Assembly (NCBI RefSeq): GCF_947259025.1
Contig: NZ_CAMYKO010000005.1
Span: forward strand, 186,001 to 250,000
Length of the DNA stretch: 64,000 nucleotides
Direction of reading: 5' to 3'
Source of the DNA: an uncultured Methylophaga sp.
Lineage (GTDB): Bacteria > Pseudomonadota > Gammaproteobacteria > Nitrosococcales > Methylophagaceae
Shown here: positions 1-64,000 of the stretch, piece after piece
How the letters are laid out: every line of letters begins with the position of its first letter
How positions within the stretch are numbered: the stretch's first letter is position 1
The notes under the pieces: generated by a model
Databases searched by the model: none
Seen by the model: only the letters and a program-made list of their open reading frames with translations
Told to the model about the DNA's origin: nothing
Made by a program: the position numbers and the translations under genes

Positions 1-1496
1 GCGATGGCGCCACCAGTTGTGCGCTGGCCATTCGCGGCCTGAAAGCCATGGGGCTGAAAAATATCGACTTTATTGTGCCCAACCGCTTTGTGCTCGGTTA
101 TGGCCTGACGCCAGAACTGCTCGATGAAATCCCCACTGACAGCCAGCCGGACTTATTGCTCACGGTTGATAACGGTATTGCCGCAGTGGCGGGGGTGGAT
201 GCCGCCCAGGCGCGGGGTATTAAGGTACTGGTTACCGATCATCACCTGGCCGGTGAAATCCTGCCGCAAGCCGATGCCATTATTAACCCCAATCAGCCCG
301 GTGATAACTTTCCCTCGAAAAATCTGGCCGGCGTTGGCGTCTGCTTTTACCTGCTGCTGGGACTGAGACAAGCTTTACGTGAGCAGAATTGGTTTGAACA
401 GCAGGGCATAAAACAACCCAATGTCAGCGATTGGCTGGATCTGGTGGCACTGGGCACAGTGGCGGATGTGGTGCCACTGGATCAGCTTAACCGAACTTTA
501 GTCGATGTCGGTCTGAAACGGATGCGTCAACGGCGTGCCTGCGCTGGAATCCTGGCTTTAGCACAAGTCGCCGGTCGTGAGGCCGTCAAGCTGGCCAGTC
601 CGGATTTAGCCTTCAGCATCGCGCCCAGGCTCAATGCGGCGGGCCGGATGGATGATATGGGCCTGGGCATTAACCTGCTGCTCTGTGATGACTGGCAGCA
701 GGCGCTTTCTGCAGCCGCGCAACTGGACCAGATAAACCAGGACAGACGCAGCGTCGAACAGCAGATGCAGCAGGATGCGCTAACCATGCTCGAAAAACTG
801 TCACTGGATGCCGACAACACGGCCCCGGGTTTTTGTCTGTTTGACTCAGAATGGCATCAGGGCGTGATTGGTTTACTGGCCTCACGAATCAAGGAAAAAC
901 TGCACCGACCGGTGATTGCTTTCGCACCAGGCAATGAAGGCGAAATCAAAGGCTCGGCGCGCTCGATTGCCGGCGTGCATATTCGTGACGTTTTAGCCCG
1001 TATTGCTACTCGTCACCCGGCCATGCTGCAACGCTTTGGCGGCCATGCCATGGCAGCCGGGTTAACGCTGAAACAGGATGATTTCCAAACCTTTTCCCAA
1101 GCATTTGAAACCGTGCTCACAGAAATGGTCGATCCGTCTGTTTATCAGCAACACCTGCATTCCGATGGTGAACTGCATCAAGGTGAAATCAATCTCACTC
1201 TGGCTGAGCAGTTGCCCAACGCCGCCCCGTGGGGCCAGGGCTTTGAAGAACCGCGCTTCCACGGCCTGTTTGAAGTCGCTGATTGGCGTTTGGTGGGGCA
1301 GGACCAGGATCACTTACGCCTGAGTTTAAGCCTGCCCGATAACCGGCAAATCACCGCCATGGCCTTCAGACAAGGCAAACCCGACTGGCTGGAGCGGGGC
1401 ACACAAGTGCTGATTCGTTACCGGCTGGCCGTTAACGAGTTTCGAGCCACTAAGTCGGTACAGTTTCTGGTGGATGATTTATTACAGCCGGTTTAA
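1..1496 (+). CDS. recJ: Single-stranded-DNA exonuclease RecJ, 5' end outside the window
   Basis: RecJ is the 5'-3' single-strand exonuclease of recombination and mismatch repair, acting in the cytoplasm. The reading frame is already open at base 3 (coding for DGATSCAL, the end of the DAD motif region), so the N-terminus lies outside the window. Visible family signatures are the DHH motif (VTDHHLAGE), the ALGTVADVVPL block, and the DHHA1 glycine motif RFGGHAMAAG near the middle, followed by a C-terminal OB-like domain. The first internal ATG (48) is not the start. What is present is about 498 codons of a protein normally near 570 residues. Confidence 0.96.
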   Translation, partial: DGATSCALAIRGLKAMGLKNIDFIVPNRFVLGYGLTPELLDEIPTDSQPDLLLTVDNGIAAVAGVDAAQARGIKVLVTDHHLAGEILPQADAIINPNQPGDNFPSKNLAGVGVCFYLLLGLRQALREQNWFEQQGIKQPNVSDWLDLVALGTVADVVPLDQLNRTLVDVGLKRMRQRRACAGILALAQVAGREAVKLASPDLAFSIAPRLNAAGRMDDMGLGINLLLCDDWQQALSAAAQLDQINQDRRSVEQQMQQDALTMLEKLSLDADNTAPGFCLFDSEWHQGVIGLLASRIKEKLHRPVIAFAPGNEGEIKGSARSIAGVHIRDVLARIATRHPAMLQRFGGHAMAAGLTLKQDDFQTFSQAFETVLTEMVDPSVYQQHLHSDGELHQGEINLTLAEQLPNAAPWGQGFEEPRFHGLFEVADWRLVGQDQDHLRLSLSLPDNRQITAMAFRQGKPDWLERGTQVLIRYRLAVNEFRATKSVQFLVDDLLQPV

Positions 1497-1572
1497 CAAT
1501 CAGCAAGAAAAAAGGCTAGTTACTAGAAACCCGGATGAAGGGTAAATGTGCTCTCATTGAAACACGCTTGCT

Positions 1573-2097
1573 TCAATAAAAATAACTGGCTCCCACCCAG
1601 ACAAGGGCGACAAGCAGGAAAGATATCGTAGCTGTCTGTGTTTTATATTGCTGAAACCACTTTTGTGCGTGATTGCCCAGCAGCCAGACAAGTAAGCCCA
1701 AACCGAAATAGCGGGCAGCCCGAGCAAAAGACGTGGCCACAATGTACAACGAAAAGGCATAGCCCGTGGCGCCGGCTGCCAGCATCGCAATCTGAAATGG
1801 CACAGGGGTGATACCAACACTCAATACGAACCAGAAGCCTTGTTCATGGATATCAGCGCGGATGGTATTGAATTCCGAAGGTGATGCAAGCCAATTTACC
1901 AGCTGGTCACCTATCTGCTCGAAAAGATAATAACCGAAGAAATACCCCAGAGAAGCACCGAGCAGACAACCCAGAAGTGCTGACAGGCAAATTGCCCATA
2001 ATCGATCGCGACGACTCTGCAGCAGCGGGATCAACATGGCCTCAAGTGGGATGGGCAGGATGATTGACTCGAGAAAGGAAATAAATCCCACGCCCAC
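1573..2097 (-). CDS. DedA/YqaA-family inner membrane protein
   Basis: A small polytopic membrane protein of the DedA (SNARE-associated/VTT) superfamily, closest to the YqaA branch. Signatures are FLESIILPIPLEAMLIP near the N-terminus, a glycine-rich hairpin (GCLLGASLGYFFGYYLFEQIG), and a second half with VGITPVPFQIAMLAAG, matching the re-entrant loops of the family. Family members act in undecaprenyl-phosphate or lipid recycling or membrane homeostasis; the substrate cannot be read here. The start is uncertain. The first canonical codon is GTG at 2097, yet about 20 in-frame residues that look like family sequence (FKQACEKLIYSRHLL) lie upstream before a TAA, with no ATG, GTG or TTG. Confidence 0.82.
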   Translation of the reverse strand: MGVGFISFLESIILPIPLEAMLIPLLQSRRDRLWAICLSALLGCLLGASLGYFFGYYLFEQIGDQLVNWLASPSEFNTIRADIHEQGFWFVLSVGITPVPFQIAMLAAGATGYAFSLYIVATSFARAARYFGLGLLVWLLGNHAQKWFQQYKTQTATISFLLVALVWVGASYFY

Positions 2098-2220
2098 AAG
2101 AAGGTGACGAGAATAAATCAGCTTTTCGCAGGCCTGCTTGAATTTTTGAAAGATGACATTTCCTTATGAATAGCCATGATGGGAGCAATAAGTATAAGCT
2201 TTTCCATAAATGGTGCTACC

Positions 2221-2365
2221 CGGCTCTGATCAGCCGCGATCAGTAATCTGACGAACTGCTTCGATTTTTAATTCTTCGGGATAACGTTTGTCGTTCATTT
2301 GCACCTCTCTGAGTGCCATTTTAATAGCTGAGAGGTGTCTAGCAAATCGGTGGCTATTCAATGAC
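2221..2365 (-). mobile_element. Relic of the left end of an IS3-family insertion sequence
   Basis: On the minus strand an IS-end-like stretch beginning near 2360 (TGAATAGCCACCGATTTGCT) is followed by about 60 bases of leader, a ribosome-binding site (AGAGAGGTG) and the first codons of an IS3-type OrfA. The rest of the element is missing, so this is a leftover end rather than a mobile copy. The exact boundaries are inferred. Confidence 0.6.
2230..2298 (-). pseudogene. N-terminal fragment of IS3-family transposase OrfA
   Basis: Reading left from ATG at 2298, the frame gives MNDKRYPEELKIEAVRQ followed by ITDRG and a stop. This is the characteristic start of IS3/IS51-group OrfA proteins (the 'RY-EEFKIEAVKQ-TERG' helix-turn-helix entry). 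Intact OrfA is about 90-110 residues; only 22 remain, so the gene is dead. An RBS lies at a normal distance. Confidence 0.7.
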
Positions 2366-2506
2366 TCAGGAATGGTGCACCAAGAGCGATGATGTCAATG
2401 CCCGGCTGAAAGTGGCGTGTATCGAGCTCAAGCATTTGTAATGCATATTAGATCACCACACCTACAGGCGTGAGAGTCAAAAAGGATAGAAAACTAAAGG
2501 GATTTT

Positions 2507-2938
2507 ATGGACATGAAGAAACTTTTACTCACGCTGTATTTTTTGGTTGCGGTTATAGGTTGTGCCAAACCATATCTCCCTCCCAGTGAGGGCTCTCTTG
2601 CTTCAATCAAATTTATCAATGAGAAAGGCTTTAACCATATTGATACTGGTAATAGTTGTGCTACCAGGCGACAACCGGAAGTTGGGCAGTGGCTCAAAGT
2701 TAGAGCGAATAAACCTGTTTGGATCGAGCAGGGTTTTGATACCAGTCAACTGCCTTATGGTATTGCCTGTGTCATTGGTTATCGTTTTACACCTGAAGAA
2801 AATACACGCTACGAAGCTCATTACATTCTGAATGGGGTTAACTGTCACATTGAGCTGTATGAAATTTTAGACAGTGGAAAAAACATAAATATCACCATGG
2901 AAATTCAGCCTGTTGATTTGAAAGCTTGCTGGTATTAG
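2507..2938 (+). CDS. Hypothetical lipoprotein, 143 aa
   Basis: Not recognised as a named family. The N-terminus is a typical lipoprotein signal: a positive start (MDMKK), a hydrophobic stretch and a lipobox ending VIGC at residue 19. The mature part has several cysteines (SCATRR, IACVIGY, VNCHIE, KACWY) that could form disulfides in the periplasm. A second ATG two codons in (MKK) is an alternative start. It lies 21 bases upstream of another lipoprotein gene on the same strand, and the two look co-transcribed. The pair sits beside an IS relic and is more AT-rich than its surroundings, suggesting acquired DNA. Confidence 0.7.
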   Translation: MDMKKLLLTLYFLVAVIGCAKPYLPPSEGSLASIKFINEKGFNHIDTGNSCATRRQPEVGQWLKVRANKPVWIEQGFDTSQLPYGIACVIGYRFTPEENTRYEAHYILNGVNCHIELYEILDSGKNINITMEIQPVDLKACWY

Positions 2939-2959
2939 AAGTCATAAGTAGAGGGAGCT

Positions 2960-3757
2960 ATGCAAAAAAATATCAAATATTACCTGCTTACCATTCTGCT
3001 CACTATCACCGTGGGCTGCAAAGCAAACTTAGTCGGCGGTATGACATTGAATGAGGCATTTAGCCCTGAGGTGGGGCAATTTGTAGATGCTGTCATGAAT
3101 AACAACTACCAGCGGGCGGATAAGCAGCTCAAGGCCGGCGTAGATATCAATGCCGTAGGCAAGGAGGGAATCACACCACTGTTCTGGCTAATCGCTGAAG
3201 AGCATGCCAATGACCTGACCGCCATCGAATATATGTTAAAAAACGGCGCCGATCCCAACTATCAAGATCCTGAGCGAGAAGTATCGGCCATGTGGCTGGC
3301 TTCAGGAGGGAACAAGCCAGAATTTTTGAAGCTTCTTATTCGTTATGGCGGCGATGTCAACCAAATAGGTAGACGTGATGAGTCTGTGCTGATGGTGGCT
3401 TCAGGTCAGGGACGGCTGGAGAATATCCAGATTTTATTGGATAACGGTGCTGATATGACATGGAATAACCGATTTGGAGAAACTGCGGCATCTATGTGTC
3501 TAACTCCTGGTCGATTTGATTTAACAGTCTTTTTTTTGGAGCAAGGCTTTGATGGTGATCTTCAGACGCTGGCCGCTTATGTCGAAGGGCGGGTTGCAAA
3601 TGAAGAGATGCAACCTTACAAGGAGAAGGCTATCGATATTTTAAAGGAAAATGGGGCAGAGTTTCCTGCCAGTGGTCGCTTAAAACGGCATCTAGAAAAA
3701 CATCCGGCAACTGCAGCAGAAATTGAAGATATGATTTATGGCAGGGTGATGTACTAG
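2960..3757 (+). CDS. Ankyrin-repeat lipoprotein, 265 aa
   Basis: The signal sequence ends in a lipobox (ITVGC, residue 20), so the protein is probably anchored to the inner or outer membrane facing the periplasm. The mature part contains ankyrin repeats from about residue 45 to 185, recognisable from GITPLFWLIAEEH, YMLKNGADPNYQD, LLIRYGGDVNQIG, ESVLMVASGQGRLENIQILLDNGADM and GETAASM. A C-terminal helix pair follows without a clear repeat. Ankyrin repeats mediate protein binding; the partner is unknown. A Shine-Dalgarno AGAGGGAG precedes the ATG. Likely one transcript with the preceding lipoprotein. Confidence 0.85.
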   Translation: MQKNIKYYLLTILLTITVGCKANLVGGMTLNEAFSPEVGQFVDAVMNNNYQRADKQLKAGVDINAVGKEGITPLFWLIAEEHANDLTAIEYMLKNGADPNYQDPEREVSAMWLASGGNKPEFLKLLIRYGGDVNQIGRRDESVLMVASGQGRLENIQILLDNGADMTWNNRFGETAASMCLTPGRFDLTVFFLEQGFDGDLQTLAAYVEGRVANEEMQPYKEKAIDILKENGAEFPASGRLKRHLEKHPATAAEIEDMIYGRVMY

Positions 3758-3842
3758 CAAGGTTGGGCTCATTTCATGATGTCTAAAATGCTAGTAGTGT
3801 TGGGCTGCATGCCCGGGACCGAATCGCGAGCGAAGCGTTGAT

Positions 3843-4049
3843 ATGACAATCTTTGATTTCAATGGCTCGTTTTTCGACTTTATGAAAATCATTTTTTTAT
3901 TCATACCAATGTTGGTTTTGGTGATTAAAAAATTTTATTTGAAACCTAAGGGCTTGGTGGGTGATAAACAAGGCCATACTATTGACTCATATTGTATGGG
4001 CATGATTTGTGTTTTTTTATATTACGTTATTTTTTTTGTTGCTTTTTAA
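3843..4049 (+). CDS. Small hypothetical membrane protein, 68 aa
   Basis: No family recognised. Two hydrophobic stretches are visible, around residues 14-28 (MKIIFLFIPMLVLVI) and 52-68 (CMGMICVFLYYVIFFVAF), separated by a short basic loop, so a two-span inner membrane protein is plausible. The DNA is very T-rich compared with the flanking core genes. The upstream GAGCGAAGCG is only a weak ribosome-binding site. It could be a chance frame, but length, topology and its place in the AT-rich patch favour a real accessory gene. Confidence 0.45.
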   Translation: MTIFDFNGSFFDFMKIIFLFIPMLVLVIKKFYLKPKGLVGDKQGHTIDSYCMGMICVFLYYVIFFVAF

Positions 4050-4267
4050 ATTGAAAACAGTGGTCAACGCATAACTTGACCTAATTAAACTGCCTCACGG
4101 CCAGACTCATCCCAACCGCACTATTTTTAAAAAAGTTTGACACAGAATCAATTGCCTAAGAATTTTGTCGGAGACCTGACTGTCACTATGCTTAGGTAAA
4201 GCTAAGAGCATCCAGACGAATTCTCTGGCCCAGTCTTGATTTAAAAGTCCTCCAAGGAGCGTTGAAA

Positions 4268-5200
4268 ATGAATAGCCGCTTCACTCGCAGACAAAGTCTT
4301 AAAATGCTTGGTGTCGGTTTGGCCGCTACGCTTTTTCCATCAATACCAAGCTTTGCGATAGATAGGGAACTGCTGCGCAAACCTTATTCAGATAATAAGA
4401 CATTGCCGGTTATTGGCCTTGGCACCTGGCAAACCTTCAATGTCGGTAGCGATACTAGGTTGCTGGATGCCCGAACTGAGGTAGTAAAAGCGTTCTTTGA
4501 ACTGGGTGGAGGGCTGATTGATTCCTCGCCCATGTATGGTTCGGCGCCTGATGTGATGGGTTATGCCTTGCAACAGTTAGGTGTGCCCGACAGCCTGTTT
4601 TCGGCAGAAAAAGTCTGGAGTCCGGCAGGTGGTTCAGCAGTCGAGCAGGTCGCTGAGCTGCTGGGGCGCTGGAATCTTGAACAATTCGATTTGGTGCAGG
4701 TGCATAACCTGAGAGACTGGCGTGAGCATCTGGCAGCGCTAAGAGAAATGAAACAAGCAGGGCTGATTCGGCATATTGGCATCACCACCTCGCATGGTCG
4801 TCGCCATCAGGAATTTGAGCAGATTATGGCTTCCAAGGATATCGACTTTGCTCAGCTGACCTACAATATCACCCATCGTGAGGTGGAAAACCGGTTGCTG
4901 CCGCTGGCTCAGGATCGGGGGATCGCTGTCATTGCCAACCGGCCTTATGACGGCGGCAGGCTGATTAAAGGTTTGAAGAGTCGCGATGAGGCCTTGCCCG
5001 AGTGGGCAGTCGAAGAATTTGGCTGCACAAGCTGGGCTGATTTTCTATTGAAGTTTATCGTGAGTCACCCAGCTTTGACTTGTGCTATTCCAGCGACCAT
5101 GCAAGTCGTCCATCTGCGTGAAAATATGCGGGCCGGCATGGGGGCGATGCCCTCAGCTAACACCCGGCAGAAGATGGTGAAATATATTGAGTCGCTATGA
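4268..5200 (+). CDS. Tat-exported aldo/keto reductase
   Basis: An aldo/keto reductase family enzyme (NAD(P)H-dependent carbonyl/alcohol oxidoreductase) with an unusual export signal. Residues 5-25 form a twin-arginine signal (FTRRQSLKMLGVGLAATLF) ending before the catalytic domain. The AKR tetrad is present: D and Y in LIDSSPMYGSA, K in SAEKVW, H in VQVHN. Later motifs include GLIRHIGITTS and YNITHREVENRLLPLA. The ATG at 4268 is preferred over the TTG at 4262 because AAGGAGC ends at 4260. It overlaps the next gene by four bases, so the two are translationally coupled. The physiological substrate is unknown. Confidence 0.88.
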   Translation: MNSRFTRRQSLKMLGVGLAATLFPSIPSFAIDRELLRKPYSDNKTLPVIGLGTWQTFNVGSDTRLLDARTEVVKAFFELGGGLIDSSPMYGSAPDVMGYALQQLGVPDSLFSAEKVWSPAGGSAVEQVAELLGRWNLEQFDLVQVHNLRDWREHLAALREMKQAGLIRHIGITTSHGRRHQEFEQIMASKDIDFAQLTYNITHREVENRLLPLAQDRGIAVIANRPYDGGRLIKGLKSRDEALPEWAVEEFGCTSWADFLLKFIVSHPALTCAIPATMQVVHLRENMRAGMGAMPSANTRQKMVKYIESL

Positions 5201-5889
5201 GCAACGGCTTGAGCTATTCGCTGCAGGATTTTATTCCTTTTACCGCTGATATCTATTTCCGCTTACTGGAACGCATGGGCGAGACTTACTGGCCGCTGCA
5301 TTTACTGATGCTGATCCTGGGGCTGGTGACTTGCTGGCTGGCATGGAAACACCGTGCTCGACTGGCCGCTGTGCTTATTGCACCCGCCTGGGGCTTTGTT
5401 GCTTATGCCTTTTTTATGCAGCTTTATGCCGAGCTTAACTGGGCGGGTGGCTACATAGCCTATTTCTTTTTCACTCAAGCTATCTTGTTATTGATGGCTT
5501 TGACGGGGATTGGGCTGGATAGCAGACCACGCAAAGGTGCTTTTGCTCTGGGGATAGCTATCGCGTTTTCCGGGCTGCTGGTGATGCCCTTTATCGGGCC
5601 CTTGAGCAGCGGTAGCTGGTTTCAGGCGGAAGTGTTTGGCGTACATCCTGATCCTACGGCCGTCACCACACTGGGGCTGGTCGTCTTATTGTTCAGAGGC
5701 TGGTATTTATGGCTGATTGCCATTATTCCGGCACTCTGGCTGTTGTATTCCGGGCTGACTTTGTGGGCTTTGGAGGCAACTCCCGCAGCAATGGTGATAT
5801 TTGTTCTATTAGGCACAGCAATGATGGGACTGGTTTGTAAAAGCTTTGGATACAGCCTGGTTACACAGGACAACACCCATGACGGTTGA
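5197..5889 (+). CDS. DUF6064-like polytopic membrane protein
   Basis: An integral membrane protein with about seven predicted hydrophobic segments. The N-terminus (LQDFIPFTADIYFRLLERMGETYWPLH) resembles the DUF6064 signature, in which a short amphipathic 'FTA..FF...YN...WP' element precedes the helices. No enzymatic motif is visible. The ATG overlaps the stop of the Tat-exported reductase (ATGA), and its own end overlaps the next acetyltransferase, so the three genes form a tight operon. A role as a membrane partner of the exported reductase is only an inference from this coupling. Confidence 0.7.
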   Translation: MSNGLSYSLQDFIPFTADIYFRLLERMGETYWPLHLLMLILGLVTCWLAWKHRARLAAVLIAPAWGFVAYAFFMQLYAELNWAGGYIAYFFFTQAILLLMALTGIGLDSRPRKGAFALGIAIAFSGLLVMPFIGPLSSGSWFQAEVFGVHPDPTAVTTLGLVVLLFRGWYLWLIAIIPALWLLYSGLTLWALEATPAAMVIFVLLGTAMMGLVCKSFGYSLVTQDNTHDG

Positions 5890-6334
5890 TTTTAAGTGGT
5901 CTCGATTGGCAGATTTTGACGCGTTTGAGTTACACCAGATCATTCAAGCGCGTGAGGCTGTTTTTGTTGTCGAGCAGGATTGTGCCTATCAGGAAACCGA
6001 TGATTGGGATCTTCAGGCCTGGCACCTGACTGTATTGGTCAATGGCGAGCTGGCCGCTTATGCCAGAATCATTGGGCCCGATACGCATACCAGACAGGCT
6101 TCAATTGGCCGGGTCATGACCCGGGCAAAATTCAGGGGACAGGGAATGGGCCGTGCTTTGATGGAAGAAGCCATCAAATTCATTCACAACACTTACCCGG
6201 GCCATGACATCAGAATATCGGCGCAGGTATATCTGACCAGCTTCTATGCGTCGCTGGGCTTTGATGTCTGCGGGCAAGCCTATGAGGAAGATGGCATACC
6301 GCATATCGCTATGCTCAAGGTGATGCAAAAATAG
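5879..6334 (+). CDS. elaA: ElaA-type GNAT acetyltransferase
   Basis: A cytoplasmic GCN5-related N-acetyltransferase of the ElaA group, 151 residues. The N-terminal LHQIIQAREAVFVVEQDCAYQE block and the central SIGRVMT, followed by the acetyl-CoA loop RGQGMGRALM, are typical; the C-terminus has YASLGFDVCG. The substrate of ElaA proteins is not settled. The ATG at 5879 lies inside the end of the preceding gene, making this the third gene of that operon; a TTG at 5846 would add 11 unlikely residues. Confidence 0.88.
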   Translation: MTVDFKWSRLADFDAFELHQIIQAREAVFVVEQDCAYQETDDWDLQAWHLTVLVNGELAAYARIIGPDTHTRQASIGRVMTRAKFRGQGMGRALMEEAIKFIHNTYPGHDIRISAQVYLTSFYASLGFDVCGQAYEEDGIPHIAMLKVMQK

Positions 6335-6363
6335 CGCTTTTAATGTCGATTCAGGGCAATGAG

Positions 6364-7317
6364 TCAAATATCCAGTTTCTTGATGATGACTTTTTGCTTC
6401 AAGGCCTCAATATCTTTTTCTTCAAATAATTGGGTGCCGGGATGGATAACCGTACCGGCTCCACAGGCAATCCCCCATTTCAGCGCCAGTTCGGCATCGT
6501 CATGATGATTAAAGCAGGCCACCATGCCGGCCACCATCGAGTCACCGGCACCGACGGTGGTGTTCACCGGTACATCCAGCGTTGTAGCATAAAAACTATT
6601 ATCCGGGCTGATCAGTAAAGCGCCTTCAAAGCTGAGAGAGACGCAGACATACTCAACGCCGCTTCGCTGAATCTGGCGGGCGCATTCCGCGACTGCTTCA
6701 ACAGAGTTCAGTGGTTTACCCAGCATTTGCTCGAGTTCGTGTTTATTGGGTTTGATCAGAAAGGGCTTCTCAGCAATCGCCAGCTTGAGTTTTTCATCAT
6801 GGGTGTCAACCACGGCACGCGCGCCTTGCTGGTTGAGCCGGCGGACCAGATCAGCATACAAAGTCATCGGCACATTGGGCTGACAGGAACCGGTGATAAT
6901 GCCGTAGCCGTTGCCGGTGACTTCAATAAAATCATTGGCAATACGCTCAATATCGGCGGGGGGAATGTCACTGCCGCTGCCTGTTATCTGATATTGATTG
7001 CGGCTGCTGGTCTCAATAATGGTGGTGTTAATACGGGTTTCACCTGCCACTTCTTCAAAGACGACATGGTTCAGTTCATCTTTGAGCAGGGTTTTGAATA
7101 TCTGGCCCACCGCGCCGGCAATCACGCAAATTGTATGCGATTCGATATCCAGTCTTGCCAGTGCGCGACCAATATTGATGCCATTGCCACCAGGATCATG
7201 GCGGGCACTGTCAGCACGGGACTTCTCGTCCGGGATCAGGGTGTGCACATAATAAGTGACATCCAGTGCCGGGTTAAGACACAGCGTTGTGATAGGGCGA
7301 TCCGGTCTCATTGCCAT
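6364..7317 (-). CDS. PfkB-family sugar kinase (1-phosphofructokinase/6-phosphofructokinase II type)
   Basis: A ribokinase-superfamily kinase. It starts with TLCLNPALDVTYYV, typical of 1-phosphofructokinase, tagatose-6-phosphate kinase and PfkB, and carries the first signature GGNGINIGRALARL and the second signature NTTVGAGDSMVAGMVAC with the catalytic aspartate. It phosphorylates a sugar phosphate in glycolysis or a side pathway; which one cannot be fixed from sequence. The start at 7317 has AGGAAG upstream; a longer frame to 7407 adds 30 non-family residues. It converges on elaA with a 29-base gap. Confidence 0.88.
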   Translation of the reverse strand: MAMRPDRPITTLCLNPALDVTYYVHTLIPDEKSRADSARHDPGGNGINIGRALARLDIESHTICVIAGAVGQIFKTLLKDELNHVVFEEVAGETRINTTIIETSSRNQYQITGSGSDIPPADIERIANDFIEVTGNGYGIITGSCQPNVPMTLYADLVRRLNQQGARAVVDTHDEKLKLAIAEKPFLIKPNKHELEQMLGKPLNSVEAVAECARQIQRSGVEYVCVSLSFEGALLISPDNSFYATTLDVPVNTTVGAGDSMVAGMVACFNHHDDAELALKWGIACGAGTVIHPGTQLFEEKDIEALKQKVIIKKLDI

Positions 7318-7538
7318 GATGCAGTGCTTCCTGACAAGTGCCTGATTATCAGTGTAAGAAATTTCATGGTGGTTTGAACAGCTAAATGATTGAATTGCGC
7401 TCAGCATATACGGACAATAGCTGTCTGATTTTCATCGAAATGCCATCTTCGACGTTGGCATGACAATGGGTATCAGGCCTCTTTTTCGCCACTATTGATG
7501 AGACACATGCCAGACACTTATCAGGCTGGGAATTAACC

Positions 7539-9617
7539 TTGCCGGAAGCCATATACCAGCGATTGCAGTCGGCTATAGACGGGTTCACGCCACGCTCCCA
7601 GCAACAGCAGATGAGTCAGTTTATTGCCGATCAAATGGCAAGGCCGCCGCAGCAGCGCATTGCTGTGGTAGAGGCACCAACCGGCGTCGGTAAAACTCTG
7701 GCTTACCTGAGCGGTGCCATCGAGGCCGCCATCAATAATAAAAAAACGCTGGTTATCAGCACGGCTACGGTCAATCTGCAGCAACAATTGATTCAAAAGG
7801 ATCTACCGCAGTTTTCAGCGGCAATGGAACAGCCCATCCGTTTTGTTCAGGTCAAGGGACGCCGTCGTTATCTGTGCCCGAGTAAACTCAGCCAGCTCGC
7901 CACCACCCCTGAGCAGCAGGCTCTGGATATCGACATCGATGAAAAGTACCAGCAGGCCCTGCATATGGCAGCAGCCAAGCAAATGCTCAGTGAATGGGAC
8001 CAGGAACGCTGGGACGGTGATCGCGACAGCCGCCGGGACAAGGTCAGCCCCGATTTATGGAACCAGATATCAACCGACTCCGAGGGCTGCGCCGGTAAAA
8101 GCTGTTCCTTTTATCAGCAATGTCCCTATTACAAGTTACGGCGGGAAATGGTCAGTGCCCAGGTAGTTGTCGCCAATCATGATTTGATTCTGAGTGATGC
8201 CGATCTGGGGGGTGGCCTGGTCTTACCCAATCCTGAAGAAGTCCTGTTTGTGTTTGACGAGGCCCATAACCTGCCCCGGAAAGCGCTTGATCACGCCGCC
8301 AAGGCCTTGAATTTTATTCAGCTTTACCAGACCACTGAAACCGCAGACAGTGTGCTGAAGAAAATTCCCTCCGCGCTGGCATTCCGTCAGCATGACTTTG
8401 GTTACATGCTCAGCGAACTGCGTCGTGATTTGCCTGCGGTGGTCAGCCACCTGCAGCATCTGGAGACGATTTTGCAGAGTGATGGTCTGGTGCAGGACCT
8501 GCTGGAAAAACGCATCAGCGAACCCCGTATTTTCTGGAACAGTCCGCTGGTCAATGCTTTGTTGATCCCCTGTCAGAATCTGCTGCAACGCGCTAATAAT
8601 ATTTACAAGCATTACAGCGTGCTGGGCAAGTGGATCAAGGAAGGGCTGGAGAAAACCCAGCTTTCCAATAAAGTCGGCGAAGCTTTACTGCCCCAGGTCG
8701 GCACGGTACAGAATATTTTCGGTTACCTGATCGATTTTATGGCGCTGTTTCTGGAACCCGACCAGGCCGAACGGCCGCCTAATGTGCGCTGGTTATCAGT
8801 CGAGCAGTTTGCCAAGCAACAAACCCTGGTGATTCATGCGGGGCCGATGACCGCGGCCTATTTTCTGGATCGCAGCCTCTGGACCCGTGCCTACGGCGTG
8901 GTGCTGACTTCGGCAACCTTACGCGGCATGGGGCTCTTTCATCGTTTCCGTCTGGATAGTGGCCTGCACCGCTTTGATGCCTCACACTTTCTGGCTGTTC
9001 CGTCACCGTTTAAATATCGTGATCAGGCAACGCTGCACTTGCCCGAGATGCGCTATCTACCGAATGAACAGCAACAGCAGTGGCGGCGTGAGGTGGTAGA
9101 CAAACTTGTCGAGATTATTAATACCGATGAGGCCACACTTGTGCTGTTTACCTCGCGGGCAGCGATGACCGAGGTTTACCAGCAATTGCCGCGGGAAATC
9201 ACCGCCAAGGTTTTGATTCAGGGGGATAGCCTGTCACCGAAAAACATGGTGATGCGGCATATTCGTCAGATTGAAGCCGGGCAGGGCAGTATCATTTTTG
9301 GCCTGGATCGCTTTGCCGAAGGTGTCGATTTACCGGGTAATCTGTGTACCCATGTGATTATTACCAAACTGCCGTTTCCGGTATTCACCCGGCCGATAGA
9401 ACAGGCCAAACAGGAATGGATTATCAGCCGGGGCGGGCAGCCGTTTACTGCTCTGTCTTTGCCGGCGGTCAGTATCAAACTGATTCAGGCCTGTGGCCGA
9501 CTGTTGCGCAAGGAAACCGATAAAGGCCGGATCACCATTCTGGATCGGCGTTTGTTAACCAAAGGTTACGGTAAGCAACTGCTTGAGCATTTGCCGGATT
9601 ATCGTTTAGTGCGGTGA
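7539..9617 (+). CDS. dinG: ATP-dependent DNA helicase DinG
   Basis: A superfamily 2 Rad3/XPD-type 5'-3' helicase of 692 residues, close to the usual DinG length. Walker A is APTGVGKT (46-53) and the DEAH box is FVFDEAHNL near 238. The iron-sulfur cysteines are visible as RRRYLCPSKL (about 112) and in EGCAGKSCSFYQQCPYY (about 182-197). C-terminal helicase motifs include LTSATL, VLFTSRAAM, EGVDLPG and QACGRLLR. DinG unwinds R-loops and D-loops and supports repair. The only start found is TTG at 7539 without a strong RBS, so the start is tentative. Confidence 0.92.
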   Translation: MPEAIYQRLQSAIDGFTPRSQQQQMSQFIADQMARPPQQRIAVVEAPTGVGKTLAYLSGAIEAAINNKKTLVISTATVNLQQQLIQKDLPQFSAAMEQPIRFVQVKGRRRYLCPSKLSQLATTPEQQALDIDIDEKYQQALHMAAAKQMLSEWDQERWDGDRDSRRDKVSPDLWNQISTDSEGCAGKSCSFYQQCPYYKLRREMVSAQVVVANHDLILSDADLGGGLVLPNPEEVLFVFDEAHNLPRKALDHAAKALNFIQLYQTTETADSVLKKIPSALAFRQHDFGYMLSELRRDLPAVVSHLQHLETILQSDGLVQDLLEKRISEPRIFWNSPLVNALLIPCQNLLQRANNIYKHYSVLGKWIKEGLEKTQLSNKVGEALLPQVGTVQNIFGYLIDFMALFLEPDQAERPPNVRWLSVEQFAKQQTLVIHAGPMTAAYFLDRSLWTRAYGVVLTSATLRGMGLFHRFRLDSGLHRFDASHFLAVPSPFKYRDQATLHLPEMRYLPNEQQQQWRREVVDKLVEIINTDEATLVLFTSRAAMTEVYQQLPREITAKVLIQGDSLSPKNMVMRHIRQIEAGQGSIIFGLDRFAEGVDLPGNLCTHVIITKLPFPVFTRPIEQAKQEWIISRGGQPFTALSLPAVSIKLIQACGRLLRKETDKGRITILDRRLLTKGYGKQLLEHLPDYRLVR

Positions 9618-9619
9618 TG

Positions 9620-9900
9620 GTGTTGAACCACTGAGGCACAGAGGGCACAGAGAATAGTGATCTCATGAGAGTGTGTCTTTGCGACCGGAGTGGTGGTATG
9701 CAGAAAACCTGTCATATCGACAGGAGTAGAGGTATCCAGAGCGTGTCATGCCGACCGGGGTGGAGGCCTGTTTTCCAACCTTGGGCTGAGATCCTTCAGC
9801 TGTCGCTCAGGATGACAGCAAAAATCAGAATGATTCCGCTGCACTAGGGCGAGTTCCAATAACGCACTGGTCTTTTAAAACTCTGTGCACTCTGTGTCTC
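9620..9900. repeat. Inverted, dispersed intergenic repeat (GAGGCACAGAG type)
   Basis: The gap between dinG and ppiC begins with a 'CACTGAGGCACAGAGGGCACAGAGAA' style arm and ends with the complementary arm ACTCTGTGCACTCTGTGTCT followed by CTGTGGTG, so the unit can fold into a long imperfect hairpin. Between the arms are motifs of the kind 'GTCATGCCGACCGGGGTGG ... CTGTCGCTCAGGATGACA', another common REP-like element. A related copy lies at 23589-23808. No coding signal is seen. Confidence 0.7.
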
Positions 9901-9912
9901 TGTGGTGACAAA

Positions 9913-9940
9913 CAAAAAAGCCCCGGAAAAGGGGCTTTTC
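9913..9940. terminator. Bidirectional hairpin terminator between repeat and ppiC
   Basis: AAGCCCC - GGAAAA - GGGGCTT with A-tract on the left and T-tract on the right. It closes ppiC transcription from the right and would also stop read-through from dinG. Confidence 0.85.
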
Positions 9941-9959
9941 AGTAACAAGACAGTGAGTC

Positions 9960-10247
9960 TTATTCACTACGGCTGGTGACCTCCAGCAGGTGATAGCCGA
10001 ACTGGGTTTTCACCGGGCCTTGAACCGTGTTGACTGGTGCACTGAAGACCACTTTGTCGAATTCCGGAACCATCATGCCGGGACCGAACTCACCCAAGTC
10101 ACCGCCGCTACGGCCGGATGGGCAGGATGAGTGTTCTTTTGCGACGTCACCAAAATCCGCGCCCTGTTCAATTTCACGTTTAAGTTCCAGGCAGATCTCT
10201 TCGCTTTCCACCAGGATATGTCTTGCCGTTGCTTTAGCCATAGTCAT
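9960..10247 (-). CDS. ppiC: Parvulin-type peptidyl-prolyl isomerase PpiC
   Basis: A stand-alone cytoplasmic parvulin of 93-95 residues, the size of E. coli PpiC. It catalyses cis-trans isomerisation of prolyl bonds. Signatures are RHILVESEE at the start, [28 protein letters not shown] in the middle and [10 protein letters not shown] at the end. Two ATGs (10247 and 10241) are possible; the second gives the [11 protein letters not shown] start typical of the family. It is followed by its own terminator. Confidence 0.95.
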
Positions 10248-10280
10248 GTCTCTTTTGAGTAAAACCGCTCATTATATCAG

Positions 10281-10970
10281 CTAAGCAGCAGCTTGCCTGA
10301 GCGAGGCAATCAGCGCCTGCGCTGTGGCAGCGGAGGACTGCGGGTTCTGGCCGGTGATGACCAGGCCGTCAGTCTGGCAGTAGCTGGCCCAGTCATCGGC
10401 GCGGGTAAAGCAGGCACCTTTCAGTTTCAAGGCATCTTCCAGCAAAAACGGCACCACCTGGCTCAGCCCGACCGCGTCTTCCTCAGAGTTGGTAAAGCCG
10501 GTGACCGCTTTGTTTTTAACCAGTGGCTCACCACTCGGTGTTTTAGCGTTCAGTAATACTGCCGGTGCGTGGCAGACTGACGCCACGGGTTTCTGTTGCA
10601 AAATAAAGCTTTCGATGAGTTTGATAGACCAGGCAGAGTGGGTCAGATCCCAGAGCGGTCCATGTCCGCCGGGATAAAACACCGCTTCATAGTCATCAGC
10701 GCGAACCTGTGCCAGGGGCAATGTATTGGCCAGTTGATGCTGGGCAGCCTGATCCTGATTGAAACGCTCGGTATCAGTGGTGATAAAGTCCGGCGATTCG
10801 CTTTTGGGATCGAGCGGCGGTTGTCCACCGCGGGGCGAGGCCAGCGTGACATTGATGCCGGCATCCCTGAAAACATAGTAGGGGGCGGCGAATTCTTCCA
10901 ACCAGAAGCCGGTTTTTTCACCGGTGACACCCAGCCGGTCATGCGATGTTAATACCATTAAAATATGCAT
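10281..10970 (-). CDS. DJ-1/PfpI superfamily protein, Hsp31-like (class I glutamine amidotransferase fold)
   Basis: A 229-residue protein with the DJ-1/PfpI fold. The nucleophile elbow is ASVCHAPAV (Cys133, His134), the conserved acid is Glu18 in GEKTGFWLEE, and the GG loop is FYPGGHGPLWDL. This arrangement is that of Hsp31/YajL-like proteins with reported glyoxalase III, deglycase or chaperone activity; which applies here is not decided by sequence. It reads away from metY and ends 33 bases before ppiC starts, so it may share that terminator. A methylglyoxal-defence role would fit the electrophile-response genes elsewhere in the window. Confidence 0.85.
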   Translation of the reverse strand: MHILMVLTSHDRLGVTGEKTGFWLEEFAAPYYVFRDAGINVTLASPRGGQPPLDPKSESPDFITTDTERFNQDQAAQHQLANTLPLAQVRADDYEAVFYPGGHGPLWDLTHSAWSIKLIESFILQQKPVASVCHAPAVLLNAKTPSGEPLVKNKAVTGFTNSEEDAVGLSQVVPFLLEDALKLKGACFTRADDWASYCQTDGLVITGQNPQSSAATAQALIASLRQAAA

Positions 10971-11082
10971 AGTAGCTCCTCACATTAGTTTGCTCAGCAG
11001 TTATCACTGAAGCTCTGATTGTTGTTGACCACATGACATGCTTAAATGCTCCAGTATTCAAAAAATAGGACAGGAGATGTCA

Positions 11083-12357
11083 ATGAGAAGTGAAACAGCA
11101 TGTATTCATGAAGGCTACGAGACTGACCCCGTGACCAAGTCATGTGCAGTCCCGATTTATCAGACAGTCGCATACGAGTTTGATAACGCCCAGCATGGTG
11201 CCGATTTATTCAACCTGGATGTACCGGGAAATATTTACAGCCGCATCATGAACCCGACCTGGGATGTACTGGAAAAACGTGTTGCTGCCCTGGAAGGTGG
11301 ACTCGCCGCACTGGCAACATCTGCCGGCAGTGCTGCCATCCACTACGCTATCCTTACAATCGCTGAAGCGGGTGACAACATTATTACCACGCCGCAGCTT
11401 TATGGCGGTACTTACACGTTGTTTGCTCACATGCTGCCCAAGCTGGGAATAGATGTACGCTTCGCAGCATCTGATTCGGCAGACGATATTGCCAGCCTCA
11501 TTGATGATAAAACCAAAGCCGTATTCTGCGAGTCAATTGGTAACCCGGCTGGAAACATTGTTGACATTGAGGCCATCGCCCAGCAGGCACATGCCGCCGG
11601 AGTCCCGGTTATCGTCGACAATACGGTGGCGACACCTGCGTTATTTAACCCGATAAAACATGGTGCCGATATTGTGGTTCACTCGCTCACCAAGTATATG
11701 GGTGGGCATGGCACAACGCTGGGCGGCATTATCGTGGACTCAGGTCAGTTTCCCTGGACTGAGCATGCGGCACGTTTCCCGATGCTGAATCAGCCTGAGC
11801 CGGCTTATCATGGCGTGGTTTATACCGAGCAGTTTGGCGAGGCAGCCTTTGTAGCCAGAGCGCGTACCGTACCGCTGCGAAACACCGGCTCCGCGCTATC
11901 TCCCATGAATGCCTTCCTACTCATGCAGGGGATAGAAACGCTCTATCTGAGAATGGAAAGGCATTGTGACAACGCGATGGCTGTTGCCCAGTATCTGGAT
12001 AAACACCCAAAAGTTGAGTGGGTCAGTTACGGCGGTCTGCCTACAGACAAATACCATACCTTGGCTAAAAAATATTTTGCCGGCAAGCCATCCTCTTTGC
12101 TGACCTTTGGTATCAAAGGCGGGTTTGAGGCAGGCGTCAAATTTTATGATGCGCTCAAGTTGATTAAACGCCTGGTCAACATTGGAGATACCAAAACACT
12201 GGCCTGTCATCCTGCTTCTACCACTCACCGTCAGCTGGAAGAACATGAGCTGGCCCTGGCAGGGGTAACCCCCGAGATGCTGAGAATCTGTGTGGGTATT
12301 GAGCACATTGACGATATTCTGGAAGATCTGGAGCAGGCATTTCAGAGCCTGGATTAG
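11083..12357 (+). CDS. metY: O-acetylhomoserine sulfhydrylase / aminocarboxypropyltransferase
   Basis: A PLP enzyme of the Cys/Met metabolism family, 424 residues, making homocysteine from O-acetylhomoserine and sulfide (or exchanging thiols). Visible motifs: HEGYETDPVTKSCAVPIYQT, NIYSRIMNPTWDVLEKRVAALEGG, and the PLP lysine in VHSLTKYMGGHGTTLGG. The C-terminus has GDTKTLACHPASTTHRQL. ATG 11083 is chosen because AGGAG ends six bases before it; the frame extends upstream to 11038 without family sequence. Confidence 0.94.
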   Translation: MRSETACIHEGYETDPVTKSCAVPIYQTVAYEFDNAQHGADLFNLDVPGNIYSRIMNPTWDVLEKRVAALEGGLAALATSAGSAAIHYAILTIAEAGDNIITTPQLYGGTYTLFAHMLPKLGIDVRFAASDSADDIASLIDDKTKAVFCESIGNPAGNIVDIEAIAQQAHAAGVPVIVDNTVATPALFNPIKHGADIVVHSLTKYMGGHGTTLGGIIVDSGQFPWTEHAARFPMLNQPEPAYHGVVYTEQFGEAAFVARARTVPLRNTGSALSPMNAFLLMQGIETLYLRMERHCDNAMAVAQYLDKHPKVEWVSYGGLPTDKYHTLAKKYFAGKPSSLLTFGIKGGFEAGVKFYDALKLIKRLVNIGDTKTLACHPASTTHRQLEEHELALAGVTPEMLRICVGIEHIDDILEDLEQAFQSLD

Positions 12358-12986
12358 TGCCGGAACTGTCCCTCGCGCAGGAAATAAAGGACCTGTGCGA
12401 TCACGGCATTTTTTGCCATGATGAAAGGGTGGCTGACAGGCAGTGTGAGGTGATCTTTCATGCCTGTCAGCCGTGTGTCGTCAACCAGAATAGTGCCGTC
12501 GTTGTCGCCACGAAGCCAGTAGTGAAATAGAGGATTGATGGAACGGTTGCCGGCGATAACGCCCAGCTCAAAGTCAGCCTTGCCCAGCTTTTGGGGGACA
12601 TCGCCAAGCTGCGCGGCGGCGGGGCCAAAACAGTGGCGAAACAGGGCATAACGCTGCAAGCTGGCAGCGACTTCACTACCTTGATTGGGGGGCGCCAGCA
12701 TCACCACACGGCCCAGGTTGGGGATAGAATACTGCTGCAGATAACTGCGTAGCAGGATACCGCCCAGAGAGTGGGTAACAAAATGAATACGGCGTGCCTG
12801 ACGACAACGATCCAAAGCAGCAGGTATGACCATCGCGGCTAATGTTTCAATATCGTGCCTGGTCGAGGGATAGTGCAGGTTCAGGGTGTGAAAGCCAGCC
12901 TGCTTCAGCGCTTTTTCCAGTTTTCGCATACAGCGGTGGCTGCGGGCCAGACCATGTAGCAGGATGACCGTGTCGGTTGTTGTCAT
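12354..12986 (-). CDS. Alpha/beta-hydrolase, lipase-like
   Basis: A 210-residue alpha/beta-hydrolase of the PGAP1/triacylglycerol-lipase-like type. The oxyanion hole motif VILLHGLARS is near the N-terminus and the nucleophile elbow is THSLGG (GxSxG-like, with Thr in the first position), followed by LRSYLQQ. The catalytic His is probably in LPVSHPFIM. No signal peptide is seen, so it is presumably cytoplasmic. Its ATG overlaps the stop of the upstream methyltransferase gene (ATGA), so the two form an operon. It converges on metY and overlaps its last four bases. The substrate is unknown. Confidence 0.82.
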   Translation of the reverse strand: MTTTDTVILLHGLARSHRCMRKLEKALKQAGFHTLNLHYPSTRHDIETLAAMVIPAALDRCRQARRIHFVTHSLGGILLRSYLQQYSIPNLGRVVMLAPPNQGSEVAASLQRYALFRHCFGPAAAQLGDVPQKLGKADFELGVIAGNRSINPLFHYWLRGDNDGTILVDDTRLTGMKDHLTLPVSHPFIMAKNAVIAQVLYFLREGQFRH

Positions 12987-13678
12987 GCCACGATATGATC
13001 CTGTGGGCGTCGAATCACCAGCATTTCGGTGGCACCGCGCTGAAACTGATAGCTGACATGTTGTCTGCTGGCTTCCAGCCCCAGAAAGCGTAGGGATTCG
13101 ATGACGGGTTTTAAATAGGGAGATGGGCTGTTGTCCAGCGTAACCAGCGGGTAGATCCTGACTTCTCTGGCAATCCGGCACAGTTCCTGACAGGCCTGAA
13201 TATGAAACTGCAGATCGTTTTGCTCACTGTATAAAAACAGAAAGTGCGAGCACAGTGCCAGGTCAAACTGTTTATCACTGAGGGGTAAATCCGGCAGGCT
13301 GGCATCAAGGTAGCGCCAGTGCGCTTCATCCTGTTGAAAGTCAGCCAGAAAGGTCTCCATTGCCTGCATACGTAGTTGCGAGAGCATTGTAGGGTTGGCA
13401 ATACGATCCCAGATAAAGTCCTGCTGATGCCGTTCTACCTGTTGCATGACCTCGGGATAGACGGCATCAATACGCTGAGCAATTTCCGCGGCGCTGAAGC
13501 GGTAGAGCGGGTCAACGGAAATCACCGGCCTCGCCAGTGCAGCCATCTCAGCATTAAAACTGGCCGGTCCGTCAGCGACGCTGACAATGCGGCTGTGTAG
13601 ATCCTGTTCGCTGAGAAAGAACATGGCGATATATTCGTCCATGCTGCGGCCCCAGGGAACAACGCGTTCCAATTCCAT
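12983..13678 (-). CDS. Class I SAM-dependent methyltransferase-like protein
   Basis: A 231-residue protein with a Rossmann methyltransferase outline. Motif I looks degenerate (IVSVADGPASFNAEM), an acidic residue ends strand 2 (VISVDPLYRF), and FDLALCSHFLFLYS corresponds to motif IV/post-IV. The middle section is helical and rich in Gln. The family is known mainly as hypothetical methyltransferases; substrate unknown. Translationally coupled to the downstream lipase-like gene. Confidence 0.7.
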   Translation of the reverse strand: MELERVVPWGRSMDEYIAMFFLSEQDLHSRIVSVADGPASFNAEMAALARPVISVDPLYRFSAAEIAQRIDAVYPEVMQQVERHQQDFIWDRIANPTMLSQLRMQAMETFLADFQQDEAHWRYLDASLPDLPLSDKQFDLALCSHFLFLYSEQNDLQFHIQACQELCRIAREVRIYPLVTLDNSPSPYLKPVIESLRFLGLEASRQHVSYQFQRGATEMLVIRRPQDHIVA

Positions 13679-13721
13679 GCCGGTGCGTCCTTATAAGCTG
13701 TATCAAGCTTAACATGACAGG

Positions 13722-13940
13722 CTAATCAGAGATGTGCAGACAGATATCGTCAATCTGAATCCGGTCGCCTGCAATGATTTTGCGGCGTTTACGGCTTTCT
13801 GTTTCACCATTAACGCTGACCATGCCTTGCTCAATCATGATTTTCGCCTCGGCGCCACTGGCAGCAACGCCTTCAAACTTGAGAATTTTATAAAGCTCAA
13901 CCGGGCTTTGGGTCAGCATCACGTTAACGTTCTGGGTCAT
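13722..13940 (-). CDS. S4-domain RNA-binding protein, YbcJ-like
   Basis: A 72-residue protein that is a single S4 domain: ELYKILKFEGVAASGAEAKIMIEQGMVSVNGETESRKRRKI then GDRIQID. The spacing of the helix pair and the 'GxVxVNG' turn match YbcJ/RlbA-type ribosome-associated small proteins. It presumably binds structured RNA in the cytoplasm. It lies 43 bases upstream of the methyltransferase gene on the same strand and may be co-transcribed. Confidence 0.88.
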   Translation of the reverse strand: MTQNVNVMLTQSPVELYKILKFEGVAASGAEAKIMIEQGMVSVNGETESRKRRKIIAGDRIQIDDICLHISD

Positions 13941-14107
13941 GGTGTCCTCTGTGTTATGTCTGGATAAAGCGAAGGGGTCATGGTGACTTGTTCAAAGTCA
14001 GCGCTACGAAGTATGAGATGTCATCAGCTTGTGACGATGATCGTGCTTTTTTCGTATTGATGAGGTTATAGTACTGATCATACTCAATTTATTGTGGGGC
14101 AGGCTTA

Positions 14108-14410
14108 ATGAAAAGACTGGTCAACCTGGTTCAGTTGCTCATTGTGCTGGCGATTTTATATCCGGTTTATTACGTTTGGGATACCAGTCGCATTGATAAC
14201 TTCTGCGGCTTGATCGAAGCTGGCATGACTGTCGCCAATCTGCAGCAAATTGCCGATGATCATAACATCAGGCTTAATACGCCAGTGGGTAAGGGCGAGA
14301 CCGGGCAGTGGATGACCTCAGTAGATTCCACTGCATCCATCGACCGTTATGCCTGCGTTATCATCGGTGCGGTGGATACGGTGGCCAGTGCCCGTATTAT
14401 TGACGAATAA
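14108..14410 (+). CDS. Small hypothetical protein with one N-terminal membrane segment
   Basis: 100 residues, family not recognised. Residues 5-25 form one transmembrane or uncleaved signal segment (LVNLVQLLIVLAILYPVYYVW); the rest (about 75 residues, one Cys pair: NFCGL, YACVI) would face the periplasm. A GGGGCAG motif lies upstream of the ATG. It is a single-gene unit ended by a strong terminator. Confidence 0.65.
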   Translation: MKRLVNLVQLLIVLAILYPVYYVWDTSRIDNFCGLIEAGMTVANLQQIADDHNIRLNTPVGKGETGQWMTSVDSTASIDRYACVIIGAVDTVASARIIDE

Positions 14411-14411
14411 T

Positions 14412-14435
14412 AAAAAACCCGCCGAAGCGGGTTTT
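14412..14435. terminator. Bidirectional hairpin terminator between the small membrane gene and oadB
   Basis: AACCCGC - CGAA - GCGGGTT with A-run left and T-run right. Serves both the rightward small gene and the leftward oad operon. Confidence 0.85.
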
Positions 14436-14445
14436 GTTCAGGTCA

Positions 14446-15579
14446 TTAAGCACCGATGTAATTGATAAGAATACCGGCGGCGACTGCCGAGCCGATAACC
14501 CCGGCCACATTGGGCCCCATCGCGTGCATCAGCAGGAAGTTATGCGGATCAGCTTCCAGCCCCAGTTTATTGGAAACGCGGGCTGCCATCGGCACTGCCG
14601 ACACACCGGCAGAACCAATCAGTGGGTTGACGGGCTGCTTGATAAGTTTGTTCAGCAGTTTTGCCATCAATACACCACAGGCGGTTCCAATCGCGAAAGC
14701 ACCCATACCTAGCACCAGAATACCCAACGTGGTCATATCCAGGAAGCTGTCAGCGCTCAGTTTTGAGCCCACAGCCAGACCCAGGAAAATGGTCACGGTG
14801 TTGATCAGCGAGTTCTGTGTGGTGTTACTCAGACGATCAACCACGGCGCATTCTTTCATCAGGTTACCAAAGCAGAACATACCCAGAAGTGGCGCGGCAT
14901 CCGGCAGCAGGAAAGCAACCAGAATCAACAGCAACAATGGGAAGACGATCTTCTCGCGCTGTGATACGTGGCGTTGCTGCACCATTTTGATTTTACGTTC
15001 AGCTTCCGTGGTTAAAGCACGGGCAATCGGTGGCTGAATCAGCGGCACCAGCGCCATGTATGAGTAGGAAGCAACGGCAATCGCACCCAGCAACTCCGGT
15101 GCCAGTTTACTGGCGACATAAATCGAGGTTGGACCGTCAGCACCGCCGATAATGCCAATCGCTGCCGCATCAGCCAGGCTGAAATCAAAGATACCAAAGT
15201 AGGACAGCACCACTGCGCCCATAAGGGTCGCGAAGATACCGAACTGGGCGGCAGCGCCCAGAAACAGGGTCTTGGGGTTAGCCAGCAAAGGACCGAAGTC
15301 GGTCATCGCGCCGACACCCATAAAGATAATCAGCGGGAAAGCACCACTCTCGATACCGACAGTGTAGAAAATATGCAAAATACCGCCGGCTTCGGCCAGA
15401 CCTGCACCGGGGATGTTAGCGAGAACGCCACCGAAACCAATCGGCACCAGCAGCAATGGTTCAAAGTTTTTCTTGATGGCGAGATAGAGCAGCAACATGC
15501 CGATCAAAATCATCACGCCCTGACCGGCTGTCATCTGGTTAATACCGGTCACTTCCCAGAGGTGAATCAGTTTATCCAT
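14446..15579 (-). CDS. oadB: Oxaloacetate decarboxylase beta subunit, sodium pump
   Basis: The membrane subunit of a biotin-dependent Na+-translocating decarboxylase (OadB/GcdB/MmdB family), 377 residues. It couples decarboxylation of carboxybiotin to sodium export. Signatures: [52 protein letters not shown] (the conserved Asp region) and [22 protein letters not shown]. It is the last gene of the leftward oadG-oadA-oadB operon, 15 bases after oadA. The operon identity (oxaloacetate rather than malonate or methylmalonate) rests on the alpha subunit. Confidence 0.95.
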
Positions 15580-15594
15580 GAAAAAAATCCTTGC

Positions 15595-17388
15595 TTAAGC
15601 GATAGTGGCGAGTTGATCACCGACTTTGACGGCATCACCCTGTTTAACGGAGATAGATGCGACGGTGCCGGACTTGGAGGCGACGATTTGGGTTTCCATT
15701 TTCATCGCTTCCAGGATCAGCAAGGTATCGCCTTCATTAACCTGTTGACCGGCAGAGACCTGAATCTTCCAGATATTGCCAGACAACGGTGCGGTTACCG
15801 GTTCGCCTTCCCCGGCGGGTTCGGCAGCGGGTGACGGGGCAGGGGCGCTGCCAGCATTTTCCACATGGCTGATATCACCGCCTTCATTGACCTCGACCAC
15901 ATAAGCCTGGCCATTAACCTTGACGGTGTAGGTTTCCTGATCTCCAGCGGCAGCGGGAGCCGCGGATTTCTCGGGTTCACCGGTAGGTACCGGTTCAAAG
16001 GCATCCGGGTTCTCCCGGTTTTGCAGGAATTTGAGACCGATTTGCGGGAACAGGGCATAGGTCAGCACATCATCAACCTGATGATCGCCCTCGGCGAGCT
16101 TGATACCGTCGGCATCAGCCTGCTCAAGGAGTTCAGAGGTCAGCTTGTCCATTTCAGGCTCAAGCAGGTCTGCCGGGCGGCAGGTAATCGGATCAGCGCC
16201 TTCCAGCACGCGATCCTGCAATTCCTTGTTATAGGCTGCAGGCGCTGAACCATATTCACCTTTCAATACACCAGCGGTTTCAGCGGTAACAGTCTGATAA
16301 CGCTCGCCGGTCATCACGTTGATAACGGCCTGGGTGCCGACGATTTGTGAGGTCGGTGTGACCAGTGGGATATAGCCCAGATCTTCGCGTACCCGAGGAA
16401 TTTCCTTGAGCACGTCATCCATGCGATCCAGTGCATTTTGTTCACGCAGCTGGTTTTCCATATTGGTTAGCATGCCACCCGGTACCTGGGCCACCAGGAT
16501 GCGGGAATCAACACCGCGCAGAGAGCCCTCAAACTGGGCGTATTTTTTGCGGATATCACGGAAATAAGCCGCGATCTCTTCCAGCAGATCCAGGTTGAGC
16601 GCGGTATCACGGTCGGTATCTTCGAAAATAGATACCACGGATTCAGTGGCCGAATGGCCGTAAGTCATCGACATCGATGAAATGGAGGAATCGACATTAT
16701 CAATGCCGGCTTCAACACACTTCATGATTGTGGCAGTGGACAGGCCGGTGGTGGCATGTGACTGCATATGTATTGGAATATCAATAGCTTGCTTAAGACT
16801 TTGAACCAGCTCGTAAGCTGCGTAAGGCTTAAGCAAACCAGCCATATCCTTGATAGCCAGTGAGTGCGCGCCCATGTCCTCGATGCGCTTGGCCATGTCG
16901 ATCCACAGTTGCAGATTGTGAACCGGGCTCAGTGTGTAGGCGATGGTGCCCTGAGCATGGCGGTCATTTTCCAGCACGGCCTTGATGGCAGTTTCCAGGT
17001 TGCGCGGGTCATTCATCGCATCAAACACCCGGAATACATCAACACCGTTAACGGCAGCACGCTCAACAAACTTTCTGACCACGTCATCAGCATAATGACG
17101 GTAGCCCAGCAGGTTTTGTCCGCGTAGCAGCATTTGCTGGCGGGTGTTGGGCATGGCCGCTTTCAGGCTGCGAATACGGTGCCATGGATCTTCACCCAGA
17201 TAGCGGATACAGGCATCAAAAGTGGCGCCGCCCCAGCTTTCTACCGACCAGAACCCGACCTGGTCGAGTTTGTCAGCAATCGGCAGCATGTCATCAAGAC
17301 GCATCCGGGTGGCGAACAGAGATTGATGGGCATCACGCAGGACAACATCGGTAATGCCCAGTGGTTTTTTTGCTTCGGTCATATTCAT
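15595..17388 (-). CDS. oadA: Oxaloacetate decarboxylase alpha subunit (carboxyltransferase plus biotin carrier)
   Basis: 597 residues. The N-terminal carboxyltransferase TIM barrel begins [19 protein letters not shown] and has the metal-binding [14 protein letters not shown] conserved post-barrel domain follows, then an Ala/Pro-rich linker (about 465-530) and a biotinyl domain with the lysine in EAMKMET (Lys563). The protein moves CO2 from oxaloacetate to biotin in the cytoplasm, and OadB then drives Na+ out. An alternative start two codons in (MTEAKK) is possible. Second gene of the operon. Confidence 0.96.
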
Positions 17389-17433
17389 GGCCTTAGTTTG
17401 GGTGTAACGAAAACGGCTTCAGGCAGAAAACAT

Positions 17434-17712
17434 TTATTTGCGAGAGCGGAATTTATGAATCGCCGCTGAAAGCACAGTGATCAGGCTCTTGTCGTCATTG
17501 GCGTGCTGACGCTCGCTCATGGCCTGACTGATAACGGCAGTTGGGGCTGGAATGCCTTCTTCCGGCAGGGTGCCGACACCTTTTTCATAGCGGGTGATGA
17601 TTTTTGACATGATACTGGTGGCAATCACCAGCAAAGTCAGAAACACAAAGACAAATCCCATACCGACCAGCATCAGGTTCAAGCCTTCTGTCATCAGATT
17701 GGATGCAGCCAT
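17434..17712 (-). CDS. oadG: Oxaloacetate decarboxylase gamma subunit
   Basis: A 92-residue protein with one transmembrane helix (LMLVGMGFVFVFLTLLVIATSIM) and a polar C-terminal tail, as in OadG, which assembles alpha and beta and binds Zn2+. The hydrophobic start and the MSxII-ITRYE boundary are typical. It is the first gene of the operon, with AGGAGG-like sequence (GAGGTCAGT) before the ATG. Confidence 0.88.
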   Translation of the reverse strand: MAASNLMTEGLNLMLVGMGFVFVFLTLLVIATSIMSKIITRYEKGVGTLPEEGIPAPTAVISQAMSERQHANDDKSLITVLSAAIHKFRSRK

Positions 17713-17775
17713 ACTGACCTCCTCAATGCATCGCTAGCGTCATTAAATCAATGACTTAATTAAAAACAGCGGGAG

Positions 17776-17781
17776 ATTATA
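17776..17781 (-). promoter_or_regulatory. Candidate extended -10 promoter for oadGAB
   Basis: On the minus strand TGGTATAAT is an exact extended -10 (TGnTATAAT). It lies 64 bases before the oadG start. No good -35 is seen at normal spacing, consistent with an extended -10 promoter. Confidence 0.5.
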
Positions 17782-17946
17782 CCATTGTTAACGCAACTGA
17801 GCGGCAGGCAAACCGAATTAGACTGACCCAGAGGCGCTGTGAGCGGCTTCACAAAAGCAGATAACGCAGCTTTCTGCGGAGACCATGCTGGGGAGCAGGA
17901 GATAATTTGGCATAATAAGATGCTTTGAAAATTTTCTGGGGACTTT

Positions 17947-19323
17947 ATGACGCCGGATGAAGCGGATTTCTGGTTTCTGCCACTGGGCGGGACAGGTGAA
18001 ATCGGAATGAACCTGAACCTCTACGGACACAATGGCCGCTGGCTGATGGTCGATTGTGGCCTGACTTTTGAAGCCAAAACTGACGTTGATGGTGAGCCCA
18101 TTGCCGATAGCCGCGCAGAAATTCAAATGGCCGATCCCGGCTTTATCGCCGATCGCAAAGACCGTCTGGATGGCCTGATCATCACCCATGCCCATGAGGA
18201 CCATATCGGCGCTGTGCCCTATCTCTGGCAACGTTTTCAATGCCCGGTGTACACCACCGCTTATACCGCCGAAATTTTACGGCGAAAACTCAAAGAAGCG
18301 GACTTGCTGGATAAAGTACCGGTCAAAGTAGTCGACGCCGGCTCAGAACTGGACATCGGCGTGTTCAGCGTCAGGTGGATCCAGCTCACGCACTCCATTC
18401 CCGAACCTTTTGCCTTATTAATTTCGACCCCGGCAGGTCGGGTTTTCCACACAGCAGACTGGAAACTCGATAGTGCACCGGTAGTCGGCGAGCCCTATCA
18501 GCCGGAGGATTTCAGCGCGCTGGCAGATATGCAGGTCGATGCCATGGTGTGTGACTCCACCAATGCTGATCTGCCGGGCTGGTCGGCATCGGAAGCCTCG
18601 CTCTACCGTGGGCTCAAGCATCATATTGAACAGGCGAAGGGCCGCGTGGTGGTGACGTGTTTCGGCAGTAATATTGCCCGCCTCAGAACCATTGCCGATA
18701 TTGCTGCCGAGACCGGGCGGCATCTGGGCCTGCTGGGACGGTCCTTGATCAACACCTATCAGGCAGCAAAACGAACCGGTTTCTGGTCCGGTGTGGAAAC
18801 TTTTGTCGATCCCCATCATCTGGGCTATTTGCCCAGAGACACGGTGTTGCTGGTAGCTACCGGCAGTCAGGGCGAGCCGCGCACCGCACTGAACCGTCTC
18901 AGCCATAACAGTTTTCGTGATATGCAACTGGAGCCGGGTGATACCGTGATTTTCAGTTCCAAGAATATTCCCGGCAATGAAGCGGCAATTGAAGCCCTGA
19001 TAGACCGGCTCCGTGCGATGCAACTGGATGTCATCACTGTCGATAACAGCCGCATGGCGATTCATGCCTCCGGTCACCCGGCACAGGATGAACTTAAAGC
19101 GATGTATCAGTGGGTCAAACCGGCCTGTGCGATACCGGTGCATGGCGAGTTCCACCATATGCGTGCCAATGCCCGGGTGGCAAAATCAGTGGGGGTGCCG
19201 GAACAGATTGAAGGTCAGAACGGCGATCTATTTTTTATCGCTCCGGTCAGGGGGATAAGGCGCGGCGCCGTCAACACTGGCAGGTTAGGCTTTGACGGCA
19301 AAAAGCTGAAAAAGCTTTTTTGA
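17947..19323 (+). CDS. RNase J-like metallo-beta-lactamase/beta-CASP nuclease
   Basis: 458 residues. N-terminal LPLGGTGEIGMNLNLYG, the zinc motif THAHEDHIGA (residues 80-89), HTADWKLD and VCDSTNAD, then the beta-CASP region with FSSKNIPGNEAAI and VDNSRMAIHASGHPAQDEL and the final CAIPVHGEFHHM. These are the motifs of RNase J (5'-exo and endoribonuclease). RNase J of Bacillus is about 555 residues; the dimerising C-terminal domain is missing here. Members of this shorter group occur in some proteobacteria alongside RNase E. Cytoplasmic; role in mRNA turnover is inferred. Confidence 0.88.
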   Translation: MTPDEADFWFLPLGGTGEIGMNLNLYGHNGRWLMVDCGLTFEAKTDVDGEPIADSRAEIQMADPGFIADRKDRLDGLIITHAHEDHIGAVPYLWQRFQCPVYTTAYTAEILRRKLKEADLLDKVPVKVVDAGSELDIGVFSVRWIQLTHSIPEPFALLISTPAGRVFHTADWKLDSAPVVGEPYQPEDFSALADMQVDAMVCDSTNADLPGWSASEASLYRGLKHHIEQAKGRVVVTCFGSNIARLRTIADIAAETGRHLGLLGRSLINTYQAAKRTGFWSGVETFVDPHHLGYLPRDTVLLVATGSQGEPRTALNRLSHNSFRDMQLEPGDTVIFSSKNIPGNEAAIEALIDRLRAMQLDVITVDNSRMAIHASGHPAQDELKAMYQWVKPACAIPVHGEFHHMRANARVAKSVGVPEQIEGQNGDLFFIAPVRGIRRGAVNTGRLGFDGKKLKKLF

Positions 19324-19373
19324 AAACGACTCGATGGGTATCAATCTGTCTGGGAAAACCTGGTTAAAATTAT

Positions 19374-19610
19374 TCAGGCCTTGGCGTCAAAACGGTGGCC
19401 GCGACGATCTGATGACACGCGGCGCTCGACCACGGGATTTTTATTCCGTTTACGACGATCAGCCTGACTACGCCTGTCGTTTTCAGGTACAGAAGTGGTT
19501 TTGTCATCAATGTGACGGGTCGGTGCCACCTGTGAATGGCTATTCACGGTGAGCACTGGTGTCAGATTGTTGATACGGGGCAATTCATTCATCCGGCTCA
19601 GCTCGGGCAT
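19374..19610 (-). CDS. Small basic hypothetical protein, 78 aa
   Basis: Family not recognised. The C-terminal half is strikingly rich in Arg and Asp arranged as ERR/DRR repeats (NDRRSQADRRKRNK, VERRVSSDRRG), a pattern seen in several short conserved proteobacterial proteins of unknown role. The start could be ATG 19610 or the internal ATG at 19592; neither has a strong RBS. It may bind nucleic acid, but that is only a guess from charge. Confidence 0.5.
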   Translation of the reverse strand: MPELSRMNELPRINNLTPVLTVNSHSQVAPTRHIDDKTTSVPENDRRSQADRRKRNKNPVVERRVSSDRRGHRFDAKA

Positions 19611-19671
19611 TAGTTATAAATGCTATCGGCTTGATTATGATGAACTTTAGAAATCTATCCACAGCGCCCGG

Positions 19672-20067
19672 CTAGCATTGTTCGAAACGACCACTCAAGA
19701 TTCGCTTGGCAGGGTTAACCGGGTAATTGTAGATATATGCCCAGGCCTGCACCTTCCGACCACCGGAAACTGTCACATTCACGGTTTTTCTGAGATATTC
19801 ATGGGGCTCGGGAAAGGTGCTGCCGCATGCTTCATAATCATCCAGTAGCGGGAGAAGAGTCTGGTCTTTAAGCCGGTAGAGTTCACCATAGACCTTGTCA
19901 TTCACCGACACTGACTCAATCACCCCGGGATAATCATGGATTTGGTAAAGTTGACCTGATATCCAGCCGCTACCGATCAATTCGCTGCTGTCATGAAGTT
20001 GCTGCTGCACAAGATGGCCACTGCCGTGCATCAGGGTGCCGTATACAAATAGATAACAATCTTTCAT
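19672..20067 (-). CDS. Gamma-glutamylcyclotransferase-like (AIG2/GGCT) protein
   Basis: A 131-residue protein with the GGCT-like fold. The signature FVYGTLMHGSG at the N-terminus is the substrate-binding loop, and the LLDDYEACG motif contains the conserved acid (Glu) of the active site; FPEPHEYLRKTV and VQAWAYIYN follow. Such proteins cyclise gamma-glutamyl amines or remain of unknown substrate. The ATG at 20067 is used; a further in-frame ATG at 20097 would add ten AT-rich codons. Divergent from rssA. Confidence 0.86.
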   Translation of the reverse strand: MKDCYLFVYGTLMHGSGHLVQQQLHDSSELIGSGWISGQLYQIHDYPGVIESVSVNDKVYGELYRLKDQTLLPLLDDYEACGSTFPEPHEYLRKTVNVTVSGGRKVQAWAYIYNYPVNPAKRILSGRFEQC

Positions 20068-20120
20068 TTTATAAATAACTTTATAAAAATATTTCAAACT
20101 ATTGATAATATAGATAATAA

Positions 20121-21047
20121 ATGATTAAAAAGAAACTTAAACTGGGTTTGGCTCTGGGTAGTGGCGCAGCCCGTGGCTGGGCCCATATTGGCGTGATCCA
20201 GCGCCTGCACCAACTGGGGATTGAGCCGGATATTGTCTGCGGCACATCGATAGGGGCGCTGGTTGGCGCAGCCTATGTATCGGGTAACATAGGCAAACTG
20301 GAAAACTGGGTCAGAGAACTGGACAAGCTGCAAACAGCCCGTTATTTCAGTATCAATCGCTCCTTGAAAGGTTTCGTTAACAAAGAACGTTTGCACCAGT
20401 TTCTGGATGACAATGTAGTGCGCGCCGAGCAAACCATTGAGGAACTGGATAAACCCTTTGCCACGGTGGCAACCGATTTGATGACCGGCCGTGAAATCTG
20501 GAATACCCGGGGCAGGGCGATGGATGCAGTCTGGTCTTCCATTTCCCTGCCCGGACTGTTTCCGGCCATTAAACATGATGACCGCTGGCTGATAGATGGC
20601 GGGCTGGTGAATCCGGTCCCGGTGTCCCTGTGTCGGGCGATGGGCGCGGATGTGGTGATTGCCGTGAATCTCAACAGCGATATTCTCGGCAAACATCTCC
20701 GAGCGCAGACTGTCACTGAACCCAAAAATCAGGATGAGTCCAGCAGTCTGACTTCACGCTTCACTGATATGGTCGCTGATTACACCAACAACCTGTTTAA
20801 AAAAGATGATCAGCGGGAAGAAGCGCCGGACCTGATGGATGCCATTGCCGCCTCCATTAATATCACTCAGGATCGCATCACCCGCAGCCGCATGGCCGGT
20901 GATCCGCCGGAAATTATTCTGTCACCTCGTTTGTCGCAAGTAGGCATCCTCGAATTTTACCGTGCTGCGGAAGCGATAACGGAGGGCCAGACCAGTGTGG
21001 AACGCCACCAGCAGGAGCTGGCGTATTTTCTTCAGCATCAGGGCTGA
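20121..21047 (+). CDS. rssA: Patatin-like phospholipase RssA family
   Basis: 308 residues of a patatin-type serine hydrolase. The glycine-rich oxyanion loop is LALGSGAARGWAHIGV, the nucleophile is Ser43 in GTSIG, and the dyad Asp lies in LIDGGLVNPVPV near residue 160. Patatins use a Ser-Asp dyad on acyl esters or phospholipids. The E. coli RssA/YchK relative has no signal peptide and is inner-membrane or cytoplasmic. The C-terminus is helical with no other domain. Confidence 0.92.
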   Translation: MIKKKLKLGLALGSGAARGWAHIGVIQRLHQLGIEPDIVCGTSIGALVGAAYVSGNIGKLENWVRELDKLQTARYFSINRSLKGFVNKERLHQFLDDNVVRAEQTIEELDKPFATVATDLMTGREIWNTRGRAMDAVWSSISLPGLFPAIKHDDRWLIDGGLVNPVPVSLCRAMGADVVIAVNLNSDILGKHLRAQTVTEPKNQDESSSLTSRFTDMVADYTNNLFKKDDQREEAPDLMDAIAASINITQDRITRSRMAGDPPEIILSPRLSQVGILEFYRAAEAITEGQTSVERHQQELAYFLQHQG

Positions 21048-21065
21048 GCGCAGGGCATCAGCGCG

Positions 21066-21992
21066 TCACTGTCGGGCCTGCTGGTCTGGACATTGCCAGT
21101 TTGGACGGCTGGAGAAATAGTCACGCAGAAATTCGATCAGCAGCCTCACCCGTCGTGACAGGTAGCGGTTCTGCGGATAAACGGCATAAACACCCACTTC
21201 GCTGTGTTGAAGACAATCCTCCAGCACTGGCACCAACCTGCCATCATGAATGGCGTTGGCGCAGATAAAGTCCGGCGACAGAATCAGGCCCTTGCCTTCA
21301 ATCGCCGCATCACAGAGAAACTGGCCATTATTAGCGGTCAACACCGCGGGTAGATTGATTGACAGGGTTTCGCCGTTGTGGCCGTTTAGAGGCCAACTCG
21401 GACTGACGTTGGCATACTGCAGTTTGACATGACCATAAAGCAAGTCTTCGGCCGTCTGCGGTGTGCCGTTACGAGCCAGGTAATCTGGACTGCCACAAAT
21501 CAGCAGGCGGGTGAATGACAGCTTGCGCGCAATCAGACTGGAATCGGCCAGATTGGAGATTCTGACTGCCAGATCAATACCCTCGGCCACCAGATCCTGC
21601 TGACGATCATTAAAGTCGATATCAAAAATAATCGCCGGGTGAATCTGGTTGAAGGCACGTAAAGCCGGACTCAGGTGCATCAGGCCGAAACTAATCGGTG
21701 CAGCCAGCCGAATCCTGCCCGCCAAAGCACTCTGTTCATCACTCAGTGCAGTTTCTACCTCATCAATATCATCCAGAATGCGCACACATTGCTGGTAATA
21801 GTTTTGCCCGGCATCGGTCAAAGTCTGTTGGCGCGTTGTTCGTGTCAGCAGGCTGATACCGAGTCTTTTCTCCAAATCGGTCAGACGTTTGCTGACAGCA
21901 GATTTGACGGTATCCAACTGCGCTGCAGCACGGGTAATAGAACCAGCTTCAACAATACGCACAAAAGTCTGCATTTCTTCCAGGTGACTCAT
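21066..21992 (-). CDS. LysR-family transcriptional regulator
   Basis: 308 residues, N-terminal winged helix-turn-helix (EMQTFVRIVEAGSITRAAAQLDTVKSAVSKRLTDLEKRLGISLLTRTTRQ) and a periplasmic-binding-like effector domain of the CrgA/YafC type. It is divergent from the azoreductase-pirin operon with a 160-base shared control region, so it very likely regulates that operon. Homologues of this arrangement respond to quinones or similar electrophiles; the ligand is not visible here. Confidence 0.92.
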   Translation of the reverse strand: MSHLEEMQTFVRIVEAGSITRAAAQLDTVKSAVSKRLTDLEKRLGISLLTRTTRQQTLTDAGQNYYQQCVRILDDIDEVETALSDEQSALAGRIRLAAPISFGLMHLSPALRAFNQIHPAIIFDIDFNDRQQDLVAEGIDLAVRISNLADSSLIARKLSFTRLLICGSPDYLARNGTPQTAEDLLYGHVKLQYANVSPSWPLNGHNGETLSINLPAVLTANNGQFLCDAAIEGKGLILSPDFICANAIHDGRLVPVLEDCLQHSEVGVYAVYPQNRYLSRRVRLLIEFLRDYFSSRPNWQCPDQQARQ

Positions 21993-22152
21993 GTTTATAG
22001 TTCTCTTTTATCGAACAATAAATTCATTATTAGCGTGTTTTTCCAAAAAATGGAAACGGTAAACTTAATCACGTACTCAAGTTAAAGTATTCAACAACCC
22101 TATATACCACCGCTTTAATAAACAACGATGTAAGAAAAACAGGAGAATCAAC

Positions 22153-22752
22153 ATGGACAATCATATCCTTCATCTCAATTCCAGCAGCCGCATTGATGGT
22201 TCAGTCACACGCGATATCTCGGCCCGACTGGTTGAGCATCTGCAGCAACAAACAACGGCATCCGTTCATCGTCGCGATCTGGCTGCCGGTATCGACTTTA
22301 TTGATGAAAACTGGGTTGGAGCGAACTTTACTGACCCCGAACAGCGTAGTGATGAGCAAAAAGCGGCGCTTAAATTTTCTGATGAACTGGTTAGCGAGCT
22401 GCAGGCCGCCAGCCATATCGTGATTGCCTCGCCGGTCTATAACTTCAGTGTGCCGGCAGTGGTCAAAGCCTGGGTGGATCAGGTGGCCAGGGCCAGGGTG
22501 ACATTTCGTTACACCGAAAATGGTCCCGAAGGATTACTGAAAGGTAAAAAAGCCTATCTGGTGGTGGCTTCCGGTGGCGTGCCGCTGGGTAGTGAGATGG
22601 ATTATGCCACTCGTTACCTGCGCCACATTCTCGGGTTTATGGGCATCGATGATGTGACGCTGGTCAATGCCAATGAACTGGGACAGGCTGCAAATGAGCA
22701 GAGCGATATTGGAAAAGAACTGGCCGCCATTGCGGCAGGAGGGCCAGCATGA
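22153..22752 (+). CDS. azoR: FMN-dependent NADH-azoreductase
   Basis: A 199-residue flavodoxin-fold quinone/azo reductase. It has ILHLNSSSRIDGSVTRDISARL for FMN phosphate binding, VIASPVYNFSVPAVVKAWVDQVARARVTFRYT and GLLKGKKAYLVVASGG, all typical of AzoR. It reduces quinones by two electrons using NADH, which avoids semiquinone radicals. RBS AGGAG precedes the ATG. The next gene (pirin) overlaps its stop. Confidence 0.93.
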   Translation: MDNHILHLNSSSRIDGSVTRDISARLVEHLQQQTTASVHRRDLAAGIDFIDENWVGANFTDPEQRSDEQKAALKFSDELVSELQAASHIVIASPVYNFSVPAVVKAWVDQVARARVTFRYTENGPEGLLKGKKAYLVVASGGVPLGSEMDYATRYLRHILGFMGIDDVTLVNANELGQAANEQSDIGKELAAIAAGGPA

Positions 22753-23588
22753 TTAGCAGAGAACTGAGACAAATTGTAAACGGTGATCAGGTCTCCGATG
22801 GTGCCGGTGTGCAACTTAAACGCATTATCGGCTCACCCCAACTGAATATGCTGGATCCCTTTCTGATGCTGGATGCCTTCGGTTCTGATCAGCCGCAGGA
22901 ATACCTGGCCGGATTTCCGCCACATCCGCACCGTGGCTTTGAAACAGTGACCTACATGCTGGCGGGAAAAATGCGTCATGAAGACAGCGCAGGCAATCAG
23001 GGTGTCATTGAAACCGGTGGCATACAGTGGATGACGGCCGGCAAAGGCATTATTCACTCGGAAATGCCTGAACAGGAACAGGGTTTACTGGCCGGTTTTC
23101 AGCTCTGGGTTAATCTGCCTGCCAGTGAAAAAATGCAGGAACCGCGCTATCAGGAGCGAACAGCTGAAGAGATCCCGGTCGAAGTCCATGACAATGGCAC
23201 GCGCATTAAAGTGATCGCCGGTCAGACCCGGCAGGGCACACAGGGCGTGATTGATAACCCTTATGTGAACCCACTTTATCTGCATGTGGCTTTGCCCGCT
23301 GATACCAACTTTGAGCAGACCGTACCTGAGAGCGATAACAGCTTTATTTACGTCATTGAAGGGCAACTGACTCTGGGGGATAAACAACGGCTGTTAAAAG
23401 CCGGCCAGTTGGGCGTGCTCGAGCATGGCGATCTGGTCACGCTAAAGGCTGATGAAAACAGCGAGTTCCTGCTGGTCTCCGGGCAGCCGCTGAATGAGCC
23501 GGTGGCGCGTGGCGGGCCATTCGTGATGAATACCCGCGAGCAGGTAGAGCAGGCCTTTGCCGATTACCGTGCGGGAAGGTTGGCTTGA
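22749..23588 (+). CDS. Pirin-family bicupin, probable quercetinase-like
   Basis: 279 residues, two cupin domains. The N-terminal metal site is seen in HPHRGFETVTY and GIIHSEMPE (His, His, His, Glu), the standard pirin set. The family includes YhhW quercetinase and regulators; the reaction here is unknown. Coupled to azoR by an ATGA overlap and divergent from a LysR gene, which suggests a joint role in detoxifying quinones or flavonoid-like aromatics. Confidence 0.92.
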   Translation: MISRELRQIVNGDQVSDGAGVQLKRIIGSPQLNMLDPFLMLDAFGSDQPQEYLAGFPPHPHRGFETVTYMLAGKMRHEDSAGNQGVIETGGIQWMTAGKGIIHSEMPEQEQGLLAGFQLWVNLPASEKMQEPRYQERTAEEIPVEVHDNGTRIKVIAGQTRQGTQGVIDNPYVNPLYLHVALPADTNFEQTVPESDNSFIYVIEGQLTLGDKQRLLKAGQLGVLEHGDLVTLKADENSEFLLVSGQPLNEPVARGGPFVMNTREQVEQAFADYRAGRLA

Positions 23589-23808
23589 TGGGTTTATCCG
23601 CAGATTACGCAGATGGGCACAGATTGAATATTAACCACAGAGGCACAGAGTACACAGAGAATTAATTAGTCTGGGTTGAAAGTATAAAGCCAAGGCCCTC
23701 TGTAACATCAGCCTGACTCAGTTTTAGCTAACAATCATTCTTCCTCTGTGGTCTCTGTGACTCTGTGGTTATTTAATCCTTAAAATCTGCGTAATCTGCG
23801 GACTAATC
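23589..23808. repeat. Long inverted dispersed repeat
   Basis: Left arm: CCGCAGATTACGCAGAT, then AACCACAGAGGCACAGAG. Right arm: CTCTGTGACTCTGTGGTT, then AAATCTGCGTAATCTGCGG. The arms are nearly complementary over two blocks, around a unique-looking centre of about 70 bases. The same GAGGCACAGAG core occurs at 9620-9900. This looks like a non-coding, transposon-derived or REP-like element placed between converging genes. Confidence 0.75.
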
Positions 23809-26253
23809 TCAAAGCCTTACCCGCCGCAAGCGCAGCGCATTAGCAATGACCGAGACAGAACTCAGGCTCATCGCTGCAGCTGCAATCATCGGCGATAACA
23901 GCAGGCCGAAAAAGGGATAAAGAATACCGGCAGCGATGGGCACGCCCATCGAGTTATAGACAAAAGCAAAAAACAGGTTCTGGCGGATATTACGCATGGT
24001 GGCGCGACTGAGTCTGAGCGCTTGAACAATACCGCGTAAATCGCCCCTGACCAGGGTGATACCGGCACTTTCCATAGCGACATCGGTGCCACTGCCCATA
24101 GCGATGCCGATAGTGGCCTGGGCCAAAGCCGGCGCATCATTAATTCCATCCCCGGCCATGGCCACCCTGTAACCCTGTGACTGTAGCTTTTTGACAGCCT
24201 CACTTTTCTGATCGGGCTGTACATCGGCCTGGACATCATCAATATTGAGCTGCGTCGCCACAGCCTGGGCCGTGACTGTGTTATCACCGGTCATCATGAC
24301 AACTTTGATACCCTCACGGTGCAGGGCATCAATGGCTTCTCGACTGGTTTCTTTAATCGGATCAGCCACACTGACCAGGCCCGCTGCCCGGCCATCAATT
24401 GCTACCAGCATGACGGTCTGGCCTTGCTTGCGCAGCTCTTCGGCCTGTTGTTGCAATGAGGCGGCATCAATCCCCTGATGCTCAAACAGGGCGGTATTTC
24501 CCAGGCTGATCTGGCGGCCATCAACCCGGCCCTGGATACCCTGACCAGTGACAGAATCAAACTCATCGGGTTTGGACAGCGACAGACCCTTTTCCTTAGC
24601 CCCTTTGATTATGGCCGCTCCTAGCGGATGTTCGCTGCCCTGTTCCAGGCTGGCAGCAAGTTGCAGCAATTCATCGTGATTAAAATCATTGACAGTCGCT
24701 ACTTTCACCAGCTTGGGTTTACCCTCGGTCAGCGTGCCGGTTTTATCGAGAACCAGCGTGTCAATCTGTTCCATGGCTTCCAGCGCTTCGGCATTTTTTA
24801 TTAACACGCCCATTGCGGCACCACGGCCGGTGCCAACCATTATCGACATAGGCGTCGCCAGGCCCAGCGCACAGGGACAGGCAATAATAAGCACAGCGAC
24901 GGCATTGATAATGGCATGTGACAGTGTCGGTTCCGGTCCCCAGATAAACCAGCTGATCAGGGTTAGTACAGAGACCAGGACCACCGCCGGAACAAACCAG
25001 GCAGCGACTTTATCCACCAACTTTTGCACCGGCGCTCGTGAACGCTGGGCTTCCGCCACCATATTGACGATTTGCGACAGCAGGGTGTCCTGACCCACGC
25101 GCTCGGCCTGCATCAGCAAGGTGCCGGTGGTATTAACGGTAGCACCGATGAGCTTATCGTCCTGCTTTTTACTGGCTGGAATGGGCTCTCCTGTCACCAT
25201 GGATTCATCTACACTGCTGCTGCCCTCGAGTACGGTGCCATCGACCGGGATCTTCTCGCCTGGCCTGATCCGCAGTTTGTCACCGGCGGCAACTTGATCC
25301 AGGGCAATGTCTTTCTCTTCGCCGTCATCTTTCACCAGCCGCGCGGTTTTCGGGGCCAGGCCCAGTAGCAGTTTGATAGCTGTGCTGGTTTGGCTGCGTG
25401 CCTTGAGCTCCAGCACCTGACCCAGTAACACCAGCACCGTAATCACCGCGGCGGCTTCAAAGTAGACGGCCACACTACCATCGCTATGCTGCATGCTGGC
25501 AGGGAACAGTGCGGGGAAGAGCAGGGCGATGACACTATAGAGCCAGGCGACACTAACGCCCAGCCCGATCAGCGTGAACATGTTTAGGTTCATGGTCCGT
25601 ACTGATTGCACGGCACGAACAAAAAACGGCCAGCCACCCCAGAGCACGACCGGGGTGGCCAGCACAAATTCTATCCAGTACCAGCTATGAGTCGACAGGC
25701 TGCCGGGCATCAACTCGGGGGCCATATCCAGCACCATAGCGATCAGCAATACCGGTATAGCCAGCATGGCGCCGAGCCAGAAACGCCGCGACATCAGTTT
25801 GAGTTCAGTGTTGTCTTCTTCACTATCGACTGTGATAGATTCCAGAGCCATCCCGCATTTGGGGCAGTCGCCGGGTTCGTCACGAAGGATCTCCGGGTGC
25901 ATCGGACAGGTGTACTGGGTTTTGCTGGATGGCTGTATTGGAGATTCAGGTTCCAGGGCCATACCACACTTTGGGCAACTCCCCGGACCTTGCTGGCGCA
26001 CGCCTTCGCACATCGGACAGATATAGTCACCGTCTTGACTGACTTTTGCGCCAGGCTGACTTTTTTGTTCTGAGTCTCCGTGACCACCACAATAGCTATG
26101 AGTCTGTTCCTGGTGCAAATAATGGGCAGGATCGGCCCGGAAGTTATTCAGGCAATGCTGTGAACAAAACACATAATCCTGCTCATCATGACGGGTATGA
26201 TAGCGAGCGGTTTGTTTATCAACGGACATGCCGCAGACGGGATCAGTGGCCAT
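23809..26253 (-). CDS. Copper/silver-type P1B ATPase with N-terminal YHS and zinc-ribbon-like metal domains
   Basis: 814 residues. The N-terminus is a YHS domain ([18 protein letters not shown], about residues 1-45), then two '[22 protein letters not shown]' heavy-metal-binding repeats (about 75-140). The P-type core has the transmembrane IIACPCALG (Cys459-Pro-Cys461), the phosphorylated Asp503 in DKTGT, TGE and [13 protein letters not shown] transporters export Cu+ or Ag+ from the cytoplasm. The gene is divergent from a MerR-type regulator with a MerR-type 19-base-spacer promoter between them. Confidence 0.93.
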
Positions 26254-26349
26254 GGTTTACTCCTTCGAGTCATGGATATGACGCGGACACCCACATAAGA
26301 CGTCACTTTACCTAGCGATCAGCGATATTTTGGCTGACCTTCGATGTTA

Positions 26350-26380
26350 ATATAAGGTGCGTACCGTAGTACGGAGTCAA
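26350..26380 (-). promoter_or_regulatory. MerR-type promoter/operator of the P-type ATPase gene
   Basis: On the minus strand TTGACT (26380-26375) is followed after 19 bases by TTATAT (26355-26350). The over-long spacer carries the dyad CGTAC-TACG-GTACG. This is the architecture of MerR-family target promoters, and TTGACTCCGTAC matches the start of the mercury-operon promoter. It also overlaps the regulator's own upstream region, allowing autoregulation. Confidence 0.85.
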
Positions 26381-26385
26381 GCAAA

Positions 26386-26781
26386 ATGAAACAAGCCGGT
26401 TTAACCATCAGCCAATATGCTGCCACCGCCGGGGTCGGCGTTGAAACCGTGCGCTTTTATCAACGTCAGGGCCTTTTATCCACGCCTGAAAAAGGTGAGG
26501 GGATCCGTCGCTATGATAAGGAAGCTGTGCGGACGTTGCGTTTTATTCGCCGGGCGCAAGAGGCGGGGTTCACGCTCAAAGAAATCGGGGAGCTATTAAG
26601 CCTTGATTCCAGCCTCGACCATCAGCGAGCCAGGGAGCTGGCAAAAAAACGCATCGGTGAGTTGGACAACAAGATTGCCGAAATGCAACAAGCCCGGGAT
26701 AGCCTGAAGAAACTGGCCAACGCCTGTAGCCAGGGTGGTGATAGGAAACCCTGTGCGATTTTGTCTGCCTTTGATATCTGA
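26386..26781 (+). CDS. MerR-family metal-responsive activator
   Basis: 131 residues: winged helix (ISQYAATAGVGVETVRFYQRQGLL, then GIRRYDKEAVRTLRFIRRAQEAGFTLKEI), a long dimerisation helix and a metal loop near the C-terminus with two cysteines (ACSQGGDRKPCAI, spaced C-x8-C). The third cysteine of mercury-type MerR (in the HCEEA motif) is replaced by DHQRA. That two-Cys pattern is nearer to Cu+/Ag+ sensors of the CueR type or to Cd/Pb relatives. It sits divergent to a Cu-type ATPase, its obvious target. Confidence 0.9.
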   Translation: MKQAGLTISQYAATAGVGVETVRFYQRQGLLSTPEKGEGIRRYDKEAVRTLRFIRRAQEAGFTLKEIGELLSLDSSLDHQRARELAKKRIGELDNKIAEMQQARDSLKKLANACSQGGDRKPCAILSAFDI

Positions 26782-26782
26782 A

Positions 26783-27193
26783 TCAGGGTGACTGCTGCGT
26801 CTTGTATTCAGCCTTGATCATTTCCAGGGTGGGGGGAATGGCATCACAGTCGCTGACCTGGCCGCTGCACTTGATGCACTGAAAAGCTTTCCAGCCGGTG
26901 GCAATGTATTCATCCTGGTTGGGGCTGTCGAGGCGGTTGGCAATGCCGATAGTGGCCTTGGCGCGGCTGGAAATATAACCGTATTCACCCCGGCAGAAAC
27001 GCATCTGCTGAGGATCGGCTTTGAGCTTGTCATCGTATTTGGCATGGATCTCACGCCCAACCTGATTCAGGTAATGCAACTCAGCATAAAGCTTTTGCAG
27101 GGTATCGTCGCTGTGGCGGTAGGCGCCAGGCGGTCCGCCCGCCCAGACTATGGGCGAGATGAATAATGCGATCAGCAGTGTTAATTTTTTCAC
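26783..27193 (-). CDS. Hypothetical periplasmic protein, 136 aa
   Basis: A clear signal peptide (KKLTLLIALFISPIVWAGG, cleavage after WAG) is followed by about 115 residues with four Cys (MRFCRGE, FQCIKCSGQ, DCDAI) that could make disulfides or bind metal. No family was recognised. It converges on the MerR gene with only one base between stops. A link to metal handling is possible but unproven. Confidence 0.7.
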   Translation of the reverse strand: MKKLTLLIALFISPIVWAGGPPGAYRHSDDTLQKLYAELHYLNQVGREIHAKYDDKLKADPQQMRFCRGEYGYISSRAKATIGIANRLDSPNQDEYIATGWKAFQCIKCSGQVSDCDAIPPTLEMIKAEYKTQQSP

Positions 27194-27282
27194 GGTGCTA
27201 CTCCAAGCCGGATATTTGAGCGTATAGTCAGATCTTAGCCTAAATAAGTTCGTCTTTTCCTGTAAAGAGTGGGGAAAATGTC

Positions 27283-27777
27283 ATGATTGAATTTGAACTG
27301 GGCAGTTGTTCTCTGGGCTGCGTGCTGGTAGCAATGAGTCAAAGAGGCGTCTGCGCTATTGCCCTGGGTGATGAACCGGCTCAACTGGTGGACTGGCTCA
27401 GGCAAAAATATCCACATGCAAAAAAAGGCGCAGATAATGCCGTTTTGCTGTCTCGTCTGCAGCAGGTGCTGAATTATGCCGAGTGGCCGGAGTCAAGCCT
27501 GAAACTGGTGCTTGATATGGATGGCACCGACTTCCAGAGACGCGTCTGGCATGCACTGCAAACGGTGCCCGCAGGGCAGACACGAAGCTACAGCGATATC
27601 GCCCAGAAGATTGGCAAGCCAGCTGCAGTGCGGGCTGTTGCAAGCGCTTGTGCCGCGAATTCACTGGCTTTGGCGATACCCTGTCATCGCATTGTCCGTC
27701 AGGATGGACAATTGTCCGGCTATCGCTGGGGCGTGGAGCGGAAAAAATTATTGCTGCAAAATGAAGCCCTGCGCTAA
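27283..27777 (+). CDS. Methylated-DNA-[protein]-cysteine S-methyltransferase (Ada C-terminal/Ogt type)
   Basis: 164 residues. The active site is AIPCHRIVRQDGQLSGYRWG with acceptor Cys134, preceded by the DNA-binding helix FQRRVWHALQTVPAGQTRSY. The N-terminal domain (CSLGCVLVAMSQRGVCAIALGD) resembles the C-terminal half of Ada more than Ogt, but no N-terminal Ada regulatory domain is attached. It repairs O6-alkylguanine by suicidal transfer. In a methylotroph with C1 electrophiles this repair is apt, which is inference. Confidence 0.94.
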   Translation: MIEFELGSCSLGCVLVAMSQRGVCAIALGDEPAQLVDWLRQKYPHAKKGADNAVLLSRLQQVLNYAEWPESSLKLVLDMDGTDFQRRVWHALQTVPAGQTRSYSDIAQKIGKPAAVRAVASACAANSLALAIPCHRIVRQDGQLSGYRWGVERKKLLLQNEALR

Positions 27778-27956
27778 GTACCTGATCTTGATCTGTGCTT
27801 AGCAACTGAGCTCGTCTTGTCAAGCCCAATCTCTCAAGCGCTGGTTAAAAAATGAGCAATTTTTAAAGCTTGTCATAAAAGAATCACTTAGCTAGTTTCC
27901 AGAAAGTTATCCACAAGCTTCTCCACAGAAAATGTGAGTAATGTGAACTTCTTTTT

Positions 27957-28289
27957 TCAGTTATCTTTAGCGAGTTTGTTAAAGGGCAGGATCTTACAGC
28001 TCGATGAGTATGATGCAGTTTGCTGCTGGCTGAGATCCAGATCCAGCAGCGACAGTTTATGCACCTCATCCATCATCATCTGTGACAGCGCAATGCAGGC
28101 ACCCAGCGGGGTTTTGTGCTTGCGTCGCAGCATATCGACTCTGAATTGCAGCCCAGTGAGTCGGCGGCAGGCAGCGTCATCGTGGGCAATGTCGGCAATG
28201 CATTGACTGATAGCGGCAGCCCGTTTTTCCTCGAAGGCGGCCCGGTCCTGGCTGGCCAGCAAAGCCCATTCTTCAAAATTGATAATCAT
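27957..28289 (-). CDS. DUF3135-family protein
   Basis: 110 residues. The N-terminal half matches DUF3135: FEEWALLASQDRAAFEEKRAAAI, then the GLQFRVDMLRRKHKTPLGACIALSQMM block. DUF3135 proteins are short helical proteins of unknown function in gammaproteobacteria. The C-terminal 30 residues are Ser/Gln rich. The start could also be the ATG at 28310. Confidence 0.75.
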   Translation of the reverse strand: MIINFEEWALLASQDRAAFEEKRAAAISQCIADIAHDDAACRRLTGLQFRVDMLRRKHKTPLGACIALSQMMMDEVHKLSLLDLDLSQQQTASYSSSCKILPFNKLAKDN

Positions 28290-28358
28290 GGGGTTATCCC
28301 CCTGAGCCATGGCTTATATTTATGACAGCGGGGAGCGCGGTTGGTGCCCGCAGCCCGC

Positions 28359-29303
28359 TTAGTGCCAGGTATCGATATCGGCGCCCAACAGCCGGGCTTG
28401 GCTGAATAAGGACCGGGCTTCATCGGTATCGAGACGGACGCCGTAAGCGACATAAGGGAAGTCACTCAGTGGTGCACGGGTCTGCTTAAAAAAAGGCCAT
28501 TGCTTGTTTTTGCGGTAGAAAGTTTCGACAAAGCTGGTCAAGGCCACAACGCCCCTTTTGGGACCCGGCAGGTTAATCATCCACGGGCCGCCGGAGTCGC
28601 CGCGGGTGGGCATCGGTAAGGAAGTCCGGTATTCATTCTGATGCAGGCGATTAACGGCCAGCAGGGCGTTCTGAGAGCGAAGCAGCAGCTTTTTGGCCTC
28701 GAACTGGGTGCGGAACTGCATGTAAAGCAAAGGATCCAGCGGCTCGTAGATAGCAGGGACAAAATGCTGGAATTCTTCATTGGCGGTCATGAGGTTTTTG
28801 ACTGCGCAACTGGGTTCTGTTTTCACCGCTGAGCGGTAGCCCTGACCATAACCGCATAACAGAGCTTTCGGTGAGCTTTGGGCCGTGGTCACGGGCAATG
28901 CTTCAATGCCTTCAGGCGCATTACCATCAAAAATGAGTACCGCGATATCGCGGGCGAGGTTTTCATTCAGGTTGTCGTAATCGCTGTATACCGCAGCGCG
29001 CAGTTGCGGTACCGGCACACCCAGGAACAATTGCACCATCGGTGTTTTGGTAACCGGATTAAGCCTGGCATTGCGCATGCAATGCGCAGCAGTCAGCACG
29101 GTGAGCGGGGCGGTGCCAACCACAACTGAACTGCATTCATTGGTTTCGGTAATCAAACCTTTGACAGAGGCATGCCAACGCAACTGATCAACTGTGATTT
29201 TTCCGGTAGACACAGCAACCGGGTTGGCCGCTGAGCCATGAATGACAGCAGATGCCGGGAATGTCCATATCAAACTCAGTAACAGTACGAATAAGTGTCG
29301 CAT
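28359..29303 (-). CDS. Secreted trypsin-like serine protease
   Basis: 314 residues with a signal peptide (RHLFVLLLSLIWTFPASAVIHG). The chymotrypsin-fold triad is complete: His in LTAAHCMRN, Asp in ARDIAVLIF, Ser in TRGDSGGPWMI. Several Cys (ECSSVV, HCM, LLCGYG, PSCAV) fit disulfide pairing in the periplasm or outside. No PDZ domain is present, so this is not a DegP relative. The target is unknown. About 300 bases upstream to the next gene contain only that gene's terminator. Confidence 0.9.
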   Translation of the reverse strand: MRHLFVLLLSLIWTFPASAVIHGSAANPVAVSTGKITVDQLRWHASVKGLITETNECSSVVVGTAPLTVLTAAHCMRNARLNPVTKTPMVQLFLGVPVPQLRAAVYSDYDNLNENLARDIAVLIFDGNAPEGIEALPVTTAQSSPKALLCGYGQGYRSAVKTEPSCAVKNLMTANEEFQHFVPAIYEPLDPLLYMQFRTQFEAKKLLLRSQNALLAVNRLHQNEYRTSLPMPTRGDSGGPWMINLPGPKRGVVALTSFVETFYRKNKQWPFFKQTRAPLSDFPYVAYGVRLDTDEARSLFSQARLLGADIDTWH

Positions 29304-29547
29304 CTGAACTGCCCTCCGAAACAGTGAACTGTTTACAAAGACTGCTTAAGTTTAATTTAGCACGGTGCGCTGAGCCGTGTGTGAAAAAATCATAGTGTTA
29401 GCAGGAAATATACCTGTTCAACAGCCGGTACCGCCATTTCGCTAACAAGCGACTTTCAACACTGACAATGAAGACAAGTTCAGAGTTGCGGGACCGATTA
29501 GCACGGCTGTGACTGGTTGAGAAACACCCAGCAACAGCAGAGGCAGA

Positions 29548-29580
29548 CAAAAAAAAGCCGGGGCCCGAAGGCCCCGGCAA
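29548..29580 (-). terminator. Strong terminator of the nemR-QOR-nemA-PQQ dehydrogenase unit
   Basis: GCCGGGGCC - CGAAG - GGCCCCGGC followed on the minus strand by a run of T. It ends leftward transcription after the dehydrogenase gene. Confidence 0.9.
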
Positions 29581-29604
29581 CAGGGAGTACAGTCAGAATG
29601 ACTG

Positions 29605-31542
29605 TTAACGAATCGGCAGGTAGAGCAGCTCACCGGCTTTCATGTCCGGAACCAGCAGCTGCTTGCCATCAGCAGACAGAGCCATATCTGCGGCTGCCTT
29701 CAATTGGTCTCTAATCAGCTGTGGCGTGGCACGCGGGCCGGCCAGTTGCCAGACTTTGCCGTTATGCCAGTCACTGACGTAAAGAAAGCCGTGGATGTCA
29801 CGGACCAGGCCATCCGCTCCGCCAAAGCCCTGATTCAGATCTTTGACTTTTCCTGAGCTCAGATCAGCGCGGTACAAATCACCGGTCCCGAAGTCGGCGA
29901 CCAGCAGGGTATTGATACCGTCCATCAGCAAGCCATTAGGACGTTTGATGCCAGACTTTTCATTCAGGACCTGGCTGATTTCGCCTTCAGGGGTGATTTT
30001 ATAAATGCCGGCATGCTTACCGTCCTCTGTGCCGCTGTCCGACACATAGACATTACCGTTGCCGTCAATCTCAAGGTCATTGAGAAACTCGGCTTTACCG
30101 GGCAAGTTCTTACTGTCGGCAATCACCTGCACATTACCGTCCATATCAATTTTAAAGACCTGATTGATATCAGCGACATACAGCACATTGTTGAACAAAT
30201 CGATACCTTTGGGATCGTTCAGGCCGCCAGCCAGAACAGTTTTGCTGCCATCCGGGTTGATGACACTGATCTGACCGTCGCCGCCCTTGCCGAATTCACC
30301 AATCTCACTGACAAATACGCGGCCATCAGTATGAGCGATAGCTGATTCCGGCATGCTCAGACCGGTCACTTTATCGGTTTTTGCCGCAGCAGTAGAGGCC
30401 GTTTTCTGACCACCCTGACCGTAGCTGATACGATAAATCACCCCATTGTAGTCATCGGACACCAGCAAGGAGCCATCAGGCAACTCCAGTACATCAGTCG
30501 GACGGCCCCAGGCTTCACCATCCTGCAGCCAGCCATCAATAAAGACCTCATGGCCGCTGACCTGGTTGTTATCGAAAGTCACCCGCTGCAATTTATATCC
30601 GACCGGTTCGGTACGGTTCCAGGAACCGTGCTGGGCAATGATGGCATCGCCCTGGTATTCAGCCGGGAACATTTTTCCGGTGTAGAACTTAAAACCCAGG
30701 TTGGCGGTATGGGCCTGAAACTCGACTTCCGGGAAGGTCATTTCCTGCGGCACTGGCTTGTCCTGCCAATCCTGATGACGGGCATTACCACCGGCATAAT
30801 ACGGAAAGCCGAAATGCTGACCCATTTCCGCAGCATGGTTGAATTCACCCGGCGGGTTGTCATCACCCATCATATCGACGTTGTTATCGGTGAAATACAA
30901 GTCACCGCTTTCAGGATGAAAATCCATGCCGACCGAATTACGCACGCCATGGGCATAGACTTCAGCCTCACTGCCATCCGGATTCATGCGGATAATGGTG
31001 CCTTCATAGCCTTTGACATCACAGATGTTGCAGGGCGCACCGACGGTGACATAAAGCTTGCCGTCAGGGCCAAAGTCGATATAGCGCCAGCCGTGATGCG
31101 CCTTGTCAGGCAGGTCATCGAAGACCACTTCGCGCATTTGTTCAAATGGCAGGGTGAGATCAAAGCCGGGCGCAGCATAGCGTGCAATACGGTTCTGTTC
31201 CGCCACATAAAGGTTGCCCTGATGCATGGCCACGCCGTTGCCTATTTTCAGATCGCTGAGAATATTAACCACTTCATCAGCCTGACGATCTTTGTTTTTA
31301 TCGACCACCGCATAGGCGTTTTTGCCGCGGGTACCGACAAACACGGTGCCGGTAGATTGACCAAAGGTCATTTGCCGGGCGCCGGGCACCTCGGCATAGA
31401 CTTCAACATTAAAGCCTTCAGGCACATTCAATTTGTGCAGGTTGGCTTCGGCGGCAGCACGATCGGCCATTGCCGGTGTCGCCAGCAGGCCCATTGACCC
31501 TGCTGCCAGGGTTGCGAGAGAGAGCGTTTTGAGTTTCATCAT
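29605..31542 (-). CDS. Periplasmic PQQ-dependent sugar (sorbosone-type) dehydrogenase fused to an SMP-30/gluconolactonase-like domain
   Basis: 645 residues. Signal peptide 1-27 (ends TPAMA). The first beta-propeller (about 35-375) is a PQQ glucose/sorbosone dehydrogenase: HHGWRYIDFGPDGKLYVTVG (His150 as likely base), HGVRNSVGMDFHPESGDLYFTDN (Arg201) and the final LPDGSLLVSDDYNGVIYRI. After a short Ala/Thr linker a second propeller (about 395-645) has SMP-30 signatures NDLEIDGNGNVYVSDS, RPNGLLMDG and LLVADFGTGDLYR. The first could oxidise an aldose to a lactone and the second hydrolyse it; this is inference. The start may be the second ATG (31539), better spaced from AGGAGG. Last gene of the NemR-linked unit. 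Confidence 0.87.
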   Translation of the reverse strand: MMKLKTLSLATLAAGSMGLLATPAMADRAAAEANLHKLNVPEGFNVEVYAEVPGARQMTFGQSTGTVFVGTRGKNAYAVVDKNKDRQADEVVNILSDLKIGNGVAMHQGNLYVAEQNRIARYAAPGFDLTLPFEQMREVVFDDLPDKAHHGWRYIDFGPDGKLYVTVGAPCNICDVKGYEGTIIRMNPDGSEAEVYAHGVRNSVGMDFHPESGDLYFTDNNVDMMGDDNPPGEFNHAAEMGQHFGFPYYAGGNARHQDWQDKPVPQEMTFPEVEFQAHTANLGFKFYTGKMFPAEYQGDAIIAQHGSWNRTEPVGYKLQRVTFDNNQVSGHEVFIDGWLQDGEAWGRPTDVLELPDGSLLVSDDYNGVIYRISYGQGGQKTASTAAAKTDKVTGLSMPESAIAHTDGRVFVSEIGEFGKGGDGQISVINPDGSKTVLAGGLNDPKGIDLFNNVLYVADINQVFKIDMDGNVQVIADSKNLPGKAEFLNDLEIDGNGNVYVSDSGTEDGKHAGIYKITPEGEISQVLNEKSGIKRPNGLLMDGINTLLVADFGTGDLYRADLSSGKVKDLNQGFGGADGLVRDIHGFLYVSDWHNGKVWQLAGPRATPQLIRDQLKAAADMALSADGKQLLVPDMKAGELLYLPIR

Positions 31543-31565
31543 TCCTCCTTATTTGGAATTGGTCC

Positions 31566-32666
31566 TCAAGCTTCGAGAAAGGGGTAATCGGTATAGCCGC
31601 GTTCATCGCCGCCATAAAAGCTGTCGGGATCGGGCTCGTTAAGCGTCGCCTGTTTATCAAAGCGAACCGGCAGGTCCGGGTTGGCGATAAACAGCTTGCC
31701 GAATGAGATGAGATCAACGTCACCGCTGGCGATCACCTGATTGGCGCTTTCCAGACTGTAGTTATAGTTGGTCATGTAAATGCCGTCCCAGCGTGGGCGC
31801 AGGCTACTGATATCAAAATAGGGGCCGGCTGCGCCGGGATTATCACTACCCATTTCAGTGATATGTAGATAAGCCAGGTTCCGCTGATTTAAATGATCAA
31901 CGGCATAGCTGAAGGTGGTTTGCGGATCGCTGTCTGAGACATCATTAAATGGCTGGAGTGGCGAAAGGCGCACCCCGACCCGATCCGCGCCCCAGATCTG
32001 GGTCACTTCATCGACCACTTCCAGTAACAGACGGGCGCGGTTTTCCAGGCTGCCACCATAGCGATCTTCACGCTGGTTGCTGCCATCGCGCAGAAACTGA
32101 TCCAGCAGGTAACCATTGGCACCGTGAACTTCAACACCATCAAACCCGGCACTCAGCGCATTGTGCGCGGCCAGACGGAAGTTGACCTTCATTTGCTCGA
32201 TCTCTTCGAGTGTCATCGCGCGGGGCGTTTCATAGGGCTTCATGCCCTCATAGGTCATTACTTCACCAGCCGGTTTGATCGCTGATGGTGCCATCGGCAC
32301 CCGGCCATCGGGCTGCATCGATGAGTGACCAACCCGACCGCAGTGCCAGATCTGCATGACAATTTTGCCCCCTTGCTGGTGAACGGCATCAGTGACCTTT
32401 TTCCAGCCTTCAACCTGCTGCTGGCTGTAGATGCCGGGAATGTTGGGATAACCTTCACCGTCACTACTGACCAGCGTGGCTTCGGTGATAATAAGGCCGG
32501 CCGAGGCGCGCTGACGGTAGTATTCAACCATCATATCGCTGGGCACCATGCCTGCATCGGCACGGTTACGCGTCAAGGGCGCCATCACAAAGCGGTTTTT
32601 CAAAGACAAGGCACCGACCGTGATCGGTGTCAGTAAATCCGGATCCTGCTTAACATGCGTGTTCAT
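31566..32666 (-). CDS. nemA: Old yellow enzyme, N-ethylmaleimide reductase type
   Basis: 366 residues of an FMN OYE-family ene-reductase. Motifs: LTPITVGALSLKNRFVMAPLTRNRA, QIWHCGRVGH, GFDGVEVHGANGYLLDQFLRDGSNQREDRYGG and LISFGKLFIANPDLPVR. In many NemA enzymes the second catalytic pair is His-Asn; VHGANGYL provides it. It reduces electrophilic alkenes, maleimides and nitro compounds with NADPH. ATG 32666 has AAGGAACG upstream. It lies between a quinone reductase (25-base gap) and the PQQ fusion (23-base gap). Confidence 0.94.
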   Translation of the reverse strand: MNTHVKQDPDLLTPITVGALSLKNRFVMAPLTRNRADAGMVPSDMMVEYYRQRASAGLIITEATLVSSDGEGYPNIPGIYSQQQVEGWKKVTDAVHQQGGKIVMQIWHCGRVGHSSMQPDGRVPMAPSAIKPAGEVMTYEGMKPYETPRAMTLEEIEQMKVNFRLAAHNALSAGFDGVEVHGANGYLLDQFLRDGSNQREDRYGGSLENRARLLLEVVDEVTQIWGADRVGVRLSPLQPFNDVSDSDPQTTFSYAVDHLNQRNLAYLHITEMGSDNPGAAGPYFDISSLRPRWDGIYMTNYNYSLESANQVIASGDVDLISFGKLFIANPDLPVRFDKQATLNEPDPDSFYGGDERGYTDYPFLEA

Positions 32667-32691
32667 GAGCGTTCCTTTAACTGGAGAGAAA

Positions 32692-33681
32692 TTAAACGGT
32701 GACAATAACTTTGCCCAATTGCTCATTGGACTCGAGATAGCGGTGGGCTGCCACGATGTCATCAAACTGGAAGGTCCTGGCAATCACAGGCCTTAACTGG
32801 GCATTGTCGAGCCACTGGTAAATCGCTTTTTGAGCCCGTGCCAGCTTGGCCTCGTCGCTGGTGAATTCAAACAGGGTATAACCTCGTACTGTCAGCCCTT
32901 TGGCTAGTACGCTGAACAGCGGGAACGGCGTAGGCTCGGGGCTCAGCGCACCATATTGGAAAATGATGCCGTGTTTGGCCGTCACCTGTGCCAGGGTTTC
33001 CAGCATCGGCCCGCCCACCGGATCGAACACAATCCTGACACCTTCACCTGCCGTGATATTTTCCACCTCGGCGATGACATCCTGTGCCTTGCTGACCACA
33101 ACATGCTGAGCACCATGATCCAGCAAAGCCTGTTTCTTGTGATGGCTGCGGGTGAGGGCAATTGGTATCGCACCTATCAGGTTACATAGCTGTATGGCGG
33201 CCAGACCCACGCTGCTGGAAGCGGCGGGAATCAGCACAAAATCATCGGCCTGCATATTGGCGATATCAATCAGTGCGCCATAAGCGGTCAGGTACTGCAT
33301 CCATATGGCGGCGGCCTGTTCCCAGCCCAGTCCGGGCGGGTGGTGAGTCACAGCAGTGACAGGCATATTCACCGTTTCGCCATAACTGCCGTAATGGTTC
33401 ATGGAGAAGTTGGGGACGGTGCTGACTGCATCACCAATGGTGAAGCCCTCAACGCCGTCTCCGATGGCTGTGACAGTACCGGCTGCCTCATAACCGATGC
33501 GCGCAGGCAACTCGGGTGACTCCAGGTATTGACCACGACGAAACATCACTTCAGCACGGTTGAGGCCAAACGCCGCCACTTCTATTTGAATCTCACCCGC
33601 TTCTGGGGCTGGTACGGTCTCATTTTGTATCTGCAGCACCTCGGCATCACCGGTCTGCTCGAATCTGATTACTCTGGACAT
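32692..33681 (-). CDS. Zinc-free MDR-type quinone oxidoreductase/alcohol dehydrogenase-like
   Basis: 329 residues of the medium-chain dehydrogenase superfamily, quinone-oxidoreductase branch. The N-terminal GroES-like fold has GLNRAEVMFRRGQY and GYEAAGTVTAIGDG; the NADPH motif is IPAASSSVGLAAIQLC; there is no structural-zinc Cys cluster. It likely reduces quinones or enones with NADPH. ATG 33681 sits after AGGAGACCTT. It is the first gene after the NemR box and 63 bases from nemR. Confidence 0.9.
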   Translation of the reverse strand: MSRVIRFEQTGDAEVLQIQNETVPAPEAGEIQIEVAAFGLNRAEVMFRRGQYLESPELPARIGYEAAGTVTAIGDGVEGFTIGDAVSTVPNFSMNHYGSYGETVNMPVTAVTHHPPGLGWEQAAAIWMQYLTAYGALIDIANMQADDFVLIPAASSSVGLAAIQLCNLIGAIPIALTRSHHKKQALLDHGAQHVVVSKAQDVIAEVENITAGEGVRIVFDPVGGPMLETLAQVTAKHGIIFQYGALSPEPTPFPLFSVLAKGLTVRGYTLFEFTSDEAKLARAQKAIYQWLDNAQLRPVIARTFQFDDIVAAHRYLESNEQLGKVIVTV

Positions 33682-33706
33682 AAGGTCTCCTGTCATAAAA
33701 TCTTAA

Positions 33707-33721
33707 TAGACCAGTCGTCTA
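33707..33721. promoter_or_regulatory. NemR-type operator, copy 1
   Basis: TAGACCAGTCGTCTA, an inverted repeat TAGAC-n5-GTCTA. An identical box is at 34381-34395. It lies in the 63-base gap between nemR and the quinone reductase gene, the place expected for control of the detoxification genes. Confidence 0.8.
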
Positions 33722-33744
33722 GCTTGCGGATAAATAAAAGCCAC

Positions 33745-34368
33745 TCATACCGCCGGACGGGACAGGCCCAGTCGGACACAGAGTGCATTCATGGCAATAT
33801 GTAAAGCGTCAGGGTTGTGATTGACCTTGGTCAGCAGTGTCGCGCCTATCCATAGATAATAGAGTTCCTGTGTGACGGTTTTGGCATCGTCATTAATGTG
33901 GATTTCCTGCTTATCAGCGGCTTCCTGGACAACCCGGGCAATGCGATTGATGACGCGGTGGGTGCCATGCTTGAGCGCTTCACGCATGCTTTCCGATAAG
34001 TCGGTGACTTCACCACTCAGCTTGACGACCAGACACTTATCGGTGGTTGTGTCACCACACTGACTGGTTTTCCAGTTATCGAAATAGCTGACGACACGAT
34101 CAACCGCAGGCTGCTGTTCATTACCCAGTTGTTCTTCGAGCATAGCCATGTACTGATCAAAATAATTTTCCAGCAACTGGCTGCCGAAATGTTCCTTGGA
34201 CTTGAAATAATGGTAGAAAGACCCTTTAGGCACACCGGCGGTTTTGAGAATTTCATTGAGGCCGACCGCAGCAAAGCCCTTGCCCAAGATAATGCCCTGT
34301 GCGGTATCGAGGATCTGTTGTCGGGTATCGCTGTGGCGCGAGCGGGCTGCTTGATTCATGGGCTGCAT
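33745..34368 (-). CDS. nemR: TetR-family electrophile sensor NemR
   Basis: 207 residues. The N-terminal helix-turn-helix is AVGLNEILKTAGVPKGSFYHYFKSKEHFG, typical of NemR. The segment DKCLVVKLSGEVTDLSESMREALKHG aligns with E. coli NemR around its redox Cys106, so the sensing cysteine is conserved. NemR represses nemA until quinones, glyoxals or hypochlorite modify it. It heads the leftward unit. Upstream lies the divergent doe operon. Confidence 0.92.
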   Translation of the reverse strand: MQPMNQAARSRHSDTRQQILDTAQGIILGKGFAAVGLNEILKTAGVPKGSFYHYFKSKEHFGSQLLENYFDQYMAMLEEQLGNEQQPAVDRVVSYFDNWKTSQCGDTTTDKCLVVKLSGEVTDLSESMREALKHGTHRVINRIARVVQEAADKQEIHINDDAKTVTQELYYLWIGATLLTKVNHNPDALHIAMNALCVRLGLSRPAV

Positions 34369-34380
34369 TGTTTCATAAAT

Positions 34381-34395
34381 TAGACCAGTCGTCTA
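34381..34395. promoter_or_regulatory. NemR-type operator, copy 2 (upstream of nemR, facing doeB)
   Basis: TAGACCAGTCGTCTA, identical to the box at 33707-33721. It is just upstream of nemR and within 200 bases of the divergent doeB start, so it can autoregulate nemR and might touch the doe promoter. Confidence 0.8.
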
Positions 34396-34582
34396 GAAAA
34401 GATTTCAAACGGCTTTTTGGGACAGAAATATTTCGTCCTCTAAATGTTGGAACAAGGCTTGCTAGGTGATAGTCTGAGCCTGAAAACGTTGCAAACTCAG
34501 TATTTATCACCGTTTACGGTGCTTTGACGCTGATCGGACTCAGAAACTGCACCGTTTTGAGTCACAACCGCAGGGGAGCAAG

Positions 34583-35743
34583 ATGGGCGACACCTGGCAA
34601 CAAGCTATAGACACGGCTTTGCAACTGCGTCATCAGTTGCACCGTCATCCCGAACTGGGCTGGCAGGAAGTGAAAACGGCTGAGTTGATCCGCAATGAAC
34701 TCAGCTCGCTGGATATTCCCTGGCAGGCCTGCGCTGAATTAGGCACGCTGGGCCGACTCAACCCCCATGGCAAAGGCCCGCATATTGCACTGCGCGCCGA
34801 TATGGATGCCTTACCCATCGTCGAACAGACCGAGCATGAATGGCGATCCCATCATGAAGGTTGTATGCATGCCTGCGGTCATGACGGCCATACTGCCACC
34901 TTGCTGGCCAGCGCCCGCTGGCTCAAATCCGTTGAATCCCAATTGCCGGGGCCTGTTACCTTGCTGTTTCAGCCAGCCGAGGAGGGTGGCCACGGCGCCA
35001 AAAAAATGATTGATGACGGTGCACTGGAAGGTATCGACTTTATATATGGCTGGCATAACTGGCCGGCGATTCCTTTCGGTAAGCTGGTGTGTCCGGACAA
35101 CATTATTATGTGTGGCAACGGCACCTTCGAAATTGAGCTTCACGGCGAAGGCGGCCACGCCAGTCAGCCGGAACTGTGTCGTGACCCGGTACTTGCCGCC
35201 AGTGCTGTGACCATGGGCTTGCAGCAAATTGTCAGCCGCCGTATTGCACCACAACATCCTGTGGTTATCAGCGTTGCCTCTATCGAAGCCCCCAGTGCGG
35301 CCACGGTGATCCCTGCCACTGCCCGCATCGGCGGCAGCATCCGTGTACCGGATCTGCAAACTCGAAAACAGGTCAACCAGCTTATCAGTGACATCGCCAC
35401 ACAGACCGCAGCGGCTTATGGCGTGCGCTGTGATGTGACCCACTTTCCCCGCTATGAAGCGACGATCAATCACGCTGCTCAGGCCGCCAATGTGAGACAG
35501 GCCTGGCAGCAGGATCATGGTGATGACAGTCTCGACCAATCCTTGCTGCTGCCGGTGATGGCATCAGAAGATTTCAGCTATTACCTGCAGCAGATCCCCG
35601 GTGCTTTTGCGCTGGTCGGTGCTGATGATGGTCCAGCGCATCAGGCGGTCTGCCACAGTCCGCATTATGATTTTAATGATCGCCTGATACCGCTGGTCAC
35701 CCGTTTGTATGCGCGCCTGGTCGGTGCGCCGCTTGCACAATAA
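34583..35743 (+). CDS. doeB: M20-family N-alpha-acetyl-diaminobutyrate deacetylase, DoeB
   Basis: 386 residues, M20 amidohydrolase fold. Metal ligands are seen in HACGHDGHTA, EEGGHGAK and ADMDALPI; the dimerisation domain holds GEGGHASQPEL. Alone it could be any hippurate or acyl-amino-acid hydrolase. Next to a diaminobutyrate aminotransferase, an ectoine hydrolase-like M24 protein and an aldehyde dehydrogenase, it fits DoeB, which removes the acetyl group from N-alpha-acetyl-diaminobutyrate during ectoine breakdown. GGGGAG precedes the ATG. First gene of the operon. Confidence 0.85.
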   Translation: MGDTWQQAIDTALQLRHQLHRHPELGWQEVKTAELIRNELSSLDIPWQACAELGTLGRLNPHGKGPHIALRADMDALPIVEQTEHEWRSHHEGCMHACGHDGHTATLLASARWLKSVESQLPGPVTLLFQPAEEGGHGAKKMIDDGALEGIDFIYGWHNWPAIPFGKLVCPDNIIMCGNGTFEIELHGEGGHASQPELCRDPVLAASAVTMGLQQIVSRRIAPQHPVVISVASIEAPSAATVIPATARIGGSIRVPDLQTRKQVNQLISDIATQTAAAYGVRCDVTHFPRYEATINHAAQAANVRQAWQQDHGDDSLDQSLLLPVMASEDFSYYLQQIPGAFALVGADDGPAHQAVCHSPHYDFNDRLIPLVTRLYARLVGAPLAQ

Positions 35744-35797
35744 CCGACCATAGAACCATTGCCCAGGCAATGGATTGAGTCAATCAGGAGGTGTTTG

Positions 35798-37081
35798 ATG
35801 AGTGTATTCGATCAACGTGAGTCTGCAATCCGTGCTTATTGCCGTGTTTATCCCACAGTCTTTGACAAGGCCAGTAACGCCAGGCAGACCGATGAAGACG
35901 GTCGTGAGTATATCGATTTCTTTGCCGGTGCCGGGGTACTGAACTTTGGTCACAACAATGAACGCATGACTCAGGCAGTGATTGACTATATTCAATCCGG
36001 CGGCGTGACCCACTCGTTGGATATGATGACCACGGCCAAGCGCCGCTTTATGGAGCGCTTTGAAAATACCATCCTCAAGCCGCGCAACATGCCACACAAA
36101 ATGCAGTTTATCGGCCCGACCGGGACTAATGCGGTGGAAGCGGCAATGAAACTGGCCAGACGGGTTACAGGCCGTCAGGACATCGTGGCCTTCACCCGTG
36201 GTTTCCACGGGATGACGCTGGGTTCGCTGGCTGCTACTGCCAACCGCTATTTCCGTGGTGCTGCCGGGGTGCCGCTTAACCATGTGAGCCATTATCCCTT
36301 TGGCTGTGAGAAACCCTGCATGGGCTGTGAGTCGGGCTGCGGTATCGACAACCTGGAGCGTATGCGCAGCCTTTATAACGATACCTCCAGTGGGGTGACG
36401 CCACCGGCGGCTTTTCTGCTGGAAACAGTCCAGGCCGAAGGCGGCGTTAATGTGGCTTCCAAAGACTGGCTGCAAGCCGTCGCTGCGCTGGCACGGGAGG
36501 TCGGTGCTTTGCTGATTGTGGATGATATTCAGGTGGGCATGGGCCGCACCGGCTCCTTTTTCAGCTTTGATGATATGGGTATCGACCCGGATATCATCTG
36601 CCTGGCTAAAGGGCTTGGTGGCATGGGGATGCCGATTGCCATGAATCTGATTAAACCGGAATCTGATGAATACTGGGCTCCGGGCGAGCATACCGGGACA
36701 TTCCGTGGGCAAAGCCTGTCATTTGTGGCTGGCGGCGAAGCACTCAGCTACTTTGAAGATGACAAGCTGATGGAAGAGGTCAAATCCAAAGCTGAACGGA
36801 TGAATACTGCGCTGGCACCGCTTGAGCAGCGATTCCAACAGGTTCAGATCCGGGGCAAAGGCATGATCATCGGCCTCGATGTACTAACCGGCGAGCGTGC
36901 CAGAGCCATTGTTGACTGCTGTTTTGAGCAGGGACTGATTATCGCCAGTTGTGGTACCGGTGGCCGGGTGGTCAAGCTGATACCCCCGCTGACCATACCG
37001 GATGCGGATTTGGATCAGGGACTCGAGATCCTGGTGAACGCCACTATGAAAGTCATGGAGAAAGAACATGAGACAGCGTGA
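35798..37081 (+). CDS. doeD: Diaminobutyrate aminotransferase of ectoine catabolism, DoeD
   Basis: 427 residues, class III PLP aminotransferase of the EctB/DoeD type. Motifs: YIDFFAGAGVLNFGHNN, GPTGTNAVEAAMKLARRVTGR, VDDIQVGMGRTGSFF and the PLP lysine in CLAKGLGG. It converts diaminobutyrate to aspartate semialdehyde. AGGAGG precedes the ATG at 35798. An insert with four close cysteines (Cys170, 174, 177, 181) is noteworthy, similar to Cys pairs in GABA transaminases. It overlaps doeA by 14 bases. Confidence 0.88.
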   Translation: MSVFDQRESAIRAYCRVYPTVFDKASNARQTDEDGREYIDFFAGAGVLNFGHNNERMTQAVIDYIQSGGVTHSLDMMTTAKRRFMERFENTILKPRNMPHKMQFIGPTGTNAVEAAMKLARRVTGRQDIVAFTRGFHGMTLGSLAATANRYFRGAAGVPLNHVSHYPFGCEKPCMGCESGCGIDNLERMRSLYNDTSSGVTPPAAFLLETVQAEGGVNVASKDWLQAVAALAREVGALLIVDDIQVGMGRTGSFFSFDDMGIDPDIICLAKGLGGMGMPIAMNLIKPESDEYWAPGEHTGTFRGQSLSFVAGGEALSYFEDDKLMEEVKSKAERMNTALAPLEQRFQQVQIRGKGMIIGLDVLTGERARAIVDCCFEQGLIIASCGTGGRVVKLIPPLTIPDADLDQGLEILVNATMKVMEKEHETA

Positions 37082-38339
37082 TGATATGACCTTTCCTTTC
37101 GAGGAATACGAACGCCGACTGAGCGAACTGCGGGTACGGATTGCTGAACGCTTGCTGGATGCGGTGGTGATCACCGATCCGGAAAACATCATGTATCTGA
37201 CCGATTACCAGACCACCGGTTATTCATTCTTTCAGGCGCTGGTGGTGCCGCTCGAACAAGAGCCGTTCATGATTACCCGGGCCATGGAAGAATCCAACAT
37301 CATCGCCCGTACCTGGGTGGAGCGCACCCGGCCTTATCCGGACACCGGTGACGCGATCCAGATGCTGGTGGATGCCTTACGCGAATTCGGCCTGGCCAAC
37401 AAGCGAATCGGTTATGAGCGTAACAGCTATTTCTTCCCGGCTTATCAGCAGGACTTTATTCATACCACGCTGACTGAAGGTAAGTTGCTGGATTGTTTCG
37501 GTATCGTTGAGCAAGGGCGTGTCTGCAAGTCGCCGGTTGAAATTGAAGTCATGCACAGAGCGGCCAGAGCCACAGAAGCTGGCATGAAAGCGGGAATCGA
37601 AGCCGCTCAGGCCGGGGTTACTGAGAATGATATTGCCGCCGAAATCAGTGCCGGTATGTTCCGCGCTGGCGGTGAACCACCGGCGGTCATGCCTTATGTG
37701 ACTTCGGGGCCACGCACCATGATCGGCCATGCCACCTGGGAAGGCCGCACAGTACAGCCTGGTGAGCATGTCTTTCTAGAAGTGGGCGGCTGTTACCGGC
37801 GTTATCACACCGCGATGATGCGCACCATCATACTGGGCGAATTGACCGACACCATGTACAAAGCCCAGGAGCGGATGAAAATGGCGCTCAATGAGGTGCA
37901 TCGTGTTGTGCAGCCGGGCATGACTGTGTCTGATGTCGATAATATGATCCGTAACATCATCACCAATAACGATGTCGGCGCGCGGCTGGTTACCCGTTCC
38001 GGTTACTCGATTGGTATTGCCTTCCCGCCCAGCTGGGATGAGGGCTATATCTGTAGTTTGAAGCAGGGGGAGTCGGCAATTCTGCAAGAAGGCATGACCT
38101 TCCATATTATTCCCTGGATGTGGGGCGTGGATGGTGACAAAACCTGCGGCATTTCCGACACCATCCATATCACCGCTGATGGCTGTAAATCTTTCTTCAC
38201 CATGGATCGCGACTTCACTGTCAAACCGGATCAGGCTGACAAGACGCTGATTGATCTGGGACAGGCCCGTAGCAGCGAGAAACACAAGCAGAGTGAAGAA
38301 GGCGGCAGCAACCGCAAAACCGCTAAAAATTCAAAATGA
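37068..38339 (+). CDS. doeA: Ectoine hydrolase, DoeA/EutD family (M24 fold)
   Basis: 423 residues, creatinase/prolidase-like fold. Motifs RRLSELRVRIAERLLDAVVITDPENIMYLTDY at the N-terminus, then VTSGPRTMIGHATWEGR, GGCYRRYHTAMMRT and GYSIGIAFPPSWDEGYI match DoeA/EutD rather than Xaa-Pro peptidases. Several canonical M24 metal ligands are replaced, as in ectoine hydrolases. The enzyme opens the ectoine ring to acetyl-diaminobutyrate. The C-terminal 40 residues are a polar, Lys/Ser-rich tail. The ATG overlaps doeD, with GGAGAAAG upstream. Confidence 0.87.
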   Translation: MRQRDDMTFPFEEYERRLSELRVRIAERLLDAVVITDPENIMYLTDYQTTGYSFFQALVVPLEQEPFMITRAMEESNIIARTWVERTRPYPDTGDAIQMLVDALREFGLANKRIGYERNSYFFPAYQQDFIHTTLTEGKLLDCFGIVEQGRVCKSPVEIEVMHRAARATEAGMKAGIEAAQAGVTENDIAAEISAGMFRAGGEPPAVMPYVTSGPRTMIGHATWEGRTVQPGEHVFLEVGGCYRRYHTAMMRTIILGELTDTMYKAQERMKMALNEVHRVVQPGMTVSDVDNMIRNIITNNDVGARLVTRSGYSIGIAFPPSWDEGYICSLKQGESAILQEGMTFHIIPWMWGVDGDKTCGISDTIHITADGCKSFFTMDRDFTVKPDQADKTLIDLGQARSSEKHKQSEEGGSNRKTAKNSK

Positions 38340-38346
38340 GGTGATG

Positions 38347-39708
38347 ATGTTAACAGCAACCAACCCCTATACCGGAAAGCCGATTCAGGACTACACCGCG
38401 CTGGATGAAAACGGTATCCAGCAGCGCATCGGCGCGGCCCACGAGGCCTTTTGTGACTGGCAGGCCAAAAGCATTGATGAGCGCAAACAGGTGCTGCATG
38501 CCGTGGCCGCGAGTCTCAGAAATAACAAGGCACTGCTGGCCAAACTCATGGCAGAAGAGATGGGCAAGCCAATCAAAGAAGGCGGCCCGGAAGTGGAAAA
38601 AGCTGCCTGGTGCGCCGAGCATTATGCCGACCACGCAGAAAGCTATCTGGCACGGGAGGAACTGCCCTCTGATGCATCGCTCAGTTATGTCTGCCATCAA
38701 CCTTTGGGGACATTGCTGGGTATTCTGCCCTGGAACGCGCCGCTGTGGCTGGCATTTCGTTATCTGGCACCAGCCTTGATGGCGGGCAATACCTGCGTGA
38801 TGAAGCACGATCCCAACGTGCCGGGCTGCGCCGAAGCGATTGCCAAGGTGTTTGAAGAGGCGGGTGCCCCAGTTAATATCATGGTCAATCTGCCGGTCGA
38901 AACGCCGCTGGTGGAAAAAGCGATTCGTGATCCGCGTATTGCCGCGGTGTCGTTCACCGGCTCGGCCGGTGCCGGCAGTAAAGTGGCTTCGATGGCAGCA
39001 TCGGAAATCAAGCACTCGGTGCTGGAACTGGGCGGTAGTGACCCGCTGATTGTGCTGGCTGATGCCGATTTGGAAGCGTCGGCGGATGTGGCGACTTTGT
39101 CACGCATTATCAATGCCGGTCAGTCCTGTATCGCCGCCAAACGGGTGATTGTCGAGGCCTCGGTTTACGATGATTTTGTCGATCGGCTATATACCCGGCT
39201 GGAGAAACTGAAACTGGGTGACCCACTGGAGGAAACTACCGATGTCGGCCCCATCGCCCGTTTTGATTTACGTGAAAACCTGCATCGCCAGGTCAGTGAA
39301 ACCATTGCCGATGGGGCCCGCTGCCTTTTAGGCGGTGAAATGCCGGAAGGGGAAGGCTTTGTCTATCCGGTGACCATGCTGGTGAATGTGACGCCGGATA
39401 TGGTGGCGTTCAGGGAAGAAACCTTCGGGCCGGTGATGTGCGTGATTAAAGCTGACAATGCCGAGCACGCGCTGGCTATGGCCAACGATACCGAGTTTGG
39501 CCTGGGTGCTGCAGTATGGACCCGAAATCAAGCATTGGCCGAAGAGATGGCGATGAAACTCAATGCCGGACAGGTGGCGATTAACGGTATCGTCAAAACC
39601 GATCCGCGTCTTCCTAGTGGCGGTATTAAAAAGTCTGGTTACGGCCGCGAACTGGGGCCACACGGCATTAAAGAGTTTGTTAATGCCAAACAGATCTGGA
39701 TTAAATAA
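38347..39708 (+). CDS. doeC: Aldehyde dehydrogenase, aspartate-semialdehyde type DoeC
   Basis: 453 residues of the NAD(P)-dependent ALDH superfamily, succinate-semialdehyde-dehydrogenase-like. Motifs: LPWNAPLWLAFRYLAPALMAGN, FTGSAGAGSKVA, ELGGSDPLIVL (Glu base) and NAGQSCIAAKR (catalytic Cys). In ectoine degradation DoeC oxidises aspartate semialdehyde to aspartate. GAGGTG lies ahead of two adjacent ATGs (38344, 38347). Last gene of the operon, followed by a GC-rich hairpin. Confidence 0.86.
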   Translation: MLTATNPYTGKPIQDYTALDENGIQQRIGAAHEAFCDWQAKSIDERKQVLHAVAASLRNNKALLAKLMAEEMGKPIKEGGPEVEKAAWCAEHYADHAESYLAREELPSDASLSYVCHQPLGTLLGILPWNAPLWLAFRYLAPALMAGNTCVMKHDPNVPGCAEAIAKVFEEAGAPVNIMVNLPVETPLVEKAIRDPRIAAVSFTGSAGAGSKVASMAASEIKHSVLELGGSDPLIVLADADLEASADVATLSRIINAGQSCIAAKRVIVEASVYDDFVDRLYTRLEKLKLGDPLEETTDVGPIARFDLRENLHRQVSETIADGARCLLGGEMPEGEGFVYPVTMLVNVTPDMVAFREETFGPVMCVIKADNAEHALAMANDTEFGLGAAVWTRNQALAEEMAMKLNAGQVAINGIVKTDPRLPSGGIKKSGYGRELGPHGIKEFVNAKQIWIK

Positions 39709-39731
39709 AGGCAATATGACCACTATGGCTT

Positions 39732-39757
39732 GCCCCGCTGTTGCCAAACAGCGGGGC
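39732..39757. terminator. Hairpin after doeC
   Basis: GCCCCGCTGTT - GCCA - AACAGCGGGGC, a perfect 11-base-pair stem between converging genes. The T-tract is weak, so it may act as a bidirectional processing or terminator hairpin. Confidence 0.65.
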
Positions 39758-39774
39758 AATGTTTGGCGCAGTCG

Positions 39775-40647
39775 TTATTCCTTGACCGGCAGATCCGGGC
39801 GAATCAGCATATAAGACTGATCAGCCAGATCGTTGTACACCCCTTCAATATTCAGTGGTAGCCACGCTTCGTACATGGCCAGCGCTTTAAATTCGTCCAG
39901 GCGAATCTCCTGCTGTAAGGTTGCCAGGCTTTTGCCTTCCCGCATCCCCTGTAGGACTGCCTGGTACAGTTGTTCGAGATAACGCAGGTAAGACCGCACC
40001 TCATCCTTGTCGCCAGCTTCTGCATGGCCGCCGACCAGTAGATCAAAATCCATCTGCAGCACATCACGTGTTGAATTAATCATGCCGCGAATATCGTAGC
40101 CGGGCAGTGTCTTGTAGGGCATACGACCCAGAACAATCCAGTCAACGACGTGTAATACTTTTTGTTTGGGAAAGTTAATAGAAATAGAACCCTTGCCGTT
40201 ATTGGGACCGTGGTAACGCAGATCGATTTGGGTATCACCCAGATAAAGCGTCATTTCATCGTTAAACACCAGGTTGGGAATTTGCGTATTGGCTCGGGTG
40301 GCCAGCAAGTCATCGCGCGCCCATTCATGAGCAATAAACGTCACGCCGGGTTCGTTAAAAACCTGCCCGCCATAAACGTGATCGGGATGGCTGTGACTGT
40401 AAATCACGTAGCGCACCGGCTTATTGAAGCGACTTTTGAGTGCTTTTTTCAGCCAATTGGCGGCGTGGTATGACAGCGTGTCGGTTAGGGCGATACCGGC
40501 ATCAGTCACGGCAAATACCGAGTGATGCGTGCCATTACTGAAACGGTAGAGATTGTCCTTGATAGGACTGATAGAAAAATCTTCAGCCAAGGTGACGGTG
40601 CTGAAAGCAAAAGCAGTCAGAAGAAGCAGGGAGCGCAACAAAGTCAT
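39775..40647 (-). CDS. Periplasmic zinc metallo-hydrolase of the quinoprotein-relay (SoxH-related) type
   Basis: 290 residues with signal peptide (TLLRSLLLLTAFAFSTVTLAED). The metallo-beta-lactamase motif is SHSHPDHVYGG, then AHEWARDD, HVVDWIV and GGHAEAGDKDE. Proteins of this type accompany PQQ-dependent alcohol/methanol dehydrogenases (SoxH-related quinoprotein relay families); the reaction is not established. It stands alone here, AAGGATT before the ATG, converging on doeC. Confidence 0.78.
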   Translation of the reverse strand: MTLLRSLLLLTAFAFSTVTLAEDFSISPIKDNLYRFSNGTHHSVFAVTDAGIALTDTLSYHAANWLKKALKSRFNKPVRYVIYSHSHPDHVYGGQVFNEPGVTFIAHEWARDDLLATRANTQIPNLVFNDEMTLYLGDTQIDLRYHGPNNGKGSISINFPKQKVLHVVDWIVLGRMPYKTLPGYDIRGMINSTRDVLQMDFDLLVGGHAEAGDKDEVRSYLRYLEQLYQAVLQGMREGKSLATLQQEIRLDEFKALAMYEAWLPLNIEGVYNDLADQSYMLIRPDLPVKE

Positions 40648-40737
40648 GGTCAATCCTTGAAAATAACGTCCATACAGGGACTGGGCAGGCAGCAAAAAAT
40701 TCCATGCCGACGGATTCAGACAACGGGCCGCCGGGAC

Positions 40738-40932
40738 TTATTCGTTTTCAGTCTGTACTGTCAGCGCGTAGTCGTCATTACCATTAACGACAACATGGAA
40801 CTCTATCGGCCGGCAACACACTTCGCAGTCTTCAATGTATTGCTGATCGGCAACCGAACAGTCTATGACGACGCTGAAATATTCGCCGCAATAGGGGCAC
40901 ATAATGGTGTCATCTTCCAGCGGGTGCAGCAT
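40738..40932 (-). CDS. CPXCG-motif small Cys-rich protein
   Basis: 64 residues. MCPYCGEYFSVVIDCS and IEDCEVCCRPIEFHV form the two zinc-binding knuckles of the CPXCG family. Function is unknown, and it is often conserved near housekeeping genes. ATG 40932 follows GAGGG; a TTG two codons upstream is less likely. Confidence 0.85.
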   Translation of the reverse strand: MLHPLEDDTIMCPYCGEYFSVVIDCSVADQQYIEDCEVCCRPIEFHVVVNGNDDYALTVQTENE

Positions 40933-41009
40933 AAACAACCCTCACCACAATAAAAGCAATTAACGCTCAGGCTTCAACGCCATTGTGGCACAGAAAGCAG
41001 CAAAAAGTA

Positions 41010-41498
41010 TCAGTGGTTTAAGGCAAGCAGATGGCGCTTATCGCCAAGGCCGATACCGGTGGCAATGATTTGGAAGCCGAGTCGCTGATAAAAGCGAATC
41101 AGGGCCGGGTAATGATCAACGGCATCCAGTTGCAAAGGGGCCTTGCCGATAATATCAAGACAGTGCTGCATCAGCTTTTTGCCATAGCCCCGGCCCTGTG
41201 CGGCAGGGCTGACAGCAAGTTGGGTGATATAAAAATCCGCTTCCGGAGCCTGGGGCCAGCAGTCCTGGTAATAATCGGCTTTCTGCTGACCCAGAGCGAT
41301 GCAGCCCAGAATGTGTTCTTCTGATTCCAGCACAAACACCGATTTTCTGTTTAAATTAGCCGCGACAGAAACCTCATGATAGACGCCCAGCCAGTGATGC
41401 ATACCCTGATCAGACATAGACTGAGCACAGGCTTGCAGTAAGTCTGTTATTGCCGCCACATCGTCAGCAACGGCCGGGCGTATCGACAAAGCAGTCAT
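41010..41498 (-). CDS. GNAT-family N-acetyltransferase
   Basis: 162 residues. Acetyl-CoA loop QLAVSPAAQGRGYGKKLMQHC and the C-terminal FYQRLGFQIIATG are standard GNAT. The substrate is unknown. Its ATG overlaps the stop of chrA (ATGA), so it is translated from the chrA transcript. Confidence 0.86.
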   Translation of the reverse strand: MTALSIRPAVADDVAAITDLLQACAQSMSDQGMHHWLGVYHEVSVAANLNRKSVFVLESEEHILGCIALGQQKADYYQDCWPQAPEADFYITQLAVSPAAQGRGYGKKLMQHCLDIIGKAPLQLDAVDHYPALIRFYQRLGFQIIATGIGLGDKRHLLALNH

Positions 41499-42676
41499 AA
41501 GAGGGCCACACCGATACTGGCGCAGACACACCAGAGCACAACCAGCAAGGCGGATAAACGCAGCAGTTGCAGCATGACCAGACCCACAGCCGCAATCAGC
41601 AGATCGACAGGCGAATGCACGACGCTGATCCAGATAGGATCATAGAGCGCTGCTGCCAGCAGACCGACTACACCGGCATTGACCCCGGCTACAGCGCTGG
41701 CGGCGGCAGGGTATTTCAGCAGGGTTTTCCACAATGGCAGCATGGCAGCAACCAGCAGAAAACCGGGCAGGAAGATAGCGAGTAAAGCGATCACTGCACC
41801 CAGCAGGCCACCGCTGTCACCAGGCAGCATGGCACCCAGATAAGCCGCCACCGAAAATACCGGGCCGGGGACGGCCTGGGCCGCCCCATAACCGGCAAGA
41901 TATTCATCTGCTGCCACCCAGCCCGGGTCGACGACCGTGTTTTCCAGCAAGGGTAAGACCACGTGCCCACCGCCAAATACCAGTGCACCGGCGCGGTAAA
42001 ACGCATCTACCACAGCAAACAGACTGTTGCTGCCTGCTATCAACGGCAGGGTCAGTAACAGCAGCACAAAAACGGTCAGTAACAGCCAGGCAAAGCGCTG
42101 GCCATAACGAAGTTCGAAATGACTGTCGGGTAATGTCTGATCCCGGCACAGGAAGTAACCTGCCACGGCGCTGCCGATTACAACGCCAATCTGGGCCAGG
42201 GGATGGTTAAGCAGCAACAGGATAATCACGACTGCCAGAGCAAGAAGTCGACGCTGCCAGTCAGGGGTGAGTTTCTGCGCCATCTGCCAGACAGCCTGGG
42301 CCACCACGGCCAGCGCCACCAGTTTGAGACCATGGATAGCCGCGCTGCCGATATCATCTGACAGATAAGGCAGCCATTGGGCAAAAGCAAACAGCAGTAT
42401 GGCGGACGGTAAGGTAAAAGCGATAAAAGCTGCAATAGCGCCACCCCAGCCGGCACGCAGCAGCCCCATACTGAAACCCATCTGGCTACTGGCCGGACCC
42501 GGCAGGAACTGGCATAACACTAATAGCTGAGCAAACTGATCCTCGGTGAGCCAGCGACGCTGTTCGACAAAAGCTTGTCGATAATAGCCAATATGAGCAA
42601 TGGGGCCACCGAAAGAGGTGAGCCCCAGCTTTAGAAAAGCAATGAATACTTCGGCGACGGTTCCAGCTTTGTGCAT
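41495..42676 (-). CDS. chrA: Chromate transporter ChrA, long form
   Basis: 393 residues with two CHR repeats, about 10-12 transmembrane segments. Signatures: FLKLGLTSFGGPIAHIGYY in the first half and GAGALVFGGGHVVLPLL (AGALVFGGGHVV) in the second half, with LVLCQFLPGPASSQMGFS. The CHR family exports chromate, driven by proton motive force. ATG 42676 is preferred over an upstream start at 42697. Operon with the downstream GNAT gene. Confidence 0.94.
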   Translation of the reverse strand: MHKAGTVAEVFIAFLKLGLTSFGGPIAHIGYYRQAFVEQRRWLTEDQFAQLLVLCQFLPGPASSQMGFSMGLLRAGWGGAIAAFIAFTLPSAILLFAFAQWLPYLSDDIGSAAIHGLKLVALAVVAQAVWQMAQKLTPDWQRRLLALAVVIILLLLNHPLAQIGVVIGSAVAGYFLCRDQTLPDSHFELRYGQRFAWLLLTVFVLLLLTLPLIAGSNSLFAVVDAFYRAGALVFGGGHVVLPLLENTVVDPGWVAADEYLAGYGAAQAVPGPVFSVAAYLGAMLPGDSGGLLGAVIALLAIFLPGFLLVAAMLPLWKTLLKYPAAASAVAGVNAGVVGLLAAALYDPIWISVVHSPVDLLIAAVGLVMLQLLRLSALLVVLWCVCASIGVALL

Positions 42677-42735
42677 GATAGATCCGATGTACAACAACAG
42701 CCTGCATTATGCTGGCTCAAAACGGCGATTGCCAG

Positions 42736-42939
42736 TCACACAGCCAGGGTTGATACCGTTTCTCTATCCCTGGCCTGAAAATGCTGCCAGGCCTTTTCAT
42801 GGAAATAAAAAGCCACAGTATTGATGGCTGGCTCGATCAAAGCCATAACACTGCCGAACAGGATGCTGCCGGTTAATAAAAAACCCACGGTGAATGCCAC
42901 AGTGAAGTGAACGATGGCGAAACTGATTGTTTTAGTCAT
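42736..42939 (-). CDS. DUF2061 membrane protein
   Basis: 67 residues. TKTISFAIVHFTVAFTVGFLLTGSILFGSVMALIEPAINTVAFYFHEKAWQHF is the complete DUF2061 domain with two short membrane segments. Function unknown; in other bacteria it is often next to iron- or stress-regulated genes. A Fur-like box lies 18 bases upstream. GGAGGCC precedes the ATG. Confidence 0.87.
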   Translation of the reverse strand: MTKTISFAIVHFTVAFTVGFLLTGSILFGSVMALIEPAINTVAFYFHEKAWQHFQARDRETVSTLAV

Positions 42940-42956
42940 AATGGCCTCCTTATGTT

Positions 42957-42975
42957 GAGGATAATTCTCATTCAA
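42957..42975 (-). promoter_or_regulatory. Candidate Fur box upstream of the DUF2061 gene
   Basis: Minus strand TTGAATGAGAATTATCCTC matches the Fur 19-mer (GATAATGAGAATCATTATC form) at 13 positions, including the core AATGAGAAT. Inferred only from sequence similarity. Confidence 0.4.
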
Positions 42976-43196
42976 AGGCGAGGCCAAGTAAAACAAACAT
43001 TTCCAATTACAGTGATTGGTAAAATTGAAATTGAAATCGAGATAATAATCGAATAAGGCGATTAATCTCTATGGAAGAATCTGTTTCACATCTCCATACA
43101 GACTGATTAGAATTATAAATAAATATCAACACAGCGAACGACATTATCGCTGAGTTGTCAGAGGTCATTCATAACCATGCACAAGGAGGCATAAGA

Positions 43197-43664
43197 ATGA
43201 GTACCATTGATATTGGTATTAAAAAGCAGGACAGACAGGATATTGCCGAAGGCCTTAAACGCCTGCTGGCAGATTCCTACACACTCTACCTGCAAACGCA
43301 CAATTTCCACTGGAATGTGACAGGTCCCCAGTTCCGCGAACTGCACCTGATGTTTGAAGAACATTACACCGAATTGGCCACCGCAGTGGATGACATTGCA
43401 GAGCGTATTCGTACTCTGGGCATTGCCGCACCGGGTACCTATAAAGCTTTTGCCGAGCTGAGCAATATCGATGAAGTTGAAGGCGTGCCCGCTGCATCAG
43501 AAATGGTGACCACGCTGACTGAAAGCCACGAACAGGTTGTCAAAACCTGCCGTGAAGTGCTCAAAACAGCACAAGATGTGGATGACGAGTCTACTGCCGC
43601 ACTGGTCGGTGACCGTATGCGTGTCCACGAAAAGACCGCCTGGATGCTGCGCGCGATGCAATAA
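43197..43664 (+). CDS. dps: Dps-like DNA-protecting ferritin
   Basis: 155 residues. The ferroxidase ligands occur in the [29 protein letters not shown] helix pair (His, His, Asp/Glu pattern of Dps), followed by [12 protein letters not shown] dodecameric Dps oxidises Fe2+ with H2O2 and protects DNA. ATG 43197 follows AAGGAGG; the frame to 43155 is too long. An upstream region of 250 bases carries an imperfect inverted repeat (about 43038-43068) that may be regulatory. Ended by its own terminator. Confidence 0.94.
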
Positions 43665-43682
43665 AAGCATTAGAACAGCACC

Positions 43683-43710
43683 AAAAAAGGGAGCGTTTGC
43701 TCCCTTTTTT
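43683..43710. terminator. Bidirectional terminator between dps and the ion channel gene
   Basis: AAAAAAGGGAGC - GTTT - GCTCCCTTTTTT. Perfect and flanked by A- and T-runs on both sides. Confidence 0.92.
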
Positions 43711-43725
43711 ATTGCCTGTTGAATG

Positions 43726-44538
43726 TCAGCCGCGCTTATCCAGCATTTGCTTGAGTTCTTCAATCTGGCGCGATAAGTCCACAATAGTAGGCTCTCCAGC
43801 ATGGTCTCGTCGCCATTGTTCATCGCTTTCCTGTTCCATCACATTCACCACGATGCCGATTAGCATATTAAGAAAGGCAAAGGCATTGAGAAAAATAAAG
43901 CTGAGATAAAACGCCCAGCTTATCGGGTAATCAGCCATGGTTTCGTACATGACATCGGTCCAGTCTTCAAAAGTCATCACCCGGAACAAAGTCAGCATCG
44001 AGACGGTGATATCGCCCCACAGGGTCGGATTGACACTGGCAAAGAAGGTGGTGCCGACCGCGGCATAGATATAAACAATGATAAACATCAGCAAAGCCAC
44101 ATAACCCAGCTGCGGCAGTGCCTTGAGCAGGGAATTGAGCAGGGCGCGCAGTTCCGGAATCACCGACACCATCCGCAGTACCCGGAAAATCCGGATCAAG
44201 CGGCCAACCAGGGCCAGTTCACTGTTTTCAATCGGAATCAGACTGACTACGACGATGAGGGTATCGAATATATTCCAGCCGCTTTTGAAGAAATGCCACT
44301 TATTGTCTTCAGCAAAAAAACGAATGCTGATTTCTACCAGGAAAAATAGCGTAATGCTGTAATCCAGCCAGACAATAGCGGTCAGCAGGGTGGGCGAAAT
44401 ATCGTAGGTTTTAGCACCGATCAGCAGGGCAGAGAGCAGAATGACGCTGACCGTGACTATCTCGAACAGGCGATTATTCCGGATCTTGTTGAACACTCTG
44501 GCGAGGCTGAATGACGACGGTGGTTGGACGCGCTCCAT
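43726..44538 (-). CDS. Voltage-gated-type cation channel, six-TM ion transporter
   Basis: 270 residues, one six-transmembrane domain. S4 carries spaced arginines (GRLIRIFRVLRMVS). The pore has a TFEDWTDVMYE filter, resembling the domain II/I filters of calcium channels more than the TLESWSMG of bacterial Nav channels. After S6 (AFLNMLIGIVVNVM) a C-terminal coiled coil (VDLSRQIEELKQMLDKR) is typical of tetrameric bacterial channels. It presumably conducts Na+ or Ca2+ in the inner membrane. ATG 44538 follows GGAGTCC. Single-gene unit. Confidence 0.9.
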   Translation of the reverse strand: MERVQPPSSFSLARVFNKIRNNRLFEIVTVSVILLSALLIGAKTYDISPTLLTAIVWLDYSITLFFLVEISIRFFAEDNKWHFFKSGWNIFDTLIVVVSLIPIENSELALVGRLIRIFRVLRMVSVIPELRALLNSLLKALPQLGYVALLMFIIVYIYAAVGTTFFASVNPTLWGDITVSMLTLFRVMTFEDWTDVMYETMADYPISWAFYLSFIFLNAFAFLNMLIGIVVNVMEQESDEQWRRDHAGEPTIVDLSRQIEELKQMLDKRG

Positions 44539-44668
44539 GAGGACTCCGGTCAAGTTGGGATACTGGCGCGCATAATAACGGGGCCGCGGATTAATGCAAG
44601 CTTTTGCTTCACAGCTTTGCCTTCAAGACTATGGTAAGGTCAGTCCATCAAATAATGGAGACAGTAGC

Positions 44669-45262
44669 ATGCAGACGACCTTAAGAGAGATTGTCGGCTT
44701 GGGTCATCAAGCCCCGGCATTACGAGACTCAGCCCTGATCATGATTGATTGTCAGAACACTTACCGTGAGGGCATCATGCAACTGGAAGGCGTGGAGCCG
44801 GCTTTGCAACAGGCACAGCATCTGCTGCAACTGGCGCGTGACAATGCCGTACCGGTGTTTCATATTCAGCATGATGGCGGCGAGGGTTCACCCTATGATT
44901 TAAATACCGAGTTAGGCGCGATTGCCACAGAAGTGGCGCCCATTGACGGTGAACATGTGATTGTCAAAAACTTCCCCAACGCCTTTGTTCAGACGCCTTT
45001 GGATGAAGCGCTGCGTAGCCGAGGTATCACCAATATCATTCTGGCCGGTTTTATGACCCATATGTGCGTCAACTCCACCGCCCACGGGGCATTTAACCTT
45101 GGCTATAATCCTACCGTGGTCGCCAGTGCTACCGCCACGCGGGGGCTGGAAACAGCCGATGGCACAAAGCTCACCGCACAGCAGGTGCATGATGCTGCGC
45201 TGGCTTCAACCCGGGATTTGTATGCGGCGGTGGTGAGCGATATATCGGCTTTACCGGTCTAG
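44669..45262 (+). CDS. Isochorismatase-family cysteine hydrolase
   Basis: 197 residues. The catalytic Asp is in LIMIDCQNTYREG, the Lys in HVIVKNFPNAF and the nucleophilic Cys in GFMTHMCVNSTAHGAF. The family contains nicotinamidase- and N-carbamoyl-hydrolase-like enzymes; the cis-peptide GFMTH fits the general group. The substrate is unknown. ATG 44669 after GGAG is chosen; the frame extends upstream to 44594. Confidence 0.88.
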   Translation: MQTTLREIVGLGHQAPALRDSALIMIDCQNTYREGIMQLEGVEPALQQAQHLLQLARDNAVPVFHIQHDGGEGSPYDLNTELGAIATEVAPIDGEHVIVKNFPNAFVQTPLDEALRSRGITNIILAGFMTHMCVNSTAHGAFNLGYNPTVVASATATRGLETADGTKLTAQQVHDAALASTRDLYAAVVSDISALPV

Positions 45263-45308
45263 CCGATTCACCGAATCTGATAGCTGACAGACTTTTCGTG
45301 CTAACCAC

Positions 45309-45848
45309 TTATTCCGGCCAGCGCTGCGGTATTTTGATCACTTCACTGGTGTCGTATCCCATGTCTGCGATCTGCTGCATCATTGCCTGGTAATCCTCGG
45401 CCGGGATCTGCGGGGTGCGGGCCATGATCCAGACATAGTCGCGCTTGGTTCGGCCAATGATGGTCTGATCATAGTCCTCAGTCAGATGCACAATGCGATA
45501 GTCGGCTTTGATGGGCCAGACAAACTGCATCCCCCACACGGCGTTGCTGTCGGTGTTAGTGACAAAACCTTTCGGGTAATAAGTTTTCAGTTTGCCGTCA
45601 AATCCCCCCTCGCGGAAGCGGAAAGTGGTGGCAATCGTGCCATCCGGTTCCAGTTCGTAAGATTCGACTGCGTTGTAGGCATTGTCATCGATGAAGGTGG
45701 GCACATGGGCAATGACATACCAGTCGCCCATAAAGCGCTCGATATCGACATAATCGACTGTTTCAAGCGGCTGTTTCGACATGCTCTGACATCCGCTAAT
45801 GGTCACGCAGACAGCGCAGAGAAAAAGAATAGATTTAAACGTTTTCAT
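45309..45848 (-). CDS. blc: Outer membrane bacterial lipocalin
   Basis: 179 residues with a lipoprotein signal (TISGC, residue 20). The lipocalin GxW motif is RFMGDWYVIAHVP, followed by the DGTIATTFRFREGGFDGKLKTYYPKG beta strands and DYVWIMART. Blc-type lipocalins store or carry lysophospholipids in the outer membrane, often under starvation or envelope stress. Single gene with GGAGCC upstream. Confidence 0.93.
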   Translation of the reverse strand: MKTFKSILFLCAVCVTISGCQSMSKQPLETVDYVDIERFMGDWYVIAHVPTFIDDNAYNAVESYELEPDGTIATTFRFREGGFDGKLKTYYPKGFVTNTDSNAVWGMQFVWPIKADYRIVHLTEDYDQTIIGRTKRDYVWIMARTPQIPAEDYQAMMQQIADMGYDTSEVIKIPQRWPE

Positions 45849-45969
45849 GACTGGCTCCTTATTAGAAGCCAGTGTTATGAGTTAGTTGTGAACGCAATGT
45901 GAAGCGCCAATTTGGCCCAGGACTGCGCTGAATTTGTGCACGTTATCACTGTGGAACAAATCGACAGAC

Positions 45970-45999
45970 AAAAAAAAGAGCCTGCATTGATGCAGGCTC
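45970..45999 (-). terminator. Orphan minus-strand terminator, possible small RNA 3' end
   Basis: Nine-base-pair perfect stem followed by TTTTTTTT on the minus strand. No upstream coding gene explains it. Confidence 0.6.
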
Positions 46000-46155
46000 A
46001 AAGCAAAACCGAAGAAGAGGAGTCAATCTCCGGTGAATTTGGCGACATGCTGAATTTTAAGCAGTCATTGCTGTCAGAAGCGTCGTACTTTATTGGCTGG
46101 GTTTTTGCTTGTTAGTTACGTTAAGTCATTGAAGCAAATACAGCTAACAGAAAAT

Positions 46156-46170
46156 GGTATCTCACATACC
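46156..46170. promoter_or_regulatory. Inverted repeat upstream of nsrR
   Basis: GGTAT-CTCAC-ATACC, perfect arms. A looser partner GGATACTATATACC follows at 46182-46195 and may overlap the -10 region. These could be autoregulatory sites of the Rrf2 regulator, or another operator. Confidence 0.4.
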
Positions 46171-46217
46171 AGTTTTAATTGGGATACTATATACCGAAAT
46201 AATAAGGAGTCAAGTCT

Positions 46218-46649
46218 ATGCAGCTCACCACACACTCGGATTATGCACTGAGACTGCTGGTGTACCTCGCGATTCATCCCAAAGACAAACCAGCCACAGT
46301 CAAAGATGCTGCCGAGCGGTATGGTATTTCAACCAATCACCTGGCCAAGGTCGCGCAGAAACTGGTTCAGGAGGAAGTGGTGATCAGTCGTCGTGGACGC
46401 GGTGGTGGCTTGCACCTGGCAATGGAACCGGCGGATATCAATATCGGCAAGCTGATCAGAAAGACGGAAAACCTGGAGCTGCTGGAGTGTTTCGGCGAAA
46501 ACTGTGCCTGTCCGATTGAAAACGTCTGCATTCTTTTCACTGCCATGCGTCAGGCTCAGCTTGCTTTTTTACATGTCCTCGACGGCTACACCCTGGCAGA
46601 CGTCGTTAAGAACAAAACCAACCTGCTGCGTAGTCTCAATGTAGCCTGA
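46218..46649 (+). CDS. nsrR: Rrf2-family nitric-oxide sensor NsrR
   Basis: 143 residues. N-terminal QLTTHSDYALRLLVYLAIHP, helix-turn-helix VKDAAERYGISTNHLAKVAQKL, wing RRGRGGGLHLA. The [Fe-S] ligands are in CFGENCACPIENVC (Cys91, 96, 98, 104), close to the NsrR three-Cys pattern. It represses genes for NO detoxification. The convergent hmp neighbour supports this. AAGGAG precedes the ATG. Confidence 0.92.
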   Translation: MQLTTHSDYALRLLVYLAIHPKDKPATVKDAAERYGISTNHLAKVAQKLVQEEVVISRRGRGGGLHLAMEPADINIGKLIRKTENLELLECFGENCACPIENVCILFTAMRQAQLAFLHVLDGYTLADVVKNKTNLLRSLNVA

Positions 46650-46687
46650 TTCAAATCAACACCATCACAATGCGCTGGAGAAAATGT

Positions 46688-47896
46688 TCACGAGGCTAGC
46701 GGCAGGGCGGGACCAAATGCTTCCAGGTGGATTTGCTCTGATGTCACCCCAGCATTATTTAACAACGTCAGGCAATGACGCATCATTGCCGGTGGACCAC
46801 AGAGATAAAAATCTGCCGTCAAATCCAGCGAATTAATCAGCGCAGCATCTATCAGGCCTTCGCTGTCATGATTATCCGTTATTTTATCTTCGTCACTGGG
46901 CTGACTGTAGCGAACATGGCAGTCAAACTCTGAATATTGCTTTTCCAGTCTGTCCAGCTCCTGTTTGAATGCCCGGGTTTGCCCGTTGATGGTAGCCTGG
47001 ATCAGTGTCACTCTCTGCGATCTGTCAGTAAGATGCTGGTGCAGCATCGACAGTAGTGGGGTTATACCCACACCGCCGGCAATCATAACCACTGGCTTAT
47101 CAACCGGACTCTGCAGCGTAAACTCGCCGCAAGGCGGAGCTAACCACAACAAATCCCCGGGCTTGACCTTGTCATGCAGAAAGTTGGATACCAAGCCGTC
47201 TGGCTGTGGTTTCTCACTGCCCGTTTCACGTTTGACACTGATGCGGTAGTAATCTTTTCCGGGTGGGTTCGAGAGACTGTATTGGCGCATGGTGTGTTCC
47301 GGGCCATCTGCCTTTAGCTTGACGGTAATATACTGTCCTGCCTGGTGTGCAGCCAATGGTTGTCCATCGGCCGGTTGCAGATAAAACGAGGTGATGACCT
47401 CGCTGCTTTTTTCCCGGCGGATCACTTCAAATTGTTTAAATCCCTGCCAGCCATGCTGCACCTCGTGCTCAGTATAAATCTGCTTTTCCCGTTCAATAAA
47501 TATCTCTGCCAGGGCCTGATAGGCTTCGGCCCAGGCATCGATGATGTCATCACTGGCATCATCACCCAACAGTTCTTTGATAGCCAGCAACAGGTTCTGG
47601 CCGACAATGGGATAATGTTCGGGTTTAATACCCAGCGAGGCGTGTTTCTGAGCGATCAGTTCCACTGCAGCGGACAGTGCTTCGGGATTATCGATGTTTT
47701 CAGCATAGGCACAGATGGCAGTAGCCAGCGCTTGTTGTTGTGATCCGCTGTGCTGGTGTGCCTGATTAAAATAAGCTTTGACCTCAGGATTGTTCTCGAA
47801 CATGCGCTGATAAAACAGGCGGGTCAGCGCTTCACCATGGGTTTTCAACACCGGTACTGTGGCTTTGATGACTTGCAGCGTTTGCGGTTTTATCAT
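46688..47896 (-). CDS. hmp: Flavohemoglobin Hmp, nitric oxide dioxygenase
   Basis: 402 residues: globin (about 1-140; heme-proximal His in KHASLGIKPEHYPIVG), FAD domain (RQYSLSNPPGKDYYRISVKRE) and NAD domain (MIAGGVGITPLLSMLHQ, YLCGPPAMMR). It turns NO and O2 into nitrate with NADPH, cytoplasmic. AAGGAAG precedes the ATG. It converges on the NsrR gene; a dyad ATAC...GTAT (47923-47943) precedes it and may be its NsrR site. Confidence 0.95.
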   Translation of the reverse strand: MIKPQTLQVIKATVPVLKTHGEALTRLFYQRMFENNPEVKAYFNQAHQHSGSQQQALATAICAYAENIDNPEALSAAVELIAQKHASLGIKPEHYPIVGQNLLLAIKELLGDDASDDIIDAWAEAYQALAEIFIEREKQIYTEHEVQHGWQGFKQFEVIRREKSSEVITSFYLQPADGQPLAAHQAGQYITVKLKADGPEHTMRQYSLSNPPGKDYYRISVKRETGSEKPQPDGLVSNFLHDKVKPGDLLWLAPPCGEFTLQSPVDKPVVMIAGGVGITPLLSMLHQHLTDRSQRVTLIQATINGQTRAFKQELDRLEKQYSEFDCHVRYSQPSDEDKITDNHDSEGLIDAALINSLDLTADFYLCGPPAMMRHCLTLLNNAGVTSEQIHLEAFGPALPLAS

Positions 47897-47985
47897 GACT
47901 CTTCCTTAAACAGGTAAATGAAATACTTATTTAAAGTTCGTATCATATTGACAATCCCCTGCAGATTCAATGCCCGGAGAGAATA

Positions 47986-48555
47986 ATGACAAACTGGCGC
48001 AAACAGCAGAGAACACAGTTATTAACAGCGCGGTCAGCGTTAACCCCAGTGCAGCGGGCTGAGATAGCGCAAGGCTGTCTGGTAAAGATCAAAGATTTGC
48101 TGTCGCAGTATCCGCCTGGCAGCCTTGGCATCTACTGGCCGATAAAGGGAGAACTGGATCTGAGGCCACTGGCAGAAACACTACTGGCTGATGGCTGGAC
48201 GCTGAGTGTGCCAGTGATTAATAATCAGACCCAGCAACTTGATTTTGCCCACTGGCATCCGGCGATGGCGATGAAGAAAGGCACCTGGAATATCCCGGTG
48301 CCCATTAACCCTCACTTTGTCAAACCACAGCGCCTGCTGGTGCCGTTACTGGGCTTTGATCAGGCCAACTATCGACTGGGATATGGTGGTGGTTACTACG
48401 ATCGCACACTGGCGGCATGGACGGATCAGCCGCAGACAATTGGAGTAGGCATGGAAATCGGACGCCTTAAAAGTATTTTCCCCGAGCAGCATGATATTGC
48501 GATGGACGTGATTATCACCGAAACGGCAATGCAGCAGGGCAATAAAAATGTCTGA
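47986..48555 (+). CDS. ygfA: 5-formyltetrahydrofolate cyclo-ligase
   Basis: 189 residues. Motif YRLGYGGGYYDRTLA and the N-terminal WRKQQRTQLLTARSALTPVQRAEIA are characteristic. It converts 5-formyl-THF to methenyl-THF with ATP, feeding the folate C1 pool, which matters in a methylotroph. No 6S RNA, which often precedes this gene, fits in the 90-base gap after hmp. AGAGA precedes the ATG. Confidence 0.94.
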   Translation: MTNWRKQQRTQLLTARSALTPVQRAEIAQGCLVKIKDLLSQYPPGSLGIYWPIKGELDLRPLAETLLADGWTLSVPVINNQTQQLDFAHWHPAMAMKKGTWNIPVPINPHFVKPQRLLVPLLGFDQANYRLGYGGGYYDRTLAAWTDQPQTIGVGMEIGRLKSIFPEQHDIAMDVIITETAMQQGNKNV

Positions 48556-48594
48556 ACCGGCAGGTTGAGATATTTTTCAGTGACAGGAGAAAAG

Positions 48595-48912
48595 ATGTCA
48601 CAGGTTAATACAGTGGGCATGGTTATGTATCTGATACTCGCCATTTTCGGCGGTTTTCTAACCGGTCTTTTCAGTCGTTACGCGTTTCAGGGTGCAGTTA
48701 AAGAATTTGGCAGGCTGCTCGCCTGTGTGTTCAGTATAGTGTTTTACATTGCACCCGGATGGGCCTTATTAAGTTTGTTCAAGGACGATGATCTGGACGT
48801 TTTCTACCTGCTTTTACTGGTCAGCTTTGCCTTTGGTGTATTCTATTATGGCCGTATCGGCGGCGAACAGTCGGATGATGACCGCTATCATCTTCCTGAC
48901 GAAGATGACTGA
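48595..48912 (+). CDS. Small membrane protein, 105 aa, function unknown
   Basis: Three hydrophobic segments: VGMVMYLILAIFGGFLTGLF, GRLLACVFSIVFYIAPGWALLSLF and DVFYLLLLVSFAFGVFYYG, then an acidic tail (EQSDDDRYHLPDEDD). No family recognised. AGGAG precedes the ATG. It lies 39 bases after the cyclo-ligase gene and may share its transcript. Confidence 0.7.
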   Translation: MSQVNTVGMVMYLILAIFGGFLTGLFSRYAFQGAVKEFGRLLACVFSIVFYIAPGWALLSLFKDDDLDVFYLLLLVSFAFGVFYYGRIGGEQSDDDRYHLPDEDD

Positions 48913-48974
48913 ACTTACTGGAAATTCATGGCCCGCTTACCTATGATGCTGGATTGGGTCATCACTGGATAAAC

Positions 48975-50417
48975 ATGGAAACGCGTAAACGACTTTACAG
49001 TGTCATTATCAGCGCTATTGTGTTGCTGGGCTTCCTTGCGACCAGTCTGATCGGCTATTTCGTTGCCAGGGATTCGATGACTGATCGCCTGCAGCAGGAA
49101 ATGCTGCCGCTGACCAGCGACAATATCTACTCTGAAATTCAGCGTGACTTGCTGCAACCGGTATTGATCTCGTCACTGATGGCCAATGATACTTTTGTGG
49201 TTGACTGGGTCGCCGGTGGCGAACAAACACCCCTCAAAATGCAGCGTTATCTGGCGCAAATCCAGCAGCAGTATCAGACGATTACCGCGTTTTTTATTTC
49301 CGAACAGACCCGCAACTATTATCACCCTGAAGGCATTATAAAACAGGTCTCGGAAACGGAACCGGCTGATGCCTGGTATTTCCGTGCCCGTGATATGCGG
49401 CAGGCCTATGAAATCAACATTGATCAGGACACAGCAGACCGCGACCGACTGAGTATCTTTGTCAATTACCAGGTCAAGAACAAACACAACGAACTGGTGG
49501 GCGTCATCGGTGTGGGGCTGTCGATGCAGTCGGTTGCCGAACTCATTGAGAGTTACCAGCAGCGCTATGGCCGGGAGATCTACTTCGTCAATCGTCAGGG
49601 CGAGGTTATGCTGCAAAGCAGCCAATACAGCGATGAATTGCACATCCAGAATAAAGATGGCATCGACAAACTGTTTACCCGTATTCTGACTTCGCCCAGT
49701 GCCTCGGTATCATTCAAAGCCAAAGACGGCAGCGTGATTTATCTCAACAGTCGACTGGTCCCCGAGTTTGACTGGTATCTGATTGTGGAACAGATCAATG
49801 ACCCGGCTTCAGAACGCGTGGAGACCGCTTTACTAATCAATATCCTGGTGTCGCTACTGATTAGTATCATCGTGCTGATAATTGCGCACTTCGCTTTACG
49901 CGGTTATCAGGGCCGGCTGGAAACCATGGCCAGCCGCGACAAACTGACTGGTGTCACCAGTCGCCAGGTGTTCGACAGCCTGTTCCAGCAGGCGCTGGCC
50001 AGTTGCCGGCGTAAAAACCAGCCTTTGTCGGTGGCATTGCTTGATATCGATCATTTCAAACAGGTCAATGACAGTCACGGTCACCGCCAGGGCGATTATG
50101 TCCTGCAGCGGGTGGCGCATATTATTCAACTGCATATTCGAGACAGTGATGTGGTGTGCCGTTGGGGCGGTGAAGAGTTTTTGCTGATGCTGACAAACTG
50201 TAGCCAGCAGGATGCGGTGGAGAGAGTCGAAGCCTTACGCAAGGCCATCGAGGCCTGGTTGTTTGAGCTGGACCAGACTCGTATCACAGTGACGGTCAGC
50301 GCCGGTGTGGCGCAACATCGTGATGATGAAGTGATGTCTGCCTTGATTGAGCGGGCTGACAAGGCACTCTATCAGGCCAAGGATGCCGGCAGGAACTGTC
50401 TCAGAGCCGCGGCCTGA
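48975..50417 (+). CDS. Membrane-bound diguanylate cyclase with dCache-like sensor
   Basis: 480 residues. Two transmembrane segments (about 8-30 and 285-305) enclose a periplasmic dCache sensory domain (contains VGVIGVGLSMQSVAELIESY). The GGDEF domain (about 320-480) has DKLTGVTSRQVFD, RWGGEEFLLML and the inhibitory I-site RDSD five residues ahead. It makes c-di-GMP in response to a periplasmic ligand. ATG 48975 is preferred. Confidence 0.94.
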   Translation: METRKRLYSVIISAIVLLGFLATSLIGYFVARDSMTDRLQQEMLPLTSDNIYSEIQRDLLQPVLISSLMANDTFVVDWVAGGEQTPLKMQRYLAQIQQQYQTITAFFISEQTRNYYHPEGIIKQVSETEPADAWYFRARDMRQAYEINIDQDTADRDRLSIFVNYQVKNKHNELVGVIGVGLSMQSVAELIESYQQRYGREIYFVNRQGEVMLQSSQYSDELHIQNKDGIDKLFTRILTSPSASVSFKAKDGSVIYLNSRLVPEFDWYLIVEQINDPASERVETALLINILVSLLISIIVLIIAHFALRGYQGRLETMASRDKLTGVTSRQVFDSLFQQALASCRRKNQPLSVALLDIDHFKQVNDSHGHRQGDYVLQRVAHIIQLHIRDSDVVCRWGGEEFLLMLTNCSQQDAVERVEALRKAIEAWLFELDQTRITVTVSAGVAQHRDDEVMSALIERADKALYQAKDAGRNCLRAAA

Positions 50418-50427
50418 TAGCGGGCAT

Positions 50428-50456
50428 AAAAAAAGCCCCTGTGAGGGGGCTTTTTT
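50428..50456. terminator. Bidirectional terminator between the cyclase and pqqA copy 1
   Basis: AAAAAAAGCCCC-TGTGA-GGGGCTTTTTT. Ends the cyclase gene from the left and pqqA from the right. Confidence 0.9.
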
Positions 50457-50474
50457 GGTAACGTCTGGCTAATC

Positions 50475-50546
50475 TTAGCGATTGCAGATGTACATGGTAA
50501 CTTCGAAGCCGAAACGCATATCTGAGTATTCTGGTTTAGTCCACAT
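50475..50546 (-). CDS. pqqA: PQQ precursor peptide PqqA, orphan copy 1
   Basis: A 23-residue peptide: [20 protein letters not shown] and CNR in sequence. Glu15 and Tyr19 (E-V-T-M-Y), the two residues joined to make pyrroloquinoline quinone, are conserved, and total length is normal. AGGAG lies 9 bases ahead of the ATG. It stands alone between terminators: no pqqBCDE follows. A second copy lies at 56066. Confidence 0.96.
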   Translation of the reverse strand: MWTKPEYSDMRFGFEVTMYICNR

Positions 50547-50687
50547 GATGCTTTCTCCTGTTTATTTACAATACTTGAACACCTCAAGTAGTTAATTACA
50601 TTTTAGGTGACACCGGATTTTTCACCATCAGCAGGAAGCCCGATTCGCATCAGGATTTTCCTGAACCGAAATATTTAAGGAGCGGGT

Positions 50688-51470
50688 ATGACCAACAGGC
50701 AAAAGGCCATGACAGCGGTTTTTTTTCTCTGCATTGTCCTGGCCTGTGTGCCCATGCAACACGGCGTGGGTCCGCAACTCAGCGACATGCTGAAAGTCAC
50801 CCTCACTGTCTATGCAATGGCGCGCGGGCTGAATGCTGTTATTTCAGTGGCGCAGGGCACCGAAATGTCGATCGAACCGATGGGCGTGGGCTTGACGCTG
50901 ACACCGGGCGAAGTCCTGGACCCACTCAATGATTTGATTGAGCAGTTCTCATTGGTTTTATTGCTGGCATCAGCCTCTATCGGCGTGCAGCAGATAGTGC
51001 TGCTACTGGGCGATAATTGGGTCATTCGGCTATTTATGCTGATGCTGGCGGTGAGTAGTTTGCTCGCCTACCTGTTACCGGCCGTGCCACCGAAGGCAAA
51101 GCTGCTTTTATTGCGTCTGGTGATTGTACTCACTGTGTTGAGGCTGCTGATTCCGGGCTTGGCGCTGCTTAGTCATCAAACCCAGCAGTGGTTACAAACA
51201 GAGCGGCAGGCGGCGGTCAGCGTGCTGGCATCCACCCAAAGCAGTGTTGATGAATTCAATAGTGAGTCTCAGCAACAGTCTTCCGGCTGGTTCAGCGATT
51301 TGCGTGACAGGCTGGATATTCAAGCACGACTGGAAAAGGTGCAACAACGGGCCGAGCAGGGTGTGGAAGCGGCGGTTTACCTGCTGGCGGAATTCCTGTT
51401 GATCATGGTGCTGTTGCCGCTGCTGTTTGCCTGGCTGTTACTCAGATTGTTGTCGCGGCTCAGACTGTAA
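50688..51470 (+). CDS. Integral membrane protein, 260 aa, unknown
   Basis: About five hydrophobic segments (residues 5-25, 85-105, 110-130, 138-160, 232-256) with a polar coiled-coil-like stretch at 170-225 (QQWLQTERQAAVSVL, VQQRAEQGVEAA). No family recognised. AAGGAGCGG upstream of the ATG. Single-gene unit with terminator. Confidence 0.78.
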   Translation: MTNRQKAMTAVFFLCIVLACVPMQHGVGPQLSDMLKVTLTVYAMARGLNAVISVAQGTEMSIEPMGVGLTLTPGEVLDPLNDLIEQFSLVLLLASASIGVQQIVLLLGDNWVIRLFMLMLAVSSLLAYLLPAVPPKAKLLLLRLVIVLTVLRLLIPGLALLSHQTQQWLQTERQAAVSVLASTQSSVDEFNSESQQQSSGWFSDLRDRLDIQARLEKVQQRAEQGVEAAVYLLAEFLLIMVLLPLLFAWLLLRLLSRLRL

Positions 51471-51471
51471 A

Positions 51472-51503
51472 TAAAAAAAGGCCCCGCCATCGTGGCGGGG
51501 CCT
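51472..51503. terminator. Bidirectional terminator
   Basis: AGGCCCCGCCA - TCG - TGGCGGGGCCT after an A-run. It separates the membrane protein from the globin gene. Confidence 0.88.
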
Positions 51504-51519
51504 GGACATTCATGGGTGG

Positions 51520-52104
51520 CTATTTTTTATATTCCATGCCATCCATTTCTTTCACCAGACGTGATTTGAACGGGGCTTCGTCTTCACGGGTGACAATCTG
51601 GTAGCGATAGCTTTCCAGTGCATCCATCAGTTCATTGATTTCCTGATTGCCCACGTTGAAGTGATAAAAAGTTGCCAGGCACAGGGTTTTGATAATGTCG
51701 AACTCGCGGTTGGAGATATTCAGATGCGGGTGACTGTCTTTCATGGACTTACCGCGGCCGAAGGCATCCGGCATATAGATTTCCGGTCCCCCGGTTTCTT
51801 CAACGACCCAGTTGGTGAGCATAACCTTGAAACCGGCCTTGGTATGGCGCTGCTCATGGATAGCCGCCAGTATCGGGTTGGCATTCAGGCCCTTGTTGTC
51901 GTAGATCAGATCAACCAGATGATCGACCGTGGAAGCGATATTGTAAGTGCCGCCCAGTCGTTCATAGAGGCTTTTTTGTTCTTCAGCTTTGACATTCTGA
52001 CTGTAGCTGAAAACCACTGCCAGCATGATAGCCAGGGCTGCGAGAACGAGGCTCTGGCTAAGCGATAACCAGAATGAAGCTGCTTTGATGCCACGTGTTT
52101 TCAT
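51520..52104 (-). CDS. Exported truncated hemoglobin
   Basis: 194 residues. An N-terminal hydrophobic segment (about 12-33, ends VFSYSQNVKAEE) acts as signal or anchor, followed by a truncated globin: SLYERLGGTYNIASTVDHLVDLIYDN, then HTKAGFKVMLTNWVVEETGGP and the F-helix MKDSHPHLNIS with the proximal His125. The globin part thus faces the periplasm, unusual for the family. It probably binds NO or O2. The next gene upstream is OhrR-like. Confidence 0.82.
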   Translation of the reverse strand: MKTRGIKAASFWLSLSQSLVLAALAIMLAVVFSYSQNVKAEEQKSLYERLGGTYNIASTVDHLVDLIYDNKGLNANPILAAIHEQRHTKAGFKVMLTNWVVEETGGPEIYMPDAFGRGKSMKDSHPHLNISNREFDIIKTLCLATFYHFNVGNQEINELMDALESYRYQIVTREDEAPFKSRLVKEMDGMEYKK

Positions 52105-52162
52105 TTTTCTCTCTCCTAAATCAAGGATTTAAAAAAACGTGGCATAGGCTGTTTATGCCACG

Positions 52163-52624
52163 CTACGACGCGGCAGACTGTTTCGCTTCTTTTTGATTGA
52201 GGCTACTGGCGAGTTGGTTCAGTCTGTCGAGAAGTTCGAAAAATTCGCTGGAGGAAAGACCGGTCTGACAGGCCACTTTGTCCTGCACCTTGGCAATGGC
52301 TGGTTCCAGTTGCCTGGATTTATCGGTCAACATCAATCGCACGATGCGCTCATCTTTATCAGTGCGGACTTTTTCCACCAGGCCGGCGTTTTGCAGTCTT
52401 TTAATGATAGGAGACAGGGTGCCGGAATCCAGTTTGAGGCGCTTCATCACTTCCTTGATGGCGACATTGTCTTTTTCCCATAACACCAGCAGCACCAGAT
52501 ACTGCGGATAGGTCAGGTCATAATCATCCAGAAGACTGCGATAAAGACGCGTGATGCTGTTGGTCGCACTGTAGAGAGCGAAACAGAGTTGTTGGTCTAA
52601 TTGCAGGTTTTCAAATTGCGACAT
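52163..52624 (-). CDS. ohrR: MarR-family organic-hydroperoxide regulator OhrR
   Basis: 153 residues. N-terminal LQLDQQLCFALYSATN has the reactive Cys14, then LTYPQYLVLLVLWE, helix-turn-helix LKLDSGTLSPIIKRLQNAGLVEK and the DERIVRLMLT wing. OhrR represses ohr until Cys is oxidised. No ohr is next to it, so the nearby target is the exported globin, or itself. Confidence 0.92.
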   Translation of the reverse strand: MSQFENLQLDQQLCFALYSATNSITRLYRSLLDDYDLTYPQYLVLLVLWEKDNVAIKEVMKRLKLDSGTLSPIIKRLQNAGLVEKVRTDKDERIVRLMLTDKSRQLEPAIAKVQDKVACQTGLSSSEFFELLDRLNQLASSLNQKEAKQSAAS

Positions 52625-52653
52625 TATATTTCCTCACAACATAAACATAGCGC

Positions 52654-52666
52654 ACAACAATGTTGT
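52654..52666. promoter_or_regulatory. Palindromic operator upstream of ohrR
   Basis: ACAACA-A-TGTTGT, a perfect 6-1-6 palindrome 30 bases before the ohrR start, at the place of the OhrR autoregulatory site. Confidence 0.65.
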
Positions 52667-52818
52667 TCGCAAGGTATGGTTAATCAAATGATTCAATCGC
52701 CAATAATAAGCACAACAAAAGCCTATTTGTAGTGTGGGATCGAAGTTGGTGCCGTTAAATGAACCAAAAACAGGGCAGACAAGGGTCTAACACGCAAGCG
52801 TATGGTGAAGGAAATAAT

Positions 52819-53214
52819 TCAGATCAGACGGAGTTTTGGCAGGTTTTGGCGGATGTGCGCTTTAATTTCGTCGACATCGGATGTAAAGACAATGGGGAAC
52901 ACCTGTGCCTGGCTGTCTGCTTCGATAAAAGGGGAGAGTTCATAGCCTTCAAAAAATAATTCGGCTCTGGCCTGGCAGATGCGCATAATGCCCTGATTGA
53001 ATGCCGGATGTTGACTGGCTGGCATTTCAGATTCACCCAGAGTCCAGTCCATCTCAAGCCAGGCCTGATGACAGGTCTCACTGAGCTGACTAATTTGCTC
53101 AGCTTTGCCAGCATTGGCCGTGGAAATGATGTTGTCGCTGGTACCGGCAAAAGTCTGGTTATAGGCAATTACCAGTAAAACCGCGCAGGGTGCAAACAAT
53201 GGCGAAATTTTCAT
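52819..53214 (-). CDS. Hypothetical periplasmic protein, 131 aa
   Basis: A signal peptide (FAPCAVLLVIAYNQTFAG) and about 105 mature residues with two Cys (ETCHQAW, MRICQAR). No family recognised. GGAGAGG precedes the ATG. An open frame on the other strand (52759-52959) lacks support. Confidence 0.65.
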   Translation of the reverse strand: MKISPLFAPCAVLLVIAYNQTFAGTSDNIISTANAGKAEQISQLSETCHQAWLEMDWTLGESEMPASQHPAFNQGIMRICQARAELFFEGYELSPFIEADSQAQVFPIVFTSDVDEIKAHIRQNLPKLRLI

Positions 53215-53276
53215 AGTGGCCTCTCCGGGCGTTTGTCACTGACCTGAGTGCACTACAATTCACCGTTTGTGAATTC

Positions 53277-53302
53277 AGGGTGAAGGCTTTTGCCTTCACC
53301 CT
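53277..53302. terminator. Hairpin between the mscS gene and the hypothetical gene
   Basis: AGGGTGAAGGC - TTTT - GCCTTCACCCT, an 11-base-pair perfect stem lying after the mscS stop on the minus strand. It lacks a long T-run. Confidence 0.65.
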
Positions 53303-53338
53303 GCCAGCCCAAGCCCTGCCTTGCTCACCAAGCTCTGG

Positions 53339-54643
53339 TCACTTCGGTTGTTCGAGGATCTTGATCTCCCGCTGCGGGAATGGAATTTCTATGCCGTGCT
53401 GTTGCAGCACATCCCAGATCATCAGCAGCAGATCGGCACCCACCCGGTTGGGCCCATCGTCGATGCCTTCCATCCAGAACTCCACCAGAATATCGACGCC
53501 GGAATCGGCAAAGCCTTTGATTTCGGCATCGGGACGTTCTTCAATGGGGATATCATCACCGCTGATCACCTGCGGGTGGCTGGCCACCACTTCACGCACC
53601 AGTTCAAACAGCAGGTGTAGATCCGTCTTGTAGGCGACCTGAAAATCGAGAGCATAGCGCTGTTTTTTATTCTTATGCGTCCAGTTGGTGAAACTGGTGG
53701 TGATAAATTGCTCGTTGGGCACCATGATGTCCTTGCCATCAAAAGTCTCCAGTGTCGTCGAACGCATTTTCAGCTCACGGATCGTGCCCGTGCGACCGTC
53801 GTCCATTTCAATATAGTCACCCACTGACAGAGAGCGATCCATCAGGATGATAATGCCGGAAATGAAGTTGGATGCAATCGACTGCAGACCAAAGCCCAGA
53901 CCGACACCCAACGCGCCACCAAACACTGCCAGGGCGGTGAGGTTGATGCCCATGATCTGCAGCAGCATCAGGAACACAATGACAAATAAAGTGACCTGGA
54001 ACAGTTTGGCGAACACCTCGCGGGTACCCAGATCCAGATCCTGCTGGTTGCGGATGATCTGCTGACCGGCGTTATTTGAGAGGCGCCCCAGCCAGAATAA
54101 AACAGAGCCGAATATCAGTACGCGGGCAACACCATAGGCTGAGATTTTGAAGTTACCGATCTGCAGTGAGATAGTCTCCAGGTAGGCAACCACCTCATCC
54201 AGCCAGCCGAACACATGCAGCACGGCTATAGGCAAGATCATCCACAGCGCCAGTTTGCGGAATAATTGTTTTTCCACAAAACGGTTGATGATGGAGTACA
54301 GCATGAAAATCACTGCCAGGCTGAGACTGATTCTAATCAGCCAACTCTGCGCGATCAGCTTTTGCCCCAGATCAACCGCCAGTGACAGGGTCAACACCAG
54401 CATAAGCGGGAAGATTAACTCTCGCAGGCGGTAAATGCCCTGGCGCAGGTTAAGAACCGGCCCTTTGCTGGGCGCTTGCTTGAGTATCGGCGAGCGGGTT
54501 TTGAGAAACCGCGCCAGCGAAAATGCCAGCAACAATGCCAGCAGGATCAGGCCCAGTTGCGAGTAGAATTTGGGGCTGCTGAGCCAGTGCATTAATTGAC
54601 TCAGGTACTGATCCAGCAGGCTTTTGTAGTTATTGATATCCAT
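53339..54643 (-). CDS. MscS-family mechanosensitive channel
   Basis: 434 residues. An N-terminal set of transmembrane helices leads to the MscS pore: AVFGGALGVGLGFGLQSIASNFISGIIILMDRSLSVGDYIEMDDGRTGTI, then MRSTTLETFDGKDIMVPNEQFI. The extra N-terminal helices resemble YnaI/MscM-type. Channels release osmolytes at hypo-osmotic shock; fits a marine organism with ectoine turnover. Confidence 0.93.
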   Translation of the reverse strand: MDINNYKSLLDQYLSQLMHWLSSPKFYSQLGLILLALLLAFSLARFLKTRSPILKQAPSKGPVLNLRQGIYRLRELIFPLMLVLTLSLAVDLGQKLIAQSWLIRISLSLAVIFMLYSIINRFVEKQLFRKLALWMILPIAVLHVFGWLDEVVAYLETISLQIGNFKISAYGVARVLIFGSVLFWLGRLSNNAGQQIIRNQQDLDLGTREVFAKLFQVTLFVIVFLMLLQIMGINLTALAVFGGALGVGLGFGLQSIASNFISGIIILMDRSLSVGDYIEMDDGRTGTIRELKMRSTTLETFDGKDIMVPNEQFITTSFTNWTHKNKKQRYALDFQVAYKTDLHLLFELVREVVASHPQVISGDDIPIEERPDAEIKGFADSGVDILVEFWMEGIDDGPNRVGADLLLMIWDVLQQHGIEIPFPQREIKILEQPK

Positions 54644-54791
54644 GAGTGTCCATTTTTTTATTCAAGCCGATGTTGCTGGATAATGTAGGCGAGTCAGCCC
54701 ATCATGGCAATCAATCAGGTGAACTTTAAGCTTTTAGAATCAGTCATCCTGATATCGTTAACGAGTAATCTGTCTTCAATGAGGAGCCTGA

Positions 54792-55541
54792 ATGAATCGC
54801 CCATTTGATATCACCAACAAAGTCGCTTTAGTGACCGGTGCAAACCGTGGCATCGGCCGCGCCATTACTGAAACATTGCTGCAACGCGGCGCACGCAAAG
54901 TTTACCTTGGGGTACGTAACCTGGAGACAGTGGCTGATCTGGAACAGCAATATGCCGATCAGGTCACGCCAATACACATCGACCTCAGTCGGCCGGGCAC
55001 GGTGATCTCGGCGGCTGCCAATGCCCAGGATGTGGAGATTGTGATCAATAATGCCGGCGTTTTAAAAAATGCCAGCCCCTTGCAGCCCGAATCTATCGAT
55101 GCCCTGCATACACAAATGGATATCAACGTTGCTGGCCTCTTACGTATGGCACAGGCGTTTGCACCGGTACTCAAAGCCAACCAGGGCGGTGCTTTTGTGC
55201 AACTCAACTCCATTGCATCACTCAGGTCATTCCCGGCTTTTGCCACCTATGCCGCTTCCAAGGCGGCCGCCTATTCCATCACCCAGGCTTTGCGTCATGA
55301 AATGGCAGAGCAAAATACCGTGGTGCTCAGTGTGCATCCGGGGCCGATAGCCACCGATATGGCCAATGACGCGGGTCTGCAGGATGTCGCGGAATCACCG
55401 GCGATTGTGGCAGACGGCATTATCGAAGCGCTCAGCCAAGGGGAGTGTCATTTATTCCCGGACACCATGGCCAGGGAGTTGTGGCAGAAATATGAGGCTT
55501 TCGCCCGCGAGGTGATTGAAATCGAGCCGGGCACGGCTTGA
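54792..55541 (+). CDS. Short-chain dehydrogenase/reductase
   Basis: 249 residues. Rossmann motif VTGANRGIGRA, NNAG, and the catalytic Ser-Tyr-Lys (LNSIASL, YAASKAA). The variable C-terminus and VHPGPIATDM are usual. Probably NADP-dependent; substrate unknown. GAGGAG precedes the ATG. Confidence 0.92.
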   Translation: MNRPFDITNKVALVTGANRGIGRAITETLLQRGARKVYLGVRNLETVADLEQQYADQVTPIHIDLSRPGTVISAAANAQDVEIVINNAGVLKNASPLQPESIDALHTQMDINVAGLLRMAQAFAPVLKANQGGAFVQLNSIASLRSFPAFATYAASKAAAYSITQALRHEMAEQNTVVLSVHPGPIATDMANDAGLQDVAESPAIVADGIIEALSQGECHLFPDTMARELWQKYEAFAREVIEIEPGTA

Positions 55542-55566
55542 TGGGCGGTCAGATAATGTCACGATC

Positions 55567-55593
55567 AAAAAAGCCCCGCTAGCGGGGCTTTTC
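55567..55593. terminator. Bidirectional terminator
   Basis: AAAAAAGCCCCGC-TA-GCGGGGCTTTTCTG. Stops the SDR gene from the left and the cold-shock gene from the right. Confidence 0.88.
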
Positions 55594-55612
55594 TGTTTCT
55601 ACTGGCTGTGAA

Positions 55613-55819
55613 TTACAGCGCAGTGATGTTTTCGGCTTGTGGGCCTTTAGCGCCCTGGCTGACAGTAAACTCAACCTTCTGGCCTTCTTGCAGGGTTCTG
55701 AAACCGTCGCCCTGGATTTGGCTGAAGTGAGCAAAAACGTCAGGGCCGCTTTCTTGTTCAATGAAGCCGTAACCTTTTGTTTCATTGAACCATTTAACTG
55801 TACCGGTAGATGTAGACAT
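55613..55819 (-). CDS. cspA: Cold-shock-domain protein
   Basis: 68 residues: [18 protein letters not shown], then [14 protein letters not shown] and [18 protein letters not shown]. Both RNP motifs (KGYGFI, DVFAHF) are intact. Binds single-stranded RNA/DNA as an antiterminator or chaperone. ATG 55819 follows AGGATTAG. The long leader upstream resembles the 5' UTR of cold-shock mRNAs. Confidence 0.94.
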
Positions 55820-56022
55820 AACTAATCCTAATTTACTAATAAAAACAAACCTCCTGAGAGGCAACATAGCTGGAAGATGTTGAGAGTACTTATTAATAAA
55901 CAGGACGAGCTACTTCTGGGTAATGCATCGAAATGAAAAATAAATATTCAAATCAACTTTTCAAGCTAGCATCAATTTAGCCCGATTATGGCTTGCTGTC
56001 AAAAATATTTTTCTGACATGAA

Positions 56023-56044
56023 AAACCCCGCCGTAGCGGGGTTT
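56023..56044. terminator. Terminator of pqqA copy 2
   Basis: AAACCCCGC-CGTA-GCGGGGTTT. Located directly after the pqqA stop on the minus strand. Confidence 0.85.
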
Positions 56045-56065
56045 AACAGTGAATGAAACAGTTGG

Positions 56066-56137
56066 TTATCGGTTACAGATATACATGGTAACCTCAAAAC
56101 CAAAACGCATATCGTCATATTCCGGTTTGGTCCACAT
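56066..56137 (-). CDS. pqqA: PQQ precursor peptide PqqA, orphan copy 2
   Basis: 23 residues, identical to copy 1 except Asp instead of Ser at residue 8 ([23 protein letters not shown]). Glu15 and Tyr19 are conserved. AGGAGG with a strong spacing precedes the ATG. It is flanked by terminators and not followed by pqqB or other pqq genes. About 5.5 kb from copy 1 and on the same strand. Confidence 0.96.
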
Positions 56138-56394
56138 GGTTCTCACCTCCATGCCCTTTCTGATTAACACGATTACAGCTTATAACAAGGTCAGTTACAG
56201 GGAATCAGCATAATTCGCCTAATGACTCAGTATTTTGCTGATCGTTGCAGTGCCCCATCCAGACAAGGTTTCTGCAACGCTTACCAGCGCTTTTGGCCTG
56301 TCTTTTAAAAAAATGCTTCGTCTTGCCCTGCAAGGCTCATTTTTCGTTATCATCAACCGACAACAATGTGAACAATGCCTGAAGAGGATTCCGG

Positions 56395-58794
56395 ATGGAA
56401 CATGTACACGACTTCATGCCACACGGCTACTGTATTTCCTGGGACGTGCCGCTGCTAACCCTGCATGTGCTATCGGATATTCTGATTGCCTTTGCTTATT
56501 TCTCTATCCCCATCGGCATCATTTATTTTATCAGGCAAAAAGACGATATCACCTTCAAACCGGTTTATTACCTGTTTGCCGGTTTTATCACTGCCTGTGG
56601 TATCACTCACCTGATGGGCATTGTGACCCTGTGGTTGCCTTATTATTACCTGGAAGGCGTGCTCAAGGCGATGACCGCGCTGGTGTCAGTAGCAACCGCT
56701 ATCTACCTTATTCCTAAGCTGTCCGACATGGTCGCGCTGCCGGATTTGAAAGAACTCAGTGGCCTCAACAGGCAACTTCGCCAGGAGAATGAATCCCGGC
56801 GGCAGGCGGAAGCAGAGTTGGAACAAAGCCGGGCATTATTGGCAGAGTCGAACAAAATGCTGTCCTCGGTGTTGGATGCGATTCCGGTGCGGGTATTCTG
56901 GAAAGACAAGCAGTCACAGTTTATGGGGGCTAACCGCCTGTTCCTGAAAGATGCGGGCCTGACCGACATTGATCAACTGGTTGGAAAAACTGATCGCGAT
57001 ATGCCCTGGGCAGAAGATTTTGCTGACAAGTTCCGCCAGGATGATGCCACTGTGATCGCCAGCGGCAAGGCAAAACTGCAGTTCGAAGAGTTGTTAGTGG
57101 ATGCCGAGGGTAACGAGGTATGGGTCAGCACCAATAAAGCGCCGTTGACCAACGACAAGGAAGAAATTATTGGTGTGCTGGGCACGTATGAGGATGTTTC
57201 CAAAGCCAAGCAGGCCGCCCGTGATTTGCTGGAGGCCAAGGAGCAGGCTGAACAGGCCAATGTTGCCAAGAGCGAATTTCTCGCCAATATGAGCCATGAA
57301 CTGAGAACACCATTAAACGGTGTCATTGGCACCCTCAACCTGCTGGGAGAAGGCCAGCTTGATACGCATCAGAATCATCTGGTCGGGCTCAGCAAAGACA
57401 GCGCCGAATCGTTATTGAGCCTGTTAAATGACATTCTGGATTTGTCCAAGATCGAGTCGGGCAAGCTGGAACTGCATCATCATGACGAAGATCTGAACGA
57501 GTTGCTGGGCGAAGTCGCAAAAGCCATGTCCAGCCGAGCTGATGAAAAAGACCTGGAGTTACTCTGCCCTGGTCACTTTCTGCCGGCACTGATGCTGAAT
57601 ATTGACCGTCTGAGGCTTAAGCAGGTTTTAATCAATCTGCTGGGTAATGCTATCAAGTTCACTGAAAGGGGCTCGGTGACACTGGATCTGGCGGTGATTT
57701 CTCAACAACAACAGAGTACGACGCTGCGTTTTTCAGTGTCTGACACCGGCTGTGGTATCAGCGAGTCGGCACAGCAAAAATTATTTGAACGCTTTAGTCA
57801 GGTTGATGGCAGTTCCACCCGTCAGCAGGGTGGGACGGGACTGGGGCTGGCAATCTGCCGCCATCTGGTTGAGATGATGGGGGGGCGTATCGGTGTGACC
57901 AGTACTCAAGGCGTCGGCTCTACCTTCTGGTTTGAAATCAACGTCAACTGTCACCAACGACATCGTTTGTCGCATGACCACAGCACCTTATTATCTGCAT
58001 TGCAGGTTTTCGTGTTACCCAAACTGCCTTGTTATCAGCGCTATTTTGATGATGTTTTGACCAACTGGCACATTGCTTACGAAAGCGCCGACTCCTGTGA
58101 GGCCCTGATGGCATTGCTCCATGCCAGTGAAAAAGTGACTGGGCAGGCAGTGGTGATTATGGATTTGGATGATTTCATGGTCTGTCCGGTTGATGAATTA
58201 CTGGCTGAGTCGGCAGCGGTGCCACAGTTCTTACTGCTGGCCTCGCAGGGGCAACTGGGTAAGTTGCCGGAGAAGGTGAGCCGTCATGATTGCCTGGTGC
58301 TGGCTAAACCCTTGCTGCAATCTGAGCTGTTTAACGGCCTGCTGGGCTATGTGTCCGATCTGCCGGTAGTTAGTGATGACAGCCGTAAAGCCCGTCATGG
58401 GCATGAGCTGATCGATGCCCGCATTTTGTTAGTTGAAGACAACCATATCAATGTGGTGGTCGCCAAAGGCCTGATTGAAATGTTCGGGCCTAGCGTTGAT
58501 GTGGCCAATAATGGTCAGCAGGCGCTGGAGATGCTGAAAAAACAGCATTTTGATTTGATCTTCATGGATTGTCAGATGCCGGTGATGGATGGCTATGAAG
58601 CAACCCGTCGCCTGCGCCAGTCCAGCGATATTCCGGTGATTGCGTTGACGGCACATGCCATGCGTGAAGATGAGCAGAAATGTCTTGATGCCGGTATGAA
58701 CGGCTACCTGACCAAACCGATTGACCCATTCAGCCTCAACGCCAGCCTGGGCCAATGGCTACCGGGTGAATGCATCCAACAGCCGGTTTCCTGA
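56395..58794 (+). CDS. Hybrid histidine kinase with ethylene-receptor-like N-terminal domain
   Basis: 799 residues. The three N-terminal membrane helices (about 18-110) resemble ETR1: SDILIAFAYFSIPIGIIYF and FAGFITACGITHLMG. All ETR1 ethylene/copper residues compared (Asp25, Tyr32, Ile35, Pro36, Ile62, Cys65, His69) are present here at +3 (Asp28, Tyr35, Ile38, Pro39, Ile65, Cys68, His72). Then a PAS domain (about 160-280), a HisKA with His301 (MSHELRTPLNG), a HATPase (NLLGNAIKFTERG, DTGCGIS, GGTGLGLAICRHL), a degenerate receiver (about 525-655) and a true receiver with Asp725 (IFMDCQMPVMDG). AGAGGA precedes the ATG. No output response regulator is adjacent. Confidence 0.92.
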   Translation: MEHVHDFMPHGYCISWDVPLLTLHVLSDILIAFAYFSIPIGIIYFIRQKDDITFKPVYYLFAGFITACGITHLMGIVTLWLPYYYLEGVLKAMTALVSVATAIYLIPKLSDMVALPDLKELSGLNRQLRQENESRRQAEAELEQSRALLAESNKMLSSVLDAIPVRVFWKDKQSQFMGANRLFLKDAGLTDIDQLVGKTDRDMPWAEDFADKFRQDDATVIASGKAKLQFEELLVDAEGNEVWVSTNKAPLTNDKEEIIGVLGTYEDVSKAKQAARDLLEAKEQAEQANVAKSEFLANMSHELRTPLNGVIGTLNLLGEGQLDTHQNHLVGLSKDSAESLLSLLNDILDLSKIESGKLELHHHDEDLNELLGEVAKAMSSRADEKDLELLCPGHFLPALMLNIDRLRLKQVLINLLGNAIKFTERGSVTLDLAVISQQQQSTTLRFSVSDTGCGISESAQQKLFERFSQVDGSSTRQQGGTGLGLAICRHLVEMMGGRIGVTSTQGVGSTFWFEINVNCHQRHRLSHDHSTLLSALQVFVLPKLPCYQRYFDDVLTNWHIAYESADSCEALMALLHASEKVTGQAVVIMDLDDFMVCPVDELLAESAAVPQFLLLASQGQLGKLPEKVSRHDCLVLAKPLLQSELFNGLLGYVSDLPVVSDDSRKARHGHELIDARILLVEDNHINVVVAKGLIEMFGPSVDVANNGQQALEMLKKQHFDLIFMDCQMPVMDGYEATRRLRQSSDIPVIALTAHAMREDEQKCLDAGMNGYLTKPIDPFSLNASLGQWLPGECIQQPVS

Positions 58795-58861
58795 GCTAAA
58801 GCAGGAACTCGACTCATCGCACGTGTTCTCAATCACATAGTCGGGTGTGGGGGAGTGAGCG

Positions 58862-59566
58862 ATGTATCGTGCAGGTTTAATACTATTGTGGCTGGTGGTG
58901 TCACCGTCCTGGGCGCTGGAGTTCAGCAGCGGTGAAACAAAAACCACCGTGGTGGAGCTTTACACCTCCGAAGGATGCAGCAGTTGCCCGCCGGCCGATA
59001 ACTGGCTGTCATCATTAAAATCAGACCCCAGACTTTTCAAGACTCTACTGCCCCTGGCCTTTCATGTGGATTACTGGGACCAACTGGGCTGGCCCGACCC
59101 TTATGCCAGTCCTGCGTTCTCCCAGCGCCAGCGCGAACTGGTCAGGCAGGACCTCTTATCGCAGGTTTATACACCGGGTATTGTCGTTAACAGTCAGGAA
59201 TGGCGCGACTGGTTCAGTGGTCAACGCCAGCTTGAAGATAGTCAAACCCGTCCGGGCCGATTACAGGCGCAATTAAAGCAGGATCAACTCACCGTCAGTT
59301 TTGACTCTGATGCTGCGCTCACCCTGCATATCGCCATACTGGGCATGGGCCTGCAAACCGACGTGCAAGCCGGTGAAAACCGGGGGCGTCAGTTGACCCA
59401 TGATTTTGTAGTACTTGAGCACTGGCAGCAGGCGGGTAGCAAGACCTGGAAATTCACCTTGCCTGAGCTGGCAGATCGGGGTCAGCAACGCACTGCACTG
59501 GCCCTGTGGCTGACGGCGCCGGATTCTCTGAGAGTAGTGCAGGCTACCGGCAGCTATATTGACTAA
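58862..59566 (+). CDS. DUF1223 secreted thioredoxin-like protein
   Basis: 234 residues. Signal peptide (RAGLILLWLVVSPSWA) then VVELYTSEGCSSCPPADNWL, FHVDYWDQLGWPDPYASPAFSQRQREL and TPGIVVNSQEW, all DUF1223 signatures. The CSSCPP pair sits in a thioredoxin-like position, so a redox role in the periplasm is possible. First gene of a cluster with a cupin and a DUF3080 lipoprotein. Confidence 0.9.
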   Translation: MYRAGLILLWLVVSPSWALEFSSGETKTTVVELYTSEGCSSCPPADNWLSSLKSDPRLFKTLLPLAFHVDYWDQLGWPDPYASPAFSQRQRELVRQDLLSQVYTPGIVVNSQEWRDWFSGQRQLEDSQTRPGRLQAQLKQDQLTVSFDSDAALTLHIAILGMGLQTDVQAGENRGRQLTHDFVVLEHWQQAGSKTWKFTLPELADRGQQRTALALWLTAPDSLRVVQATGSYID

Positions 59567-59585
59567 TAAGCAGACTGGGACTTTT

Positions 59586-59903
59586 ATGATCGTAAACAGA
59601 GCAATGGAGCGGGACTGGCAACTGACGGAGCATCAGGGCATCGAAAGAACGCTATTCCGGACTAATGACAATGGCGGCAACACCGTCATGATCAGGCTTA
59701 AAAAAGGCGCTCACTTTCCGCAGCACCTGCATCAGGGAGAGGCCGAGATGCTGGTGATCAATGGACAGTTGCTGATTGGCGGCGTGGAACTGGTCAAGGG
59801 GGATTACCTTTATGCCCGGGCCGGGGAAGGGCACGATATCGTGGCGCTGACCGATGCCGAGCTGTTCCTGTCCACTGAACAAGCCATGACCCTGATCATC
59901 TGA
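59586..59903 (+). CDS. Small cupin-domain protein
   Basis: 105 residues. KGAHFPQHLHQGEAEMLVINGQLLIG is the first cupin motif with two His and a Glu, and GHDIVALTDAELF the second. Resembles the ChrR cupin domain of anti-sigma factors and small metal-binding cupins. Function unknown. It ends 3 bases before the DUF3080 start. Confidence 0.85.
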   Translation: MIVNRAMERDWQLTEHQGIERTLFRTNDNGGNTVMIRLKKGAHFPQHLHQGEAEMLVINGQLLIGGVELVKGDYLYARAGEGHDIVALTDAELFLSTEQAMTLII

Positions 59904-59906
59904 ACA

Positions 59907-60956
59907 ATGCGCTGGCGCATCACTTTTTTATTGTTGCTTGTTATCGGGCTGACAGCCTGCGACCCTTTGGCTGAACCTGACAGCATGATGGATACTTATC
60001 TGGAGCGTCTGGCACGGGTGCTGGAACTGGAGGCTGAACTCAGTGAGCCGCTACAGATCAAAACCCTGCCTCGACCACGTGACAGACGGGTGGAGATTGA
60101 ACCACTGGAAATCAATATGCTTGATTTCCTCTCGCTCTATGGCTGTGAACTACAGGTCGTGGTTGGTGAACGTAACTCGATCATGGGGCGGGTGATGACG
60201 CCGTTGAATCAACTGCGATATCAACTACGCTTTATCAATAAGGCCCGACAGTGTCTGCCCAAAGTTGAAAAGCAGGCGCTCAAGGCGCAGCTCCAACAGG
60301 CGATTGATCACAAACAAGCCAATCTGCCGGCCTATTTCTGGAACAGTGTCTGGGCCGACGAGCCGATGGCTTCGCTGATGACGCAGTCCAAGGGGCTGTA
60401 TCAGCGCCATAGCGATAAAAATCTACTCAGCAGCCTGAGCATTGATATCGACCATGCAAAGACTGTTCTGGCGCAGTTGCAGTCGGGACCGATGGATAGT
60501 GAGCTCAAGTCAATGGGAGAGATTCAGCAACGCTGGGTGTTTTCTCATACGCCGGGGCAGCTTATCAACAGCGCCCGGCTGTTAATCACACGGCTTGATG
60601 ACGGCACGCGGCTTATCGAGCAGCGCCTGGGGTCTGAACCACTTTGCTATTTGAATAAGCCCAACACACAGTCTGAACGGGTTAAGGGCTTATTTTTCAA
60701 TGTCTATATCGGCCGCGTTCAGCCTTATCTGGCTGAAGTCAGCCAGGCCGGTGAGCAGCTGTTTGGCAAGTTGGCGGCACTGGCCGGGCAACAGGATAAG
60801 TTGATGCCGGAAACATTCCGGCCGTTTTACCGGCAAGTTTTAAATAAAAAACAGCCAGATAATCTCTGGACCATGCTGGATAAGTCGATTGAACGACACA
60901 CGAAAAGCTGGCAGCGCCTGTTATCACAATGCGGCATGCAGCCTATGGCGGGTTAG
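59907..60956 (+). CDS. DUF3080 lipoprotein
   Basis: 349 residues. Lipobox (GLTAC, residue 18). The mature part has the DUF3080 pattern: YLERLARVLELE, INMLDFLSLYGCELQVVVGERNS, LRYQLRFINKARQCLP. Predicted helical outer-membrane or periplasmic lipoprotein of unknown role, gammaproteobacterial. Third gene of the cluster. Convergent with the GAF-GGDEF gene. Confidence 0.85.
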   Translation: MRWRITFLLLLVIGLTACDPLAEPDSMMDTYLERLARVLELEAELSEPLQIKTLPRPRDRRVEIEPLEINMLDFLSLYGCELQVVVGERNSIMGRVMTPLNQLRYQLRFINKARQCLPKVEKQALKAQLQQAIDHKQANLPAYFWNSVWADEPMASLMTQSKGLYQRHSDKNLLSSLSIDIDHAKTVLAQLQSGPMDSELKSMGEIQQRWVFSHTPGQLINSARLLITRLDDGTRLIEQRLGSEPLCYLNKPNTQSERVKGLFFNVYIGRVQPYLAEVSQAGEQLFGKLAALAGQQDKLMPETFRPFYRQVLNKKQPDNLWTMLDKSIERHTKSWQRLLSQCGMQPMAG

Positions 60957-61969
60957 AGAACCTGATCTTTGACCTGGTTTTTGCCTGCACGTTTGGCGGC
61001 ATAGAGAATTTTGTCAGCCTGACTCAATGCGGCGAGCAGGGTCGTATCGTTGGAAGCCAGTTCATAAACACCAATGCTAACGGTAATTTTGACCTCGTTG
61101 CCCTGGGTGTGAAAAAAGATTTCACTGACTTTGCGACGGATCCGCTCCGCCAGTTCAATCGCCTCGACTTTACTGGTTTCCGGTAACAGCATGGCAAACT
61201 CTTCACCACCGATTCGGCCGAAAATATCATAGCTGCGCTTGTTGGCCCGAATACTGTGGGTAAACAGTTTCAGCACCTCATCACCAATTTCGTGACCGAA
61301 TTCATCGTTGATATCTTTGAAGTCGTCCAAGTCCATCATCAGCAGACAAACCGGTCGCTGATTACGCTGAGCACGCTGTAATTCTTTATTACTCTCAGCG
61401 ATAAAGGCCCGGCGGTTCCAGACACCGGTCAGTTCATCGGTGTTGGCAAGGTACTGCAGGTTTTTCGAGAGGTTTTCGAGTTCGAGATTTTTTTCCAGTA
61501 ACTCAAGATTGGTTTCCACCATATCCCGCATTTGCAGCATCAGTCGTTCTTGCTTCTCGCTGTAGATATGGGGCTGGCTGTCGAGCACACAGACGGTGCC
61601 GAAAATATCACCATTGGGCCAGCGTAAAGGAAAGCCCAGATAATTGAGCAGGTTCAGTTCCAGATCGGGATTATTCTGCCATTTCGGGTCGTCCTGGGCA
61701 TTGTGCACAAACAGGCGGCTGTTGTGATGGATTACATGCTCACAGTAAAGACCTGAGCCATTACACTTTTCAGTGTCTCCCACATGGTAGGGGTTCAGCG
61801 GCGAGTTGTTTTTAGCAAACACCGACAGGGCGTCGCGTTTCAGATGCATGATCAAAGCGACCGGCACGTCCATAAACTCTGCCAGCACATCAAGCATGCT
61901 CTGCCACTGCCTTAATAAAGGCTCTCTAATTTGTGGATGGGGGACATTAATTTTTGTCGTCACGGCCAT
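60953..61969 (-). CDS. Cytoplasmic GAF-GGDEF diguanylate cyclase
   Basis: 338 residues with no transmembrane segment. The GAF domain (about 20-165) has VDPVALIMHLKRDALSVF-like and SGLYCEHVI, FPLRWPNGDIFGTVCVLD signatures. The GGDEF domain (about 175-338) has DELTGVWNRRAF, RIGGEEFAMLL and the RSYD I-site. Makes c-di-GMP in response to a cytosolic ligand. The final residues overlap the DUF3080 stop by four bases. Confidence 0.92.
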   Translation of the reverse strand: MAVTTKINVPHPQIREPLLRQWQSMLDVLAEFMDVPVALIMHLKRDALSVFAKNNSPLNPYHVGDTEKCNGSGLYCEHVIHHNSRLFVHNAQDDPKWQNNPDLELNLLNYLGFPLRWPNGDIFGTVCVLDSQPHIYSEKQERLMLQMRDMVETNLELLEKNLELENLSKNLQYLANTDELTGVWNRRAFIAESNKELQRAQRNQRPVCLLMMDLDDFKDINDEFGHEIGDEVLKLFTHSIRANKRSYDIFGRIGGEEFAMLLPETSKVEAIELAERIRRKVSEIFFHTQGNEVKITVSIGVYELASNDTTLLAALSQADKILYAAKRAGKNQVKDQVL

Positions 61970-62068
61970 TCCCTTGCTTAGATCACTGATAGCTTACAAT
62001 AAAAAATTGAAGCTGTAACCGATATTTAGCGCTAAACGCTCACCTTTGATGAAGTAAATGTAACAAAG

Positions 62069-62087
62069 ATAAATCATAAACATTCTC
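62069..62087 (+). promoter_or_regulatory. Candidate Fur box upstream of the TonB-dependent receptor
   Basis: ATAAATCATAAACATTCTC matches GATAATGATAATCATTATC at 13 of 19 positions, in the 180-base control region before the receptor gene. Iron repression would fit a siderophore receptor. Confidence 0.5.
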
Positions 62088-62149
62088 ATTTACATTTCCG
62101 GCTCTTCACATTAAACTGTGTTCCAAATACAACAGCGTCGGAGCGTCGG

Positions 62150-64000
62150 ATGAAATCAGCAATCAAACCATTATCGTTGTGCATCAGCATTGCACTGTGC
62201 AGCCAGTCAGCTATGGTCATAGCGGAAGAAGAAACCCAGGCCTTAGAGCTTGATGCGCTGACAGTCACGTCCAGTGCCGACGCTTCTGCAGAGGGGCTGT
62301 CACCGGCATTTGCAGGCGGACAGGTCGCGGAAGGCGGGCGTGCCGGTATTTTGGGCACTCAGGATCATCTGGATAGCCCGTTCAGCATCACCAGCTATAC
62401 CAATGATTATATTCAGGATCGCCAGGCACAAAGTGTGGGTGATGTGCTGCAAGCCGATCCTGGCGTCAGAGTGGCCCGTGGTTTTGGTAATTTCCAGGAG
62501 ACTTACTTTATCCGTGGCTTTACTATCGGATCAGATGATGTGGCGTACAACGGCCTCTATTCGCTGTTGCCACGACAGTATATTGCCACTGAACTCTTCG
62601 AGCGTGTTGAAGTGTTACGGGGTGCCAGTGCTTTTCTGACCGGTGCAACGCCCAGCGGCGGTGGCATTGGTGGCGTGATCAACCTGCTTCCCAAGCGGGC
62701 ACCCAACTATGATCTGAACCGGGTCACCTTGGGTGCATCTCACAATGACCAGCGTAATGTCGCGGCTGATGTGGCACGTCGCTTTGGTGAGAATGATGAG
62801 TTTGGTGTGCGCGTCAATGCGGCCCATCATAACGGTGGCACTTCAGTTGAGGATGAAGAAGCGGAACTTAACCTGTTTAGCGTCGGATTGGATTACCGCG
62901 GTGACCGTTTGCGCTTATCAGCCGATGTGGGTTACCAGAACCATCAACTGGATCAGACCAGAACCAATGTCACGATATCCAGTTTATCGGATGTGCCTTC
63001 TGCACCCGATGCCGACCATAACTGGGCACAACCCTGGACTTACTCCAACGAAGAAGATGAGTTCGGTACATTCCGGGCAGAGTACGACCTAAATGACAGC
63101 GTCACCGCCTGGGCAGCTTACGGTATGCGTCGGACTGAGGAAGAAAACTCTCTGGCTAATCTGACTGTCAACGGTGCGCAGTCTGGTGATGGTTCCTTTT
63201 ACCGTTTCGATAATGCCCGTGAGGACAGTGTAGATACGGGGGAAATTGGCTTGAGAGGTGACTTCAAAACAGGCAGTGTTGGACATGACTGGGTCCTTGC
63301 CTATTCTTATTTCCAGTTGGAAACCAAAAATGGGTATATTTTCGATTTTGCAGGTACCCAGACCAACACAAACCTCTACAACCCAGTTTTTACCTCACAA
63401 CCCGCGTTTACAGGAACGGCTGGGATTGGTAACGACTTCAATTCTCCGGCCCTGAATACCAGAACCAAGCTGAACAGTTTTGCCGTTGGTGACACTCTGG
63501 CTTTCGCAGATGATCAGTTCCTGCTGACTTTAGGCGCCAGGCATCAGTCAATCAAGGTAGAAGACTATCCATACAATAATGGGCCTCGTTCGACCTATGA
63601 AGACAATGAGATCACACCTGCTGTCGGGGCAGTTTTCAAACTGACAGATCAGTTTTCATTCTACGCCAATTATATAGAGAGCCTAGCCCAGGGGGATCGC
63701 GCAGATCAGACTACAACAACTTCTGCAGGTACCGTTGATGTAGTGAATGGTGGTGAATCCCTGGCTCCTTATGTGTCAGAACAGAAAGAGATTGGCGTCA
63801 AATACGAAAATGAGCAGTTTGGTGCGGGTCTGGCGTATTTCACAACAGAGATGCCCCGTGCTTATATGGATGAAACTGATCCACTTAATCCGGTCTTTCG
63901 TGAAGCAGGAGAAAATCAGCACCAAGGCCTGGAACTAACGTTTTACGGTAAGGCCACTGATAACATTAAGTTGTTGGGCGGTGTGACCTGGCTTGATGCG
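62150..64000 (+). CDS. TonB-dependent siderophore receptor, 3' end outside the window
   Basis: At least 617 codons open to the window end. Signal peptide (LSLCISIALCSQSAMVIAEE); a plug domain with TNDYIQDRQAQSVGDVLQADPGVRVARGF and RVEVLRGASAFLTG; then barrel strands (for example FSFYANYIESLAQGD, KYENEQFGAGLAYF). It resembles siderophore receptors of the FhuE/FpvA group, which import ferric chelates over the outer membrane with TonB. The ATG at 62150 has only a weak GGAGCG upstream. Confidence 0.93.
   Translation, partial: MKSAIKPLSLCISIALCSQSAMVIAEEETQALELDALTVTSSADASAEGLSPAFAGGQVAEGGRAGILGTQDHLDSPFSITSYTNDYIQDRQAQSVGDVLQADPGVRVARGFGNFQETYFIRGFTIGSDDVAYNGLYSLLPRQYIATELFERVEVLRGASAFLTGATPSGGGIGGVINLLPKRAPNYDLNRVTLGASHNDQRNVAADVARRFGENDEFGVRVNAAHHNGGTSVEDEEAELNLFSVGLDYRGDRLRLSADVGYQNHQLDQTRTNVTISSLSDVPSAPDADHNWAQPWTYSNEEDEFGTFRAEYDLNDSVTAWAAYGMRRTEEENSLANLTVNGAQSGDGSFYRFDNAREDSVDTGEIGLRGDFKTGSVGHDWVLAYSYFQLETKNGYIFDFAGTQTNTNLYNPVFTSQPAFTGTAGIGNDFNSPALNTRTKLNSFAVGDTLAFADDQFLLTLGARHQSIKVEDYPYNNGPRSTYEDNEITPAVGAVFKLTDQFSFYANYIESLAQGDRADQTTTTSAGTVDVVNGGESLAPYVSEQKEIGVKYENEQFGAGLAYFTTEMPRAYMDETDPLNPVFREAGENQHQGLELTFYGKATDNIKLLGGVTWLDA

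Follow-up and report, generated by a model that had tools for sequence, protein, structure and literature searches.

The window, by which is meant the whole 64,000-nucleotide stretch analysed, carries on its minus strand a gene whose single open reading frame encodes a 645-residue polypeptide composed of a Sec-type signal, as judged by eye, and two different beta-propellers. This fusion gene stands last in a series ordered TetR regulator, quinone oxidoreductase, NemA-like old yellow enzyme (OYE) and fusion, with intervening gaps of 48, 25, and 23 bp, respectively. The features are as follows.

29557 to 29578, minus: intrinsic terminator-like hairpin, nine GC pairs then eight T, directly after the fusion gene (sequence)
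29605 to 31542, minus: fusion gene, for a predicted exported protein of 645 aa that joins a PQQ dehydrogenase propeller to an SMP-30/NHL-like one (one ORF, Pfam domains)
31465 to 31542, minus: Sec-type signal peptide, residues 1-26 (by eye from the translation)
30415 to 31464, minus: propeller 1, AA12/GSDH-type PQQ dehydrogenase, residues 27-376 (Pfam GSDH; TrAA12 structural match)
31093 to 31095, minus: His150, predicted catalytic base position (CcPDH His363, sGDH His144), 45/45 rows (residue roles from the accessible text of PMC6881789)
30937 to 30942, minus: Arg201-Asn202, predicted PQQ-contact positions (CcPDH Arg430-Asn431), R 45/45, N 44/45
30613 to 30630, minus: HGSWNR, residues 305-310, predicted AA12-type PQQ-contact positions (CcPDH His560, Trp563, Asn564; conservation, accessible text of PMC6881789, TrAA12 alignment)
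30502 to 30504, minus: Arg347, CcPDH Arg621 position (motif and spacing; 45/45)
30379 to 30417, minus: linker between the propellers, residues 376-388 (modelled with low confidence)
29608 to 30378, minus: propeller 2, SGL/NHL-like, six-bladed, residues 389-645 (Pfam SGL, AF2, Cj1041c match)
30346 to 30348, minus: Glu399, predicted metal-ligand position 1 (24/24; SMP-30-type alignment)
30079 to 30081, minus: Asn488, predicted metal-ligand position 2 (24/24)
29935 to 29937, minus: Asn536, predicted metal-ligand position 3 (24/24)
29812 to 29814, minus: Asp577, predicted metal-ligand position 4 (24/24)
31566 to 32666, minus: OYE, NemA-like (Oxidored_FMN 295 bits; PRK10605 399.9 bits, slightly below the cut-off of 403)
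32692 to 33696, minus: Zn-type NAD(P)H quinone oxidoreductase, nearest model the PIG3 family (229 bits, cut-off 297)
33707 to 33721, no strand: operator-like palindrome TAGACCAGTCGTCTA / TAGACGACTGGTCTA in the gap between TetR and quinone oxidoreductase (sequence search)
33745 to 34368, minus: TetR repressor, nearest models CurR and AcuR (TetR_N and TetR_C_13; CurR 226 of 300 bits)
34381 to 34395, no strand: the same operator-like palindrome, upstream of the TetR gene (sequence search)

The architecture agrees with the first-pass annotation, which had described one signal-bearing polypeptide with sorbosone/glucose-dehydrogenase motifs in its first half and SMP-30 motifs in its second: His150, Arg201, NDLEID (488-493), RPNGL (534-538), and VADF (548-551) are all found in the 645-residue frame. 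The N-terminus reads, by eye, as a Sec-type signal, MMKLKTLSLATLAAGSMGLLATPAMA with D directly after it, and the fusion protein is probably exported. The fusion of two propellers is confirmed and is not an assembly artefact, since 59 related loci include 24 full-length fusions, besides three cut by contig ends, and a full-length fusion is present in 26 of the 63 genomes of the order. One apparent natural split of the gene, an adjacent dehydrogenase and propeller frame in another genome (G004), proved to be a sequence gap, the assembly having a stretch of N at the break, and was not counted. Domain-domain packing is not read from the full-length model because its pTM is 0.59 and the linker is of low confidence; a Foldseek search with the whole model returned as top matches large multi-propeller receptors with poor TM-scores and was set aside.

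Propeller 1 is matched by the Pfam GSDH profile over residues 137-370 (63.1 bits, cut-off 25), and structural comparison places it with TrAA12 at Z 39.2 (rmsd 2.5, 336 residues aligned), with CcPDH at Z 38.9, and with sGDH and E. coli Asd (YliI) at Z 34.6 and 31.9; the Pfam TrAA12 model stays under its cut-off (16.2 versus 30.9 bits). When motifs, residue spacing, and an alignment with TrAA12 were used to map PQQ contacts onto propeller 1, all nine CcPDH contacts given in the accessible text of PMC6881789 were found to have counterparts by motif and spacing. Residues H150, R201, H278, H305, W308, and R347 are conserved in 45 of 45 aligned rows and N202 in 44, while R56 and N309 are invariant both in these rows and in 29 fusions. 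Alignment with TrAA12 at HGSWNR shows agreement at HGS and R, with T and D standing for W and N. The source genome also encodes PqqE (558.6 bits, cut-off 381.35), and conserved residues suggest that propeller 1 binds PQQ. The enzyme family to which this propeller belongs goes by the name 'sorbosone dehydrogenase family'. The sorbosone dehydrogenase described in the available part of PMC10602560 is an NADP-dependent, ALDH-family enzyme that shares the name only and is unrelated to propeller 1. As to substrate, the related fungal AA12 enzyme CcPDH is most efficient (kcat/Km) on the 2-ketoaldehyde D-glucosone and also oxidises several aldopyranoses (PMC4133262, accessible text), so that a sugar may still be the substrate of propeller 1.

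The second half is matched by the Pfam SGL profile at residues 454-601, with 63.3 bits in the whole protein and 47.3 bits in the second half alone (cut-off 26.3). NHL repeats pass their cut-off there as well (23.2 bits versus 20), and in structural comparisons with propeller 2, for which the AF2 model has a pLDDT of 94.8, TRIM NHL domains reach the same Z of about 30 as lactonases and DFPase, so that fold alone cannot separate a lactonase from an NHL binding domain. The propeller is nonetheless not placed in a non-lactonase NHL family devoid of a metal site: the Glu, Asn, Asn, and Asp ligand positions of SMP-30, DFPase, and Cj1041c are kept in each of 24 propeller-2 sequences (19 fused, the window included, and five stand-alone), as aligned directly with SMP-30-type proteins and with Cj1041c by way of a stand-alone relative. 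Asp619 is likewise invariant in all 24, stand-alone copies included. The equivalent of the SMP-30 substrate arginine (Arg101), two residues before the first Asn, is absent from these sequences, the position being occupied by Phe in 22, among them Phe486 of the window, and by Leu in two. The conserved positions suggest that propeller 2 binds a metal, and it may carry out a lactonase step. Stand-alone relatives bearing their own signal, by eye, occur in two Methylophaga-type genomes (G035 and G045) that hold no propeller-1 match at E <= 1e-40; because these predicted exported copies exist without the dehydrogenase, the earlier alternative that the second propeller is only structural is weakened, and a role as mere scaffold is disfavoured.

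The genes preceding the fusion are probably co-transcribed with it. Their products all score under the cut-offs of the nearest named models, the TetR protein reaching 129 of 247 bits against AcuR, and the OYE start, an ATG at 32666, is an analyst's choice, with its stop 23 bp ahead of the fusion gene. A cysteine occupies one aligned column in 14 of 15 TetRs. The 2.7-Mb genome has just two copies of the 15-bp palindrome. Both lie within the fusion operon and may be bound by TetR; no sigma-70-like site was found at either. Across 24 genomes of the genus, 38 of 47 sites with the palindrome pattern are no more than 6 kb from a fusion gene, as are 38 of 39 sites fitting its core, a core picked post hoc after the data had been seen, and there are no sites in the two propeller-2-only genomes. 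The core also precedes the TetR gene at two loci from genomes of other families, L129 and L131, which hold OYE, SDR, and DJ-1 genes as well. The L129 fusion lies near that of the window in the tree, so that transfer may account for its operon; it was dropped as a distant witness, which leaves L131 (the same gene as L125) as the only strongly diverged fusion of the two. A literature search for the operator gave no relevant match, and the accessible text of PMC3739934 contains no operator sequence.

A comparable setting recurs around other fusions. At 14 of 19 fusion loci, and at none of 28 stand-alone dehydrogenase loci, the neighbouring genes include one for an MDR, OYE, TetR, AraC_N, SDR, DJ-1, or HxlR protein, in a count that used proteins from fusion loci as queries and categories picked after seeing the data; Pfam neighbour tables are independent of those queries and are limited to the 25 most frequent families of each set. 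AraC regulators are found at seven fusion loci, the neighbour at L013 having been rejected as one because Pfam assigns it to SDH_protease. The listed carbonyl- or electrophile-type neighbours are absent at five of the 19 (L013, L018, L096, L103, and L130), of which L096 is a diverged fusion from another family of the order. GGDEF (six) and EAL (four) genes are equally common beside fusions as the counted categories, and control neighbours include two proteins of the Glyoxalase/VOC family, which was left out of the count. The 19 loci, chosen to avoid near copies, are non-independent and represent about six arrangements, and neighbours are fewer at two of the loci (L093 and L102), which are interrupted by runs of N. 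The 28 controls, all Pseudomonadota, replaced a first flank set with many Bacteroidota and comprise eight of 32 propeller-1-only loci (L034, also of the Pseudomonadota, was left out) and 20 further places that are mostly the highest-scoring, a few having been skipped. In phylogenetic analysis a single clade of fused propeller 1 was rejected (AU p 6.0e-5); the fused dehydrogenases are not one clade.

The first-pass annotation had proposed from its motifs a two-step enzyme turning aldoses into acids. A periplasmic aldose dehydrogenase joined to a gluconolactonase, furnishing sugar acids for energy or carbon, would agree with membership of the GSDH and SGL families, with the sGDH, Asd, and AA12 folds, with the oxidation of several pyranoses by AA12 enzymes (PMC4133262, accessible text), with the conserved metal site of propeller 2, and with a GntP permease gene adjoining one stand-alone control locus. 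Against it, the gluconokinase model TIGR01313, the sole model searched, matches the E. coli control but has no match in the genome, the SMP-30 arginine is missing from propeller 2, and the operon partners, the palindrome, and the electrophile-type neighbours at most fusion loci point to electrophiles instead. The surroundings of the fusion gene do not suggest such a role, and we consider it unlikely.

It is similarly improbable that propeller 2 is no enzyme at all and instead serves as a docking or electron-transfer platform that replaces a neighbouring cytochrome c gene. NHL-like propellers often bind partners, and an ORF with a CXXCH motif lies directly downstream at 13 of 28 stand-alone dehydrogenase loci and at none of the 19 fusion loci; such a platform, however, sits poorly with four metal positions and an Asp619 that are invariant even in stand-alone copies lacking a dehydrogenase. 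Least probable, and in our judgement very unlikely, is that propeller 2 has a substrate with no relation to the product of the dehydrogenase, such as an organophosphate, a quorum lactone, or another ester, and was joined to it only through one stress regulon. Its fold is close to those of DFPase and the RPA3624 lactonase and it survives alone in two genomes, but its attachment to more than one branch of dehydrogenases suggests that it matters for the two sites to be close together, barring repeated loss of propeller 2.

The computed results, namely the domains present, the conservation of PQQ and metal positions, the order of the genes, the shared palindrome, the recurring neighbourhood, and the non-monophyly of the fused dehydrogenases, lead us to favour, with about even confidence, a reading in which the fusion acts in the periplasm as the oxidising arm of a response to reactive carbonyls, combined with a lactonase-like hydrolase and encoded in a TetR-controlled electrophile-response operon. 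Propeller 1 would bind PQQ/Ca2+ in an AA12-type pocket and act in the periplasm on a reactive carbonyl compound, oxidising its aldehyde or cyclic hemiacetal end and passing electrons to a periplasmic acceptor; the likeliest substrate class would be alpha-oxoaldehydes, osones, or hydroxyaldehydes. A divalent metal in propeller 2 would be held by Glu399, Asn488, Asn536, and Asp577, and this propeller would most likely hydrolyse an ester-type product or co-substrate, for example a lactone from hemiacetal oxidation. Inside the cell, the quinone oxidoreductase and NemA-like OYE may act on such compounds by reduction or repair, the cytosolic partner in relatives perhaps being a YqhD-like ADH, an SDR, or a DJ-1 protein.

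The bacterial defences against glyoxal-type electrophiles described in the accessible papers consist of cytosolic-type reductases and glyoxalases. More tentatively, and with some doubt, the fusion may represent an undescribed periplasmic arm of electrophile defence, in which PQQ-dependent oxidation of carbonyls (alpha-oxoaldehydes, hydroxyaldehydes, and perhaps products of methanol oxidation in the periplasm) is coupled to a tethered metal propeller that opens the lactone or ester, under a TetR switch common with cytosolic NemA-type reductases and DJ-1, and which was put together on more than one occasion, from dehydrogenases of separate branches. If true, detoxification would be placed where methanol oxidisers make formaldehyde and tied to cytosolic enzymes by one operator, and a common, poorly assigned 'sorbosone dehydrogenase family' would gain a physiological role. 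Literature searches returned nothing joining sorbosone dehydrogenase with gluconolactonase in methylotrophs or with an SMP-30 fusion, which does not prove absence from print, and no match linking RPA3624 with lactonase; the accessible text of an M. thiooxydans expression study (PMC6548844) does not mention the fusion protein under the names searched.

Propeller 1 has in common with CcPDH and TrAA12, the fungal PQQ pyranose dehydrogenases of CAZy family AA12, its fold and its PQQ-contact positions, the His-Gly-Ser stretch among them, at about 21% identity, but where CcPDH has its own cytochrome b and cellulose-binding domain (PMC4133262, accessible text), the fusion carries a second propeller. 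Similarly, sGDH and E. coli Asd are six-bladed PQQ propellers with the same His/Arg/Asn active-site positions, yet they match less well in structure, and the predicted PQQ carboxylate contacts of propeller 1 are of AA12 type. Propeller 2 resembles SMP-30/regucalcin and bacterial gluconolactonases in its SGL score above cut-off and in the order of its E/N/N/D positions, and differs in having Phe for the substrate arginine and an SGL score of only 47 bits. Its closest solved structure is Cj1041c of Campylobacter (PDB 22gu, Ca2+ complex; Z 31.4, rmsd 2.2, 243 residues aligned, 28% identity), which has the same PES, FLN, PNG, and DG motifs but is itself stand-alone. DFPase, whose E21, N120, N175, and D229 are mutated sites named in PDB titles, and the RPA3624 beta-propeller lactonase are likewise six-bladed with the E/N/N/D ligand pattern, although both are unfused and only about 22-24% identical. 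Finally, in the E. coli nemRA-gloA and yqhC-yqhD systems a TetR regulator with a NemA-type OYE, or a divergent AraC regulator, stands beside carbonyl-processing enzymes, and the accessible text of PMC5297802 names no PQQ enzyme or periplasmic arm for either. The TetR of the window is nearest the CurR and AcuR models. By gene order and spacing, a TetR regulator and an OYE lie together in its predicted operon, as in nemRA.

The fusion gene stands last in a predicted operon with gaps of 48, 25 and 23 bp (with the OYE start chosen here):

33745-34368, reverse strand: TetR regulator, first gene
32692-33696, reverse strand: quinone oxidoreductase, second gene
31566-32666, reverse strand: NemA-like old yellow enzyme (OYE), third gene, start chosen by us
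29605-31542, reverse strand: fusion, 645 codons, export signal by eye

The 23 bp between the preceding gene and the fusion start, AAGGAGGA ahead of the fusion ORF and a strong terminator-like hairpin after it complete this arrangement. Just downstream of the terminator lies a gene for a trypsin-like protein (28359-29303, reverse strand; signal by eye; Pfam Trypsin, 32.6 bits). Divergent from the TetR gene runs what looks by eye like an ectoine-degradation cluster (34583-38339, forward strand: M20 deacetylase, diaminobutyrate-type aminotransferase, M24 hydrolase). A copper-type P-ATPase (reverse strand) with a divergent MerR-like regulator was also noted by eye at 23809-26781.

An operator-like palindrome, TAGACGACTGGTCTA, is present twice, immediately ahead of the TetR gene and in the gap separating TetR from the oxidoreductase; a sigma-70-like site was sought at both copies and not found. 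No other site in the 2.7-Mb genome matches TAGAC-N5-GTCTA, a pattern expected 0.01 times within the window. The palindrome precedes TetR in all eight aligned clade-A sequences, and the pattern is present in 21 of 24 genomes of the genus, the three without a site being two propeller-2-only genomes and one 68%-complete genome without the fusion. Across these 24 genomes, 47 sites match the pattern and 38 of them are no more than 6 kb from a fusion gene; of the 39 sites with the core TAGACGAYYGGTCTA, which was picked after the sites had been viewed, 38 are that close to one. Because a reversed control pattern is equally or more frequent in 23 of the 24 genomes, the raw count is unremarkable; the position is remarkable. 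Gene order and palindrome, as sequence facts, are held with high confidence.

The first-pass annotation had described one polypeptide with a PQQ sugar dehydrogenase propeller followed by an SMP-30-like one, and this description is borne out: its named motifs are all present in the ORF, and both profiles exceed their curated Pfam cut-offs (GSDH on the first part, 63.1 bits, whole-protein search; SGL on the second half searched alone, 47.3 bits). Confidence in the domain make-up and conserved sites is high. The structures closest to propeller 1 are fungal AA12 PQQ dehydrogenases, namely TrAA12 (Z 39.2, rmsd 2.5, 336 aligned) and CcPDH (Z 38.9), with sGDH (Z 34.6) and then E. coli Asd (Z 31.9) below them. 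The available text on CcPDH names Arg273, His363, Arg430, Asn431, His539, His560, Trp563, Asn564 and Arg621 as PQQ contacts (PMC6881789); by motif and spacing (for R56 and R347, spacing and conservation) these are assigned, in the same order, to putative counterparts R56, H150, R201, N202, H278, H305, W308, N309 and R347. Among 45 propeller-1 rows (19 fused, 26 alone), H150, R201, H278, H305, W308 and R347 are invariant, as are R56 and N309 in alignment A1 (45 rows), and N202 is conserved in 44. In a printed alignment, H278, H305-S307 and R310 agree with TrAA12, whereas TrAA12 has T and D at W308 and N309. Of five substrates measured, the 2-ketoaldehyde D-glucosone gave the highest kcat/Km reported for CcPDH; with D-glucose the enzyme was barely active or inactive (PMC4133262).

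Modelled alone, propeller 2 forms a propeller (pLDDT 94.8) whose nearest solved structure is Cj1041c with Ca2+ (Z 31.4, rmsd 2.2, 243 aligned), followed by the RPA3624 lactonase (Z 30.6) and DFPase (Z about 29.7); TRIM NHL domains tie with these. In alignments, E399, N488, N536 and D577 fall on the E, N, N and D of SMP-30-type proteins, which in SMP-30 are metal ligands, and, by way of L127 (a stand-alone relative), on the corresponding residues of Cj1041c; the positions are conserved in all 24 propeller-2 sequences, five of them stand-alone. PDB titles name E21, N120, N175 and D229 as mutated DFPase sites. Position 486 is Phe or Leu in these 24 sequences, where SMP-30 has arginine. Two genomes (G035, G045) encode propeller 2 as a separate protein of 289-293 aa (62-63% identity) that bears a signal of its own, judged by eye, and have no propeller-1 match at E <= 1e-40; propeller 2 thus appears to fold and be retained without the dehydrogenase. 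The window's own genome carries a second propeller-2-like protein, this one stand-alone (L002, G000:C2:162643-163389, reverse strand). It is 290 aa long, about 30% identical, has a signal by eye and shares the E/N/N/D positions. In several Methylophaga the surroundings of the fusion or of stand-alone propeller 2 include a small catalase-family protein with a signal judged by eye (L094 5550-6542; L095 6191-7183; L010 5147-6187, Pfam Catalase 103.8 bits).

The window is of Methylophaga type, judged from close relatives. Matches (E <= 1e-40) occur in 32 of 63 genomes of the order. The fusion is full-length in 26 of these and broken by a contig end or run of N in two; two more have propeller 2 alone and two a dehydrogenase only (39% identity). 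Methylophilus, Methylotenera and other families also hold fusions, and 59 related loci in public genomes comprise 24 full-length fusions, three cut by contig ends (L016, L028, L061) and 32 propeller-1-only matches. A tree was built from 45 propeller-1 sequences; it includes long branches, and fused propeller 1 falls in three places in it. A single fused clade is rejected (p-AU 6.0e-5), and holding together all fused sequences except L125 and L126 gives p-AU 0.0014. Either the same propeller-2 type joined separate dehydrogenase branches, or propeller 2 was lost repeatedly; one gain followed by losses is possible.

Pfam was run on 143 of the 144 neighbours lying up to four genes away, on either side, from 19 fusion loci, and finds 7 AraC_N, 7 ADH_N, 6 TetR_N, 4 Oxidored_FMN, 4 adh_short and 2 DJ-1, as well as 6 GGDEF and 4 EAL; one HxlR was added apart from this tally. 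At least one AraC_N, ADH_N, TetR_N, Oxidored_FMN, adh_short, DJ-1 or HxlR neighbour occurs at 14/19 loci, and none in that range at L013, L018, L096, L103 or L130. A local search (E <= 1e-4), with queries taken from fusion loci and so biased towards them, found these kinds at 0/28 propeller-1-only loci (196 neighbours; Fisher p 3e-8, ignoring relatedness and after-the-fact choice of kinds), and they are absent from the 25 Pfam families listed per control set. By Pfam, 14 of the 196 control neighbours have Cytochrom_C, and two Glyoxalase-family proteins and one GntP permease are also among them. A CXXCH ORF lies immediately downstream at 13/28 control loci versus 0/19 fusion loci (p 5e-4), and is likely an electron acceptor for stand-alone dehydrogenases that is missing at fusion loci. 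This ORF, first after the dehydrogenase at L137, L138, L140-L146, L148, L149, L151 and L152, is small and cytochrome c-like.

Individual fusion loci vary on this theme. L129, whose genome belongs to another family yet whose fusion is close to the window's, reads TetR - thioredoxin (both by eye) - OYE - SDR - DJ-1/PfpI - quinone oxidoreductase - fusion, with the palindrome core, one base different, directly before TetR. At L131, the fusion is strongly diverged, the same core precedes TetR, and neighbours include a DJ-1/PfpI/YhbO-family protein (166.6 bits, cut-off 139), a second GSDH protein, OYE, SDR and, farther off, a Glyoxalase/VOC gene. In this most diverged fusion locus the second GSDH-type protein, a classical one (3665-4831, 476 bits), precedes the fusion gene. 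In several genomes of the window's family, as in Methylophilaceae, a divergent AraC_N regulator replaces TetR; such a Methylophilus locus has a zinc ADH whose nearest model is Ahr (318 of 470 bits), and the second fusion copy of G033 adjoins a zinc ADH and HxlR regulator.

A two-step periplasmic aldose-to-acid enzyme had been proposed at first. The gluconate route looks less likely, since the single gluconokinase model searched in the genome had no match. PqqE is encoded in the genome. As the fusion keeps the company of glyoxal-response-type genes, we read it as a putative exported, oxidising partner within a reactive-carbonyl response, in which propeller 2 would be a metal hydrolase for a lactone or related ester; this function has about even odds. 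A review describes NemR-NemA-GloA and YqhC-YqhD as E. coli glyoxal/methylglyoxal responses, and DJ-1 homologues as glyoxalases (PMC5297802), and it is among these same kinds of genes that the fusion is found.
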